Positions 1 to 64,000 of a stretch of 64,000 bases of DNA are shown in pieces (the stretch's first letter is position 1; each line of letters starts with the position of its first letter). A program made the position numbers and the translations under genes. A model generated the notes under the pieces. It had not been told where the DNA came from and made no database searches. It worked only from the letters and a program-made list of their open reading frames with translations. This DNA is from Deroplatys truncata (taxonomy: Eukaryota; Arthropoda; Insecta; Mantodea; Mantidae): positions 71,062,557-71,126,556 of the forward strand of contig CM060987.1 of NCBI GenBank assembly GCA_030765065.1, in the 5' to 3' direction.

Positions 1-760
1 CATTTTTTGGAAACATGCTCGCGCGCGCGCGCGCGTGCGTGTGTGTGTGTGTATGTGAACAGCATAACTCAAATGAAAAGTCGGATAAATACCAAACTTG
101 GTATTTGAGTTTAGTGCCTTCCAAGGATGCCTCAAGAAGATTTTCAAAAAAATCCCCCACCCCAGACTTCCCTTTACATGGAACATTTTTCGAAAGTTTT
201 GATTTTCTCAAAAACGGCTCTTAACGATTTTGATTAAAATATGTGTTTAAGAGATTTTCATGGCAGATAAAGCGTATATCTTGATTTTTCTGGGAATGTC
301 CCCAAAAGTCATCTTCATTCTGAATGGCTTTCGCCTAAGTGGTAAACCCTAAGTGATTGCCAAATTTTACTGCACAAAAAATGTAGATTTCGTTAAATCA
401 CGCACTTTATGTCGTATACATTTTTATTTTTGTGAAGTAAACCATTTCAGAGATATTCCTTGTTATTTGTTTGAATTTTCCAATGCTTATACTTTTTTGC
501 AAATGGGAATTCGTGTTTTTTAAATATAAATATCCTGGGCATGCAAAGAGGATGAAATGCTCCACATAGCAACCAGCTCTTAAAAGATTGGACTATCACT
601 TAAAACCTACCATATTCCCCTTGCACCTACAAGAAAATTAGCAATAAGATAAGTTTCTGGAAATGTATCTTGATTAGCATTAAGTAGATCGAGAGTAAGT
701 GTTTGTAAAACAAGTTTGTACAAGAATAGAGAAAGTCATGAGAGTGCAACGCATCAGATT
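1..760 (+). repeat. HINE-like repeat copy, cut by window start
   Basis: This is a forward copy of the dominant 0.9-kb family, lacking its first ~120 bases because the window begins inside it. It opens at the internal microsatellite, here a GC/GT alternating run (about 20-52), followed by the family landmarks GAACAGCATAACTCAAA, AAACTTGGTATTTGAG and TTTACATGGAACATTTTTCG. It ends with the inverted subterminal motif as AATAGAGAAAGT (about 725-736) and GCATCAGATT. The small frames inside are products of the dinucleotide run and of repeat sequence; no protein is implied. Confidence 0.88.
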
Positions 761-1594
761 TATGTCTTAATGATTACACTGTTAACATCAATGGACATCT
801 GTATGCTGGAAAGGTCACTAAGTGTTAGTTTTAAATAACTGAAATAGGTTTAATTTTGAAAAATTATGTGAACCTCATAGTGGAATGATCTTCTACATTG
901 ACAGCTGCAATGAAACCATTAGGTGTTCAGCTAACACTTAATCAAGTTTGCTCCTTATTCAACACCAGATTGTAAATTCCCTCTTGCAAAATTTTCTTTG
1001 AGCACCTTAAGATTTATAATAAGTGCCGGAGTTCATTTGCAAAATAAATTATTTACGGCTAAATTAAAAAAATAGGAGTACCAGATTTAGTTAAAAATGA
1101 GCGTATGTGCCAGAAGATAAGGCATAGTAGCAGATTGTTTTTAATACCGCGATTGCACAACTCACAAAAGCGTTCACAAGAAATAACTTGTCTTGCCAAC
1201 CTACAATTTTACAAAACAAAGTCTCCATATTTTAATACGCGCATGTTATCACCCGACTTGTAAACTAAGTTGTAACCCATCCGGGTACCTACCGTAGAAG
1301 AATGCGGTGTTTTCACCCAAAAGATCAACCAGTGCAAATATGCAATCATCCTTGCCTTTGTAAATCAGAGCTACAATTCCATACATAAGATTACAACCTA
1401 TAATAACCTAACGGTATAAGTTTTAAAATATATCGTTATGTTCTGCAGCTACTTATAAGAACAACCCGATGTTTTGCTCATTAATTAAAAAGCCGCTAGA
1501 ATTCGTGCTAGGCGGGATGTAATAATCTTTTCTCCGAAAGACTTGTAAGGTTGGGCGGGAAAAAACTGCTAAGTTGGCAACCCTGTATTCACGG
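761..1594. other. Unassigned AT-rich sequence
   Basis: No ORF of note, RNA gene or recognisable repeat was seen here. The sequence is AT-rich and looks like unconstrained intronic or intergenic DNA. Confidence 0.5.
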
Positions 1595-1745
1595 TAGTGT
1601 TGGGTCGAGCCCGTTTCTATATTGGAACTACTTATACATGAGTCGTTTCAAGGAAGTGGTTCCAGTTCCACTCCTTTGGTGGAAGTGGTTCCTTTGGAAT
1701 TACTTCCAATTTTTCACTCCACTCCACTTTAGTAATAAAATATGA
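1595..1745 (+). mobile_element. hAT-like terminal sequence (left-type end)
   Basis: The stretch starts with TAGTGTTGGGTCG, which resembles the TAGTGATGGGTCG-type termini of some hAT elements. It is followed by reiterated subterminal GTGGTTCC / GGAAGTGG motifs as far as about 1735. A matching inverted end (12 of 13 bases) lies at 7059-7071. The 8-base flanks of the two ends differ, so they cannot be shown to belong to one insertion. No hAT transposase lies between them. Confidence 0.4.
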
Positions 1746-2100
1746 AATTAAATACAACAAATTACGTGGGGTTTACTGATTTTAATCATAGTAAAACCCT
1801 TAAACTTCGGGGGGGGGGAACTAGTTGGTTTGTCCTAATTACAGTATGCCACTAAAAACATGGTTCGGAAAATAAAAACTGGCAGTAACATTTATCAGCT
1901 GATTTCAAATGAGGTTTTGTGATATAGATCAGCTCATGGTTAAATGTGGTTATAGGTTTATATCCTGTAGCTTTAAGATGTTTCTTGGTGTCGCTAAAAG
2001 TTATTAGTTTCCTTACAATGTCATGTTAACAAATGAAGAAGTAGTCTGATACATTCCCACTCTCTCTCATTGACAAACTCGCACATAATATGAACTGAAC
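1746..2100. other. Unassigned sequence with a G homopolymer
   Basis: Nothing coding was seen. A pure G run of about nine bases sits near 1810-1818 in otherwise AT-rich DNA. Confidence 0.4.
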
Positions 2101-2114
2101 TTTCTTGGCGTGTG

Positions 2115-2210
2115 AATGTCCGAGATTTTCTCGGGCTTCCAGCCAGATGTAGAGTTGTTTAGAAACCGACGTTTCGGTAACGTACTTCGTTCCCATCTTC
2201 AGGGTAGCTG
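2115..2210 (-). ncRNA. Hammerhead-ribozyme-like motif of Penelope type
   Basis: Read on the minus strand, 2202-2196 is CTGAAGA, which fits the hammerhead CUGANGA box. A potential stem II follows (GGGAACG at 2194-2188, loop 2187-2183, CGTTACC at 2182-2176, one mismatch), then GAAA (2175-2172), the self-complementary ACGT (2172-2169) and C2168. ACC (2205-2203) can pair with GGT (2167-2165) as a short stem I. This is the layout described for ribozymes of Penelope-like retroelements, which act best as dimers because stem III is so short. One extra T (2195) between the CUGANGA box and stem II departs from the consensus, so activity is doubtful. A second small hairpin, CCGAGA-AAA-TCTCGG, lies just downstream (about 2135-2121). 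Confidence 0.4.
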
Positions 2211-2293
2211 AATGATAAGAAATTAGGAGTCATATATCTTTGTTTCCCCCCCCCCCCCGAGTGGAGGAGAAAAACACAAGTTACATGCTGACC

Positions 2294-2983
2294 TCAACTG
2301 CGATGGGAGTCAGAGACAGAGTTTCTTTTTGTAGGAAATGTCCGGGTGACAGCCATGACCCCTGGATAGGTGCGCTCAGTTTTGGCGTTGGTATCTGGTA
2401 CCATATGTCCAAGAGCTCGCAGAGAGCCGCAGTGACGAGAAGGTAACTGCCATTGCCGGAGTCCTGGCAGCGACTTTTGTATGGTCGCGTCGTCCAGCTG
2501 GGCTGCTATATTCCCAATCGTTTCTAGATATCCACGAGGTGTTGCAGTAATAAGCGTGTGTGGTCGTTCTGTGTGTCTAGTAGCTGCTTGTACACGGTTT
2601 TTAACGTATTGTGTTTTTTGAATATGCGTACTAACCTCTTCAGCTTCTTCTTGACGTACTCTTGGAGTTTGTAATTTTCCGTGCAAATCTGCATGGTCAG
2701 ATCGCTTTCCAGAGGTTGGCTGCGTCCCCTGACGCTCTCTAGGTTGCGAGTCATGCAATGCGATCTGCAATGTCCTGTATAGTCGCTCTTTGGTCCACAA
2801 GGGCTGCTGTATTTTCTGCTTTCTGGTTCTGTGTGAGCTGTGTATTCTGAAGATTAGTACTCGTGTCCCGAAGGGCTGTTGTGTTGGCTGCAGTTTGCGT
2901 GAGGAGGTCCTGAAGGTCTCTGTTGTGATTTTGAGCTTTTCATGGCAAAACGTATATCTTGAATTTTCTGGGAATGTACCCAA
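2294..2983 (-). pseudogene. Retroelement-like ORF relic, unidentified
   Basis: A 229-codon frame is open on the minus strand, but its first ~15 codons lie inside an adjoining HINE-like fragment, so its start is not original. An alternative minus frame between about 2937 and 2755 reads as a hydrophilic, Gln/Asn/Thr-rich heptad-like stretch (for example DLQDLLTQTAANTTALRD) ending at a stop. That is the kind of coiled coil seen in gag-like or ORF1 proteins. The 229-codon frame continues past that point with a low-complexity basic sequence. I do not recognise either product. The position next to a Penelope-type ribozyme motif suggests one retroelement remnant, but this is inference. Confidence 0.3.
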
Positions 2984-3406
2984 AAGTCCTCTTCTTTCTG
3001 AATGGCTATTGCATAACTGGTAAACCGTAAGAGATAAACAATTTTCTGCACAAAAAATGTAGATCTCGTTAAAACACGGAATTTATATCCTATACTTTTT
3101 TGTGGAGTGAGCCATTTCCATGATATTCTTTGCTAATTGTTTGAATTTTCAATACTTATACTTTTTCTCAAATGGGAATTCCTGGACATGCAAAGAGAAT
3201 AAAATGCTTCACATAGCAACCGACTCTTAAAAGATTTGACTATCGCTTAAAGTCTATCATGTTCCTCTTGTATCTACAAGAAAATTAGCAATAAGATAGT
3301 TTCTGCAAATGTTTATCTCTAACATGAAGTAGATGGAGAATAAGCGTTTGTAAAAATAGTTTGTTCAAGAGCAGAGAAAGTCATGTAAGTGTAACACATC
3401 AGAATT
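2934..3406 (+). repeat. HINE-like repeat, 3' half
   Basis: The copy starts within the family at TTTTCATGGCAAAACGTATATC and runs to the 3' end (GCAGAGAAAGT, then GTAACACATCAGA). The 5' half with the microsatellite is missing. The retroelement-like ORF abuts its left side. Confidence 0.85.
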
Positions 3407-3489
3407 TTTAAAATTCCTCTTATAGTTCCACACATGTTTTGATACTTATGCATGTTATGTGTATCATTGCTATGTTTGTAGCTTATATC

Positions 3490-4621
3490 ACAGCCAAGAT
3501 AGTTAAAGTTTTGCACTGCTCCGTTATTTGATCATTCACCACTATTCTAGGTCTTACAGGCTGTTTCCCAGTGAATGCCATTGCTTTCGTTTTCAATACC
3601 TTCGATACCCTGTTGATAGTGAGAACCGTCGAGTTCTGCAGAATAGCCATGAACTGCAAACTCCACCTCTTCATTGTTAGCAAATCTTTTACTACCAAGC
3701 CGTTTCTTCAACTTTGGAAACGGAAAATAATCAGAGGGGACTAAATCTGGCGAATAGGGTGCATGAGGGAGCAATTCGAACTTTAACTCATCATCCATTT
3801 TGGCCATGGCGATAATGGATGTGTGAACTGATGCATTGTCTTGATGAAACAGAACTTTCCTTTTTGGCTAAATGGGGCCGTTTTTTATTGATTTCATTAT
3901 TCAAACGGTGCAATAAGTTCACATAATAATCACCATTGATTGCTTTTCCTTTTTGAAGGTAATCAATGAAAGTTATCCTACGCGCTTCCCAAAAAACTGA
4001 CGCCATGACCTTGCCTGCGGATGGATCTGTCTTCGCCTTCTTTGGAGCCGATTCTCCCCTGTCAATCCACTGTTTTGACTGTTCCTTCATCTCAGGTGTG
4101 AAGTGATGGAACCATGCTTCTTCCTTGGTTATGAATCGAGGCAAAAACTCGGCTTTATTGCAGAGAAACAGCGCCAAACACTCGACTGAAACATCCTCAC
4201 GACGCTGCCTTTTCCCATTGTGAGTAAACGCACAGCTTTCTCATGTCTAAATTTTCAGTTAGTATGCGATGTACAGCACTTTTTGAAATGCCTACGATGT
4301 CTGCTAGCTCGCACAATTTCAGTCGATGGTCATCCAGTACTATTTTGTGGATTTTTTTCCCCACAATTTCTGGCGTGGTCACCTCAATTGGTCGACCACT
4401 GCATTGTTCATCTTGGCAGCTCATAAGGCCTCACTTAAACTCTGCCACCCATATTTTACTGTTGTAAGCGAAGGAGCAGACTTCCACAGAGTAGAATCTA
4501 GCTCAGCTTTAATATTAGTTGGACTAAGACCTCTCAAATGAAAGTATTGTATCACATAACAATAACCAGTGTTACATATTTTGCAAATTCGCTGAGAGCG
4601 TTCACGATTGATGGCTGCCAA
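3490..4621 (-). pseudogene. Mariner-family transposase, broken
   Basis: This is a decayed cut-and-paste transposase of the Tc1/mariner superfamily, read on the minus strand in at least three frames. About 4621-4421 encodes the N-terminal region. About 4424-4197 encodes the paired helix-turn-helix part, with SGRPIEVTTPEIV and ADIVGISKSAVHRILTENL, typical of mariner DNA-binding domains. About 4177-3791 encodes the first catalytic region, where the usual DE(T/K)W appears as EEAWFHHF, so the first catalytic Asp is replaced. HQDNASVH near 3830-3810 supplies the second Asp, and YSPDLVPSDYF (about 3735-3705) supplies the third. Frameshifts and the lost Asp make it inactive. I found no clear terminal inverted repeats. 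Confidence 0.85.
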
Positions 4622-4629
4622 ACAATTAC

Positions 4630-5510
4630 TAAACTATGTAGCATCGTCAAACTTCAAACTTAAGCTTTATAAGGGTGGTACTTTCTACCATAGTCATTTG
4701 TTTGAAACATCCTCTATATATACTTCAGTTCAGGTACTTCTAGGACAGTCCTCGTACGTAGGTCGCCTACATATTACAATTCCCGAAGATTTGTCTTTCG
4801 ATCGTGTTGTAATCCTTGTGCATTTTTATTTTTCCAAGCTCTTATGGCATCGTCAACATATATATACTAAAACGAGAGGGTGCTAAACTGCACCCTTGTG
4901 TGCAGTTTTATTTGCCAAAATAGGTTCTTCAGGGAACTAAAGTGCTGTATTTGTCGTACCGATATACTGCAATGTTCTTGTTAATATCACTGCTACATGC
5001 GGGAAGTACTATAAATGGAATTATCGTATAACTAAAATGAGAGATTTTCTGCTAGTAACGTAATGGCATTAGACGATTGTATCAGAAAATACTGCAGCTT
5101 CTGCGTATTTTTAGAGCGCGCATAGTTGTGCATACCTACTTAACTCTGTTTAACCGAATCCTTCATTGCATTTGTCATTTAACCCGAATTTCAAGCTTGC
5201 ATTTATCAGGACTTGGGTCACAAATATTTGCTTAAATTGTTTAACCATTTTTTCTCAAGTTACAGTGTAACATTGCTGCATTCCTGAAAATAAAACGATT
5301 AACACTAATAATATAGGTAGTTAATAGTGGCCTTGTTACTGTTAATATCATTGGTAGCATTCAGTAATATCATTCATTGGTATATGAAATACAATCTCAG
5401 CTAATCAAATCACTGGCTAGGAATCCTAAAGCCGCAATATTTGTGCTAGAGTTAACTTTTGCACCTCTCCTACTACAAATTAAAACAATATGGCGATATG
5501 TATACTATAC
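4630..5510. other. Unassigned AT-rich sequence
   Basis: No gene, RNA or repeat family was recognised. Only short chance ORFs are present. Confidence 0.45.
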
Positions 5511-5514
5511 TGAT

Positions 5515-6805
5515 AGACCACGAGAAGAAGGCAGACCACGAGAAGAAGGCAAGCGAGAGGAATGTGTAACATCAACACTTTCCTGCGTCCGTATCATATT
5601 TACGCCCGCCGTGTGGATACGATAAGCATGTTAGGTTATAAACTACTATACTGTATTCACTCTTAGGTTGATCCGCGTCAAAACAAACCCCAGGTGACCA
5701 GTGCACCGTTATAATGTATCCTTCCGCCATTCGCACTAGAAATACTTCACACTTTCAGACCATGTGCGGTGACTATCATATTCTGTTTAGGGTTAAAGAT
5801 GATAAGATTGATAGTTGTAGCAAAACAAACGTTTGCACATACAATAATACTTAAGTCTAAAATAAATGAGCGAAAAATAAAGTAACAGGTATGTGATAAC
5901 TGAATATATTCACTCTCTGGAAGCGGCACTTTATTTACTGTTGGCGGCTCATTTTAAAAAAGAAATTGTGCACTGTTACGCGAATTGCATTCTTCTCAAG
6001 ATCACTACATTCCTGCATCGCGTATTTCATATGCTTTCTTTTTCTTTCTTTTTTTTCCGGGTGTAACCACTTTTCTCGTTTCAGATTTTTCTTCACAAGC
6101 ACTGTTTATACTTTTACTCGAAACACCGCTGAACTGGAAGTTAATTTCACAATTTCTTTCGCGGAAAGTGTTGGATATTTCTCAAATAACTTATAATAAA
6201 CATTCAACACTATTGTTTTTTCACCACTAGTCAATGGTTTGCGCGGCTAATGCTTTATGTAATTCGAAGAAAACACAAGAGCGAATTCACCGTCCTCCAT
6301 GATACTAAACACACTACTGGCTGTAAACAATATTCTGCGCCTACCCGGATGTCAGGTGACTCATACAAATTGCTTCATGGGACTTGTAGCTCTGTTTTAC
6401 GGTATAAATCAGCGATAAATAAAACTTTAGGTATTTGTATAGAATATTATACTATTTAAGCATAAATTCATTCTAAAATTCAGAGATTAGCATGGGACTA
6501 CTTTCCTGGGCGCATTGCTACCGTGTTGCAACACGGTGCACTGACCACGTGGCTTTGTTTTGCCACGGATCAACCTAAGAGTGAATATAGTGTACAGTGT
6601 TGTCAAGCACTATTCCATGGCAAGAGCCAATGCGTTAACACCTATTACGGCGGATGCTGTTCTACTAGTATCGGATCCTACATCATGGGTGGTTCATTTG
6701 CACACGTAAACACATTTCGTAGTAAACGTAGTAAACAATCGACAGTACGTAAGCAGATAAACAGTTACAGAACCCCGCTCGCCTTCTTCTCGTCCAACAG
6801 TACAC
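5515..6805. mobile_element. Imperfect foldback region, possible MITE
   Basis: Segments at the left (about 5640-5735) and right (about 6525-6600) are inverted copies; both contain GGATCAACCTAAGAGTGAATA or its complement with a neighbouring ACGGTGCACTG block. The outer edges also match in inversion: GAGAAGAAGGC at 5515-5552 is present twice in an 18-base direct repeat, and GCCTTCTTCTCGT lies near 6781-6793. The order suggests long imperfect terminal inverted repeats of a non-autonomous DNA element of about 1.3 kb. An 18-base perfect palindrome (6520-6537, ACCGTGTTG then its complement) sits at the inner edge of the right arm. No transposase is inside, and the class is not determined. Confidence 0.45.
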
Positions 6806-6856
6806 ATGACGCGCTTTGCTTGGTCATGGTTGCAGTTGATGGGAGGATGATGCTAT

Positions 6857-7071
6857 GAAGTGAAGAAGTGGAACTAACTCCGACGGAGTAAATGTCACAG
6901 AACAAACTCCGGCGCAGTAGGAAGTATTTGTTATGGTACTATAACGGAGTTGGAAGTAAATGCCATGGAACGAATACCGAAGGAAAGGCCAGTTCCGGAA
7001 AGGGGAGTAGTTACTTCATTTTTTTAAGGAGGGAACCGTTCCTTTGAAACGATTCCCACGACCCATCACTA
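6857..7071 (-). mobile_element. hAT-like terminal sequence (right-type end)
   Basis: The stretch ends in CGACCCATCACTA (7059-7071), the inverted counterpart of the end at 1595. It carries the same style of subterminal repeats (GAAGTGGAAC, CTCCG, GGAAGTA). The flanking 8 bases are ATATATAT, which do not match the left flank. Confidence 0.4.
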
Positions 7072-7079
7072 ATATATAT

Positions 7080-8597
7080 AATCTGTGTATGCTAAACTTT
7101 AAAGAAGTTCCGAGTTGTTGGTGTTCTCTGATATTAACTTAGGCATGAAGATACGCATATTAACGAAAAGCAAATAAGCATTTGTCCTTTCCGGGAAATG
7201 TAAAGAAAGACGTTGACGCCCTGGGAAAGCATTGCTCCTAAGTTGTATTTGCATATGCATACAGCACTCTCCAGTATCAGTTTAAAAATTACGTTTTTTT
7301 CAGGTGTTACATAAGGAGCTTTTTGTTCTGGTCAATCGAGCATTATAGGGGTGATTTTCAAGGCTTAATCTCAGGTTTAACTCTGAATGCAGGTGTCTTT
7401 AATAAGATAAAAGTTCTCTCAAAATTCAGCTTTCAGCAAGAAAGATGTCTGATGCAAGGCAGCTTTTCATCTGTTGACGAGAAAACAGCCGCGAATATTT
7501 CAGACAACTATAAAATATTTTGTAGGATTTTTTTCTACTACAAACTTTATAGGCACAGTGGATTAATTAAACCTAAAACGTGCATTACCTTATTGTTAGT
7601 AAGGTTTATACTTAATATTGTTGAGGTAATTAATCAGCTTGCAAAGCTTGAAGAAAGCCGATTGAAATGCCACAAATGTTGCATCTTTCCCATTTACCCA
7701 GGCCCGATGGGACCGTCTACATGGAAACAAACACACTAGCCTAAAGTGATTTTCAAATGGGATGATGTTTGTCCTTGAGCGGGGCCAGAGCGGTCCGCTG
7801 TGTTGTCATATTGCATTCGCCTAAGTTAAGCTTTTGGGTTGCTTTTACGTCGACCATTCTAGAGCCAGTTGAGTGAGAGGGAAATATGAAAAGAGTGTGG
7901 GTAACGAGGCGGCAACGCTGAGCACGCAAATGCACCTCATTCGCTGCAGAGCAGAACTCTTCCCATTTGAAACTAATAATAGGCTTGTTGCATGTTAGAA
8001 TTGATAGGAAGTGTAAAGCGTTTCATGTGCCAGCTGAAGCAAGAAACTACTTTTGCACGTAGTTGATTCCTCGCAAAATAGCACTTCTATTTATACAAAA
8101 GTGAATGTTTAAGAAGTTATTAAATAAACCGTTTAGAATGGTCGAATATGTTTGTAAAAGTGCTGTTCAAGAATTTTTACTTTATAGTGCATTTGCTTTA
8201 AGTTGAAACATGGAAAGTACAAAGAGAGAACGCTATATTCCAAACGACAGTTGATAATCTTGAACTGCTTAATCTCAAAAGCTTTATAATTGAAACTTAC
8301 TGTTTAAAATGTGGATTAGGTTGAAACATGAAATTTAAAAGAGAACAACCACCACCAGCTTGTAACAATACGAAAGCCAGCGAAGCAAGGACGGTGAAGA
8401 TATCAGGATATTTTCCATATTCCCTGCCAAAAGTGCAACTCGCAACAACACTACGCCGATACTGAGAAGACTAAGCGGTAAAGGGTGACTGTGGCAGGGT
8501 TTCTCAGCACTCGAACCGTCATTAACACACACTCCCTCCTAGACCGGTCAGGTAGCGACAAAATGGTCTGTTTCAACTTAAACCTTACGTAGTGTAG
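7080..8597. other. Unassigned sequence with one open frame
   Basis: A plus-strand frame is open from 7323 to 7739 (138 codons, only a TTG at its beginning). The predicted product is mixed and I do not recognise it; chance is a fair explanation. No repeat family was identified in the rest. Confidence 0.3.
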
Positions 8598-9390
8598 TTT
8601 CTTTCTCTACTTTCTACCACGTACCTAGTAGACAGAGAAGGTATTGCATTTCGCCCAAAACTTTGATATCGAGATTTCACCGAAAGTACACGTTTTGAGG
8701 CCCCCTGAATACAAAAAAAAAGCATTTTTAGAAAAAATCCATGTGGAGTTTTGTGAACAGCATGACATGACTCAGAAAAGTCGGATCAACATCAAATTTG
8801 GTATTTAAGTTTAATATCTTCCAAAGATGCGACACGAAGATTTTCAAGAAAATTCCCCTACCCCATACTACCTTTTACATGGAATATTATTCGAAATTTT
8901 TCATTTTCCAAAAATAAAGATTTGGCTTTAAGATTTTCATTAAAATACCGTATATTACATGTATTTATGACAAATAAAATGTATATGTTGAATTTTCTGG
9001 GAATAGCGTTTGAAGTCTTCATTCGGAAGGAATTTTGTATAATCTTGTATAACAGGTAAACGTTAAACGATGAACGAAAACGTACTACATAAGAAGTGTA
9101 GATCTCTTTACAACACACCATTTAGATCAAATAACTTTTATTGTGGCATCAGGCATTTCCAAGATATCCGTTATTAATGGTTCGAATTTTCAATACTTAG
9201 CCGTTCTTTTAAAGTCCTGTTAACATTCAGTTGTTTCTCGCGATGTCATGGAATTGTCTAATTTAGCTATTTCTGCAAAGGTTTATTTGGTTTAAAATGA
9301 AGTAGGTATAAAAATAGTTTTAGTAAGATAGTTTGTATAGCCATTGATAAACGATAAGGTCATGTGGATGTATCACATTCGATTTTTATT
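8598..9390 (+). repeat. HINE-like repeat, near-complete
   Basis: Forward copy. The 5' part reads CTTTCTCTACTTTCTACCACGTACC and then GATATCGAGATTTCACCG. Internal landmarks follow, including GATGCGACACGAAGATTTTC. The 3' hairpin is kept as ATGTG, loop GATGTAT, CACAT (about 9362-9378). The microsatellite is almost absent in this copy. It belongs to a variant group whose 5' end carries CCACGTAC. Confidence 0.85.
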
Positions 9391-9513
9391 TGATATTCTG
9401 TTGGTGTTGAAGCACAAGATTTTATTTGAGATCAAGGATGCCAGCTTTACAGGAATAGGGTATTAGTGGAAATAGAAACTGTTTTAACAGCTTATTGCTC
9501 TATTCATTAAATA

Positions 9514-10424
9514 CAAAAATCTGATGTGTTACACTCACATGACTTTCTCTACTCTTGTACAAACTATTTTTACAAATGCTTATTCTACATCTACTTTGTT
9601 AATCGAAATAAACATTTGCAGACTCTATCTTATAGCTAGTTTTCTTGTAGATGTAAGGGGAATGTATATTTACAAGGGCAGTTTGGAAATATAGTAGCCT
9701 TTAAGCACATACATATCTCTTAATAGCTGGTTGCTAGGTGCAGCACCATTCCCTTTCCCACAGATTAATACTCTTTGCATATCCAAGACAAAAAAAAATG
9801 AATAACGAATTCCCATTTGAGAAAATAAGTATTGAAAAATTTAAGGGAATAACAAGTAATATCTCGAAAATGGTTCACTCAACAACAAAAAATGTATATG
9901 ACATAAATTGTGTATTTTAACGCGATCTACATTTTATGTGTAGTAAAATTTTGTCTATCTCTTATGGTTTACCAGTTATGCAAAAGTCATTCACAATAAA
10001 GAATACTTTTGGAGACATTCCCAGGAAATTTAAGATGTACATTTTATTTGTCATAAAAATATCTTAAACATATGATATTTTAATCAAAATCGTTAGAGCC
10101 ATTTTTGAGAAAATTAAAATTTTCGAAAAATGTTCCATGTAAAGGGTAATCTAGGGTGGGGGGATTTTCTTGAAAACCTTCGTGTCGCATCCTTGGAAGA
10201 TACTGAACCTAAATACCAAGTTTGGTGTTTATCCGACTGTTCGTTTCTGAGTTATGCTGTTCACAGACACACACACACACACACACGGACATGTTTCCAA
10301 AAATGTTTTTTTAGGTTTCAGGGGGTCTCAAAACATGTATTTCCGGTGAAATCTCGGTATCGAAATTTTGGGTGGAATACAATACTTCCCCTACTTACTA
10401 TACGTAGTAGAGAAAGTAAAAATA
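9514..10424 (-). repeat. HINE-like repeat, full-length
   Basis: Reverse copy of about 0.91 kb. Its 3' end (left side) has the hairpin at 9524-9540 and the subterminal motif ACTTTCTCTAC at 9542-9552. Its 5' end (right side) has GTAGAGAAAGT at 10407-10417 followed by an oligo-A tract. The internal microsatellite is a short (AC)n at 10264-10285. No ORF of significance lies inside. Confidence 0.9.
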
Positions 10425-10960
10425 TACTTCGTAAAGAAGCTACACTATTTACTTCTGTTTCTTTTGTATTTTCTTGAACATTTCTTAGTTGTTTCAGCTT
10501 CTCTATGGAACTTTTGTAATCAGAGTGGAAACTATGGAAAAACGTATTTTTAGCAATCTTATAGCACTCGTCAAGTTCAGTAACGTAATTGTTTGGTATG
10601 GGTTTATCTGGAAACTCGGCATTTCTCCCTTTTTAAAACCTTTTCCAGATATCATTTTTTTATTTGGTTACCTATCTAGCTCTCCATTTGGTATTCTTTT
10701 ATCTGGAGCAGCTGAAACGTAACCACGTGGCACTTTGGACATCAGATGGCAGCATGGGTTCTCAGATAGTAAATCATCTCTTCCTCCTTGATTTGGCACT
10801 TGGAAAGATATCAGGATTATGGGTCTGGGCAAATAGAACATGAAAGTGTCGGTTGGGGGTACCACTTATATGTTGGACGTTTCCACTCTTCAGTTGTTAA
10901 CTGCTCCCTTTGTTGGGTGTCTTAAGATAAGCCACAAAATGTTGCTTCTGCATCCTTGTG
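10425..10960 (-). pseudogene. Protein-like relic, unidentified
   Basis: On the minus strand, about 10640-10425 is an open frame reading like real protein (for example FPDKPIPNNYVTELDECYK, then hydrophilic SSIEKLKQLRNVQENTKE). It runs into the adjoining HINE-like copy, which has replaced whatever followed. Upstream, in another frame, 10865-10668 is open and ends with PRGYVSAAPDKRIPNGELDR. The two frames together look like one coding segment interrupted by at least one frameshift and stops. I do not recognise the family; it could be a retroelement ORF or a processed pseudogene. The composition, rich in charged residues in a 36%-GC-like background, argues against pure chance. Confidence 0.35.
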
Positions 10961-11531
10961 ACTGGGCGTACGAGTTTCAAAATATACATATTGTTAACAT
11001 TTTCCTATCTAAATGCTGAAATGATTTAAGGGCGAGTTAACGCAGAGCTGTCGTGAACTTCAGAGGGCGTTGGTTTTAAGGCCCAGAATCCCAATGTTTA
11101 CTCTTGGATTCCTAAAATAATCGTGAACAGAGGTTTTGTCCGACTTGACCCGTTGACCTTCGTCTTTAGCTAAGTAACCCCCTTATGAATGATGGCTGCA
11201 AGCTCTTAGCAAACAGAGACCCGTTTTGTAGGCGAAGAAGAATAATAACCATATCTCACTGGAGCTTGTAACATATAAGGGGACCAGTGGCAGAACGGGT
11301 CGCTTTCAGACTCGAGAACGGTGATGAATAACATTGCGACGTTTGATTTAAGATTGCGCATCTCTTTGCTGAATGAAAGCTACTGTTAGGAGCTTGTGAC
11401 TGTCTGAATCACTTCATGATCATACAAAGCTAAACATAAACGACGGAGCTTTTAGAAGAGCGTGCGTATTTTAAAGATAACTTTTTGGGGTTTTATTATG
11501 CATTTTGTATCAATGTATAGTGCAGAGAGTT
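10961..11531. other. Unassigned sequence
   Basis: No coding, RNA or repeat feature could be supported here. Confidence 0.4.
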
Positions 11532-12603
11532 GAGCGTATTCGAGTATTTTCTTGCCACAGAGTATATTCTTATTCGAGAACCTTCTTCATATGATAACGA
11601 GGTATTCGCTTCACTTTTATATGTTGATGTTACATCCTTATCAATGCTGCGAGAACTTGAAAACATCCCGGGGGCAGGTTTTTTTCCCCTAAATAATTTT
11701 ATAACTATTCCAACGTAAAGTGTAGGGATGGTAATAAAATACCGCAACGGTTACATTAATATAGCGATTATGAAACTAACCAGGACAAAAAGTAATCGGT
11801 TATTCAGTTTCAGAAGCTATCCGTGCTGTCGACGTACTTCTGTTTTTTGTCCAATTGCCATTGCGTAGCATTAAACTGCACCTCAAGATAGCGTGGTACA
11901 TTAATTAGTTGCACACGTCATGTAACGAACCATTATAATATGTATACTTAACTAGACATTAGACATTATTTTATGTACAATATATTTTGCGTTTAGTTTC
12001 TGATTTTCTTTCTTTCTTTCCAGCGGTGTCGTCTATTATGCTTAGCTGATGTTATATTATTGGGTTGGCAGTATTTTGCATCTGTAGCTTAAAATTATGC
12101 CAAATGCTTTTTAAGCGGAAAAAATATATGTTCACGTAATCCTGCTTTAATAAATAATTACGAAAACATTGAATGGAAAACACTTTTAATCCGAAATTGA
12201 ATTAAAGTGATAAGGTACGGTATTTATGTACCATTTATGTGATCATGATCGGCCGCTGTAATCCACTCTGTTATAGAGCAACATATATGTTTTGTAACAG
12301 AGGTAATGTGGCATTTAGCTATAGACTAAGGTGATAATAATTAATCGTCATTTATAACCGTTACCGTAAAGTGGTTACAGGTATAAACTTTAATGAAAAT
12401 GACGGTTTATCACATCCCAAGTATACTAATTCTGGCCTGAAATGTGCAGAATAGCCAGGCAAATTTTATTATGAAGCCAAGGGGTGGAATGAAAGCACGA
12501 ATGGCAATAGATACTGGAATCGGCATTTCGAATCCCAACAAGAGCAAAGGTATATTCTAATATTTAATACAAGGCAGCGTTTTTCTTTGAAGGATTTGTG
12601 CAA
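11532..12603 (+). repeat. Left arm of 1.07-kb inverted repeat
   Basis: This segment recurs in inverted orientation at 13694-14763. Direct comparison of several stretches shows only scattered substitutions, roughly 95% identity or better. No terminal inverted repeats are seen at the arm ends, so the unit is not a typical DNA transposon. Within it, the first ~140 bases are open on both strands. Confidence 0.92.
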
Positions 12604-13693
12604 CATCCCTTTTACACCTCAGTTTGGGAGAGTAATTTCCAAAGAAAACTTGCAATATTTCAGCAATGATCTGTTGATGCGATTAAGATGCTATAATACA
12701 TCTGAAGATTTATAAAACCACGTTATTTTGAAGAAAAAAAAATGGAAATTCCATGTGATACAATAAATTTTTCTGGCGCGTTTTCGTCATTTAGACGAAA
12801 ATATGTGTAAAGCAAGAAATGTTGGAATCGTTAAGATACTTAGAGATCTGAATGCTCGCAAAGAAGTTACGTGAAGGAACGTGTGCACTTTCAGTTGCCG
12901 AGAATACAAGGACGGGATCGTCCTGTAGACTCCGCTTTATCAATGCATCTCATGTCTGCCGGTCATTAAGCGGAGTTCCTTGCACTCCGCTTGAGTACAT
13001 CGCCGTGATATTTAATGTGAAGAGGAAGCAAACCAATGACCCATAAAATGGGGTATTATGTGAAAATTAGTTGTAAGTGTGGGATAACACACGCTGTATG
13101 CCTGACCGATCATTTGATACAGTACAGTAAAGAGTGCATACATTTGTGGACGTGTTTCTGAAAGACACATAGGCAAGCAATTTAGTAGGACTGTGCTAAG
13201 AAATCTCCATATCGCTCCCTTATGCTTACAAGAAGAATATGAACAAATCTGGAAAATTATTGTACTGGCCCACTCCTCAAAGGCGAGTGGGTTTTGACCG
13301 TAAACGGGGAGAAAACAGAAGAGATAAAGTAAAATCTCTAGACGACCACATACAATTTTTTCCAAAGTTAACCGTGCAGTAGGAATTAAATTTTCTGTGG
13401 AGCTTTTATCATCAGAAAGCGTATTTGATTCGTCCAACCTTGAAGTACTTCGATGTTTGGAGGGCTTATTAAACTAGCAAGTCAATGAAAAAATGAAATT
13501 TCAAGCAAGTAGTTAACTAAACTGTGCTCTCTCCTTAGTTTAGAGCCCATGGCATCTGCTGTTTCTGCTGCTAATTCCGTTTTTAACATTGTTTTCTTTC
13601 TTTGAGTTCCGCGAAACTAGAAGCTTTCAGATTGTGATTGGTGGTATAATATGGATAAAGGAAATGCAAATAAGGTCATAACTCAAATTAGAA
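12604..13693. other. Spacer between the inverted arms
   Basis: The spacer is about 1.09 kb of unique-looking sequence. It contains ACTTTCTCC-free AT-rich DNA, a chance 141-codon minus frame (13437-13012) with no recognisable product, and a set of three ACTCCGCTT motifs (two direct, one inverted) at 12929-12992. Confidence 0.5.
13651..13693 (+). repeat. 43-bp direct repeat, copy 1
   Basis: This identical 43-base sequence begins ATGGATAAAGGAAATGC and recurs at 14764-14806. The two copies bracket the right arm of the inverted repeat exactly. Confidence 0.95.
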
Positions 13694-14763
13694 ATTGCAC
13701 AAATCCTTCAAAGAAAAACGGTGCCTTGTATTAAATATTAAAATATACCTTTGCTCCTGTTGGGATTCTAAATCCCGATTCCAGTATCTATTGCCATTCG
13801 TGCTTTCATTCCACCTCTTGGCTTCATAATAAAATTTGCCTGGCTATTCTGCACATTTCAGGCCAGAATTAGTATACTTGGATGTGATAAACCGTCATTT
13901 TCATTAAAGTTTATACCTGTAACCACTTTACGGTAACGGTTATAAATGACGATTAATTATTATCACCTTAGTCTATAGCTAAATGCCACATTACCTCTGT
14001 TACAAAACATATATGTTGCTCTATAACAGAGTGGATTACAGCGGCCGATCATGATCACATAAATGGTACATAAATACCGTACCTTATCACTTTAATTCAA
14101 TTTCGGATTAAAAGTGTTATCCATTCAATGTTTTCGTAATTATTTATTAAAGCAGGATTACGTGAACATATATTTTTTCCGCTTAAAAAGCATTTGGCAT
14201 AATTTTAAGCTACAGATGCAAAATACTGCCAACCCAATAATATAACATCAGCTAAGCATAATAGACGACACCGCTGGAAAGAAAGAAAGAAAATCAGAAA
14301 CTAAACGCAAAATATATTGTACATAAAATAATGTCTAATGTCTAGTTACAGTATACACATTACAATGGTTCGTTACATGACGTGTGCAACTAATTAATGT
14401 ACCACGCTATCCTGAGGTGCAGTTTAATGCTACGCAATGGAAATTAGACAAAAACAGAAGTACGTCGACAGCACGGATAGCTTCTGAAACTGAATAACCG
14501 ATTACTTTTTGTCCTGGTTAGTTTCATAATAGCTATATTAATGTAACCGTTGCGGTATTTTATTACCATCCCTACACTTTACGTTGGAATAGTTATTAAA
14601 TTATTTAGGGGAAAAAACCTGCCCACGGATGTTTTCAAGTTCTCGCAGCATTGATAAGGATGTAACATCAACATATAAAAGTGAAGCGAATACCTCGTTA
14701 TCGTATGAAGAAGGTTCTCGAATAAGGATATACTCTGTGGCAAGAAAATATTCGAATACGTTC
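13694..14763 (-). repeat. Right arm of 1.07-kb inverted repeat
   Basis: This is the inverted counterpart of 11532-12603. It is directly bracketed by 43-base direct repeats, which the left arm lacks; this suggests the right arm is the inserted or copied one. If transcribed through, the two arms would fold into a very long double-stranded RNA. Confidence 0.92.
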
Positions 14764-14806
14764 ATGGATAAAGGAAATGCAAATAAGGTCATAACTCAAA
14801 TTAGAA
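14764..14806 (+). repeat. 43-bp direct repeat, copy 2
   Basis: This copy is identical over 43 bases to 13651-13693. It is much longer than any transposase-made target duplication, so a repair or template-switch origin is more likely. Confidence 0.95.
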
Positions 14807-16099
14807 GATGGCTTTTGCCTAAGAGATCACTATTGAGACAAACGAAAATTAAGTGGCTTGGCATGCCATGCGATGTAATTAAGATTTTCACTCACTTGAA
14901 TATGTGGTGACTTATTTTTGTGATAACAGGTCAGAGTTGAAACGAATTTAGATGAACAAATTCGGAGTTAGGCAACACAAATAGAAAATTGAAGTGTAGT
15001 AATTTTTGTGCAGCCTGCCGAGAGATCCCTCGGGGTTTCCGTAGAAAGCATCTCTCCGAACGCACAGGCAAATTGTTTGATATAATACGTACAATATCAT
15101 TCACATAATTGTGATTTAAGAGTTTTCAGTAAAAGTATAAAAGTAATTAAACGAAGTGTTGAAAACGCCAGTAATACAGTTGTTCGTTGACATTTTCTCA
15201 GATTAAGATTTTACCTCTTTCCGAAATAAACAAAGGCGAGAGGCAGCCCCAGGTCCTTGACAGCAAAATCAGCATAAAAGCAGAAAATAGATCCGATTTT
15301 TTCTTTGTTATTACTTTTAAAATATACTAATGGGTGTATTTAACGATTTCATAGGAATATACTACAGTTTAACTGTTATTTGGAAATAGTAACCAATCAT
15401 TTCGCCGAAACTGAGAGGTTATCGTGACAGAACGAAACCAGCGGCAAGCTGGTGTGCAATCTGCTGGGGTGTTCAAGGTTTGCAAAAAGCACGATAAAGG
15501 TAAACAAGCTATAGAAAAGTGTTTTAAATACGTTTCAGAAGTTAATAGAATGTAAATCCAGGCATTCCATTGAACGATTTAGTGAAGTTAACAGCAAAGT
15601 ATACCGTTGTTCCATGTTTTGCAAGGAATTCAAAGAGACTGTTGGTGTTAGAATACTGTGCAAAAAGCCGTATACAGTGTTAAGAAGTGCTGTAAAGACT
15701 GGGTCTGATTTACCAGACTAAGCGAACGAGCTTCCGTTCTTTGGTATTAGAAATAGGGTTCTGTTTTGTGTTATCATGGCTAGGGATGGTAATTGCGTTG
15801 TGGACTCGTAAATATCTGAGAAACATTCGCCACTATAGGAGGGAAAACAAAGACATACCGTGTTGATGAGGATCATTGTACCTCAAAAGTAGTTATGGAT
15901 TCACAGTTGTGGATCTACATCATTTGAATGCACACGTTTTAAGGTTTTCTTTATATACCTTCTCAATGCTATTTTCATTTGTGAACATAACTTATTGAGA
16001 CGGAAACTAAAGTTGCTCTTATGAAGTTATTCCAACTCGTATATCAAATCTAACATAAGACGCATACGAAGGCAACACCCTCTCTTTACTGTCAGTCGC
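14807..16099. other. Unassigned AT-rich sequence
   Basis: No clear feature is present. A weak plus-strand frame near 15420-15550 contains KQAIEKCFK-like sequence and could be the worn N-terminal part of the pogo-like fragment at 16259, but this is not firm. Confidence 0.3.
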
Positions 16100-16155
16100 C
16101 ATACTTTTGTATTACTCCGCTGTGCACGTGATGCGCGGAGTAATACAAAAGTATG
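16100..16155 (+). other. Perfect 21-bp hairpin
   Basis: Positions 16100-16120 and 16135-16155 are exact inverted complements (21 of 21), separated by a 14-base loop (16121-16134). The stem contains TACTTTTGTATTACTCCGC. No matching repeat family or ORF explains it. It could be a tiny palindromic element, a product of local template switching, or a structured RNA segment. Confidence 0.9.
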
Positions 16156-16258
16156 TTTCTTAGAGCGGATTTAGTATAGTCCAGTAGTAGATAAAATAGA
16201 ACATCAGGAATAACTAGAAAAGTTGTCAGAAATAAATGACAGACTGAAAGGCTGAGCG

Positions 16259-16546
16259 ATGTTGGAACACCTTATAAAAGATGGGTCGACGAGTAAACAT
16301 CTCTCGTACCTAATATTGAATGGAGATGAAACATTTCTATTCTCCACCAAGGAGAATGCATCTGTCAGCCATGAACCTGAGAAAGGTCAGAGAAAATCTT
16401 GTGCTCTTCAAGGTGGATCGTGTGCCCTTCGCGTGTTATGTCAGGATAGAAGCAATGCAACCCGCGTGATTGTGCACACAACCAGTATAGATACAACTGA
16501 AACTGAGTGCAGCTCATGCAAATTGCAGACCGTGAACTTGAAATAA
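16259..16546 (+). pseudogene. Possible pogo/Tigger-like transposase fragment
   Basis: A 95-codon open frame contains LILNGDETFLFSTKE. This resembles the block around the first catalytic Asp of pogo/Tigger-type DDE transposases, where N-x-D-E-T is usual. Lys/Gly-rich sequence and a hydrophobic stretch follow, as in that family. The remaining catalytic residues are not present downstream, and the upstream DNA-binding part is not readable in one frame. The assignment rests on a short motif and may be wrong. Confidence 0.35.
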
Positions 16547-16805
16547 ACGTCCAGGTTGGATTAGAAGCGAATATTTCTAATTACTTAGTTCCATTCAACT
16601 GACCTCTTGGTACCCTTTTATTAAGAGATAGTAAGGTAGGTACAGAGAAAACCGAACATTACATGTGTTTATATTTTTAAGAAATATTAGGAATTTTAAA
16701 TTTCCGTGAAATTTGACAGCAATGAAGAAGCATTTTAAAGACAATTTGAGTGTTACCAATTCATGTGCCATGTTTTTACAGTATATCCAGCAGCAAATAA
16801 CATTA

Positions 16806-17507
16806 AAAAGCTCTGATGTGTTACATTCACATGGCTTTCTCTACCATCTATCGTTTATTGGTGAGTATTCTTACGAATGTTAATTTTTCTCTAATTCATT
16901 TTAATCCAGATAAACGTTTGCAGAAATAGGTACATTGCACATTTCTTTAAGACAGTAAGAGAACAGTGATAATGTTTAAGAACTGGGCTCTATACGCTGG
17001 CCTTAAAATGGCGCAATCGCTAGAAACAACTGAAAATCGATGGGGCTTAAAAAAGTGACAAAGTATTGAACAAATCGAACCATTAATAACGGATACCTCG
17101 GAAATGGCTGATGCTACAAAAATAAATTGTGTGTTTTAAAGAGATCTACGTTTTTTGTGCATTGCGTTTTGGTCTAACGCTTAACGATTATCAGTTAAAC
17201 AGAATTATATAAAAATCCCTTCCGAATAATGAGGTCTTTACAGGCTATTCCCAGCAAAATTCAAAGTATACATTTTATTTGTCATGTATATATATTTAAT
17301 ACCTATTAAAATCGCTAGACATTTTTTTTGGAAAATAAATTTCAAAAAAATGTTCCATGTAAAGGGTAGTTTGGGGTGGGAGTATTTTCTTGAAAATCTT
17401 GGTGTCGCATCTTTGGAGGTACTGAACCTAAATACCAAGTTTGGTATTTATCCGACTTTTCGTTTTTGAGTTATGCTGTTCAACACACTCGCACACGCCC
17501 CATTTCT
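16806..17507 (-). repeat. HINE-like repeat, 5' end missing
   Basis: Reverse copy. The left side has the element's 3' end (CTGATGTGTTACATTCACATG, then CTTTCTCTAC). The right side stops in the microsatellite region (CACACTCGCACACGCCCC), where the next copy begins directly. Confidence 0.85.
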
Positions 17508-17680
17508 ACAAACTATTCTTAGGAAAAACTATTTATTGCGCCTGCTTCTTGTTAATCCGGATAAACCTTTATTACACATTTGTTCATTTCGTTGCAGGTT
17601 ATATTACGTAAGTAAACCAATAGTTAAGATTTTTAAAGAGCGTGTTGGTATGTGATGGCTTTGAAATTCCATGCTCTTTG

Positions 17681-17733
<53 letters not shown>

Positions 17734-18345
17734 CCAGAACGAGTAGCGACTTACCACTTGAATAAAGTACAACTACTTGAAAATTTGAACCAATGTCGAG
17801 GCATATTTCGGAAATGGCCAACTCCACAAAAAATCTTATCTGACATATTATTGCTTGGTTTAACGAGATTTAATTTTTGTTTTATTTAGTATTATTTTGT
17901 GTATCTTGTACAGTTTACCAGTTATGCAAATGTCATTCAGAATGAGGACTTCACAGGTTATTTCCAGAAAATTCAAGGTATACATTTCATTTGTCGTGCA
18001 AACATCTTAAAGCATGATATTTATATACAAACCATTAAGAGCCATTTCTGAGAAAATAAAAATAAAAAAAAAATCATATAAAGGGTATTTGGTGTGTGGG
18101 GTTTCTTGAAAATCTTCATGTCGCATCCTTGGAAGAACGTAAATACCAAGTTTATCGATGTTTTCGTTTTTTAGCTATGCTGTTAACACAGACAGAGGCC
18201 ATTTTCCCCCCAAAACATTTTTTTATTACATAATTCATGGAGCCTAAAATGTGTATACCTGAGAAATCTAGTTCAGAATTTTTGGGTGGAATGCAATACT
18301 TCCTATACTTACTACAGATAAGTAGTAGAGAAAGGAATATTAAGA
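17508..18345 (-). repeat. HINE-like repeat, head-to-tail neighbour
   Basis: A second reverse copy immediately follows the previous one. It lacks its 3' ~70 bases but retains the 5' end (AGTAGTAGAGAAAGGA near 18330-18340). It carries an extra (GA)n run at 17684-17731 not found at that position in other copies. Confidence 0.85.
17684..17731 (+). repeat. (GA)n microsatellite
   Basis: About 24 GA units without interruption. It produces an artificial Leu-Ser frame on the opposite strand. Confidence 0.98.
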
Positions 18346-18864
18346 AAGTGTATCTGTAAATTATCGCTGGCTCACCCCTCTTTTATAGTGTTTTCAGTGC
18401 AGAGAACAACAGTACGAATGAAGGACCATATCAGTAGTAAAGTAACGTTTTTATATTTTTCTCGGCCGCTTATTCCATCCAGACATCACACTTGATTCAA
18501 GACAGCGTTTAAGGATGCCAGGTTAAGGTTTTCTAGAAAATCGTTTCAGCTCCAATAACCCATTTCTTGGAGAAAAAAAAAAGTCCTGAATTTTTATTTA
18601 AAAATACCATTGCTGTTTTGATTAACATATGTTTTCAGATTAAATGTGCAGCTTTAGTTTCCTGCGAATAGCCTCTGAAGGCCTTTTCATAGTTCATGGA
18701 TTTTATTTAACTTCGAAACCATAGAAAGTGCACAAAAACTTCCTAAATGCAGAGTTGTTTTATCAGTTTTTTTTCTTTCTTCCTTTCTTTCATTCTTGTA
18801 GCATTAGCCGTTTCCGAAGTATCCGTCGTTTTGGGTGCACATTTTTCTAAGTTGAAAGATTCCA
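18346..18864. other. Unassigned AT-rich sequence
   Basis: Nothing could be supported beyond homopolymer A and T runs. Confidence 0.4.
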
Positions 18865-18990
18865 GAAAAGGAAAGATCGTAAAGAAAAATTCCCCTTTCC
18901 AGCGAGGAATCAAACCCTGTGTCTCGGATCTTAAAGAAACCAACATGATAACTTCTGATTCCGGAGGAGTCAATGTGCGATTATTTTCTC
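18865..18990 (-). repeat. tRNA-derived SINE head (type 2)
   Basis: On the minus strand the sequence contains GGTTTGATTCCTCGCTGG. The first 11 bases fit the RNA polymerase III B box GGTTCGANTCC with one change. An A-box-like region lies upstream (ATCATGTTGG near 18945). The same arrangement recurs at 27745-27865, so this is a SINE-like repeat, not a functional tRNA. Confidence 0.5.
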
Positions 18991-19974
18991 CGCAAGGATT
19001 GCCTAGTTAGAAGCGTTTCTGGCAAACATTTGTAGTGATTAACCTAATGGTTAGAAGAATCACTTTTTCTGTGAATATTTATTATTTTCAGAAACCTTAC
19101 AAGTTTTGTTTTACAAGACCTCGTTTCCTGCAAGAAAACTCGTTAAAACTTTGCAAATGGGTATTTAAGAAAGTTACTAAATCTTTCATCAGAAAACTGC
19201 AGAGCTTATTATGTTTATATACTTTTAGCTCGTAAATAATGCACAGTGTTTCACTGAGACTGATGTGAACCAAATAATAGCAACCTTGGTTTGCTAAACA
19301 AGACAATAGTGTATTCAATAGTAAATATCTTCCTGAAAATACCCTTTTACTTTGATGCGGTACGTATCAGGAAGCACAGTTAGGTAATTTGAAAAGGAAA
19401 CATTGTACCGTTAAGGGAAGCTTGGAATGTGAGAAACACTCGATTTATCAAAAGTAAACAGACATCTCCGTTTTATTTCTGACTTTCCCAACAGTGTATT
19501 GTTATTTTTCTCTCGTCATGGGTGCTGTGATGTGACAGAGGACGGATGTAACTTGATTGTGTTTGTAGCTCCGGATGTGTTTTTGCATGCCTCAGTTACT
19601 AGCACGTGAAGGCTCATGTACCATTCTTTGTTTTTTGTGAGAAATGAATGTGGTGTTACCCATTATGTAAGAGTTCTATTGCTGAATATTCTCAATAGCG
19701 AAAATCTTGGTTGCTCAAATTGCATTAGGCGCACTTCAATGAATACAATCAAGAGGAGAAGCCGATATGCAACATTCATACCACTTCCTTCACCAAACCA
19801 CAGATACCCCCAAATATAGAGTCAACAAAAACTATGAAGTATTACTTGTAACTTCGTTATGGGAATGTTTATCAAAAATAAGATCTGCTAGGTTTGTTGG
19901 TTGTGCATCACTAACATTTTGCAAATAGCTTGGACAAATTGGATGTGATAGATAGTTAAGCATTCTTTAACCGG
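18991..19974. other. Unassigned sequence
   Basis: Short frames only. No repeat or RNA feature recognised. Confidence 0.4.
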
Positions 19975-20190
19975 TTAGGTCTTATAGGACAATGAATGAG
20001 ATGGGTGAAATGATGTTCAAATGAGCCCGGGGTCCATAGAGGTCAAAGTTACCCAACATTCATATTTTCAGGATAAGAGAAAAATCCCGGGGGGGGGCGA
20101 TATATGCGGGTAACTCACCTTAACCCAGATTCGAGCTCGCGACCTCTTGAATGTGAGGCAGGCATGCTACCCCCACACCAGAGTTTACTT
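19975..20190 (-). repeat. tRNA-derived SINE-like sequence (type 3)
   Basis: Read on the minus strand, about 20180-20110 has a tRNA-like plan: GGTGTGGGGGTAGCATG (A-box region), CTGCCTCACATTCAAGAGG (anticodon-arm-like) and GAGCTCGAATCTGGGTT (B-box-like). The body continues leftward to about 19975. A related piece lies at 38357-38410 on the plus strand. A run of G's interrupts the body at 20089-20097. Confidence 0.45.
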
Positions 20191-20715
20191 CACACAGTGG
20201 TAGCCATCCTAACAATTGCACACAGACCAGTCCTCAAACTCCGGGTTTTCTTTCTTTCTTATTTAAATTTTGTTTTAAGTCGCTTGAACTCGTTAGTCAT
20301 ATCGCTACTCCATAAGGATACAAATCACTATGATAAATTACCCTTACAATCTCAAGCACACATTGCGACAGCGCACAGGTAAAGCCGTGTTAATGCGGCT
20401 AAGATGCTGTGGCGATCTATATTCCGTCCAAGTAAACTTGGCGATCAGCTCTTGAATGCAGGAATGCACTTACACTCAGCGCGGCGAATTTCATACGAGA
20501 GTAAACTACTTCCGAAGCATTTTACTCCTTTCAGATACTCCCAGATTAAATTAACGCAGAAGTAAATGTCGGAGAGCACCGCCATGTAGTATGTTACTAC
20601 GGAATTAAATAGAGCACAAGTATAAGTTAGCATTTACTCTCGCGACCTGCATGAAGTAACTAACCTGTCGATTGAACTAGAATACCGTAACGTATCTGGA
20701 GGAAGATGTTTTGAT
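20191..20715. other. Left flank of Harbinger relic
   Basis: This is non-coding sequence before the Harbinger-like ORF. It contains ACTTCCGAAGCATTTTACTCC (20507-20527), which is almost repeated at 21868-21890 on the other side of the ORF, as expected for subterminal or internally duplicated sequence of one element. Clear terminal inverted repeats were not resolved. Confidence 0.35.
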
Positions 20716-21560
20716 TTGTTCATGGATTACTTACATTACATTGATGATTTCGATGAAGAAAACGATTATTTGGGTTACACTGATGATTTCGACGAAGAAA
20801 ACAACGGGAATGCGATATGCATTCAATGCGAGAACTATATGATAGAGAGACAGAGTTCAACCAACGTTTCTGTATTAGGAAAGAATCTTTTACATGCCTT
20901 TTGAGCCTGCTTGGAGAACATTTACAACAAAACTGACAAGAATACAGCTCTATAACCCAAACTGCAATTATTGTTATACGTCCTACGAGTGTTTCGTACT
21001 GGAACATTTCAGATACTACTTAAGCCAGCTTTACGATGAATTTAAGGCGAGGAAGCTTAAGAGTTTAGCAATGTCAAACTTTTCCTTCCCGTTATGTGAA
21101 GTTTGATCTCACGTGATAATTAGGTGTGAAGCACTTGCTTGAAGTAATAAAACAACTATAAATCAAGAATCATTCCCATTACGTTAAGTACATGCCAATT
21201 AGATCTTTAGTTTATCAGCATTTCTTATCTTCATGTCACCTTAAGTGAAGTTCATCATAATCCGGGCATTACAGGCGATCTTATAAATAAACGTTAACCC
21301 ATGCGCAGCTGGTCGTGCATTTAATCGGTTGTTTTTTGAGGTTAAGAGCAAGGTACCTACACATACATGAGTGTCCAGAACATAAAAAGGCAATTCTTCT
21401 TTAATTTCCCACCCATTGTGGGTGGAATTGACTGCACGCATGTTACTATTTTGTGCCTATCCGTGAATATGGTGAACGTTTCCGAAATCAGAAAGAGTAT
21501 CTCTTCATTAGCACGCAAGTGATCTGCGCTGCAAAATGAAGATTAGAAACATTGTTTATA
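20716..21560 (+). pseudogene. PIF/Harbinger transposase, broken
   Basis: The region encodes a decayed PIF/Harbinger-type nuclease in several frames. The acidic N-terminal part starts at the ATG at 20716-20740 (DDFDEEN repeated twice). It shifts frame into FNQRFCIRKESFTCLLSLL (about 20850-20910), matching the 'F-x-x-R-F-R/C-x-x-K-x-x-F-x-x-L' block of the family. About 21365-21440 reads YTYMSVQNIKRQFFFNF and then GGIDCTHV, which contains the first catalytic Asp (family pattern G-x-I-D-G/C-T-H-V). After another shift, YGERFRNQKEYLFISTQVIC (about 21460-21520) continues the domain. Later catalytic residues are not seen, so the copy is truncated and inactive. Confidence 0.7.
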
Positions 21561-22314
21561 GAATTTTAAGCTGATTTTCAGTACGTTTCCCGTCGCTCGA
21601 AGCATTCAACACGTCCGTCACGACTTTCCAGCATCTTTATAACACTTTTTTTTTTAACACTCAGATATTGTTTAAATGCATTTTCTCTATCGCTATCACA
21701 AACATTTATCTCTTTCGCTGACGTTTACCCCCTTTTCCTATAATACATAACCTTGACCATGATCGCGTCAAGTAAATCGCGCAAACAAAACTACCTCCGG
21801 GAGTAATGAGCACTTACTCCCGTAGTCGAAACTAAAAGAGTAAATTGTAATTGAGCTCTCCATCGTTACTTCCGAAGCAATTTACTCCAACATGGTGCAA
21901 GCTGCCTTAAGGCTATGAAATTTACTACTGCTGTGTCTAATTTAAGAGTGTAACCATAGCACAGGTCATGGAAATATGCGGGTGAAAGAGTGGCAGTCGC
22001 GATGCGATTCACGATACGGTAAAATGTGATACCGCACGACTGCTGTTTGCGTTGCGGTACATCCGCGGGTTCCAACAGACGCGATTACCGCAGCTCGGTA
22101 TTGAGAAGAGCTGTAATCGCGGCGGTACTGCGATGAACTGCCCAGGAAGGGTTATCCTTTTCTTCTAACCATTCTCAGAATGCCAGTCATGACTAGGAAC
22201 AGAAATTTTATGCTCTAATAAACCCTGTAATATGTATGCATTTATGCATTGAAAGCTTCCATAATATGCACATAAATACACCCATATAAAACGCATTAAG
22301 ACGTATTGACAAAA
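21561..22314. other. Right flank of Harbinger relic
   Basis: AT-rich sequence gives way at 21990-22145 to GC-richer sequence with repeated GATTACCGC / CGCGGCGGTACTGCGATG motifs, which could be the 3' terminal region of the Harbinger element. No pair for it was found on the left side. Confidence 0.3.
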
Positions 22315-23139
22315 AATTCTGGTGTTAAATTCGCATGACTTTCTCTATCCCATATCGTTTATTAGTGGGTATACAAACTATTGTTAGGAAAGCTTATTTT
22401 TCTACTTGCTTCGTTTTAATCGAGATAAACCTTGCAGAAATAGCTGCATTACACATTTCGTTATATATACAAATGGAACACGATGATCAAATGTTTAAGA
22501 ACTGGACCTATATGCTGGCCTTAAAATTTCATATCTACTGTTTAAATGCAATCGTGAGAAACAACTGAATATCGAAAGGGCTTTAAAAGAATGATTAAGT
22601 ATTGAACAATTCGAACCATTAATAACGGATGTCTCGGAAATGGCTTATGCCACAAATGAAATACTTTTTTTGTTTTAAAGATATTTACATTTTTTGCGCA
22701 ATACGTTTCGTTTATCCCGTAACGTTTACCAGTTATACAAGATTATATAAGATTCTTTCCGAATGAACAGGACTTCACAGTCTGTTCCCAGAAAATTCAA
22801 GATATACGTTGTATTTGCCATGTAAAAACACTTAATGTGTGATATTTTAATCAAAATGGTTAAGAGCTATTTTTGAGAATAAATGTCGAAAAATGTTACA
22901 TGTAAAGAGTAGTTAGGCGTGCGGGGTATGTCTTAAAAAATCTTCATGTCGCATCTTTGGAGTATACTGAAATTTTGAGTGATGCTCTTCTCAGACAGAC
23001 ACACACACCTGTATCTAAAATGCTTTTTATTCAGGGGACCTCAAAACAACTATTTCTGGTGAAACCCCGGTATCGACTTTTTTGGGTGGAATGCAATAAC
23101 GTCCCAATCTACTAGGTACCTGGTGAGAAAGTAATAAAA
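22315..23139 (-). repeat. HINE-like repeat, near-complete
   Basis: Reverse copy of the variant group. The left side has GCATGACTTTCTCTATC; the right side ends CTACTAGGTACCTGGTGAGAAAGT. The microsatellite is only CAGACACACACAC (22992-23006). The 3' hairpin is eroded here. Confidence 0.85.
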
Positions 23140-23899
23140 ATGTATGGCAATTTTATGTAATCTGAGACTAAATGACGTAAGTTTTCACTGGAGAACGATT
23201 CTGAATCTGCAAGAATATTTTCGGAATTGAATTACCGAAACGATTTTCAATTAAAATGCTTTGTGTAAATTAGTAAGTTACATTTTTCCAAATCTTAAGA
23301 GATACTAAGCAATAAAATTTGAATGCAAATATGTTGCGTGTAAGTATAAATATAACACTTAACTCATTCGGAGAACTAACAGCCATTTTGTAAAGAAAGG
23401 GCTACGGCAAGAAGACGAGGATTCACCGATGGGACGTAATGCTTGAGTTGCGTGTTTCCAAGTTTCAAGACGTCTCGATGACACATTATTCAGAAATATC
23501 TTGTTTTAAATCAAGTATGAAGATAAAATATATCTATAGTATATATTATAATTTAAAACAAGCAAATTGCAGCGTAATTTGCAAACTATTGAAATATAAT
23601 GCCTCTCAGCAAAACAGGCAAATATGCGTTATGTCTAACATAAAATATTCTGTCAATTGTTGGAAATTTAGTAATTAACTCTCATACCAAGTGAGCATAC
23701 TTTTTCACAACACAGAAGCACTGAGCATTTGCATTATTATACTGTCTCTAGCCACGAGTTCATCATCAAGGAGGATTTACTTGCTTCTCATCGCTTTGCC
23801 GAAAATAAAACATTAGAAGCCGAATGCAACCATAAAGGAATATATAGTGGCATAAACATTATTGAATTGTTTATAGACTTCCATTCGAAATAATTCTTC
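23140..23899. other. Unassigned AT-rich sequence
   Basis: No feature could be supported. Confidence 0.4.
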
Positions 23900-24493
23900 C
23901 TAGTGTAATGATTTGTGCTCAGGTTTGTTTTGCGAGAGACATGTATATATTAAAATGTATCTTAAATGGGTTAAAGGTATTTTTAATAATCTGCAGCCCA
24001 ACTTAAGGACATAACTACACATTTTGTTGTTAATTGTCATAAATTGAGGCGTTTTAAAACATCTTATGTCCACCGGTGCAAGTCTGGAAATACTAGGTTT
24101 GCTTTGTACCACTTTAGATATGTTTACAAATGGAACAATACAAACCGTACCATTACTAGTAAATAAAACCTTGGTGAATGTCATTGATTCATAAAATATG
24201 CTTTGCACAACGTAACATGAAATCCCATTAATATAAGTAGGCTTGCAAACTGCACGCTGATGCATGTAATGAAACGACATATCGGTTATGTATTGTTTAA
24301 ATGACGAGACGAGAGTGAAGGTGTTGAATAATGTACGTAAACAAATGCTAAGCAAATATCCATTAGCATAGTTGGTTTGAAATCGATAGAAATTGAAGAG
24401 TAGCGTTTGTTTGGAACGTGCTGCAAGTGTAAAATGTTTACTGAGTGTCTTTGAACAGTATAACTCAAAAGCAAAATGTCGGATAAACGCCAA
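23900..24493 (-). CDS. Hypothetical 197-codon open frame
   Basis: This is one of the longest open frames of the window. Its first ~15 codons lie inside a HINE-like copy, so the ATG used is repeat-derived. The product is rich in Phe, Cys, Ser and Ile with no domain I recognise, no clear signal peptide and no convincing set of membrane segments. AT-rich DNA can hold such a frame by chance, and no splice sites or repeats support it. Treat it as unproven. Confidence 0.15.
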   Translation of the reverse strand: MAFIRHFAFELYCSKTLSKHFTLAARSKQTLLFNFYRFQTNYANGYLLSICLRTLFNTFTLVSSFKQYITDMSFHYMHQRAVCKPTYINGISCYVVQSIFYESMTFTKVLFTSNGTVCIVPFVNISKVVQSKPSISRLAPVDIRCFKTPQFMTINNKMCSYVLKLGCRLLKIPLTHLRYILIYTCLSQNKPEHKSLH

Positions 24494-24870
24494 ACTTGGT
24501 ATTTGAGTTTAGTATCTTTCAAGGATGCGACACGAGGATTTTCAAAAAATCCCTCCACCCCCAACTACCCTTTACATGGAGCACTTTTCGAAAATTTTGA
24601 TTTTCTAAAAAATTGTTAACGATTTTGATTAAAATACCGTATATGAAAGATGTTTACATGACAAATAAAAAAGAATAATATCTTGAATTTTCTGGGAATA
24701 GCCTTCATTCAAAGGAATTTGGTATAATCTTGTATAATTTGTAAACGTTAAGCGATAGACGAAAACGTACCACACAAAAAATGTAGATCTCTTTAAAACA
24801 CACAATTTACTTAAAATAAGTTTTTTTGTGGCATAAACCGTTTCTGAAGTACCATCGATTTTCAGTTGTT
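24449..24870 (+). repeat. HINE-like repeat, internal part
   Basis: Forward fragment from GAACAGTATAACTCAAAAGC to about GTGGCATAAACCGTTTCTGA. Both ends of the element are missing. Confidence 0.85.
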
Positions 24871-25728
24871 TTGTTGTGCATTAATTTTAATGTATATAAA
24901 ATGATGCTGGTCTAGCGTCGCTGTATCTTGCAGTTTGGGAGGAAACAATTAGATTTGGTTGTTGGGCCGCTCTTGCTCGATACACCTTGACAGCCGAGTA
25001 TAGCTGCAGGATGAAGGGATGTGTAAACTGTGCGCGACTGGAATCACGCGAGGATCAAATACCAATTGACATGAACAAAACAGCGAGCATCACAGGTAAT
25101 TAACACGGAGACACACAAAAAAGCGAGCATCAGGTCTGGTATGGATGATTACAGGTTAGCTTCCAGATATTAGCGATTCATAATTTCTTCTTTAGTTGGA
25201 AAAAGATCTCGACATACTAAGAAAGGCAGTTTAAGGAAAGATGTAAGGCAATATGCAGGGTTCTAGCTAATTACTCGCACTTCTTAAGCTACTGTACACA
25301 CACAGTTTTGTCACTGAACTGTACGGCGGCAATGCTGTTTTTGCTATGTTTGAAAAACTACGTTTCTTAAACCCCAGTTTTTTCTCTCCATTACTTACTA
25401 TAGGTAAGTGGTAAATATTTGATACCGAAGGTGCACTTTTGGACACTCCCTTAATCTCCTCCAACAAAAACCATTTTTAGAAGAAAGGTCCGTGTGAAAT
25501 CTTTCAGATTCGAGAAGACCAAACCTATAATCCATTTCAATATACTCTGATAAACAAGATAAAACAAATAGAATCACCTTTATCCGAATTACTATACCCT
25601 CAACTGACCGAAATTAGTTAAGATCTTCTTGTGGTTTACCGGGAAAAACGCGAGTTAGTTCGTGGTCTTCGCTATATAGCGGAGGCCATGGTCAATTAGG
25701 GAATTTAATGTCGTGCCGGCATGTTTTC
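24871..25728. other. Unassigned sequence with a small duplication
   Basis: AGCGAGCATCA occurs twice about 50 bases apart (25082 and 25124 regions), each followed by AGGT. Otherwise nothing was identified. Confidence 0.4.
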
Positions 25729-25800
25729 ATGGTAGCTCAGTTGGTTAGAGCATCCGGACGGAATTCGGAAGATCCGTGCCAATCGCATTGAATTTTTCAG
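25729..25800 (+). repeat. tRNA-like sequence, degenerate
   Basis: TGGTAGCTCAGTTGGTTAGA followed by GC is a textbook tRNA D-arm with an intact A box, then CATCCGGACGGAATTCGG reads as an anticodon-arm region. The T arm is corrupted (GATCCGTGCCAATCGC in place of a GGTTCGANTCC-type B box) and no acceptor stem closes. It is a tRNA pseudogene or a SINE head rather than a working tRNA. Confidence 0.6.
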
Positions 25801-25894
25801 TCTGATTCTACCTATCCAGCCTTGTTCTACACACCGATTGTGTGAAAGAACAACCATTGACCGAAATAAGTTCTTCCACCTCATGGGACAGAAA

Positions 25895-26160
25895 GATTTA
25901 CATGGAAATCGCTGTCTTAGTTTTTACTTTCTCAAAAATGACTTAATAATTTGTTTTAAAATACCACACGTTTCAGACATTTGTATGGCAAATGAAAAGT
26001 ATATCTTGAATTTTCTGGAAATAGCCTGCGAAGTCCTCTTCATTCTGAAACATTCTGCAAGACTTTTGTGTAATTGATAAACCACAAGAGATAGCAAAAT
26101 CTTATTTAACAGAAAGTGGAGATCTAGTTTAAAGTGCACAATTGTCATATGATTTTTTTA
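25895..26160 (+). repeat. HINE-like repeat, central fragment
   Basis: Forward fragment with TTTACATGGAAAT, ATATCTTGAATTTTCTGG and GTAGATCTCG-like landmarks. First of three successive pieces that form a decayed cluster. Confidence 0.75.
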
Positions 26161-26164
26161 TTTT

Positions 26165-26372
26165 TAAGTAGATACTTACACTCTTCTCAACTAGCGGCAC
26201 GCTGTATAAAAATCCTACAGTGGCGTTACCTACTGTATCTTACAACGAAATGTTTAAATGTGAATTGGAACTTTATCTGGATTAACAAGAAGCAAGTAGA
26301 ATAAACTTTTGTAAGAATATTTTCTAGAAGAGTAGGTATAGAAAGTCATGTGAATGCAAATCATTTATTTTT
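26165..26372 (+). repeat. HINE-like repeat, 3' fragment
   Basis: Forward 3' piece ending TATAGAAAGTCATGTGAATG. The spacing to the neighbouring pieces suggests tandem copies rather than one interrupted copy. Confidence 0.65.
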
Positions 26373-26382
26373 TCTGGAGAAA

Positions 26383-26838
26383 AGATTTAGATATGTATGG
26401 CAAATAAATGTATATATTGAATTTTCTGGGAATAGCCTGTAAAGTTCTCTTCATTCGGATGGAATTTTGTATACTATAGTATAACTGGTAAACCGTAAGA
26501 TATAGTGTAAAAACTTACTACACAAAGAATTAATATCTCGTTAAAACACTATTTGTCAAACTTTTTTGTGACGACCATTTCTTCTTGTAATTGTTTTAGT
26601 TTTCAAATACGTTATACTTTTTTTGAAGTGTTAAATCGTCATTTGTTTCTCTTGATGATGCAAAGAGTATGGAATTTTAAAGCTTGCGTATAGCGACCAC
26701 TCTTTAAATATTTGGCTATTGCTTCAGCTTCTATTTCGATTAACATCAAATAGATAAAAGAATAAGTAAGAATAGTATGTGGAAAATATAAAAATAAACG
26801 ATAGTGGCTGGAGAAAGTCATGTGAATGTAAAACGCAA
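26383..26838 (+). repeat. HINE-like repeat, 3' half
   Basis: Forward piece from ATGTATATATTGAATTTTCT to GAGAAAGTCATGTGAATGT. It repeats the element's 3' half directly after the previous piece. Confidence 0.75.
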
Positions 26839-27744
26839 TTTTGTTTTCTTTCTTTTCATGTGCACCCAGATCATAGCGAATCTGAAATTCAGTTTAATGC
26901 TTTCGTTACAAATAAGACGACACGATGGTTGAAGGTTTGTTACAGATTGCGTGACTATAGGTGTGTTAATGGGACATGTGAGTCACAGATACGCAATTGG
27001 TGGCGTCATGACGATTTTAAATATGTTTTAGCATGCTAAGCTTTAAGCGCCGTATAAAAACGTGCAAAAATAATGGCTTAAGGAAATGACGAATACAGAA
27101 GTAGCACAAGTTTTATGAAGTAATGTCCCGCCGAGAATTAATGTGTAGTACTAAAACATGGACAATACAGGAATAGACTAAAAAAAATCCCTGAAATGAA
27201 GATATACGAGCCGCAAAGGGTGTGCTAGCATACATAATGGACGTACGGGGGAAATATTACAAGTACGTACATATATCCTAAATTGTGGCTGGCATCAAAA
27301 ATAAACTGAATGCAAAGCAGTCGAGTTTCATTTCGATGTAAAACCAAGCTAGATGGAGGTCAGCGCTGTTGCTAAATCAGGTAATATCGAAGAAAAGAAA
27401 AAGGCAACAGAATGAAGAGGAATATAGGGAGACAGATGAGCTTAAATTTGCGTCAGATCTTTGAAGTTGGTCAGTTGCAGTACCACATAAACAGTTTATT
27501 CCAGGTTTTTAGACAAACAGCTACGCTACGTTTCAGCCATTATGTAACAAGACAACACAATCTTTAGTAAAGGTTCCCATAGACTAATGCGGCCGAGTTT
27601 TGTTTTGTTCCATTTATATGTCATCTAAGGCCAGATCGGCCGGCAATGATGTTCGTTTACTATTGTGTATATTTGAGTTTGCTTTGTAAACATCAAATGC
27701 ACACCCACATTTGCACTCTGATTCATACTTCCAGACTTTAAGGA
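26839..27744. other. Unassigned sequence
   Basis: No coding, RNA or repeat feature recognised. An open 86-codon frame at 26779-27039 has no recognisable product. Confidence 0.35.
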
Positions 27745-27865
27745 GGACGGGGAATAACCCTGGCTAAAGAAAAATTCCCATCCTCCAGTCAGGAATCAAA
27801 TCCAGGATCTCTTAGATTTGGAAGCTACATGCTAACCACGAGACCACAGAGGCACTCACACAAAC
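27745..27865 (-). repeat. tRNA-derived SINE head (type 2)
   Basis: The minus strand reads GTGCCTCTGTGGTCTCGTGG and TTAGCATGTAGC (A-box region), then GGATTTGATTCCTGACTGG (B-box-like). It shares its layout with 18865-18990. The position of both boxes shows a pol III tRNA ancestry. Confidence 0.55.
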
Positions 27866-28112
27866 AAATTTGATGTCACTGCCTTAAAGAATTGACACAA
27901 AAAACATCAGAATTCTGGAGAACCTGGTTAGTGGACCTCGGATTTTAGGCTAAATCCCTGTTTTTATGTGTGCGAGTAAACTAAAACTAGCTAAATGTCT
28001 GCACATTTTATATAAAATATGGAAGAGTTTTGTGGTGCCTAAAATCCTATTTTCACCACTGAGACCAATCTTAAGGTTGCCTATTATATATACCATTTGG
28101 TTTTCTTTCTTC

Positions 28113-28118
28113 TCACTC

Positions 28119-28161
<43 letters not shown>
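28113..28161 (+). repeat. (TC)n microsatellite
   Basis: Near-perfect CT repeat, about 24 units. It gives artificial Leu-Ser frames. Confidence 0.98.
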
Positions 28162-28167
<6 letters not shown>

Positions 28168-28169
28168 TG

Positions 28170-28713
28170 CAGCGGTGTAAGATAAAGTATTGATATTTTG
28201 AGGACGGTTTGATTCAAAGACTTTGTAATCGTTTCGTTGTTGGAATGAGACGTTCTCAGAAGAACACAGGTTCATTTTAACACTTAAGCAGATAGATTCA
28301 CTCGTTTTGTAAACAAAGAAACAGAATACTTCTTCCCCACTAGATCTGCTTGTCACCCTTTGGTATTGATCGGTGACTGCAATACGGCGGAAATCCCTTC
28401 CAAGAGCAAGAAGGGTCAGTAGCGTATTTCCCATTATTTCGTGACTTTGTCCCCTTCATTAACTGTTGAAATGCATACATTCGCAAGATTTCTTCACGTT
28501 CTCCTATTTTTTTTTCAAAAGTATATCGAACCTTTCTTTTGCATTTTTATTTTTGAGGATATACTGTGTATTGCAAATATTTTGAGAGCTGGTTCTATAT
28601 CAGCACTAGAACGTTAGGTCACAATAGTATATCGCTAGTGTAGGGTGCATTTCCACTGTGGTCTATTCAATGAGTTTCGAGTGTCTTTTTTCGACTTTGT
28701 AACCTCATTTATA
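28170..28713. other. Unassigned sequence
   Basis: Short frames only. Nothing recognised up to the mariner-like element. Confidence 0.4.
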
Positions 28714-30434
28714 CAGGGTGAATCAGAACTCCACCGACAAACTTTCAACAAGTTGTTTCGGGATACCTTCCGAGTATTTTGGTGTAAGGGACCCAAGGTT
28801 TCCAGCGGCTCGTTACAGAGTAATTATGATTTATTCGGTTTGTTGCCCCAATCAGCCTTATTTCTATGAAAATAGCTTCACAACAGTGAAGAAGCCTTTA
28901 TAATATGCAATAACCAAAACTTACAACACACAACACAGTAATACAACATACCGCAGAAGTAACACTGTGTTCTATCTGATCCGTCAGTGTACAATACAGT
29001 TCGTAACAAATGCAGAGCTGTTCCCTTAAAGGTATTGTTCAAAATGACATTCGCCATGATCACGCCAGGGTGTACAGCGACGCACCATCGACTGTCCTCG
29101 CTCAAGCATTCCAGAAGTTTGGCGCACTGCTTCCGCGGCTGCGATAATCCTAGCAATTAGGTCCATGCAAGTACCAACTGGAGTCGCGTAAACTAGGTTC
29201 TTCACATTGCCCCAGGAGCAGGAGTCCATTGGTGTCATATCTGGTGACTGAGTTGGCCAGTAACAGGACCACCGCGACCAATCTATTGTCCATATTGTAC
29301 ATCATTGTGGTTTCTAACATCGAGTGCAAAGTATGCTGGCGCCTCGTCATGTTAGAACCACATAAGCTGACGAATTCTCAGCGGCACATCATCTCGGAAC
29401 TGTGGGAGGACATATTGAAGGGAGGTTTTGTACAAGATTCCTTTCAGTATATCAGGAACAACGTAAAGCCCAACCACAAAATCGTTGATAATACCTGCCC
29501 ATACATTCACAGCAAACTGCTGTTAAATGCGACGCACCAGTGCGTATGGATTTTTGTAATCCCATATATGGCTATTCCTTATTGAACATGTCCTCTCTTG
29601 TAAACTTGGCCTCATCTGTAAACAACACTTTGTGGTTTTCTGCACATGCTGTAGGAATCAATTTGCAAATTTCCATTTGAAATGGGAAGTTCTCTGGCTG
29701 CAATGCCTGAACCTTCTGTGGATGATAGGATGCAGTTCATGTACGACTCTCAAAACAGTTGATTGGCTTGTGTTCAGAGCTCGTGCAACGCGCCGGCTAA
29801 TAGAGGCAGGATTGTCGCCAATCGCGTGTAACACATTCTCTTCCAGATCAGGTGTTCTGGCACACATCGCACAGCCAGTATCTTCCATCCTAACACGGAA
29901 GGATCCAGTTTCGTAGGCGCCTATGTACAGATGTAAAAGTACTGTGATGTAGTTGCCGTCGGTGCGGGAACAGGTCAGCATAGCGTCCTCGTGCCGCCCT
30001 TCCATCGCATTCAGTGAACCAATACACAAGGTGCATATCGGCCTTTCATCAGCAAACCTATCCATATTGCTGTGCATCACTGTTAACGTACAACTAACAC
30101 TACCGAGGGAAAAAAACCCTACAGAACCGAGTACTTCTGACTGAAAACTCGAGGGCAACGAGTTAAAGAGGGCATTACTTTACGGCAGGTACCGTGAGCG
30201 AATGGAAACACTTTGTTTACAAACAAGGCACACAGCGCATACTGTCGATATTTGCACTGTTGTCAGTATTTTCAGTGCAACGCAGATACAAAGCTAATTG
30301 GGGCAAGAAATCAAACGAAATGCAATTACTGTGTAACGAGCCTCCGGAGGCCGTGGCTCTCTTCTACCAAAATACTCGGAAGGGTATCCCGGAACAACCT
30401 CTGAAAGTTTGTCGTATAGTTCTTGTTCAAGCTA
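28714..30434 (-). mobile_element. Mariner-like DNA transposon, end to end
   Basis: This 1.72-kb unit begins CAGGGTGAATCAGA at 28714 and its right end (30434 backwards) reads TAGCTTGAACAAGA. The similarity continues for about 150 bases inward on both sides (shared blocks include CGACAAACTTTCA and CCTTCCGAGTATTTTGGT). Both ends are flanked by TA (28712-28713 and 30435-30436), the target duplication of Tc1/mariner elements. It carries one transposase-like region on the minus strand. This is the best-preserved whole DNA element in the window. Confidence 0.88.
29026..30158 (-). pseudogene. Mariner-superfamily transposase, frameshifted
   Basis: Minus-strand frames reconstruct, in order, the plan of the arthropod mariner-like transposases that begin with a DUF4817-type helix-turn-helix. 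About 30080-29930 is the N-terminal ADMHLVYWF-like block in one frame. About 29930-29700 has RTPDLEENVLHAIGDNP and SISRRVARALNTSQSTVLRV, the second helix-turn-helix. About 29640-29600 reads VLFTDEAKFTRED with the first catalytic Asp. About 29240-29026 reads SPDMTPMDSCSWGNVKNLVY with the third catalytic region, where W-G-x-x-K is conserved. Between them frames change several times and stops occur. It lies fully within the TA-flanked element and cannot make an intact protein. Confidence 0.85.
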
Positions 30435-30436
30435 TA

Positions 30437-30764
30437 TATTAGCAATGTATTCATAATTTAAGACACGGTAAAAATGTTTCTAGTCATAGTAATGTAGTAA
30501 CTTGCTGTTTTTTTATTACTGTGCAATTTTTAATACTCACTAATTCATTTTAAGCTTGTTGCGATTTTATGTAGTATAAATCCATTTTATGTGTGGAAAA
30601 CTGAATATTTTGCCAAATTCAATCATTTTAGAGACTATTTTAGGTGCCTAAAAATTTGCTTTTAAGGGCCATTATATTCACAGCTCCCTAGGTTCTTAAG
30701 CTGCGAAACAGAAGAAACAGAAAATTCCCACTTTTTTTTCTTTCCCAAAAACAACTAAGAAAAT
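30437..30764. other. Unassigned AT-rich sequence
   Basis: Nothing recognised. Confidence 0.4.
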
Positions 30765-32090
30765 CTTGTGTTAAATGCACATGACTTTCTCTACCTATCA
30801 TAGTTTATTTTTATATAACTCTCACAAACTATTCTTACGAAAACTTATTTTTCTATCCATTTCATGTTAATCGAGATAAACATATGCAGAAATAGAGACG
30901 TAAGTGTTTTTGTGTAGTACGTTTTCGTCTGTCTCTTATGGTTTACCAGTTATATAAAGTTCCTTCCGAATGAAGAGGAGTTTACAGGCTATTCCTAGAA
31001 AATTTAAGTAAAATATTTGTTAGGTAAATGACTTTGTTTAAATATTGTAATACTATTTTAATGTAAGTCCTGGAGGTACAATCCTTAACCGTACAAGGCA
31101 ATACTTAGCCTATGCAGATGACATAGTACTTTTAGCTAGAAATATAAACGTTATGAATGAGACTTTGTCAGCTGCAAACACCAGCTACTTCAGCAGGACT
31201 GGAGATAAATTACAATAAAACTAAATACATGGGAAATGTAAAAAATGGAAATGATATATTAAATGGAGAAAGATAGGGTAAAGTTAAATCATTTAATTAC
31301 TTAGGATCAGTGATGAATAATGATGTACTGAAGGAAATTAGAGAGAGAATAGCGAAAGGTAACCGATGTCTCCATTCTCTCAACAACTTAATGAAAGCTA
31401 GATATATTGGGAAGAAGGTAAAAATAAGACTATATAAGGTGATAAACCTATTGTGACATACGGAAGTGAAACTTGGGTGTTAACAGAGCGAGCAAAAATA
31501 ATACTTGCAACATGGGAAAGGAAGATACTAAGAAAGATCTATGGACCAGTATGTGATGATGGAACTTGGCGTATTAGAATAAATAATGAAATAGCAGAGC
31601 AATATAAAGATATTGATAACGTGAAAGATATAAAAATTTGAAAACTTCAGTGGCTGGGCCACCTGATAAGAATGGAAGACACGAGGATTCCTAAAATCAC
31701 ATTAGAAGCAAGACTGGATAATAAGAGGAGAATTGGACGTCCAAAACTGAGATGGATAGATAATGTGGAAGATGATTTGAGATCAATGGGTGTGAAGGCA
31801 CAGGACCGAATCGAATGGTGGCATATCAATAGAAAGGCCAAGGTTAAACTCTTAAGGACTGTAGCGCCAGAGGAAGACGAAGAAGAAGAAGAATGCTATT
31901 TTAATCAAAGTCGAAAGTCGAAATTTTCGAAAATATTCCATGTAGTCTGGGATGGGGGATTTTCTTAAAAGTTTTCGTGTCACATCTTTGGAGGATACTG
32001 AACCTTAAACTTCAAGTTTGGTACTTCTAGGACATATTTTGGGTTATGCTGTTAACTCACGCACACCATTTTCTAAATGAGCATCGGAAC
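30765..32090 (-). repeat. HINE-like repeat interrupted by a LINE
   Basis: Reverse copy in two parts: 30765-31062 (3' side, with GCACATGACTTTCTCTACC) and 31896-32090 (with ATTCCATGTAGTCTGGGATGG and the microsatellite edge CTCACGCACACC). The break falls at CTATTTTAAT, which is present on both sides of the inserted LINE. The element's outermost 5' region is missing, and part of the 3' half is deleted. Confidence 0.85.
31063..31895 (+). mobile_element. 5'-truncated LINE insertion (RTE-like)
   Basis: This 833-bp non-LTR retrotransposon fragment is flanked by the 10-base target duplication CTATTTTAAT (31053-31062 and 31896-31905). It starts inside the reverse transcriptase domain: YLAYADDIVLLARN at about 31097-31140 includes the catalytic YADD. 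It continues with NYLGSVMNNDV and then, in other frames, YGSETWVLTERAK, ERKILRKIYGPV, LQWLGHLIRMEDTRIPK and GRPKLRWIDNVEDDLRSMG (about 31455-31800), a C-terminal layout common in RTE-type LINEs. It ends in a GAA-rich tail at 31874-31892. Stops and frameshifts are present. A 5' truncation with target duplication is the normal outcome of target-primed reverse transcription. Confidence 0.88.
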
Positions 32091-32205
32091 AACGCACCAA
32101 CTCCACCCGCGAACGAAATGCTTTTTGATACGGATTCCCCTATTTACTTAGCGCTGAATCGTTCAGCAATCATTTCTTCCAGATAGCACCCCTTCCTATC
32201 GTAAA

Positions 32206-32367
32206 ATGGCTTCGAAGTACGAATGGAGCAAAATGCACTGTTACATAAGCAAAGAATACTGTTTACGTGACACTGTGTGCATGCATGCCTTGACTGCTGT
32301 ATTTGCGTTCTGTGAAACTAGGAATTCACATGCTGCTGCTAAACAATATCAGATGTCGCTTCCTTAG
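32206..32367 (+). pseudogene. Possible helix-turn-helix transposase N-terminus
   Basis: A 53-codon frame begins at an ATG with a strong context (AAAATGG). Its C-terminal half, HALTAVFAFCETRNSHAAAK followed by QYQM, resembles the Psq/CENP-B-type helix-turn-helix at the start of pogo-like transposases and some insect transcription factors, where 'A-A-K-x-Y-x-V-P' is typical. It then stops. It may be a fragment, a solo domain, or chance. Confidence 0.25.
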
Positions 32368-32611
32368 ATCATCTTTGCGATGCACGTCATGCTAAATGAA
32401 TGAAATAAACGAATGATTCCCCTTGAAGGTCTGAGATGGGAGGTGTGTCAAGGAAGCGCGAATAGCGGATTTTCCAAGTATTACAGCATGGAAAAGAAAT
32501 AATTGTTGCTGGTAAAGGCAGTAGTTCCAGAAAGAAAAAGAAAAAGCAGGAAACGATGAGAAACAAAGTAGTAAAACCGAGGTAAATAGCTTGCGTTATA
32601 TCGTTAAAACG

Positions 32612-33508
32612 TATTACTTTCTCTACTACGTATAGTAAGTAGGGGAAGTATTGTATTCCACCCAAAAATTCGATACCGAGATTTCACCGGAAATACATGT
32701 TTTGAGACCCCCTGAATTCAAAAAAGCATTTATGGAAACATGTCCGTGTGTGTGTCTGTCTGTGAACAGCATAACTCAGAAACGAACAGTTGGATAAACA
32801 CCAAACTTGGTATTTAGGTTCAGTATCTTACAGAGATGCGACACGAAGGTTTTCAAGAAAATCCCCCCATCCCAGATTACCCTTTACATGGAAGATTTTT
32901 CGAAAATTTTAATTTTCTCAAAAATGGCTCTAACGATTTTGATTAAAATATCATATGTTTAAGATATTTTTATGACAAATAAAATGTATATCTTGAATTT
33001 TCTGGGAATGTCTCCAAAAGTATTCTTCATTGTGAACGACTTTTGCATAACTGGTAAACCATAAGAGATAGACAAAATTTTACAACACAAAAAATATAGA
33101 GCGCGTTAAAATACACAATTTATGTCAATTACATTTTTTTTGTTGAGTGAACCATTTTCGAGATATTGCTTGTTATTCCCTTAAATTTTGCAATACTTAT
33201 TTTCTCAAATGGGAATCCGTTATTCATTTTTTGTCTTGGATATGCAAAGAGTATTAATCCGTGGCAAAGGGAATGTTGCTGCACCTAGCAACCAGCTATT
33301 AAGAGATATGTATGTGCTTAAAGGCTACTGTATATTTATATTGACCTTGTAAATATATATTCCCCTTACATCTACAAGAAAATTAGCAATAAGGTAGAGT
33401 TAGCAAATGTTTATCTCGATAAACATGAAGTAGATGGAGAATAAGCGTTTGTAAGAATAGTTTGTACAAGAGTAGAGAAAGTCATGTGAGTGTAACACAT
33501 CAGATTTT
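32612..33508 (+). repeat. HINE-like repeat, full-length
   Basis: Forward copy. ACTTTCTCTAC at 32616-32626, microsatellite GTGTGTGTCTGTCTGTG (32746-32762), inverted GTAGAGAAAGT at 33472-33482, hairpin ATGTG/CACAT at 33484-33500, then CAGATTTTC. This copy is very close in sequence to those at 55513 and 58319. Confidence 0.92.
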
Positions 33509-34301
33509 CTTTTTTATCATTATCGTGCAAATTAATGCAGTGGAATGCCCGCAAAGGATACTGAGATGACGTTATGTGTTGTTTTGTCTTTCATGCTGTT
33601 TTTTTTTTTTTTTTAAAAGAACGAAATGTATAAAGTTCTCTTTTTCTTGCATTATCCTTCATATAAAGCGATAACATACAAATCTAATGAGCTTTTTGCC
33701 ATCCCTCTAAACCATTTATATTTCCACTGAAACGGGGAGTTACGTTTTAGTTTATACTACAGGTCCAGGATTTAACACTTCAAACATAGGTAACAAAGAA
33801 GGATGTTGCTGCATTCTTACAGAAGAGGTTGGGAAGTGAATAGGACATAAGACTGAACCTCAGATTTATGTCAGAGTTGTTTTGTAGCGAAAACCAAATT
33901 GAAGAATAACTTGATTATTTGGAGCAAGAGATGGACATTAAATACAGAAATACAGTTGTGTGTGTGTGTTGAAAGAAACATTGACATTAAAGTGTTTACA
34001 GAAAAAGCGACAAATGAAATATGAAGACAAGTTTTTTTTCCCTCCCAATAAATGCACAAAGCAAATAAACTGTTTTTGTAGGTGGAAATGAAATTGTTTA
34101 TTGAAATACTCGTATCAATAAATATAATTGTATGCAATTTTTTCTTAAGTAAGATGTATTTTCAGTATATGTGGTTGAAAAGGCACTAACGAAAAAAAAT
34201 TATATGTGTTAAAAAAGAAAAGATTTTGGTGATAACAGTATTTAGGAAAGTGGCATTTACACGCGCCGTTAAGTTTAGGTGATATCAGTGTTCCTCAAAT
34301 A
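33509..34301. other. Unassigned sequence with T runs
   Basis: No gene seen. It includes a T homopolymer at 33599-33614 and a short GT run near 33958-33969. Confidence 0.4.
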
Positions 34302-34555
34302 TGCTTGCGGGGTGTACCGAGGTCCCGGGTTCAAACCCAGCGGACGGCGATGGATATTTTCGGGCTTAAAAATCCTTAACATGGCTTCCTCCGGAAGGGA
34401 AGTAAAGCCGGTGGTCCCGTGTCATAGATTTACGGCACGTAAAAGAACCTCAAGCGTGATAAAGGGCCTCAGAGTAAAATTACCGATCTTTCACGCCCAG
34501 TATAGAATGGGACGCTAAGGACCACAGCAGTTAAAGAGCGTCCATAAATAAAACT
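34302..34555 (+). repeat. tRNA-derived SINE (type 1), 5' part eroded
   Basis: Contains the B box GGGTTCAAACCCAGCGG at 34327-34343, then the family body (CGGGCTTAAAAATCCTTA, GGAAGTAAAGCCGGTGGTCC, GATTTACGGCACGTAAAAGA, ATGGGACGCTAAGGACC) and an ATAAATAAAA end. The A-box half is altered. Related copies at 34885, 52341 and (fragment) 36815 share the body. Confidence 0.85.
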
Positions 34556-34561
34556 CACTTT

Positions 34562-34690
34562 AATTTTTATTTTAGGGGGTGTACAGGTGCCCCAAAACAT
34601 GTATTTGCCGTGAATTCTCGACATGGAAATTTTTTTTTTGAATACAATATTTCCTCCAGTTTCTGTAAATACGTGAAAGAAAAAGTGAAA
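34562..34690 (-). repeat. HINE-like repeat, 5' fragment, degenerate
   Basis: CCAAAACATGTATTTGCCGT and GAATACAATATTTCC match the reverse of the family's first 120 bases with many changes. It lies directly after a SINE end. Confidence 0.6.
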
Positions 34691-34884
34691 GGAGATTGAG
34701 AATAAAGTGCTGTTGACTCGCTGGTATCTGCAAATGAAACGATCAGAAGGAACAGGGCTATGAGCGTCAAACGACAATTATGAGTACCAGATGCAGATAG
34801 ATAAATACGAGAGAGGCCATATTCAGAACAAATACGCTTTCGGATTCGAGGTACGTCATTGATGAAGGGGAGGGGAAGTAGTCG

Positions 34885-35160
34885 TCCCCCGTGGACTAGT
34901 GGTACCGTGCTAGCCTCTAATTCCCGAGGTCACGGGTTCAAACCCGGCGGAGGTCGATGGATTTTTTCGGGTGTAAAAATCCTTAGCACGGCTTCCTTCG
35001 GAAGGGAAGTAAAGCCGGTGGTCCCGTGTCGTAGATTTACGGCACGTAAAAGAACCTCAAGCCTGATAAGAGGCCTCTGAGCAAAATTACCGGTGTTTCA
35101 CGTCCAATACAGAATGGGACGCTAAGAACCATAGTAGTTAAAGAGCGTCCATAAATAAAA
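34885..35160 (+). repeat. tRNA-derived SINE (type 1), best copy
   Basis: The tRNA-like head is intact: CCCCGTGGACTAGTGGTACC (A-box region TAGTGGTACCG) and ACGGGTTCAAACCCGG (B box). The body matches the other type 1 copies, and the 3' end is ATAAATAAAA. Total length about 0.27 kb. Pol III boxes and an A/T-rich tail define a SINE mobilised by LINE machinery. Confidence 0.9.
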
Positions 35161-35596
35161 GGTATTATTTTTTACTTATTTAAATATCTTATATAGAGTA
35201 TAACATTGAAGCTGTTACTGAGATATTGTTTTATCTTTAAATTAATAGATTTATAAAACTGAAATATTTTTATTTTTACAATGAAAATGTAATGTTTTAT
35301 GCTTTCAATTTCATTGAAAAGAAAGTGTACAGTTTGCATACTCTAAATAGTAACATGAACTGGTGTCAAGAAACCAGAGGATAGGAAAAAGGGACCCGCT
35401 TTTAAGATATGACTCGCATCTACGTTCATCTTGCACTTAAAACGAAATGTGTAATGAAACTATGTCTGCAAACGCCTAGTTAACATGAAATAGAAAAAAT
35501 CATTTGTATGATTGATATAAGACTAAACGAAAGTGGATAGAGTTACATGCGAATGTAACGCATCTTTTATTTTATTATTATTATTATTTATTTATT
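35161..35596. other. Unassigned AT-rich sequence
   Basis: Nothing recognised. It ends in TTA/TTTA repeats just before the next HINE-like copy. Confidence 0.4.
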
Positions 35597-36455
35597 TTTT
35601 TACTTTCTCACCACGTACATAGTTGGTAGAGAAGGTATTGCATTCCACCCTAAAATTCGATACCGAGGTTTCGCAAAAATAGGTGTTTTGAGGTCCCTTA
35701 ACCCAAACAAATCATTTTTAAGAAAAGGTCCGCGCGCGCGCGCGTGTGCCTGTAAACAGAATAGCTCAAAAACGAAGAGTCGGATAAACACAACTTGGTA
35801 TTTGGGTTCAAAACCTTCCAAAGATATGACACCGAGGTCTTCAAGACAATCCGCCCACTCCAGAACTACCTTTTGCATGGAACATTTTCCGAAGTTTTGT
35901 ATTAGCTAAACAATGGCTAACGATTTGGTTTAAAATATTAAACATATTTACATAACAAATAAACTGTGTAGATTGAATTTTCTGGGAATAGCCTATGAAG
36001 TCCTCTTCATAGGCTTTTATATAATCGTGTATAACTGGTAAACGTTAAGCGAGAGACGAAAATGTACTACACAAAAATTGTAGATCCCTTTAAAAGACAC
36101 AATTCATGTCAAGCAAAATTATTTGTGGCATAAGCCATTTCTGAGGCATCCGTTCTTAATGGTTCGAATTATTCATTACTTGGCATTCTTTGCAAGTCCT
36201 TACAACATTGTTGTTTTTCGCGATTGCATGGAAAGAGTATAGAATTTTAAGATCAGCATCTAGCGTCCAGTTCTTAAATGCGACTATCGCTATTCCTTTG
36301 TATCTGTACCGAAATGTGTAATGTAGCTATTTCTGTAAAGCTTTATTTGGACTAAAATGAAGTTGATATAAAATAAGCTATATTAAGATTAGTTTGCATA
36401 CTCACGAATAAACGAGAGGTTAGAGAAAGTCATGTGAATGTATCACATCAGAAGT
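35597..36455 (+). repeat. HINE-like repeat, full-length, variant group
   Basis: Forward copy with a variant 5' end (ACTTTCTCACCACGTACATA from 35602) and GTAGAGAAGG just inside. The microsatellite position holds GCGCGCGCGCGTGTG (35732-35747). The 3' end has TAGAGAAAGT (36421-36430) and the hairpin ATGTG, loop AATGTAT, CACAT (36432-36448). Copies at 8598 and 22315 share this variant. Confidence 0.9.
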
Positions 36456-36814
36456 TTGTTTTCTATCTATTTTATGAAATAATGTTAAAGTAAACTGGTT
36501 CCGAAATAGAAGTAGTACATTTGACTCATTCCGATGCTGTAGACTAGCGGTATTCATTCTCCAAGAGGATCCAGGCGGCGATTTTCCGGATTTTCAAACC
36601 TTGAATTTGCGAACACGGTGATTGATCTGTTTTCTTTTAATGCGAATTTCCAAGTGATTATATCTGCTGTTCGCCCTTTTTAAACTGGGCTTTTGTTTTC
36701 AAACCGTAGGGCACCTGGAGGACATGGAATAGGCAACCGAAGGGAATTACGAGGGGTACCCTTAAAATTTACCGGCCTGACTCATTGATGTGAAGGTGTT
36801 TTTTTTTTCTTTTT
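36456..36814. other. Unassigned sequence
   Basis: No feature could be supported. Confidence 0.4.
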
Positions 36815-36895
36815 ACTTTTTTATTTATGGGCACACTTTACTATGGTCCTTAGCGCCATTCTATATTGGGGGTCGTGAAGGTAGCCAAATTACTA
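36815..36895 (-). repeat. SINE type 1, 3' fragment
   Basis: The reverse complement reads ATAGAATGGCGCTAAGGACC and CCCATAAATAAAAAAG, the end of the type 1 SINE. Confidence 0.75.
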
Positions 36896-37079
36896 TTTAT
36901 GATAAATTGAGTCCTTTAGAAGACGGGCTGTAAAGTTTCTGACGCTTAAGTAGTCACTTGTTTATGATCATGTTAAACAAATGTTAACATAACATTTTGT
37001 ATAGAGTGGATAAAACTAAAATGAGAGCTGCGATAATAGTACTTAGTTTTGAGGGAGTTAAATCAGACGTTAAAAAACT

Positions 37080-37780
37080 CTTTCTCTTCGCTTTCGACTG
37101 TTAAAAAGTGAGCTGCTGAATTAAAGCGTGGTTGTGCATCCATTCAAGAAGATGAACGCTTAGGATGTCCCAAAACCGCTACTACCGACGAGATTGTGAC
37201 GAAACTTCACCATGCCGTATTCATAGCTCGTCGATTGAAGGTACGCGAATGGGTTGAAATTACAAAGATGTCGATAGCTAGGTCCATTGCATTTTACACA
37301 AAGTTTTGGGTATGAAAAAGCTTTCCACTATATGGCTGCCGCGTTTTTTTAACAATGGACCAAAATGGCATTCGAATGAGTTTGTAAACAGTCATGGGCT
37401 TATTTAAACGAAATTCTAGTGAGTTTATCCGCTGCTTCATAACAGTACTTGAAAGATGTGTTCAGGAATGCATTGCAGAGACGAAGGATCAGTCTAAACA
37501 GTGGGTGGCAACTGCTGAGTGTCCCGAAGCCAGCAAACACGATTTCATCTGCAGGAAAAGTCATGACTACGGTTTTCTGGGATTCTCATGTTGCCGTTCT
37601 CATAGATATCTGCAGAAGGGCAGAACCATCACCGGGGAGTTTTACGGGAGTAATTGAAAAAACGGCTGGGCAGACGTAAATTCACATTAAAAGATGTTCA
37701 AGTGTAGACAGACGCTTGTTTTGCACAGTTGGACAACCTTATTTTACCGAGGGTATTAAGAAGTTGTAAACTTCTTGGAT
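37080..37780 (+). pseudogene. Mariner transposase relic (irritans-like)
   Basis: Plus-strand frames read AAELKRGCASIQEDERLGCP and KTATTDEIVTKLHHAV (about 37108-37215), the paired helix-turn-helix entry of a mariner transposase. RRLKVREWVEITKMSIARS follows, then after frameshifts KDQSKQWVA (about 37480-37510), SAGKVMTTVFWDS (about 37548-37590) and LQKGRTITGEFYG (about 37612-37652). This order matches the mariner catalytic region. The DETW block is changed to LERC. The second and third catalytic Asp blocks are not found downstream. A truncated, inactive copy of a lineage distinct from the relic at 3490-4621. Confidence 0.8.
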
Positions 37781-38356
37781 AAAATGCATTGATTTACAAT
37801 GTGAACATGGCGAAAAAAATTCTCTTGAACATTGTATTTTCTTGGTCAGGCCGAGAACTTAGAATGTCGCTCGGAACATGTTATATCCAGTCAAATGCTT
37901 TCGGAAAATATATGATGGTGAATTTCGAGGTATAATATAAGTACACTATAAAAGCTGACATAATTGGGCCTATAGCAGTGTTATTTATTAAAAGTAATGA
38001 CATCCTTAAGTGTTGGGTATGATCAGTGTAGATTGTAATTGCAATATTAAAGTTTGTGTTTAATTACTAGTACAGGAAACCATACATATGTAATATGGAA
38101 ATTTCATGGTAGCAGTCATTGTATAACCAAAGTTGAAGTCTAGTATTGTGAGACATATACCGTTACTGGATAATAATGCACAACATTAATTAAAGCAGTT
38201 AAATGAGATATAAAAAGAAAATGTTAAACAGCCACTGGTTTAGGAATCCTTATAAACACACCACAGATGTATAGGCGTAGTTGAGCTGTTTTGGCAATGC
38301 GGTTTGCTATTCTATGCTAGGGTGAAATTTTGTAATAAAAATTTAAAAAAAAATTG
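37781..38356. other. Unassigned AT-rich sequence
   Basis: Nothing recognised. Confidence 0.4.
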
Positions 38357-38410
38357 CCCGCTGTGGTGTGCGGATATAACGTATGTGTCTCGCATTCAAG
38401 ACTTCCCAAA
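38357..38410 (+). repeat. tRNA-like SINE head fragment (type 3)
   Basis: GCCCGCTGTGGTGTGCGG and GTGTCTCGCATTCAAGAC resemble the head of the minus-strand SINE at 19975-20190. No B box follows. Confidence 0.35.
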
Positions 38411-39440
38411 ATCCGAATTTCTTAACAAGAATAAGTAACAATTGTAACGCGATTTAACTCAAACTCCATTCCCTTTTGGTATAGTCTAAGTTCTAAAATT
38501 GCATTAAAATTTAAATTCATAGTTTTTATAAAAAAGTATTTCCTATAGTATGTTTTAGGAAAGGGCATAAACGTGTTTTAACTTTGAACATAGCAGGATT
38601 TCCTCATACTCCAACAAATCTGTACATGCAAGACCATAGGGTTTTCATTTCAAAGTTTCTTTATATATGTATATAATTTATTTATTCATTCATATGTTGT
38701 TCACACGAAATAAGGCTATACTAGAGATTGAAGGGACGTTTAAAATACGAATACCTGCTTGTTTCCGGTGTTTTTACTTACTTTCTACGATAGTGCCTGA
38801 AGCGTAACAACACACGGTTGTTAGTGTGTAAGCGAACCTTTTACACACTGTTGCGTGAAGTAATTGTGACCAAAGTAATGTGCGCAACCACAGTGATGAT
38901 CGTCGATTTAGGCGACCATGAAATCCTGAAGTCATAAACTATACATTCTGATATATTTACTTAGTATAAATGCAGTGCTACCGTGGACTGAACATCAGTT
39001 TTACGAACTTATTTCATAAAGCAGAATCTTGAACGAAATCCCCGAAGTTTCTATAATGGAACATGATCTCATGTAGGTACATTAAACAATGTGTTCATCC
39101 GAAATTCGGAAATGTCATTTGTTAAATTAGGTCGGAGTTTCATTAAAGGAATTATGTATAAGCATATCTTCTACGATTAAGGGTCTCCGCTCAGTAAATT
39201 CTACATTTTAGCAAATTTTGTTCGAAGAGCTCATACCTCGTCCCCTCCCCCTCTAGGCTTTTTTATTTCTATGTTTTCAGCCAGTTTTGTCCTTGTTACT
39301 CCTGTCCTCAGCAGCTTCCTCATTTGATAAATTTAAACTCTCCACATTGGAAGAAAATGCTCTCCGCGTTTTCTGGACACAGTAAAGGCGGGTGATGAAG
39401 TTGACAAGAGGACTTTTTAATTTAAATAATGATACTTCTT
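38411..39440. other. Unassigned AT-rich sequence with a hairpin
   Basis: Nothing coding. A 9-bp perfect stem (AGTGTGTAA at 38823-38831, TTACACACT at 38841-38849) with a 9-base loop lies here. Confidence 0.4.
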
Positions 39441-39466
39441 TTTTATACATCTTCAGTAGATTATAA

Positions 39467-39758
39467 GCTGGAGTGCCAACAAAGAAATGTTATCCATTTC
39501 TTTATTTCGCTTATGCAGGAAATGATTTCCTAATGGAAAAACAACTGACCCAAAGACAACTTAAGAAATTTATAAAAGCATATTGGCGTTTGAGAGCAGT
39601 ACGACATGGCAGAGATGGTATCCCACAAAGTGCTAAATGGAAAACCGAATATTTATGAAGTATGGCTTTCAGGAACAGAAGGGAGCCTTAGCTCACTTTT
39701 TTACTACTTCATATGCTGTAACAACCAGGTTTAGTATACTTTACCGTGTAAAAATATA
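39467..39758 (+). pseudogene. Protein-like relic, unidentified
   Basis: From 39473 a frame without an ATG start reads CYPFLYFAYAGNDFLMEKQL, then RQLKKFIKAYWRLRAVRHGR, until a stop at 39656. A second frame opens at about 39612 and continues with LNGKPNIYEVWLSGTEGSL and SSLFYYFICCNN to a stop near 39722. The second reads naturally on from the first through one frameshift. CTTCAG at 39451-39456 and CAG/GTTTAG near 39726-39734 could be splice remnants. The composition is protein-like in both parts. I do not recognise the family; it may be a host pseudogene exon or a transposon ORF. Confidence 0.3.
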
Positions 39759-41027
39759 TGTGTTTAAACCAAATTAGGATTTTTATTTGAATCCTATAAA
39801 TAAAAAGTACCTCTAAACTTCACACACTACCACAAAACCGGATATTACCTAATGGGAGCAATCGTATGTCCGCAACCTCACTGTTCCGTGTTACAGTCGG
39901 GTGCATGGAGTCGTGCCGATATAATGCGCAGTGGTTTTTGTTGGTAAGTAAACACTGAACCGCCTCGGCCACGCCCAGTCCGCGCCCCTTAACTAGTTCA
40001 ATCACTCCAATTTTTTTATATATTCTACTCCCGCTTTTCCTTCGCTCCTGAGCCTTAAACCGATCTGTGTTCTTAGGTTTGACATTAAACCAATACAAAA
40101 CGAACTCATCCAGCGAGTGGTGTGGGCCGTCATTGGGAAGCATGCCTTCCAACCACTCAAGTGAAATGTTTCCGCACTCCTCCCCTTTCGCCGCTCATCT
40201 AGGCGACCTTTGTTCATAGGCTAATATGTGTGTGTGTGCCGAAATTGAATTCAAACCAATAAGAGAGTGGCTCACCTGGGGCTCCTGTGCAACGCAGATA
40301 TGAAGTTTCTGCCAAGTTAAAACAAAGAAAAGTGGAAACTAGAATCCTTGGCACGTTTTCGTGCACTATTATATTGGCAATGGGCAGCATTCATGCTTGC
40401 TAGCGTAGTCAATAACCGAAATATTCTACATTATAACCAAATAAAATTGTTCACTTGAATTCTTTATCTCCTGCAGCCTGTTTAAGTTGATCTACCATAA
40501 AGTAAAATCTTTGTACGGGAATCCTAACACTTGTTTACTTCCATCCAAGTGCAAATGCAAAACTTTCAGAAGCATAATATGTCCTACAGGTAAGTCCGAG
40601 CGTACTGTAAGTTAGCGTTACCCCACCCCATTCAAATTAAAAATGCTGGTACCGCCACTACGTAGCGCCATTTAAAAAACATGGTGCAGACGTCTGCAAT
40701 GAGCAAACATTCCGACCATAAAAACCAGTGTCCTCATAAGGTGTTCCTTCAGAATTTTTCAGCCCACTCGCGGCGTCGCGTCGGGCTGGTTGGAAATGTC
40801 GTCCCCCGTCTTTTGTGTGGTTACATGCAGGCCTAATTAGTGTGCGGCCAGGTCGAGTCGCTCCGTATGAATGTATACATGTTGGTTAGCCAACACCGTG
40901 ACAACACGGCTCTCATCTCCGAGCAGGAACAGCACATGTTCGCCTTTGAAATCGACTAAAGAAAGACAGTGATATACTTGACAGAAACAAACCACAGTCA
41001 CAAACAGTCCCATAGGCCCACACCAAA
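39759..41027. other. Unassigned sequence
   Basis: A 110-codon minus frame (40152-39820) has no recognisable product. Inside it GTGGCCGAGGCGGTTCAG (minus, about 39978-39961) resembles the D arm of a Ser/Leu-type tRNA, but no T arm follows. Nothing else stands out. Confidence 0.35.
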
Positions 41028-41530
41028 GGATTTTTACTTTCTCTAGCACCGTAGCTATTGTATTCCATCAAAAAATTCGATATACAGATAACATCGGAAA
41101 TACGTGTTTTGAGGTACCCGTAAAATAAACATCGTTTAGAAAAAGTCTATGTGAACAGCATCTCAAAAACAAAGATCGAATAAGTACCAAACTTGATTAA
41201 GCAACGCGAAGATATTCAACAAAATCTCCAACCACAAACACTTCTTTACATTGAAAATGTTCGCTATTGTGTTTTTTTTCTAAAAAAATGGCTAACCACT
41301 ATTATTAAAATACAGATATAAGTGTTTCAGATATTTGCAATGCTAAAAAGCACATATCTTGAATTTTCTGTGAATAGCCTATGAAGCCTCCCCCTCCCCT
41401 TTGTGTCGACATTTTATTAACCATATTTATTGACAGGGAAAATGTAATGCTCATTAAAATGCACCATTTGTCAAAATATTCGTTCGTAGTATTAGCTATA
41501 TATAATATAAGGTTGCAGAGTCGGTCATAA
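41028..41530 (+). repeat. HINE-like repeat, decayed 5' two-thirds
   Basis: Starts with ACTTTCTCTAGCACCGTAGC and keeps AAAATTCGATATACAGAT, GAACAGCATCTCAAAAACAA and TATCTTGAATTTTCTGTGAA. The microsatellite is lost. First of three successive decayed forward copies. Confidence 0.75.
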
Positions 41531-41820
41531 ACATGCTTCCGTGTGAACAGCATACGTAACTCAAAAAAGAAAATTTGGGTGAGTATAAAACTTTGTATTT
41601 AAGTTCACCATCTTTCAAGGATGCGACACGAAGAATTTCAAGAAAATTCCTCTACCTTAAACTCCATACCTTTACATGGAAAATGTTCGTTATATATATA
41701 TATACTTTTTTTTCCGAATAGACTGTGAATTGCTCTTTATTTTGAATGAGTTCGTATAATTGCTGAATCGTAAGAGATAAGACAAGGCATTGCTACACAA
41801 AAAGTGCATTTTAATATATT
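41531..41820 (+). repeat. HINE-like repeat, internal fragment
   Basis: Restarts at GTGTGAACAGCATACGTAAC and runs to AAGAGATAAGACAAGG and CTACACAAAAAGTG. A head-to-tail neighbour of the previous copy. Confidence 0.7.
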
Positions 41821-41834
41821 TTTTATATAATTTT

Positions 41835-42480
41835 TAATACACTTGTGCATTCCACCTAAAATTTTGATATAGATATTTTAGCGGAAATGCATGGTTTAAG
41901 GTCCGTTAGAGAACTCCTTAAAAAGAATATTTTATCAGAATGGTTCGGACGAGCGCGCTCGTGGTAGAAGGCATAACTAAAAAACGAAACTTCGGATAAA
42001 TACCACACTTGGTGTAAAGTTCAGCATGTTCCAAAGATGCGATACAAAGATTCTGAAGTAAATATGCTGGCACATTTCTTTGCATAGAAACTTAGTACAT
42101 ATACTTTTTTCTTTCTCCCCCCCCCCCCTAAAATCGAGTCAACGATTGTGATAAACGATACATTGTAGATAATTGCATGGTTAATAAAGTGATATCTTGA
42201 ATTTCTTTCTAATTGCCTTTGATGTCCTCTCCATTCTAACTGAATGCTGTTGCGTAATTTCATATAACTGGTAAAGTATAAGAGATAAACAAAAGGACGC
42301 TGCGTGAAAAGGGAGTTACTACTAGTTAAAACACAGATATCTCTCTGACGTTTCCAGTATTCAATTTGAAATGCTCGTTCACTATTCTTTGTTTCTCGTG
42401 ATGTTATGCAGAGTAATAGTAATTTCAAAGCCAGGATGTTGCGACCCGCTTTTAAAGATTTGAGTACTTCTTAAGCACCT
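41835..42480 (+). repeat. HINE-like repeat, decayed
   Basis: Third copy in the row: GTGCATTCCACCTAAAATTT, GATAAATACCACACTTGGTG and CATATAACTGGTAAAGTATA. Its 3' end may continue at 43500-43640 after the Jockey-like insertion. Confidence 0.65.
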
Positions 42481-42484
42481 GATG

Positions 42485-43440
42485 GATTTCTTTTCGTGAT
42501 ACCTAGCGAAACCCCACCTTGGGAGACATTCAAGCCATCCCAGCAAAAGTTAGGTTTTCGTCCTGGGCACTCGACCCCCCAGCAGTTGCTGCGCATGCTG
42601 GAGGCTGCCAGGGATACCAGAACAGGGCTTTCACCGCGGCGGTCTCTGCGGAAGGGTCTGGCCTGCGGGTCTTCTCCTGAAACTCATTCACCTGGAGCTC
42701 CCTACACACATGCATCTATTACACACATACCTTAAACACTGCACTTTTGTGGTTTAGTTGCGGGGCACAATTTAAGGCCAATACGAGGCGGAGTCCCCGA
42801 AGGCTCTGTGTTATCCCCCATACTGTTAGCCTGTATGTGGCCAACCTTTCTACAGAGCAGCAAGTCAGCATATGCTGATGGCAAAAAGCCACGCCATAGT
42901 CTTCACTAGCGCCGCTTTCCCGCAAACTTCCCAATATTCACATACATCAGGAGGGGGATAGAATGGACGAATGCCATTACCTACATGGGAGTTAAGCTAG
43001 ATAAGAGCCTAAGTTTCGGGGAGCACATCGGGCACCTGAGGCGATGGCCCCATTGTACCCCATGCTGAGGTCGGGGATGCTGTTCCGCTTAAGCTACGCT
43101 TTTTCGAGTGCTCATAATCTCCGTCCTGCTTTACGCCTGCGAGATCTGGGACATGGCAGCAGACCAGTCTGCTGCTTCTGAAACGGGTGCAGAATAGGGG
43201 CAGTCGGCCATCTATTCCGAATACCGCTCCTTTCTCGGAGACTGCTTGAAGAAGCCTCATCTCTTCCCTACATGGAGGAAGAAATTAGGCACGGGCCGCA
43301 ATATTTTACGACCAGTTGCCATTCCATCGGAGCGCCCTCGTTCGGTCTCCAAGGGATTAACTCAAGACGCTTGAGGCGTCACCGGCTTCCCCGTATGGCA
43401 TGCGTGCACATTCGGTAAAACGGAGCACCTCCACCAGCAC
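42485..43440 (+). pseudogene. Jockey-like LINE reverse transcriptase fragment
   Basis: GC-richer than its surroundings. Plus-strand frames read KLGFRPGHSTPQQLLRMLEA (about 42548-42605), then PIRGGVPEGSVLSPILLA (about 42778-42830), AYADGKK where Jockey-type RTs have AYADD, so a catalytic Asp is lost (about 42868-42888), TYMGVKLDKSLSFGEHIG (about 42980-43032) and LISVLLYACEIWDMAA (about 43107-43155). The order is that of the fingers, palm and thumb region of Jockey-clade reverse transcriptases. The sequence between the first two blocks is shortened, so the copy is internally deleted and frameshifted. It sits between decayed HINE-like pieces. Confidence 0.8.
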
Positions 43441-43499
43441 CAAAGAGATGCTTAGATTAATAAAACAACCCCAATGTAACATTTTGGAAAAATGCCAAC

Positions 43500-43640
43500 A
43501 TGTCAACCTCTGATATCTAGAATGAAATGTGTAAGGAAACCATATCTATAAACATTAGTCTCCCATTATCACAATATAGGTGGAAATCAATCTCTTGTAT
43601 AAAGAGATAAATAGTAGATAGCTATGTGAATGAAATTTAA
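43500..43640 (+). repeat. HINE-like repeat, probable 3' end
   Basis: ATGAAATGTGTAAGGAAACC and AGTAGATAGCTATGTGAATG resemble the last 150 bases of the family. Weak but in the right order to complete the copy begun at 41835. Confidence 0.4.
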
Positions 43641-43984
43641 TTAAACCCGCTTCGTAACAAATGTAATGTGGAAATGACCCAGTAGGTTTTGTGTATATCT
43701 GCTGTGATTTCACATTTATGTAACATTCACAAATAATAAAGATAATTATAGAAGCAATTGACAGATACACCTTTTGCCGTATCAAGCTTTCGAATGTATT
43801 TGAATCCAAATTGCTGGAGCTTATTTTAAAGCTATTTTAATCGAGTATTTTTAATATTTATTTGAATGTGAATTCCATTTAGCGAGGTTTTTGATTTACA
43901 GGCAATTTGCCGTATATCTTTTTGGTGTCCTTCCCACCTGAATATGTTTTTTTATTTATGCGTTTGTCATTTTTGAGTAGGCTG
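43641..43984. other. Unassigned AT-rich sequence
   Basis: Nothing recognised. Confidence 0.4.
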
Positions 43985-44110
43985 TTGTACGAATACGTTC
44001 TCCATTCGGGGGGGGGGGTTCAAAATGTGTATTTTCACTTCAAACTTGATATTGAAATTTGGGGTTCAATGTTGCATTTCGTCTACATTACTTATTTAAT
44101 GGTAAATAAA
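43985..44110 (-). repeat. HINE-like repeat, degenerate 5' fragment
   Basis: TCAAAATGTGTATTTTCACT and GGGTTCAATGTTGCATTTCG resemble the reverse of the family's first part. A G run of about nine bases precedes it (about 44010-44018). Confidence 0.45.
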
Positions 44111-44304
44111 TCATAGACTAACATAAGTGGGGACAATTTTAACGCAAGGAGTAGGTAGTGCCATATGATCTTCTTTCACCGTAAAAAAAAGGAGGCTGAA
44201 TGTGATTTTAAAACGTCTTTTCTGGACATATTTGTGGAATTCATTTTATTTGCAGTTGATGTTGCAATAATTACATGTATAAAAAGTACTTTCAAATATC
44301 TATA

Positions 44305-44439
44305 TTTTTACTTTCTCCACCACATGCATAGTCGATTAAAAAAAAAAAGGTATTGCATTCCATCCAAAAATTGGATACCGAGATTTCACCGGGAATACAT
44401 ACCTGTTTTGAGCCCCCTGATAAAAAAATTAGGAAAAGG

Positions 44440-44473
<34 letters not shown>

Positions 44474-44995
44474 TGTGTGTCTGTCTGTCTGTCTGTCTGT
44501 ACAGCATAACTCAAAAACGAAAAGTCGGATAACTACCAAACTTGGTATTTAAGTTCAGTATCTTGCAAGGATGCGACACGATGATTTTCAAGAAAATCCC
44601 CTACCCCAACTGCCCTTTACATGGAGCAGTTTTAGAAGACTTTGTTGTTCTAAAAAATGCTTTACGATTTTGATAAATATCATGTACTTACATGTCAAAC
44701 TTTATACCTTGAAATTTCTAGGAATAGCTTTTGAAGTCCTCTTCATTTGGAAGTAATCTTGTATAACTAGTAAACGTTAAGCGATAGACGAAAACGTACT
44801 ACACAAGAAATGTAGATCTCGTTAAAACACACAGTTTATTTCAAATATATGTTTTGGGCCATTTCTGAAATGTCGGTTATTAATGGTTCGAATTTTTCAT
44901 TTCTTGGTGGTCATTCTTTAAAGTTCTTTCAACATTCAGTTGCTTATCGCGATTCATGGAAACAGTATGGATCGCTGTTCTCTGTGTATCTACAG
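44305..44995 (+). repeat. HINE-like repeat with expanded microsatellite
   Basis: Forward copy from ACTTTCTCCACCACATGC. At the usual microsatellite position it has a compound (CT)n(GT)n(CTGT)n block (44441-44500). The rest follows the family to about GATTCATGGAAACAGTATGG; the 3' end is missing. Confidence 0.88.
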
Positions 44996-45044
44996 GTTTA
45001 TTCATAAGTCATTATCACATTTCGGAAGTTTGTTGTGAAAGAAA

Positions 45045-46190
45045 TACCTACTTGACATATTGGTGTGCATGATATACCATATGAAAGGCTATCTCACAAA
45101 GTTTGTTTGGTATACCTTACAAGTGTTCAATGTGTGCGCCTCTGGTTACACGGGAGACATCCAGGCTATAGTCCAATTCCGCCCACACCTGCACCAGCAT
45201 GTCACGGTCGATCGTTGCTATCGCTGCTCTAATGCGATCTCGGAGGTCCTTCAAGTCAACTGGAAATGGTGGAATGAACACCCTATCCTCCACATATCCC
45301 CAGAGAAAGAAATCACGTAGTGTTAAGTCCGGGGATCGGGGCGGCCACGGAAACAATGCGACGTTATTGTCAGCATGTCGTCCAATCCAACGTCGCGGTA
45401 AGTTCTGGTTCAGTCGCGCGCGCACGAGTCGATGGAAGTGGGGTGGGGCCGCGTCCTGTTAGAAAACGAAGCCACCCATGTCTGTCAGTTGCGGCACAAG
45501 CCATTTTCTAACATGTTCAGATAAGTGATGCCAGTCACTGTGGATTCGGCGAAGAAAAAGGGCTCATAAACTTTGTCCTTTGACAGGGCGCAGAACACGT
45601 TGATCTTTGGGGAGTCGCGCACATGCTCGAATGTCACATGTGAGTGTTGGGTTCCTCAAATGCGGCATGGTGACGGTTTAGTTTCCCCGACAAGTGAAGC
45701 GTTATTTCGTCGCTGAAGACGACTCTGTCACCAAAATCATCATCTGCCATTGCAGTCTGCATGTCGATAGCAAATTGTGTGCGAACCTCCTTGTCATCAT
45801 CTGTGAATACCTGCAGGAGTTCCAGTTTCTGCGGTTTCACCTTCAGTTGCTTGCGAAGAATCCGCCACACAGTCGACTGGACATTCCCAACTGCAGACTT
45901 GTACGATTTGTCGATTTCTGAGAGCTGCGCGCAAACAACTCACGAACACCTGTAACAGTGGCGTCTGACGATCCCGGCCTTCTGGATCGTTTGGTTGGAC
46001 ACAAACAACCAGTACTCTCGAACGTTTCACACCACCTCTTGATGCTCCTGCAATCTGGCGCATCCTTGTGAAACGAGTGCGAAATCACCGCTGCGCAGTC
46101 ACAGTAACCTGTTTTCGCAAATTGTATCGCACAAACGCCTCTCTCGTTACCTGCTAACGCCATTTTGTACACTCCTGTCGCCTATCGGCC
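45045..46190 (-). pseudogene. Mariner-like transposase relic (DUF4817-type)
   Basis: Minus strand, nearly complete gene order but in several frames. 46172-45843 gives the N-terminal helix-turn-helix (VCAIQFAKTG, SIKRWCETFESTGCLCPTK). About 45870-45634 gives WRILRKQLKVKPQKLELLQ, then RVVFSDEITLHLSGKLNRHH with the first catalytic Asp. About 45455-45420 reads QDAAPPHFHR with the second. 45425-45117 reads RSPDLTLRDFFLWGYVEDRV with the third region, then LRDRIRAAIATIDRDML. All three acidic blocks are present, but frameshifts and stops separate them. It belongs to the same broad group as the element at 28714-30434. I could not define its terminal inverted repeats. Confidence 0.85.
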
Positions 46191-46615
46191 AACCGCGTTA
46201 CCTCAGCATGCGTGTTTTCGATAATAGGTTTAGGTTTCTAATCTTATAGGCATTCTTGGTCATTGTGTGTGCACCACGAGAAGCTGCGGTACTTTGGATT
46301 AACCTTGTAGGAATGAGGAAACAACTGCTCTGTGTGTAAAGGCAAAATACATGTATGCGCTTTCCTAAGAGAACACCGTTGCAAAGACTTTTTGATAAAA
46401 ATAGAGAAGTAAGTCCCGCCGCCGCAGCTGCTGAGCACCCCGCACGCCATAACAACTGCTAGTAGTGGCAATGTTCTTCTGTTTCTTCATAATTTGCTCG
46501 TAAAGATTGTTAATGTATTTGAAGCTTACCTTACCTGGTAACGAAGTTTGGAATTTGATTACTCCTCTCCAGGACAAAAGTAATAAGAGATCGCTGAGCT
46601 GATTTAACCTGTATC

Positions 46616-46626
46616 ACATTAGAAGG
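46616..46626 (+). repeat. Target-site duplication, left
   Basis: ACATTAGAAGG, identical to 47680-47690, brackets the RTE-like element. Confidence 0.9.
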
Positions 46627-47679
46627 GCCCTCAGGGGCTCACCTTGGTGAGTACGGGAGTGGCGACCCCGAGGTACCTGAGCCACCCTATCTCCTGGGGT
46701 CAGAAATAAGGAGACCTGGTTCTCCAGGTTGGGGGTTAAGCATGGGGCTCTCAACCCCACTTGTAAAAACCTTGTTAAGAAGGATGGTTTGTTGGCAACT
46801 AGGAATGTTCAAACTATGTTATGACCTGGAAAAATCAAAGAAGTGGCAAATAACTCTTAAGGTATTGGCTGGACAGTAATGTTGCAAGAAAAAAGAAAAA
46901 AGTTGCAGTGGAAAAGGAAGAATAGATAAACAGGATTACACATTATTGTATTGTGGATCAACTGAGCCTGGACTACACAAGATAGGATTTATTATCGCAA
47001 AGGGAATAAAGAAGAACCTAATAGAGTTGGACCCAGTTAATGAAGGATTGTGTAAAATAGACTTAGGGTCCAATTTCGAAATGTGACTATATTTTCTGTG
47101 TACGCATCTGTGGAGGAAAGGGCGAGTTGACAGGGAAGAATTTTCGTGAGAGTTTGGAAGGAGAGTGTGGTAAAGGAGTTTATGGATACGTTGATATTAT
47201 TGTGATTTTGGTGCTGACATGCCTCAAGTGTTACTTGAACTAAATGTCGATGTTGATGCCTTGCATAGACAGTTTGCGATTGGAATTAATTGAATTATTA
47301 AGGAAGGAAGTTTCTCGTGTGTTATTGTTTTTTTATAACTGTGTAGAATTGCATTGTACGTTTACATTTGCTCAGGGTTAGTTCTTATTTGCCATATTCT
47401 GTGAGATTTCTATTGCTTAATTTTTGCATTTGTTAATTTCCTATTTCCAGTTTTGTAATCCTGGTGTTTCTGTGAATGCTCTGACTGTATTGGTTTTGTA
47501 CCAGAATGTGATTATATAACCAGAGCCACTTCTGTAATCTGAGTTGACTTGTACTTGTTTTGTTTTTATTGTATTGATGTACTGACTTGAATAAATTTAT
47601 AGCCAGAGGGTGGCGCTGATGACCGCCGCAGTTTTGCGCCACTCAAACCGCTATTACTACGACTACAACGACTAATACA
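46627..47679 (+). mobile_element. Internally deleted RTE-like retroelement
   Basis: A 1.05-kb insertion flanked by the 11-base duplication ACATTAGAAGG. The 5' end (GGGCCCTCAGGGGCTCACC, GTTCTCCAGGTTGGGGGTTA, CTCAACCCCACTTGTAAAAA) resembles RTE-type 5' leaders. It is followed by an endonuclease start: RNVQTM, PGKIKEVAN (about 46810-46850), then IDKQDYTLLYCG, GFIIAKGIKKNLIELDPVNE and GLCKIDLGSNFEM (about 46925-47085). After that, the reverse transcriptase is missing and the sequence passes to a 3' region ending GCGCTGATGACCGCCGCAG, TTTTGCGCCACTCAAACCGC and a TAC/ACA-rich tail. Having both termini and a perfect duplication, it moved as a short unit, presumably with the enzymes of a full-length relative. 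Confidence 0.85.
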
Positions 47680-47690
47680 ACATTAGAAGG
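47680..47690 (+). repeat. Target-site duplication, right
   Basis: ACATTAGAAGG, identical to 46616-46626. Confidence 0.9.
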
Positions 47691-49303
47691 TGGATTAGGT
47701 CTGCTGGCGATATTTATGCAAGTGGGTATATAGACTGATGTTACGGATTTGGCACAAACACAGTCGCCTCCTGTCAAACTTATCTGTGTAAAACCCCTAG
47801 TAAAAGTTTCAAATGCTCGGGCCTTCAGCATCTTCAGGCACGTTTAATTAAAATTCCTGTAAATTGCCACATTGTTGCACTCTTATGGGTTGCCTCCTTG
47901 GCATTTTGTGGAACCTAATGCGTATTTAGCAATGTTCAAGATGGTCTCATATTATCGAGGCACTTTTCTCCGAAGTAAACAGCTTATAAGGAAACTGATA
48001 GTAAATACTTCGAATGCAAGTGAAAAACAACAAAAATGATTTAAATTGCTATGATTTGGAATATCTAACTATCTTTTGAAATTGAAGGAAAACCCAAAGC
48101 TTGTCTAAAGAAGTCGATGAAATATTACTAATTAATTTATATTTTGCAACCCTCTGATTTCTTAATTAGTTAACCATTGTTTTACTATACATGGGCGAAG
48201 AAATGTATAAGCTTAATAGTGATTCAACACGGTACAAGTAATGAGATATTATAATTTCCTCCTCCCCATAGCACTAAATTCACCTTAGTTTGCATTCGAT
48301 GTCGTGGCAATATGCTCTTGATAACTTATCGCATCATTGTCTGCTTATGCGTACGAACAATTTTTTGAAAGAAGCTGAATATATTTTTCAGCAGCATCCT
48401 TGTTGCAAAACCAAAGGGTTTCGCACAGTTCGCCCTTGTACTGAACATTTCTCGCTTGCAGTTTTGTGCATATGACTGCCGGATATTACCACACTTCCTC
48501 GTGCGGCCTAGCCATGGACTCGGCCAAGCACCTCGATCGGTAAGATATGGAAGATAGTTGCACTAGGTTTTTTGATTTGAATTACAGGGCCTCACATAAA
48601 AAAGTATGGAATTTTTCTCAAGTAGAAACTTATTAGAAATTATTTTACTTCGTGAAGTTGCACACAACGCCAGAAACAACGTATTTTTGAAGCAATTTTT
48701 TAACATCTCCGGTTCGCCTACCATAGAGAAATTCAATGAAGTGGAATTCCCTTATGGCAGGAGAGGGATCTCAAACATTCTGGATATTGGAAAAATGCAT
48801 ACTGAAGCTGATGTAATATCCAGAAAGCAATAAGTCGTACTTTTATCATTGACGATTGGTCAGTTCGTAGAACTAATTTTGTAATCTTCGGTTCCTTGCT
48901 GATGTACACCATTTGGTTCATTACAGAGGTAGAACGTGTTCCCCACACATCTTCCTGCAGACTCTGTACTGTCTTTATCATTTTAAGATGTACCACTGGA
49001 AAATCTACCAAAAACTTTTCCAGTTTAAAGTCTGTATCTGGCGAGTATAATTTTGAATTCTCTATTGAGTGGGGGAGTTAACAATTAACATGGGGCAGTA
49101 TCCCAGCCCGAGGCCCAACAGTAATGACCCAAATATTTTCCCTGATCGACAACAGTCAGCAAGGGAAATAAACGCTACCACACGTCAACATTTGCTGTAA
49201 TGTTACGTTTAATTTTCAAATCCACTGTGATTTTTAACAACGGTAAAAAATGCACAAAGCGTTTACTTTGCGCTACCAACATATAATATCCTATAGTACT
49301 AGC
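47691..49303. other. Unassigned sequence
   Basis: Short frames only, for instance 48606-48833 (plus) and 49011-48733 (minus), with no recognisable products. No repeats or RNA features identified. Confidence 0.35.
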
Positions 49304-49945
49304 AAGAACAAAAGCGGCTCATATTTTGGCTTGGATTGGACCCAGTTATTCCCACAGGAACACAAAGTTTTTTCTTGTTGCAACAACTCGAATGTTTGAT
49401 CATCTGAAATCCTGCTGTTCGAGGGTGTTAATGGTATTAGAGCAACTCGTTCAGTTGATGAATCTAAACTTCACAATAGTGCATCCACGGATACCTAAAC
49501 ACGCCACTTTACAAGTTTGTGCCCAAAGTTCTGTCGTTAATCGGTTGTTTTCTATTTGAACTGAACCAAAGCAATTAGAATTTGACCCTGAAAAGAGAAT
49601 TGTATATCATAATTTGCAAATTATGTTTAAAATTTACAAAGAACAAAAGCAGTCCATATTTTGTCCTGGGTCCGGTTCTTCCCACAATAACACCGAATTT
49701 CTCTTGTCGCAACCACTTGAATGTTTGATCATCTCAATTGCTGCTGTTCAAGGGTTTTAATGGTGTTGGAACAACTCGTTCAATTCATGAACCGGAATTT
49801 CACAGTAGTTTCATCCACGATTACCTAAACATACCACTCCCCAAATCTGTGCTTAAAGTGTTATCGTTAATTGTTTTCCATTTGAACTGAACCAAAGCGA
49901 AATGGAATTTGAACCTGAAAAGAGAATTAAATATAGTCAATTTGC
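49304..49945 (+). repeat. Tandem duplication, unit about 0.33 kb
   Basis: Two direct copies, about 49304-49630 and 49631-49945. Shared landmarks are AACTCGAATGTTTGATCATC / CACTTGAATGTTTGATCATC, CTGCTGTTC, GGTTGTTTTCTATTTGAACT / AATTGTTTTCCATTTGAACT and CTGAAAAGAGAATT. Identity is roughly 80%, with small indels, so the duplication is old. Confidence 0.88.
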
Positions 49946-50437
49946 AAAGTTTGTTCAAAAGCAAGCCATTAGGATCTGTTCATCAAACTTGAATTGTTAA
50001 GTTTTCTACTACTGCCCAAAATTCTACATCTTAATTTCTAACTCAACCTTTTACGTACTTGGGTATAAATCTGCCTTCTGCATCATCCGCAGGTGTTGTT
50101 CCCTTATGTGACGTTTATTTTTATTGCTCTCTTGCCTTTGCTAATAAAATGTTCAAGGCTACTTTATTGTTACACATACTTGAAATTGCATTTGTCATTA
50201 TTATTCCCGAATATAGATGTATTATTTTAATTAATGGAATTTTGGCTCTACGGATGTGTCTGTTCCAAGGCACGATATCAGCATGTTTCCGGCCACGGAA
50301 CGCGCATTGATTCATGTCCACCAAGCGTGTGGGTGTCTTACTGCATTGTGAGGAATATGAGAGGCTGCAATAAATAGCGATCTGTGGTTCAAGAAAACCT
50401 CCCATGTGCTTGCGGACGCGAGAACTGTAGCGCCACA

Positions 50438-50441
<4 letters not shown>
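49946..50441. other. Unassigned sequence
   Basis: Frames of 83 and 105 codons (50059-50310 plus, 50438-50121 minus) overlap each other and show no recognisable domain. Confidence 0.35.
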
Positions 50442-50491
<50 letters not shown>

Positions 50492-50546
50492 TACTACTAC
50501 TACTACCACCACCACCACCACCACCACCGCCGCCACCACCACCACC
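50442..50546 (+). repeat. Compound trinucleotide microsatellite
   Basis: (ATT)n passes into (ACT)n, then (ACC)n with a short CCG insert. It yields artificial poly-Ile/poly-Thr frames. Confidence 0.97.
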
Positions 50547-52142
50547 GTTTTATGTAGAGGTATAGGGCATATTGGTTGGAAACCCGTGTAACTCGTCCTT
50601 AATAAATTGCAGCTCTGTGTAATTGGCAGTAGTAGGAGGGAAAACGGTTTATTCCTTGAATATCCCTCAGCCCTCTTGGTAAACGTATACATCGAACCTG
50701 TGGTTCCTTCCAGATATTTGATAGCACAAGTCTATTAATTGCTGTAGTGACTTCTTTGATGGAACCTGCAAATGTCAGCGCTAAAGGTGGCATCTATGCT
50801 CTCAATCAACACTCAGGTCGCTCCTAGACCAAAACGGTCAAAGGACTAAAGTTAAATGTACTAGAGGTCCCATCTACGAAAGACGAAACGAATGACATCG
50901 GATATTAAATTAAATTCGTCCAAAAGGCAATGCATACCAGCACGTTTTTGGAGAGTTTTCCGTTATTTTGGGAGATGAAAGTCGAGAGTCAATCTGCTTT
51001 GTCATAATTCATTTACACAACACGGAAAGCGACGCTATAATATTAAGTAGCCCCGCTGTTTTCGGAGCAGGTGGCGGTTGGGTATTCCAAATAGGGGCTT
51101 ATTTCTGTACCACCCATAGCTCCACATATTGCATTTCAAACCTCGGTCTCAGCAGGGCACAGCGTTATTAAATGTACAGGTGCGAAACCATATCTCAGCT
51201 ATATATAAATTCCATAGTGTCACTAGCCTCCCGGAAACCCGTTGTCAAGTTTAATGTCGATAGTAATCTTCAACAGCCCCCCCCCCGCTCCAACAGCTTA
51301 AATTTTATTACACAGCTCGTAGGTAGGTATCAATAAAATATATAAAACGTTTTCAAAACAATTTTCTTGGCAAAATATTCTCCAATTTGTTTCAACAAAA
51401 AATAAATAGACTTAGAATTTAAAGAAAATACACCTACACGTCTTTATCTGCGTATTATACTAACGCGGTATCCTGGGTGACAGGCGGTCTCCTCTGCTTT
51501 CAGACTAATGGCAGGACATTGGTCTTTTTTCGCGAACAATTAGCATGCTTAAATCCAAATTATAAAAGACGCTCCACTTGGTAAACACACAATAACATGC
51601 TCATCAAATGTGACGTGTATTCAGTCGGAAGGTTTGTGGTCGAGCACAAGGCTGTTTAATTATTATTATTGCCAAGGCCGTGGTTACGTGTGTGACGATC
51701 CTGTGTAGTAATTTATTTTACGCCCCCCTTTCTAAACTTCAGCATTGTTATTCGTTTGCGGACTACCGACAATAACGCTGCGGAATCATTAAATTCAATT
51801 TTAACAGTACTTAAATAACTTATAACACAAAGCACATGTACAAGTTAAGCATACGAAAATTATAAGATACTACTACAGTTCAATATCCCTTTAACTGAAA
51901 AAGTGCCACAGAAACATCAGACATGCACATAATATATGGTAAAATAAAAAATAATTACTTCTTAAATGCGAGATTTAGTCAGTCCAAAATACAGTTACAA
52001 TACCAATTAATGACCAATTGACTTGGAGAAATGAGTTCCTTCTCACTTTTGCATTTGCGAATTCATTTATCACTTCCTCATAATCTGGACTGGCTATGTG
52101 TGACTCTATGGCTACTACTCCAAGATTGACTAGTCGTTCTCG

Positions 52143-52144
<2 letters not shown>
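50547..52144. other. Unassigned sequence
   Basis: No gene or repeat recognised. A C run of about nine bases lies near 51279-51287. Confidence 0.4.
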
Positions 52145-52198
<54 letters not shown>

Positions 52199-52223
52199 GT
52201 TTTGTTTTTTTTTTTTTTTTTTT
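52145..52223 (+). repeat. (TC)n microsatellite with poly-T
   Basis: About 24 TC units (52145-52191), then TGTGTGTGG and a T run of ~18 (52206-52223). Confidence 0.97.
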
Positions 52224-52340
52224 GAAATCAACATTCCACAGAGAAATGGAAGAGCGGATAACTGTCACCATCTTCTCTCTTCATAGACAACAGATACTTT
52301 TTAAAATGTATACATTCTTTACCTAAGTTGTTCTCTGTCA

Positions 52341-52585
52341 CAACTAGCCTCTAGTTCCCGAGTTCAAATCCGGCGAAGTGCGATGGGTTTTTTCGGGCGT
52401 AAAAAATCCTTATGGTTTCCTTCGAAAGTTAAGTAAAGCCGGTGGTTCCGTGTGTAGATTTACGGCACGTAAAAAGAACCTCAAGCCTGATAAAGATCCC
52501 TCTAAGCAAAATTACCGGTCTTTCGCGTCCAATATATAATGGGACGCTAAGGACCACAGCAGTTAAATAGCGTCCATTAAAAAAC
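52341..52585 (+). repeat. tRNA-derived SINE (type 1)
   Basis: The head is worn (CTAGCCTCTAGTTCCCGAG, then GTTCAAATCCGG as B box). The body is clear: TTTTTTCGGGCGTAAAAAAT, AAGTAAAGCCGGTGGTTCCG, ATTTACGGCACGTAAAAAGA and AATGGGACGCTAAGGACC. Confidence 0.85.
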
Positions 52586-52649
52586 GGCTCAACGTTTCTC
52601 TGCAGTATCATAAATTTGAGCAGCTTGTAGTTCGATATTTGAGAGAAAT

Positions 52650-54640
52650 GAAAATTTTAAGTTATTTTCTTTGTGGACTTTATCAATCTTCTGCAACTCA
52701 TCCTAAAGAGTTGGTATAATTTTAGAATACGACATTTTCATTCTTCTCCAGATCTCAACACAATCTGATCCTGTTTGTTTCTTCTTCAGGGCGTTTGGGT
52801 TCTTCTGATTCAAATGGTACATAAAAATATCTCTTGCGTTTAATTTGACTTTCCCTTTTTTGATTCTCAGCAGCTGAAGGAGGCGGAGCTGATTGGGAAT
52901 TCCCGATCTCCACGTTTCTCTCTCTCTCTCTCCCTCCCTCCCTCTCCAGCTGAATCCTTGTGAATAGAAGACGATATCTGAAGCTCAGTTAAAAACATTG
53001 TAAGAGAGTCGTACATTTCTACATCCTGAATTGCAGTTTTTCATTGCTTTGCCGAACTGTTGCAGAATACAACCCCACACTGATGTGAAAGCTACCTCAG
53101 TACTACTCAACTCTCTAAGAAGATCTTCAGCGTCACATCTAACTCTCGCTCTCATTCCCTGGAACTGTTCTTAATGCAGAAAACACAGCGTCCTCACGTG
53201 CACACACACACACCATAGAGTTGTTGACAATGACTTCAGTGTCATACATGCAGTGTGATTAACTGTTTCAAAGATATTCTATGTATCTGTAGAATCTGCA
53301 AAGAAGTTGTAAAAACCGTATTGCACCATTATGCAGATCGTGAACCAACTAATTTATCGAGTGAGCCGAACATGGAATAAAGAAAATTTAGAGTTTCCTG
53401 CAAGCCTGAATATACGCCGAACATGTTGATTGCGTTATCGAACGTCTGACCTCTACAGTTGTCATGTTTCAGTCCATGAGTTCTAAAGAATTCAAAACTG
53501 TTGCAGAAAACTTCTCTCCAGCATTCTTTATAAAAACACAGGAATCTTTCAACTGAGAGTCCATCTTCAGTTAGTACCTATGACTATAACTGGTCATTGT
53601 GGGATACATCTGGTGTAGAATCTATTATGACTGAAAAATATTTAGATGAAATAACTTCATTACCTATTCTTTCTTTGGTCGCTAACCTCCCCATAAAGCG
53701 CATTAAATCTTCATAAGTTGCTGGTCACAAGTATGAAGTAAATCCTTTTCCGAGCTTACCAAACCTTGCTATAAGGTCAGCCAAAAAAGAATCATACTCT
53801 GCAATTAATTCTAAACACATGAAATTTCCGTTTTTCACAGAGGCAAACACCTGTTTTGTCTCCACGAAATGCTAGGTCCCCAGAAGCTTAACTACAGAAA
53901 CAACTCTTTTTAGCACATTTCTCTAATACATAACTTAATATTTATGCTGGGTGAGCAACCGTTTGTTAAATCTATTCATCTCGTTTCCTCTGTTTTTCAA
54001 TTTTAACAAGCATTCTCTGTGAGGTAAAATGTTCATGTTCAGCTGTTCGTATTCCAGCATGTCTCATATCACTGAAACCAGATGTTGGAAATTGAAATGC
54101 ACCACCGAATAATTTACAACATGCACAGAACAACGATCCTTGGCTAGGAGAATATACAAGATATTCACGGTTGATAATTTCCACATTCACCAAAGATCTC
54201 TGAAATCAGCATTTTTTTATTTTAATACAATTTTTAACCAAATAATCCACTTCCTGGTCAGTGTTTTCCCAATATAATGCGTCGTTACTGGAAGAGAAAA
54301 ATCCTCTGCTTTAGAGTGTGTAGATTCTTGACATCCTTCCGGAATTCCGAAAGTTTGGAACTTCATTCTGTTTACCATTTAGAACTCTAATTTCGCCTGC
54401 ACTTTCAGAGCTACACTGTTCATTGTTGCTGTTTTGAACCGCAATTTCACCGAATGTTCAGAGCCAGACGGTTCACTTTACGAGTCCAGTCGAGTTTTTT
54501 TCTGTAAATGTTTACTATTCCTCTGTGTTTTTGCTTCAGCTTTCTTTCTATATGCAGCACCACTTAACCTAGATCGTCTATCTATACCGCTACCGCGAAC
54601 TGGAGAAGGGGGGAGAGAAAAATATTCTGTGATGTAGAGT
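52650..54640 (-). pseudogene. hAT-type transposase relic (ZMYM-like)
   Basis: Minus-strand frames follow the order of hAT transposases that carry a TTF-type zinc finger. About 54600-54530 reads RSRLSGAAYRKKAEAKTQR. 54193-53972 reads NREYLVYSPSQGSLFCACCK, LFGGAFQFPTSGFSDMRH and AEHEHFTSQRM, which is the Cys/His zinc-finger region. About 53670-53590 reads IGNEVISSKYFSVIIDS and TPDVSHNDQL with an expected catalytic Asp. About 53490-53400 reads THGLKHDN and CRGQTFDNAINMFGVYSG, a hallmark block. Several stops and frameshifts lie between, and the C-terminal dimerisation region is not recognisable. It is a single inactive copy; no terminal repeats were identified. Confidence 0.8.
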
Positions 54641-55512
54641 ATTGGAAACTGAACATACTTTGATTATATTAAATGCAGAACAACTTCACTGTGACCAGTT
54701 AGTAGTAGAATTACATATCTTAGTAAAATACGAGTTTAATACCAGAAATATTTCTCAAAATTTGCCAAAAAAAATTGAAAGCCTGAACACTAATGCAGTG
54801 CACATTAAAATTATACTTAAAAATAATTTTTCGAACATTTCGCCGCCTTGTGCAGTTTCACATATCTAAATACACATAAGTCCAAAGAGAATGAATAGAA
54901 CTTAACAGACTATTCTCGGGAGATGCAAGTTAATTTCATTCATGTAAATAACTATTGACAGATTTCTCTGTTTATGACTTCGTGCAACATCAAGCTGGTA
55001 CTCGTAGTGCACGTTCACAAAGCCTTTTTGGTTGTATCAGTCTCCTTCATAAAGAGCTTCGGTCAAACCTCAGATGTTCATGATTAACAGTTGAGCATAT
55101 TGTTGTGTTTTGCAACTGCTTCAAGTTATATTGGATAAATAATGGCAATCTAAACTTATTTCATGAATAGTATTTTAACATGTAGCTTATCTTGACCGTA
55201 AACTTCTCGATCATAATGCTTTTCATGAAGTGCAAATTTTTCGCTTTCAACTTAATCATTTTATTTTCGCCTTCCTCTTCGTATTTGAGTACTTATTTTA
55301 TAGTGTCTATGGAATTATATTTTTATACTTCGAGCCCTTTTCGCCATTCTGTAACATTTAACATCATCTTCTGATTCATTGTTTCAGCCAATTTCTTTTC
55401 CTGTTCCTCATCAGTTTAGCATGGTTCTTTCTTCTCCCTTCCTAAAATACTACCATTGTTGAGTGTACGTGCAACATTCTTCTCGTATCCAATTTTCAAA
55501 TGCCGTTCCTAA
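54641..55512. other. Unassigned AT-rich sequence
   Basis: Only short frames. Nothing recognised. Confidence 0.4.
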
Positions 55513-56411
55513 TGTTTTTACTTTCTCTACTACGTATAGTAAGTAGGGGAAGTATTGTATTCCACCCAAAAATTCGATACCGAGATTTCACCGGAAATAC
55601 ATGTTTTGAGACCCCCTGAATCCAAAAAAAGCATTTTTGGAAACGTCTGTGTGTGTGTCTGTCTCTGTGAACAGCATAACTCAGAAACGAAGAGTCGGAT
55701 AAACACCAAACTTGGTATTTAGGTTCAGTATCTTCCAGAGATGCGACACGAAGGTTTTCAAGAAAATTCCCCCGCCCCAGATTACCCTTTACATGGAATA
55801 TTTTTCGAAAGTTTTAATTTTCTGAAAAATGGCTCTAACGATTTTGATTAAAATATCATATGTTTAAGATATTTTCATGACAAATAAAATGTATATCTTG
55901 AATTTTCTGGGAATGTCTCCAAAAGTATTCTTCATCGTTAACGACTTTTGCATAACTGGTAAACCATAAGAGATAGGCAAAATTTTACTACACAAAAAAT
56001 GTAGATCGCCTTAAAATACACAGCTTGTCATATACATTTTTGTTGTTGAGTGAACCATTTTCGAGATATTGCTTGTTATTCCCTTAAATTTTTCAATACT
56101 TCTTTTCTCAAATGGGAATTCGTTATTCATTTTTGTGTCTTGGATATGCAGAGAGTAATAATCTCTGGCAAAGGGAATGGTGCTGCACCTAGCAACCAGC
56201 TATTAAGAGATATGTATGTGCTTAAAGGCTGCTGTATTTCTATATTGCCCTAGTAAATGTATATTCCCCTTACATCTGCAAGAAAATTAGCAATAAGATA
56301 GAGTCTGCAAATGTTTATCTCGATTAACATGAAGTAGATGGAGAATAAGCGTTTGTAAAAATAGTTTGTACAAGAGTAGACAAAGTCATGTGAGTGTAAC
56401 ACATCAGATTT
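55513..56411 (+). repeat. HINE-like repeat, full-length
   Basis: ACTTTCTCTAC at 55520-55530, short microsatellite GTGTGTGTCTGTCTCTGTG (55651-55669), inverted GTAGACAAAGT at 56376-56386 (one change), hairpin ATGTG/CACAT at 56388-56404, then CAGATTTTTTTT. High similarity to 32612 and 58319 suggests these are young copies. Confidence 0.93.
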
Positions 56412-58318
56412 TTTTTCTTGCTTAGCATTTTCCAAGTTTCCACTATGCAACACTCCATGCAAAGCGCCTCACTTAAATCTTTTGGTTAGTTCTTTGTTTG
56501 ATTGCACGTTTCCTGTGCCACTTCTTCCTCTGACTTGCGACCACAGATCATGCTACCACTTAAGGTACATACCAAGTATCTGAAACTTCCACTTTTCCAC
56601 TATCTAAAACCACTATTATGAACGTAGTCCCAAACAAGTGGTTCTCAAGAGACCTGGGTTTACAATTAGAGATATCCCCGTGCGGTAATCAGAATTACAA
56701 TTTAAAGTGATGTAGTTAAACAAAGGGCACCCTTTATTTCACATTCTTGTGGCCGAGTTGTGAGGTCTTTACCCCGCATTTTTAGAGGAGAATGCCACGG
56801 ACGGAAAACACGGCTCACAGCCGTTCCGGCCAATTAAAGCAACGCGGGAAACAAAGGCGGAAAAAGCAAGCCCTTAATGACTGTAGCAACACGAAACGTG
56901 ATCTTAGGCCTCTTTGGGTGACCGCTAGCACATTCTCTTGCAGGTCACGTAAATATACTAAAATGACGGACTCTTTTGCATTTAGTGTGTAGCTTCATCT
57001 AGGCTCATTAGTTTTTCGACCGGTGAACCAAATGCAGGCTTATCTCTTAGGAAATAGATTAAATTAAGTTCAATAGAGCTTGCAAGGCACCAATCGGCAC
57101 TCTTCAAAGAAGCCGAGATCAGGGCGTCGCTATCAGTGTTATACTTAAAATGGGGCAAGTTCATGCAAGGTGTAGAAGACTTGGGCATATTTCGTTGAAA
57201 TTGGTTTCATGGAGACAAACTATTTTAGGACCATTTTCGTTTAAAAGAGTCTGAATTGTAATGTGCCCAAATATTCCTGATGCGCCCAAAAACCGCTAAG
57301 TTTCTATTGTAATCTTTTACTGTCATAGTTAATTGGTTTACGTGTGATTTTAAAAACTGATTGGAGGTCCTGTAGTAAATGCGTTCTGTTAAGTTTTTTT
57401 TATTAGTCTAGTACATCCGTTTTTTGTTCCTCAATCACTGATGGAGGGAGCTTGTTTTTTCTATGAAGTTAGCAAGTCCTTCGAGATCGCTAATGTAGCT
57501 GAGACCGAAAAACTTAAGCAGCTGCAGAAAAGCTACAGAACATTCATTTTCGTTTTAACTCTTTCCTCTCTGCACCGACGATATTGATTCAACGTTTCTG
57601 GTTTTCTTCTCCTTGTTTGTTTGTTTCTTTCTTTGTGTGTTTAATGACTCTGTTTGGTTCATAGTTATCGGAAGCGTCTTCCTATGAAGAATTGGAGAAA
57701 AGGAGCTCCCGACCCTCCACTTCTGTCTTAGATGTGCTACTTGTTGAATGTACACGTTTGAGTTTTTGACCATAGGGACTGCTTTGGTTATGCCAACATT
57801 ATTAGTACCTATTTTTTTCTGGTATGTTTGTGGCTAAACATCATGAAATTCCATTTCTTGTGACTGCTAACTTGATAAAAATGTTTGTATGTGTTATATA
57901 GCATCTTTGTTGCATCCTAGTCTGTAACTTCAGCTGGTGTTTTTTCTTGCTCAATTCAAGAAAGTTGACAGTACTTAAATCGAGCACGGCTTGTGTTACC
58001 CCGTTCTCATTGTTACTGCAATGAGATATGACATGAGTAGTAGTACTGGATGAAGCCTCCTGGTGTGTTTTGGTCTGACGTCACACTAGTTGGCCTTTCT
58101 GTTTTCATAGGAAACAAGTTGGACAGTCTGACGAGAAATATATCCAACAATTAGTTCCCTTGATTATTCCGAATGCTTTCAGGTGGATTGATGTACATTT
58201 GTCTCTTAAAAACTTAGTATGTGTGTGAACTCAGGTTCATTCATGCTCTTCTAATACAGGATTTGGAAAGCTCACATAAACATTTGCCTTCATAACAAGG
58301 GTCTTACATTCAGCGATG
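56412..58318. other. Unassigned sequence, one basic small ORF
   Basis: A 66-codon frame (56792-56992) is locally GC-richer and encodes a Lys/Arg-rich peptide (QLKQRGKQRRKKQALND). It could be a worn LINE ORF1 end but lacks a diagnostic motif. The remainder shows nothing recognisable. Confidence 0.3.
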
Positions 58319-58463
58319 TATTTTTACTTTCTCTACTACGTATAGTAAGTAGGGGAAGTATTGCATTCCACCCAAAAATTCGATACCGAGATTTCACCGG
58401 AAATACATGTTTTGAGACCTCCTGAATCCAAAAAAAAGCATTTTTGGAAACATGTCCGTGTGT

Positions 58464-58514
<51 letters not shown>

Positions 58515-59215
58515 TGTGAACAGCATCACTCAAAAACTAACAGTCGGATAAACACCAAACTTGGTATTTACGTTCAGTATCTTCCAGAGATGCGACACGA
58601 AGATTTTCAAGAAACTCCCCCCACCCCAGACTACCCTTTACATGGAACATTTTTCGAAAATTTTAATTTTCTCAAAAATGGCTCTAACGATTTTGATGAA
58701 AATATCATATGTTTAAGATAATGTCATGAGAAATGAAATGTATATCTCGAAATTTCTGGGAATGTCTCCAAAAGTATTCTTCATTATGAACGACTTTTGC
58801 ATAACTGGTAAACCATAAGAGATAGACAAAATTTTACTACACAAAAAATGTAGATCGCGTTAAAATACACAACTTATATCATATACATTTTTTTTGTTGA
58901 GTGAACCGTTTTCGAGATATTGCTTGTTATTTCCTTAAATTTTCCAATACTTATACTTTTTCTCAAATTCGTTATTGATTTTTTTATGTCCTGGACATGC
59001 AAAGAGAATGGAATGCGCCACATAGCAACCAGCGATAAAATATTTGACTATCGCTTAAAAGCTACCATATTCCCCTTGCATCTACAAGAAAATTACAAAT
59101 AAGATTGACATCTCGATATCTCGATTAATATGAAGCATATGGAGAATAGGCGTTTGTAAAAATAAATTGTACAAGAGTAGAGAAAGTCATGTGAGTGTAA
59201 CACATCAGATTTTTT
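58319..59215 (+). repeat. HINE-like repeat, full-length reference copy
   Basis: The clearest copy. TA, then oligo-T, ACTTTCTCTAC at 58326-58336, conserved 5' block (GATACCGAGATTTCACCGG at 58382-58400), expanded GT microsatellite at 58459-58513, conserved middle (GATGCGACACGAAG, TTTACATGGAACATTTTTCG), inverted GTAGAGAAAGT at 59177-59187, hairpin ATGTG-AGTGTAA-CACAT at 59189-59205, CAGATTTTTT and then TA. No coding capacity. The plan fits non-autonomous Helentron-type elements; the class remains an inference. Confidence 0.92.
58459..58513 (+). repeat. (GT)n microsatellite inside HINE-like copy
   Basis: Longest GT run of the family in this window. Other copies have 3-10 units at the same place. 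It explains Val-Cys and Thr-His pseudo-frames on the two strands. Confidence 0.97.
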
Positions 59216-60600
59216 ATAGTTACCATGGTCTTATTACTCGGATACATGCATGTTCTTACATTTGTGCGTGAAGCATGAATCTGTGGGAATGCCCCCCCCC
59301 AAAAAAAACTTATTATTTAAGTATGATTTCACCGCAAGAATCAGTAACAGTGGCCTGATCTCTAGATGGCGTCATTTGTGTAATTGAAGCAAACTTTAAC
59401 CTTTATGTACTAGATCCATATAAGCTGGCACTAGAAGCTAATTGCTGTCTGTGGAATTCATGCTATTTGAAGCTCTTGTTGGAGGCTTTCATGCAAAGAA
59501 GCTGCGTGAGCACAACGAGGTTATAAACCTCCGGTGTAAATAATAATTTGGTTACTGTAGCTCTTCCCAACTCAACAAATCGAACAACATCAAAGTTGTT
59601 GATAAAAACACACGCACGGTGCAGATTGCAGGCTCTAAAGGCTAAAGATCGCGAAATTGAGACATTTGAAATAACAGTGATTTACTTGATTAACAGTGTG
59701 CTAACCAAGGCCTACTCTATCCTTAATGCATCATTATTTGCAATTTTCTATTTGTTTCTACCTCACGCTTCCATGTTAAGTTTCTAGTATATATTTAAAT
59801 CAGAACTAGCTGTATCCGGCTCTAATCACGCCTCTGGTGTACTAGCCTGTACAATAAAATAACCTAACGGAAACATACTAGCATTTTATAGTGCTAGTAT
59901 GTATTATAAAATTAGAAACACCTCCACAACTGCATTTGCTTTCTTTAATATATTCGATCTAGCAGTAAGGGGTCGTGAAAGTTTTCTTGTTTTATTAGTC
60001 TGGGAATTTGTAGTGTTTATATTTCGACAGCAATCTCCCCCCCCCCTCCATAAAACTGTACTGTATTTCTCTCTCACAAACAAACAGAATAAACGAGGGC
60101 GCCATTAACAACTGATTTCTTGCTGACCATGCAGCTTAATTGAAGTATAATGTCCTACAAGAGATAGATATCCAAATTTCATCTGAAGTATATGTTTTTA
60201 GAATTTCTGAAGGGAGAAAAATTATATATCGTAAACAGAACAGCTCAAAAAACGTAACGTGTCTAAAACAGTGCAGAGGTAGGATAAAAAGCCTTCAGGA
60301 ACTTTCTCTCGCTGCAACATAATTATTAGTTTTTATTATCTCAAAAATGTGTCTTAAGGATTTAGCATATCACATTTGACATTTTATGCATGTTTTGAAT
60401 TTTCGATGTGCTTTTCATATTGCCTGAACGCTGCAGAAAAGAACAAAGTCAAATAACCTTCTTCGCGGTATTAGTCTTTTTCGAAATGTTCGCATGCTCC
60501 CAGATTTTATACAGCATTCGTGATGGCATTTAACCTCCCTCTACCGCTTCCGATCTAAATGCCAATTCTTACGATTTCCATTTGTCCTGCTGGTATAATA
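59216..60600. other. Unassigned sequence with hairpin and a possible old repeat
   Basis: Contains an 11-bp perfect stem with an 8-base loop (59873-59883 with 59892-59902). About 60170-60440 (ACAGAACAGCTCAAAAAACG, TCTCAAAAATGTGTCTTAAG) faintly resembles a HINE-like interior. C runs occur near 59290 and 60042. No gene recognised. Confidence 0.35.
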
Positions 60601-60781
60601 CAGGTTGTCCGTTCCTGAGACTCGAGGGAGGGAGACATTTTCGCCACTGCTGGCGTATAATATGGCTTAAGCGCGAAGCTTTCTCTTGGTTTCTCATGGA
60701 CTCAAAGTTAACATGTATTACATGAATTTCCTTTACAAACAGTTTGCTATTTTCACAACTCACATACATCTAAATACCCTG
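60601..60781 (+). mobile_element. Small TA-flanked MITE
   Basis: A 181-base unit starts CAGGTTGTCCGTTCC and ends AAATACCCTG. TA lies immediately outside on both sides (60599-60600 and 60782-60783). The ends match as CAGG and then imperfectly. The size, TA duplication and CAGG terminus suggest a Tc1/mariner-derived MITE. Confidence 0.5.
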
Positions 60782-60783
60782 TA

Positions 60784-62080
60784 TATAGATTATCTGATAA
60801 ATTTATCGTGGTTGGGATAAACTGAACAGAAAATTAACTTTTATTTTATTGGTCTGCAGGATGCGCATAGAAGAGTAATGTCTTGGGATAAAGTCTGCAG
60901 CTACTACCATAAATGTTTCCTTTTTAATTTTTAACCGACATTTGCAGTCATTGAATAAGCGACGTAAAATTATTGAGTCTAAAAACAACTTTCGTAACTG
61001 TAAATGCCATTTAATTCTTTAAAGTGACAATTTATACAGAAAACATCGTTACAAGTACGCTTTCAGCATTACGGGAACAGGAGGGGGAGAAAAAAAAAGG
61101 TTGTTCCACTACACTATAAACAGTTCTTAACTAAGACTGAAAAAGTATCACATTTTAGTTGTAATGCTATACTTTACATAGATGTTTTGTGGGCAAACCT
61201 TAGCTCTATTTCAATGCAGTAACTTATTATTACAAAAGCAAAATCAGAAATTGGCGGATGGTTATAAAATCTTTAATAGTAGATTATGATACAATTGTAA
61301 AGAGTAGGGTTTTATTTTGCGAGTAGGAATGTTTGCGAAACGAAGGCCTTTTGTAAAATAATATATTGGCTCCTGAAACTAAGAGAAATTACGTTTAGAA
61401 CGAGATCAACTGTCGTATATAGTGAGATTCTAGAAACAAGAGCAATGGCAGTCATTTTCAGTGAAATTAGTTTCAACATGTTTTGCCTTACACGAGGCAA
61501 TGAAGAGATTGTGCTGTATCATATTGCTTTCTGGATTTCTTTTTATAAGTACCTATTTCTAGTGTTGTTCTTTCTGCTGCCTCTGTAATTTCACCTGGCT
61601 TTTCCATTTCAGTTTCCTCTGAATTCACAATTGCCGCCATTTAATCTTTATGTAGGTTATACTAGATAAAAGAATAACGTTTTATATCAAAGAAAGCACA
61701 AGGATACCAATATAACATATATATGTTAACTCTACGAATTGCGACAAATTAAAGTATTAGAATTTGTAATGTGAACAGATAATGTGACTCCCATGAGAAA
61801 TTAATCATGTAAAACTACACAATGAAACGTAAAACCTAATCAAACCAAGTCTAATTAATAACATGTGCAAATACAAAGGATATTGTCATGTGATTGGATG
61901 GAAACCAAAGTTGGTCACAGTGGACTGGTATAAAAATTGTATCGCACTAGTGCGATAATGTAAAGCTTTTAGTTCTTGTGCACTATGTTAAAAAGTTCTA
62001 CTTTTAGACCATGCTTTCTAAAAAAATATTTATGTACCATTTAACATTTAGTGGCAATTATTAAACATGTGCTACATAGT
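60784..62080. other. Unassigned AT-rich sequence
   Basis: Short frames only. No repeat family or RNA gene recognised. Confidence 0.4.
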
Positions 62081-62106
62081 TTTCTTTCTGTTTGTTTCAG
62101 GTAAGA
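62079..62106 (+). promoter_or_regulatory. Splice acceptor fused to donor-like GTAAGA
   Basis: TTTTCTTTCTGTTTGTTTCAG (62080-62100, given here as a pyrimidine tract ending in AG) is a strong 3' splice site, and the next bases GTAAGA (62101-62106) form a strong 5' splice site. An acceptor joined directly to a donor is the signature of a recursive splice site. Confidence 0.5.
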
Positions 62107-62135
62107 CAGTTCATCTCTTACAATTTAGCTTTTAT

Positions 62136-62176
62136 AAGCCGCTAATTAGGCACGTTAACTCGTTATATAGCGGCTT
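62136..62176 (+). other. Hairpin in putative 5' UTR
   Basis: AAGCCGCTA (62136-62144) pairs perfectly with TAGCGGCTT (62168-62176) across a 23-base loop. It ends 20 bases before the ATG at 62197. Confidence 0.7.
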
Positions 62177-62196
62177 CTCGACGCGAACGTTTTAGA

Positions 62197-62262
62197 ATGA
62201 AGAGACCAGTGGATTCCTCCTCCGATTTCATGTTGAGAAAGGAGCCCTTGGACAACGATCAG
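62197..62262 (+). CDS. Candidate N-terminal coding exon, 22 codons
   Basis: The ATG has A at -3 and an in-frame TAA 52-54 bases upstream, so it would be the true start of any protein made from this exon. The peptide begins MKRPVDSSSDF and ends LRKEPLDNDQ: hydrophilic, Ser/Asp/Lys-rich, without a signal sequence, as in many nuclear regulators. The reading frame reaches the CAG/GTAGGC donor in phase 0. The open frame continues into the intron for 38 codons with hydrophobic, unrelated sequence, which supports splicing at the donor. I do not recognise the protein. It is the only segment in the window with start context, upstream stop and both splice signals. Confidence 0.4.
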
Positions 62263-63804
62263 GTAGGCATTTATATTGCTTGCTGTATGGCTATGAGAGC
62301 GGATTTGCCACTTGTGCAACAGCGCAGTATTAAAGGCAGTTATAAACTATTGCACCTATTTAGTTCATTGGGGCGCTGATTTGAATGGTTGACGTCATTT
62401 ATGTTATGAAATCTATGGAGACGGATGAATTGATGACTAGTGCTCGGAAAAACTTTAAAACATGTTTTATTCAAGGAACTTAAAAACATTTTTTTTTCGT
62501 GAGAAATACGTTTATCGTATGTTTGCGTGGAATGCAGTTGTTTCTCTAAGGGTAGAGAAATTAAAAAAAGAAAAAAAACCTTGCCCAATAGCTGTCTGCT
62601 GATAGTGCTTTGGCGTACAACCTGGTGGGGGAAAATAGCTTTATACATCTTCAAATCCCAAACATACGTTTCTTTGTACGTATCATTTACTGAATTTAGT
62701 CGCTTTAATTTGCAAACATTGCTGGATCACTCATTTCTTGCAGTCTGGGTAGTTCAGATCTGAAAATGACGAGAGACAGATGCGCCAAGTAAGACTTCAG
62801 ATTTCTCTTTCTTGAAAAAGATGAAACTGCGCATATGTTTCTGCTGGAAAGCGCTGCATGCCACAAAATAATTATTCTGCATTGTTGCACATGTGGAAAC
62901 TCTACTCCAATTTGAATTGGGGAGGGTACGGTGTTTAGACATAAAAATATTAAATGTTAATTTGTACGTTATGTAAAAATTACGTTTAAATGCATCTCAC
63001 TGCAGTATGAAGTAGCGCAAAGCACAGTAAGCGAATTATATACGTAACGGAATTAAGGGACTCGTATATTTAAACCTGCAAATATGCTACGTGGATGTAG
63101 AATAGGAAATGCTTAGTGCAGAGAGAGATCTGAAAGAAACAAAACTCTTTTTATCTCCTTTCCTCTCCCATTTTGCGGCGTAGCCCACTCTTGCAAGAGG
63201 CGCCTCAGTTTAAGGCAAGGGCGGGGGGGGGGCTGGAATGGAAGTAGTAGTTACATGCTTTCTGGCTCATAATATATGCTCTTCCAGAAATGGGGAAGCT
63301 CAAAGTGTACAAGAAATTTCACTTCCTTTTAAAGGGGCTAAAATCTTATTCGGCACTGATATATGTATTACCGTGTAACAAAAGTTTGCAGCCTTGTAAA
63401 AGCGCCTTTTAGTTGACAACTCGGATTTGTGCGCCTTAATACTGCTGTACAGGATTTTTGTTCAGTATTAGGCGCATTTTTAGAAGGTGATTAAGTTACA
63501 ATTAATGTGCAGATGTGCCAAAGTGATACATTTTATAGGATACTTTATTTGATATCCTCATTTGAGGATACTTTCTAAAACGTCGAAATTCTGTGCAATA
63601 AATGAGATCCTAAAGTCGTATTTTAATTTCTAGCTTTTGTCGAAGTAGGGCTATAGTAATTTTTTTTAAGTGCACCTCTTTAAAAGGATTACTGTTTTCA
63701 ATCCCTTGCCGCTTTTCCCGTTCAAGTCCTTTGATTTTCTCGATTTGTTAGTAGCCCTTGTAAGGCTACGGTAGTGGAATCTCTCTTCAAACGTGAAACA
63801 ACGC
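62263..63804. other. Unassigned, possible intron, two hairpins
   Basis: No coding sequence. Hairpin 1: 63430-63444 with 63463-63476 (14 bp, one bulged T, 18-base loop). Hairpin 2: TATCCTC at 63553-63559 with GAGGATA at 63564-63570. A G run of nine lies near 63222-63231. Confidence 0.4.
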
Positions 63805-64000
63805 ACTTTAGATAAAAATCTGATGAGTTAAATTCATATCGTTTATTTTTATATAGGTTCTACATACTATTCTTAGAAATCTTATTTCTCTATCTATTTT
63901 ATGTTAATCGATTCAAACCTTTTCATAAATAGTTTCATTGCACACGTAAGCACATGAGGGATACAGGAAATGGTATCGATAGTCAGGTGTTGACAAGCTG
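63805..64000 (-). repeat. HINE-like repeat, 3' end, cut by window end
   Basis: Reverse copy starting AAAAATCTGATGAGTTAAAT, then TTCATATCGTTTATTTTTAT and TATTTTATGTTAATCGATTC. The hairpin and subterminal motif are partly lost. Confidence 0.75.

Follow-up and report, generated by a model that had tools for sequence, protein, structure and literature searches.

HINE/DINE-1 elements, as set out in the sections of Thomas et al. (2014, PMC4067079) on which we draw, have subterminal inverted repeats (subTIRs) of 12-15 bp, which are palindromic in the mite-type HINEs, a 3' hairpin and, optionally, a microsatellite; they insert in T-rich sequence without target modification, carry variable numbers of terminal T's and share their ends with a Helentron partner. 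Helentrons, in the same sections, encode Rep (GSPH, Y.R signature), a PIF1 helicase and, at the C-terminus, an endonuclease in one long ORF, and have ends in common with HINEs. The repeat family reported here, from the mantid Deroplatys truncata, resembles these elements in all these respects, with subTIRs that are 12 bp long and palindromic. In contrast with the HINE/DINE-1 elements covered there, it has more than 160,000 exact 5' ends, comprises two subfamilies with near-identical ends and uses its own T7/A7 tracts as repeated landing sites. Its autonomous partner differs from the Helentrons covered there in a PF04843 match near the N-terminus, where OTU-like proteases are reported, in the lack of an RPA frame in the part examined, and in a young lineage with two 5' ends.

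Two further systems are close in particular aspects. For the FoHelis of Fusarium it has been proposed that, after self-insertion, the nick falls at the leftmost 5' end and transposition halts at the first 3' end (PMC5148889). The composite FoHelis described in that paper, like the lineage reported here, have several 5' termini and one 3' terminus; their duplicated 5' piece is typically <200 bp, with donors not shown in the sections used, whereas here it measures ~630-680 bp and can be traced to a donor family, insertion is exactly at the pad, and what results is an autonomous Helentron present at different sites. Cg_HINE of Crassostrea gigas, as presented in the corresponding sections of PMC7492417, likewise has internal repeats, T-run insertion and a link to satellite DNA, but is tied there to no autonomous partner, whereas here one is tied, and, unlike in Cg_HINE, the satellite monomer holds a whole HINE. 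Among the titles and abstract openings listed from the open-access literature we found no published report of the present family; the 11-letter subTIR string, in either orientation, occurs in 16 open-access papers, and no title among these points to transposons.

The window, i.e. the whole stretch of 64,000 nucleotides that was analysed (assembly GCA_030765065.1, contig CM060987.1, positions 71,062,557 to 71,126,556), contains a ~0.9-kb unit, which we assign, with a probability of about 0.95, as a HINE, i.e. a non-autonomous Helentron derivative in which the 5' module and the terminal ~39 bp at the 3' end are retained and there is no coding region. Its features, in window coordinates, are as follows.

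58321..59215, + strand: complete HINE copy, subfamily A, from the 5' T5 through the 3' T6 (blastn; 91-98% identity to 39 other full-length genomic copies scored)
58321..58325, + strand: terminal T run, 5' side (mode of 5 T, in 16/30 genomic copies)
58326..58337, + strand: 5' subTIR, ACTTTCTCTACT (motif and inverted-pair search)
58326..58359, + strand: 5' palindrome, the subTIR pairing with AGTAGGGGAAGT, including two G-T pairs (fold of the 30-copy consensus)
58430..58437, + strand: A-run (A8), an insertion pad as a T-run on the opposite strand, in 4/30 fetched copies
58458..58518, + strand: GT microsatellite (repeat search)
58979..58985, + strand: T7 tract, principal pad for self-insertion (genome-wide, 16,692 filled 5' junctions that match exactly)
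59167..59174, + strand: palindrome TTGTACAA, directly upstream of the 3' subTIR (read from the sequence)
59176..59187, + strand: 3' subTIR, AGTAGAGAAAGT (motif and inverted-pair search)
59189..59205, + strand: 3' terminal hairpin, ATGTG-N7-CACAT (sequence and fold; also in the 30-copy consensus)
59210..59215, + strand: 3' T run (T6), preceded by CAGA

The first-pass annotation of this DNA had proposed a Helentron-type non-autonomous family on the basis of 11 inverted bases near both ends, a hairpin at 59189-59205, a T-rich tail and an internal microsatellite. The inverted pair proves to be one base longer (12 bp, 100% complementary, 58326-58337 with 59176-59187), the hairpin is borne out by both sequence and fold, the tail and the microsatellite are present as T6 and the GT repeat, and the family assignment agrees with the anatomy, the partner with common ends and the T-run insertion described below. 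The start given there, 58319, needs correction, as the element begins at ~58321, with TTTTT followed by ACTTTC at 58326. The subTIRs are subterminal and asymmetric, as 28 bp in total, including the hairpin, lie downstream of the 3' repeat. The energy of the 5' palindrome in the 30-copy consensus is -15.8 kcal/mol as RNA and -4.9 as DNA; a scan of the window gave no Rfam match at gathering scores. With up to one mismatch allowed, the window contains 21 instances of the motif ACTTTCTCTAC; 100 dinucleotide shuffles give an expectation of 1.44 and a maximum of 5. The copy at 58321 has no coding capacity; its only stop-to-stop frame of at least 100 aa, of 101 aa, runs across the microsatellite.

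A blastn search of the window with the unit gave four near-complete copies (58319+, 55515+, 32614+ and 10424-) plus many fragments, so that the earlier count of at least twenty copies holds if fragments are included and not for near-complete copies. The other three form a second subfamily.

55515..56414, + strand: complete HINE copy, subfamily B (blastn)
32614..33508, + strand: complete HINE copy, subfamily B (blastn)
9515..10424, - strand: complete HINE copy, subfamily B (blastn)

With two query copies, the family covers 16.6% of the window (10,640 bp in 32 merged segments); a reversed-window control gave a single match, which we read as the microsatellite. The 58319 copy lies 1.4% from the subfamily A consensus, of whose 30 members it is one, and the B copies (55515, 32614 and 10424) are 5.4-5.9% apart mutually and 11% from 58319. 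A and B agree almost exactly over ~110 bp at the 5' end and ~60 bp at the 3' end (57/60), and the differences, ~11% overall, lie mostly toward the 3' third. The copies at 32612, 55513 and 58319, cited by the first-pass annotation as recent, thus mix two subfamilies, and recency fits 58319 (A) and fits 32612 and 55513 (B) less well. The suggestion of recent activity stands for subfamily A and for the autonomous element, with its near-identical 3' ends.

The assembly that contains the window comprises 4.29 Gb in 818 contigs, in which the 23-base 5' end occurs exactly 164,813 times (reversed control 0); our statement of abundance is based on these exact 5'-end counts, which are counts of ends and do not imply as many complete copies. 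All 40 candidates scored, out of 1715, match over the full length, with 91-98% identity apart from the query. The best 30 of these 40, which were fetched, differ by a mean of 1.8% from their consensus and by 2.8% pairwise; since the ranking favours young copies and family-dense places, both the age and the share of nesting in this sample are biased. The consensus that the first-pass annotation had suggested building from all genomic copies was built from these 30. Neither end has an exact match in viral contigs, nor the 5' end in prokaryote genome contigs, sets from which near-genome records may be absent.

A search of the same genome for a Rep/helicase element sharing the two ends, likewise suggested beforehand, was successful. 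With the Pfam Rep model PF14214, for which 150 of 291 candidates were scored, the genome yields 152 matches and 14 control genomes yield none. In the young group the frames are 2108-2543 aa long (at least 18 listed), and the Rep motif YYQRVEFQMRGSPHEH / DYYQRVEFQMRGSPHEH (GSPH, with YYQR preceding) is present in 10/10 loci examined (L051-L060). Pfam analysis of a partner frame, scanned in two pieces, identifies the Rep domain (Helitron_like_N, 7e-28) and, in the same ORF, a PIF1-type helicase (PF05970, 1.6e-27; Walker A GSAGVGKS in one copy, L061/L062). The C-terminal match to Exo_endo_phos_2 (PF14529, E 1.3e-5) has 25.5 bits, below the Pfam cut-off of 27.4, and the assignment as an endonuclease therefore leans also on its position and on the family. 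One copy, on contig C9, was obtained in full; its 2324-aa frame contains PF04843, DUF6570, Rep, PIF1 and the C-terminal endonuclease match. A PDB search with the Rep part returned only the bat Helitron transposase Helraiser (7lcc), weakly (E 0.0033; 0.11 for a single stretch). An RPA ORF is reported for several Helentrons and is not universal; in the 0.95 kb between ORF and 3' end of L061 the longest frame is 76 aa. Two further observations concern L061. Near the N-terminus of its Helentron frame, which runs from 5129-9998 into L062, is a match to PF04843 (Herpes_teg_N, E 8e-11 alone), and its DNA at ~6.0-6.9 kb is a tandem repeat, with matches recurring at multiples of 63 bp and an overlapping lysine-rich frame that is likewise repeated; frames may differ in length for this reason.

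The partner is tied to the HINEs by both ends: its 5' module is 88-90% identical to theirs over roughly 650-760 bp, and its last 39 bp are 92-95% identical. Exact autonomous-type 3' ends number 224 genome-wide. On contigs C1-C6, 19 of 52 Rep matches have a same-strand 3' end 4.36-4.46 kb downstream (chance 0.007), the 52 being those of 56 listed that remain after omission of the four weakest, three of which are second pieces of matches already used; for the listed frames >2000 aa on these contigs, the shared 3' end lies ~4.4 kb downstream of Rep in 8/8 cases. Seen from the 3' side, C1-C6 have 98 exact ends of the autonomous type, of which 79 have no paired Rep, on a Rep list from 150/291 scored candidates, and some may derive from deleted elements. 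Five autonomous copies agree at 99.0-100% over their 3' 515-544 bp (four young copies at 99.6-100%), and, judged by this near-identity, the autonomous element has evidently been active very recently. The HINE-A consensus matches the autonomous 3' end at 45/60 positions (75%), and the window B copy at 55515 at 42/60, against a published threshold of 80% for one subfamily; the exact progenitor of HINE-A may therefore be another (sister) Helentron subfamily. The 11-bp identical subTIR by which a family is defined is present in A, and the B copy at 55515 has one 3' subTIR mismatch.

The number of terminal T's varies between copies. Among the 30, ACTTTC is preceded by 5 T in 16 copies, 6 in 8, 2 in 3, 7 in 2 and 4 in 1, and CAGA is followed by 7 T in 17 and 6 in 6, with others from 2 to 9. 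A clean empty site is available that is paralogous, and not orthologous as had been proposed for defining the termini: the Helentron copies L061, L063 and L067 read CTACTGTA-T8-CTATATTG, and the filled counterpart in L065 reads CTACTGTA-T6-[949-nt HINE]-T7-CTATATTG, the gain being the element plus five T's and nothing else. In the copies with a 5' run of TT, the repeat abutting both ends is 2 T in 4/4 tested (L005, L019, autonomous L069/L070 and 32616 in the window), which rules out a 5-bp duplication there; L002, with another copy following directly, and the 10417(-) case, where the reading is one base off and the repeat includes the element's own A, were left out. The T gain is variable, 6 of the 18 listed nested sites having T5 before and T7 after the element, against a T7 consensus empty site, with exceptions including L022 (T5 and T9) and L028 (a TTTTTAATTTTTTTT join). 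In long T-run targets a T-only duplication is indistinguishable from T's borne by the element, and T numbers vary between sites; at the sites tested, no duplication beyond T's was found, and the clean empty site and the four TT-run copies substantiate the anticipated insertion between T's.

By analogy with published Helitron/Helentron models, the partner's Rep would nick the 5' T run marked by the palindromic subTIR, and the PIF1 helicase would peel off one strand as far as the termination signal formed by the 3' subTIR and hairpin. The C-terminal endonuclease would probably nick a T run, into which the peeled strand would then be joined with no target duplication.

T runs within the family itself are also used. 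At least one flank lies at the family's own T7 (14) or A7 (4) tract in 18/30 fetched copies, and 7/30 lie directly behind the 3' T tail of another copy, both in the biased sample described above. One locus (L003) has three 5' ends, with CGTTATTCATTTTT before each, and another (L007) has three 3' ends spaced 231 bp apart. Genome-wide, exact filled T7 junctions number 16,692 for the 5' side and 13,123 for the 3' side (reversed controls 0), exact empty T7 sites 75,244 (reversed control 0), including satellite copies, e.g. at C1:20305-122593, and exact tandem joins 6,010 (reversed control 0). These junction counts are lower bounds and are not directly comparable, because the pattern sensitivities differ. 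An excess of self-nested 5' junctions would be expected if composites with doubled 5' ends were common; we rejected it after calibration on 30 complete copies, in which the 3' pattern pieces are exact in 19 and 21 and the 5' pieces in 29 and 28, so that the direction of the 5'/3' asymmetry would even reverse and a genome-wide excess of doubled 5' ends is unsupported. The T7 pad holds 10.1% of exact 5' ends (16,692/164,813), against a rough expectation of 3-4.5% that treats all T/A runs of at least 7 as equal and takes the run density from this window alone, where 46 runs lie in the 53.4 kb that do not belong to the family, and the pad numbers from the genome-wide counts and their calibration, with co-duplicated arrays distorting both sides; this suggests that the pad is preferred over other T runs.

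The use of the T7 tract bears on the structure of the autonomous lineage, for which 5' regions were fetched from five copies (L061, L063, L065, L067 and L069). Only one 5' end is present in L069, whose flanks, as far as fetched, do not match the family. L061, L063 and L067 have two serial 5' ends: a first module extends to a T7 tract and is followed by the Helentron's own 5' end, the outer module being 98% identical to the HINE-A consensus, gaps excluded. L065 has the same inner junction, its outer end lying beyond the fetched stretch. The outer flanks of L061 are without a family match beside the ends and those of L063 and L067 lie in the T7 tract of further HINEs; the presence of the two-headed unit at different outer flanks indicates that it moved as one. 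On comparison of these sequences, the composite is best explained by insertion of a Helentron in the T7 tract of a HINE, followed by mobilisation from the outer HINE 5' end, i.e. a Helentron would have landed in the T7 tract and replication would next have started from the outer 5' end, halting at the first 3' end. We base this reading on the autonomous copies, because the genome-wide asymmetry is unsupported.

Other interpretations, of the unit and of the composite, need to be weighed against these assignments. Canonical Helitrons begin with 5' TC and end with 3' CTRR, whereas the unit here has the ends TTTTT-ACTTTC and CAGA-TTTT, with CAGATTTT at its 3' end, and subTIRs at both ends. An origin from a canonical Helitron (Helitron1) is accordingly most improbable, even though both groups are rolling-circle transposons and a GLPH-type Rep exists in this genome. 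Of the 20 loci L031-L050, L031 and L037 have this motif; a search of the longest frame in each of the remaining 18 did not reveal it. None of these 20 candidates has both HINE ends in its 1.5-kb flanks, L040 having one 5'-end match, and the partner that does share the ends carries the GSPH motif of Helentrons. Insertion here is into T runs and not, as for canonical Helitrons, between A and T (PMC5148889, in the sections used). It would be about as surprising if the unit were a MITE, i.e. a cut-and-paste derivative bounded by terminal inverted repeats and flanked by a short, T-rich duplication of the target. The unit is short, non-coding and high-copy, it has a perfect 12-bp inverted repeat, and such elements have previously been annotated as MITEs (PMC4067079, as described in the sections cited above); however, its inverted repeats are subterminal and asymmetric rather than truly terminal, only T's are repeated at the tested sites, with no duplication of constant length, and its ends belong to a Rep/helicase/endonuclease element. 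For the 4.2-Gb assembly of the stick insect Clitarchus hookeri, MITEs are reported to rank first among the repeats, with 1,214,018 copies (5.79%), in a paper whose main text does not use the word 'Helitron' (PMC5691397); these MITEs could be HINEs.

With respect to the composite, the double 5' end might instead have arisen by local tandem duplication or by recombination between neighbouring copies, and not by transposition from the outer 5' end to the first 3' end. The family does form tandem junctions, as the exact joins above demonstrate, and recombination between repeats is common in general. We nevertheless consider such an origin unlikely, because the inner 5' end lies exactly in the T7 tract, where independent insertions also sit, because the outer module is a piece of HINE-A (98%) ending at T7, and because the unit occurs with different outer flanks (L061 versus L063/L067). 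In L061, moreover, the stretch from the 5' ends to the autonomous 3' end, and several kb beyond it, contains no HINE 3' end. Insertion in T7 followed by mobilisation from the outer 5' end fits into a wider picture, in which the family would be its own preferred landing ground: its T7/A7 pads would be used more than comparable T runs elsewhere, nested arrays would launch composites and seed tandem and satellite arrays, and the young chimaera would have obtained its first 5' end from its own parasite. We put this wider picture forward tentatively, at odds somewhat below even.

Several neighbouring structures were observed. Near the start of C1 is a tandem satellite with 3.41-kb monomers, of which neighbours are 99.4% identical (7 kb read, L072, C1:27001-34000); the stretch read includes one whole HINE (90% identical to A; 5' end, AATTTC) and, equally spaced, two others truncated by the edges of the stretch, and at C1:20305-122593 the T7 site recurs 31 times at the spacing of the 3.41-kb monomer. 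Among the joins listed, regular tandem HINE joins have a spacing of 2,481 bp at C1:19824416-19831894 and of 904 bp at C1:47040819-47042663, looking like rolling-circle or composite tandem arrays. A 10-kb locus (L073, C1:13833400-13843399) is its own reverse complement at 99.75% over its length, forming a palindrome in which nested HINE pieces surround a short tandem array; a second locus (L071, C1:22027600-22033700) has one arm in common with it and a 963-bp perfect inverted end pair. This palindrome is either a real structure or an assembly fold-back. Within the window, positions 3547-4240 (-) have mariner-type transposase fragments in two frames (Transposase_1, E 3.4e-23; DDE_3, below its cut-off). 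Positions 45117-46181 (-) have a DUF4817 match below its cut-off, in fragments that resemble another DDE transposase.

The kind of element described here is already known; the value of this new member lies in its partner and copy number, in its self-nesting and in the chimaeric lineage of autonomous copies. Not every HINE family can be tied to a partner, as the oyster case shows; here, 18 listed long frames and near-identical copies occur in one genome, which makes the HINE/Helentron pair amenable to testing. Exact self-insertions, in their thousands, constitute natural empty sites and data on how Helentrons choose T runs, start and stop. The lineage with a doubled 5' end illustrates in detail, and with a known donor family, a route proposed from fungal Helitrons. 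If repeats of this type are filed as MITEs in the host or its relatives, the repeat annotation of these genomes would need revision.
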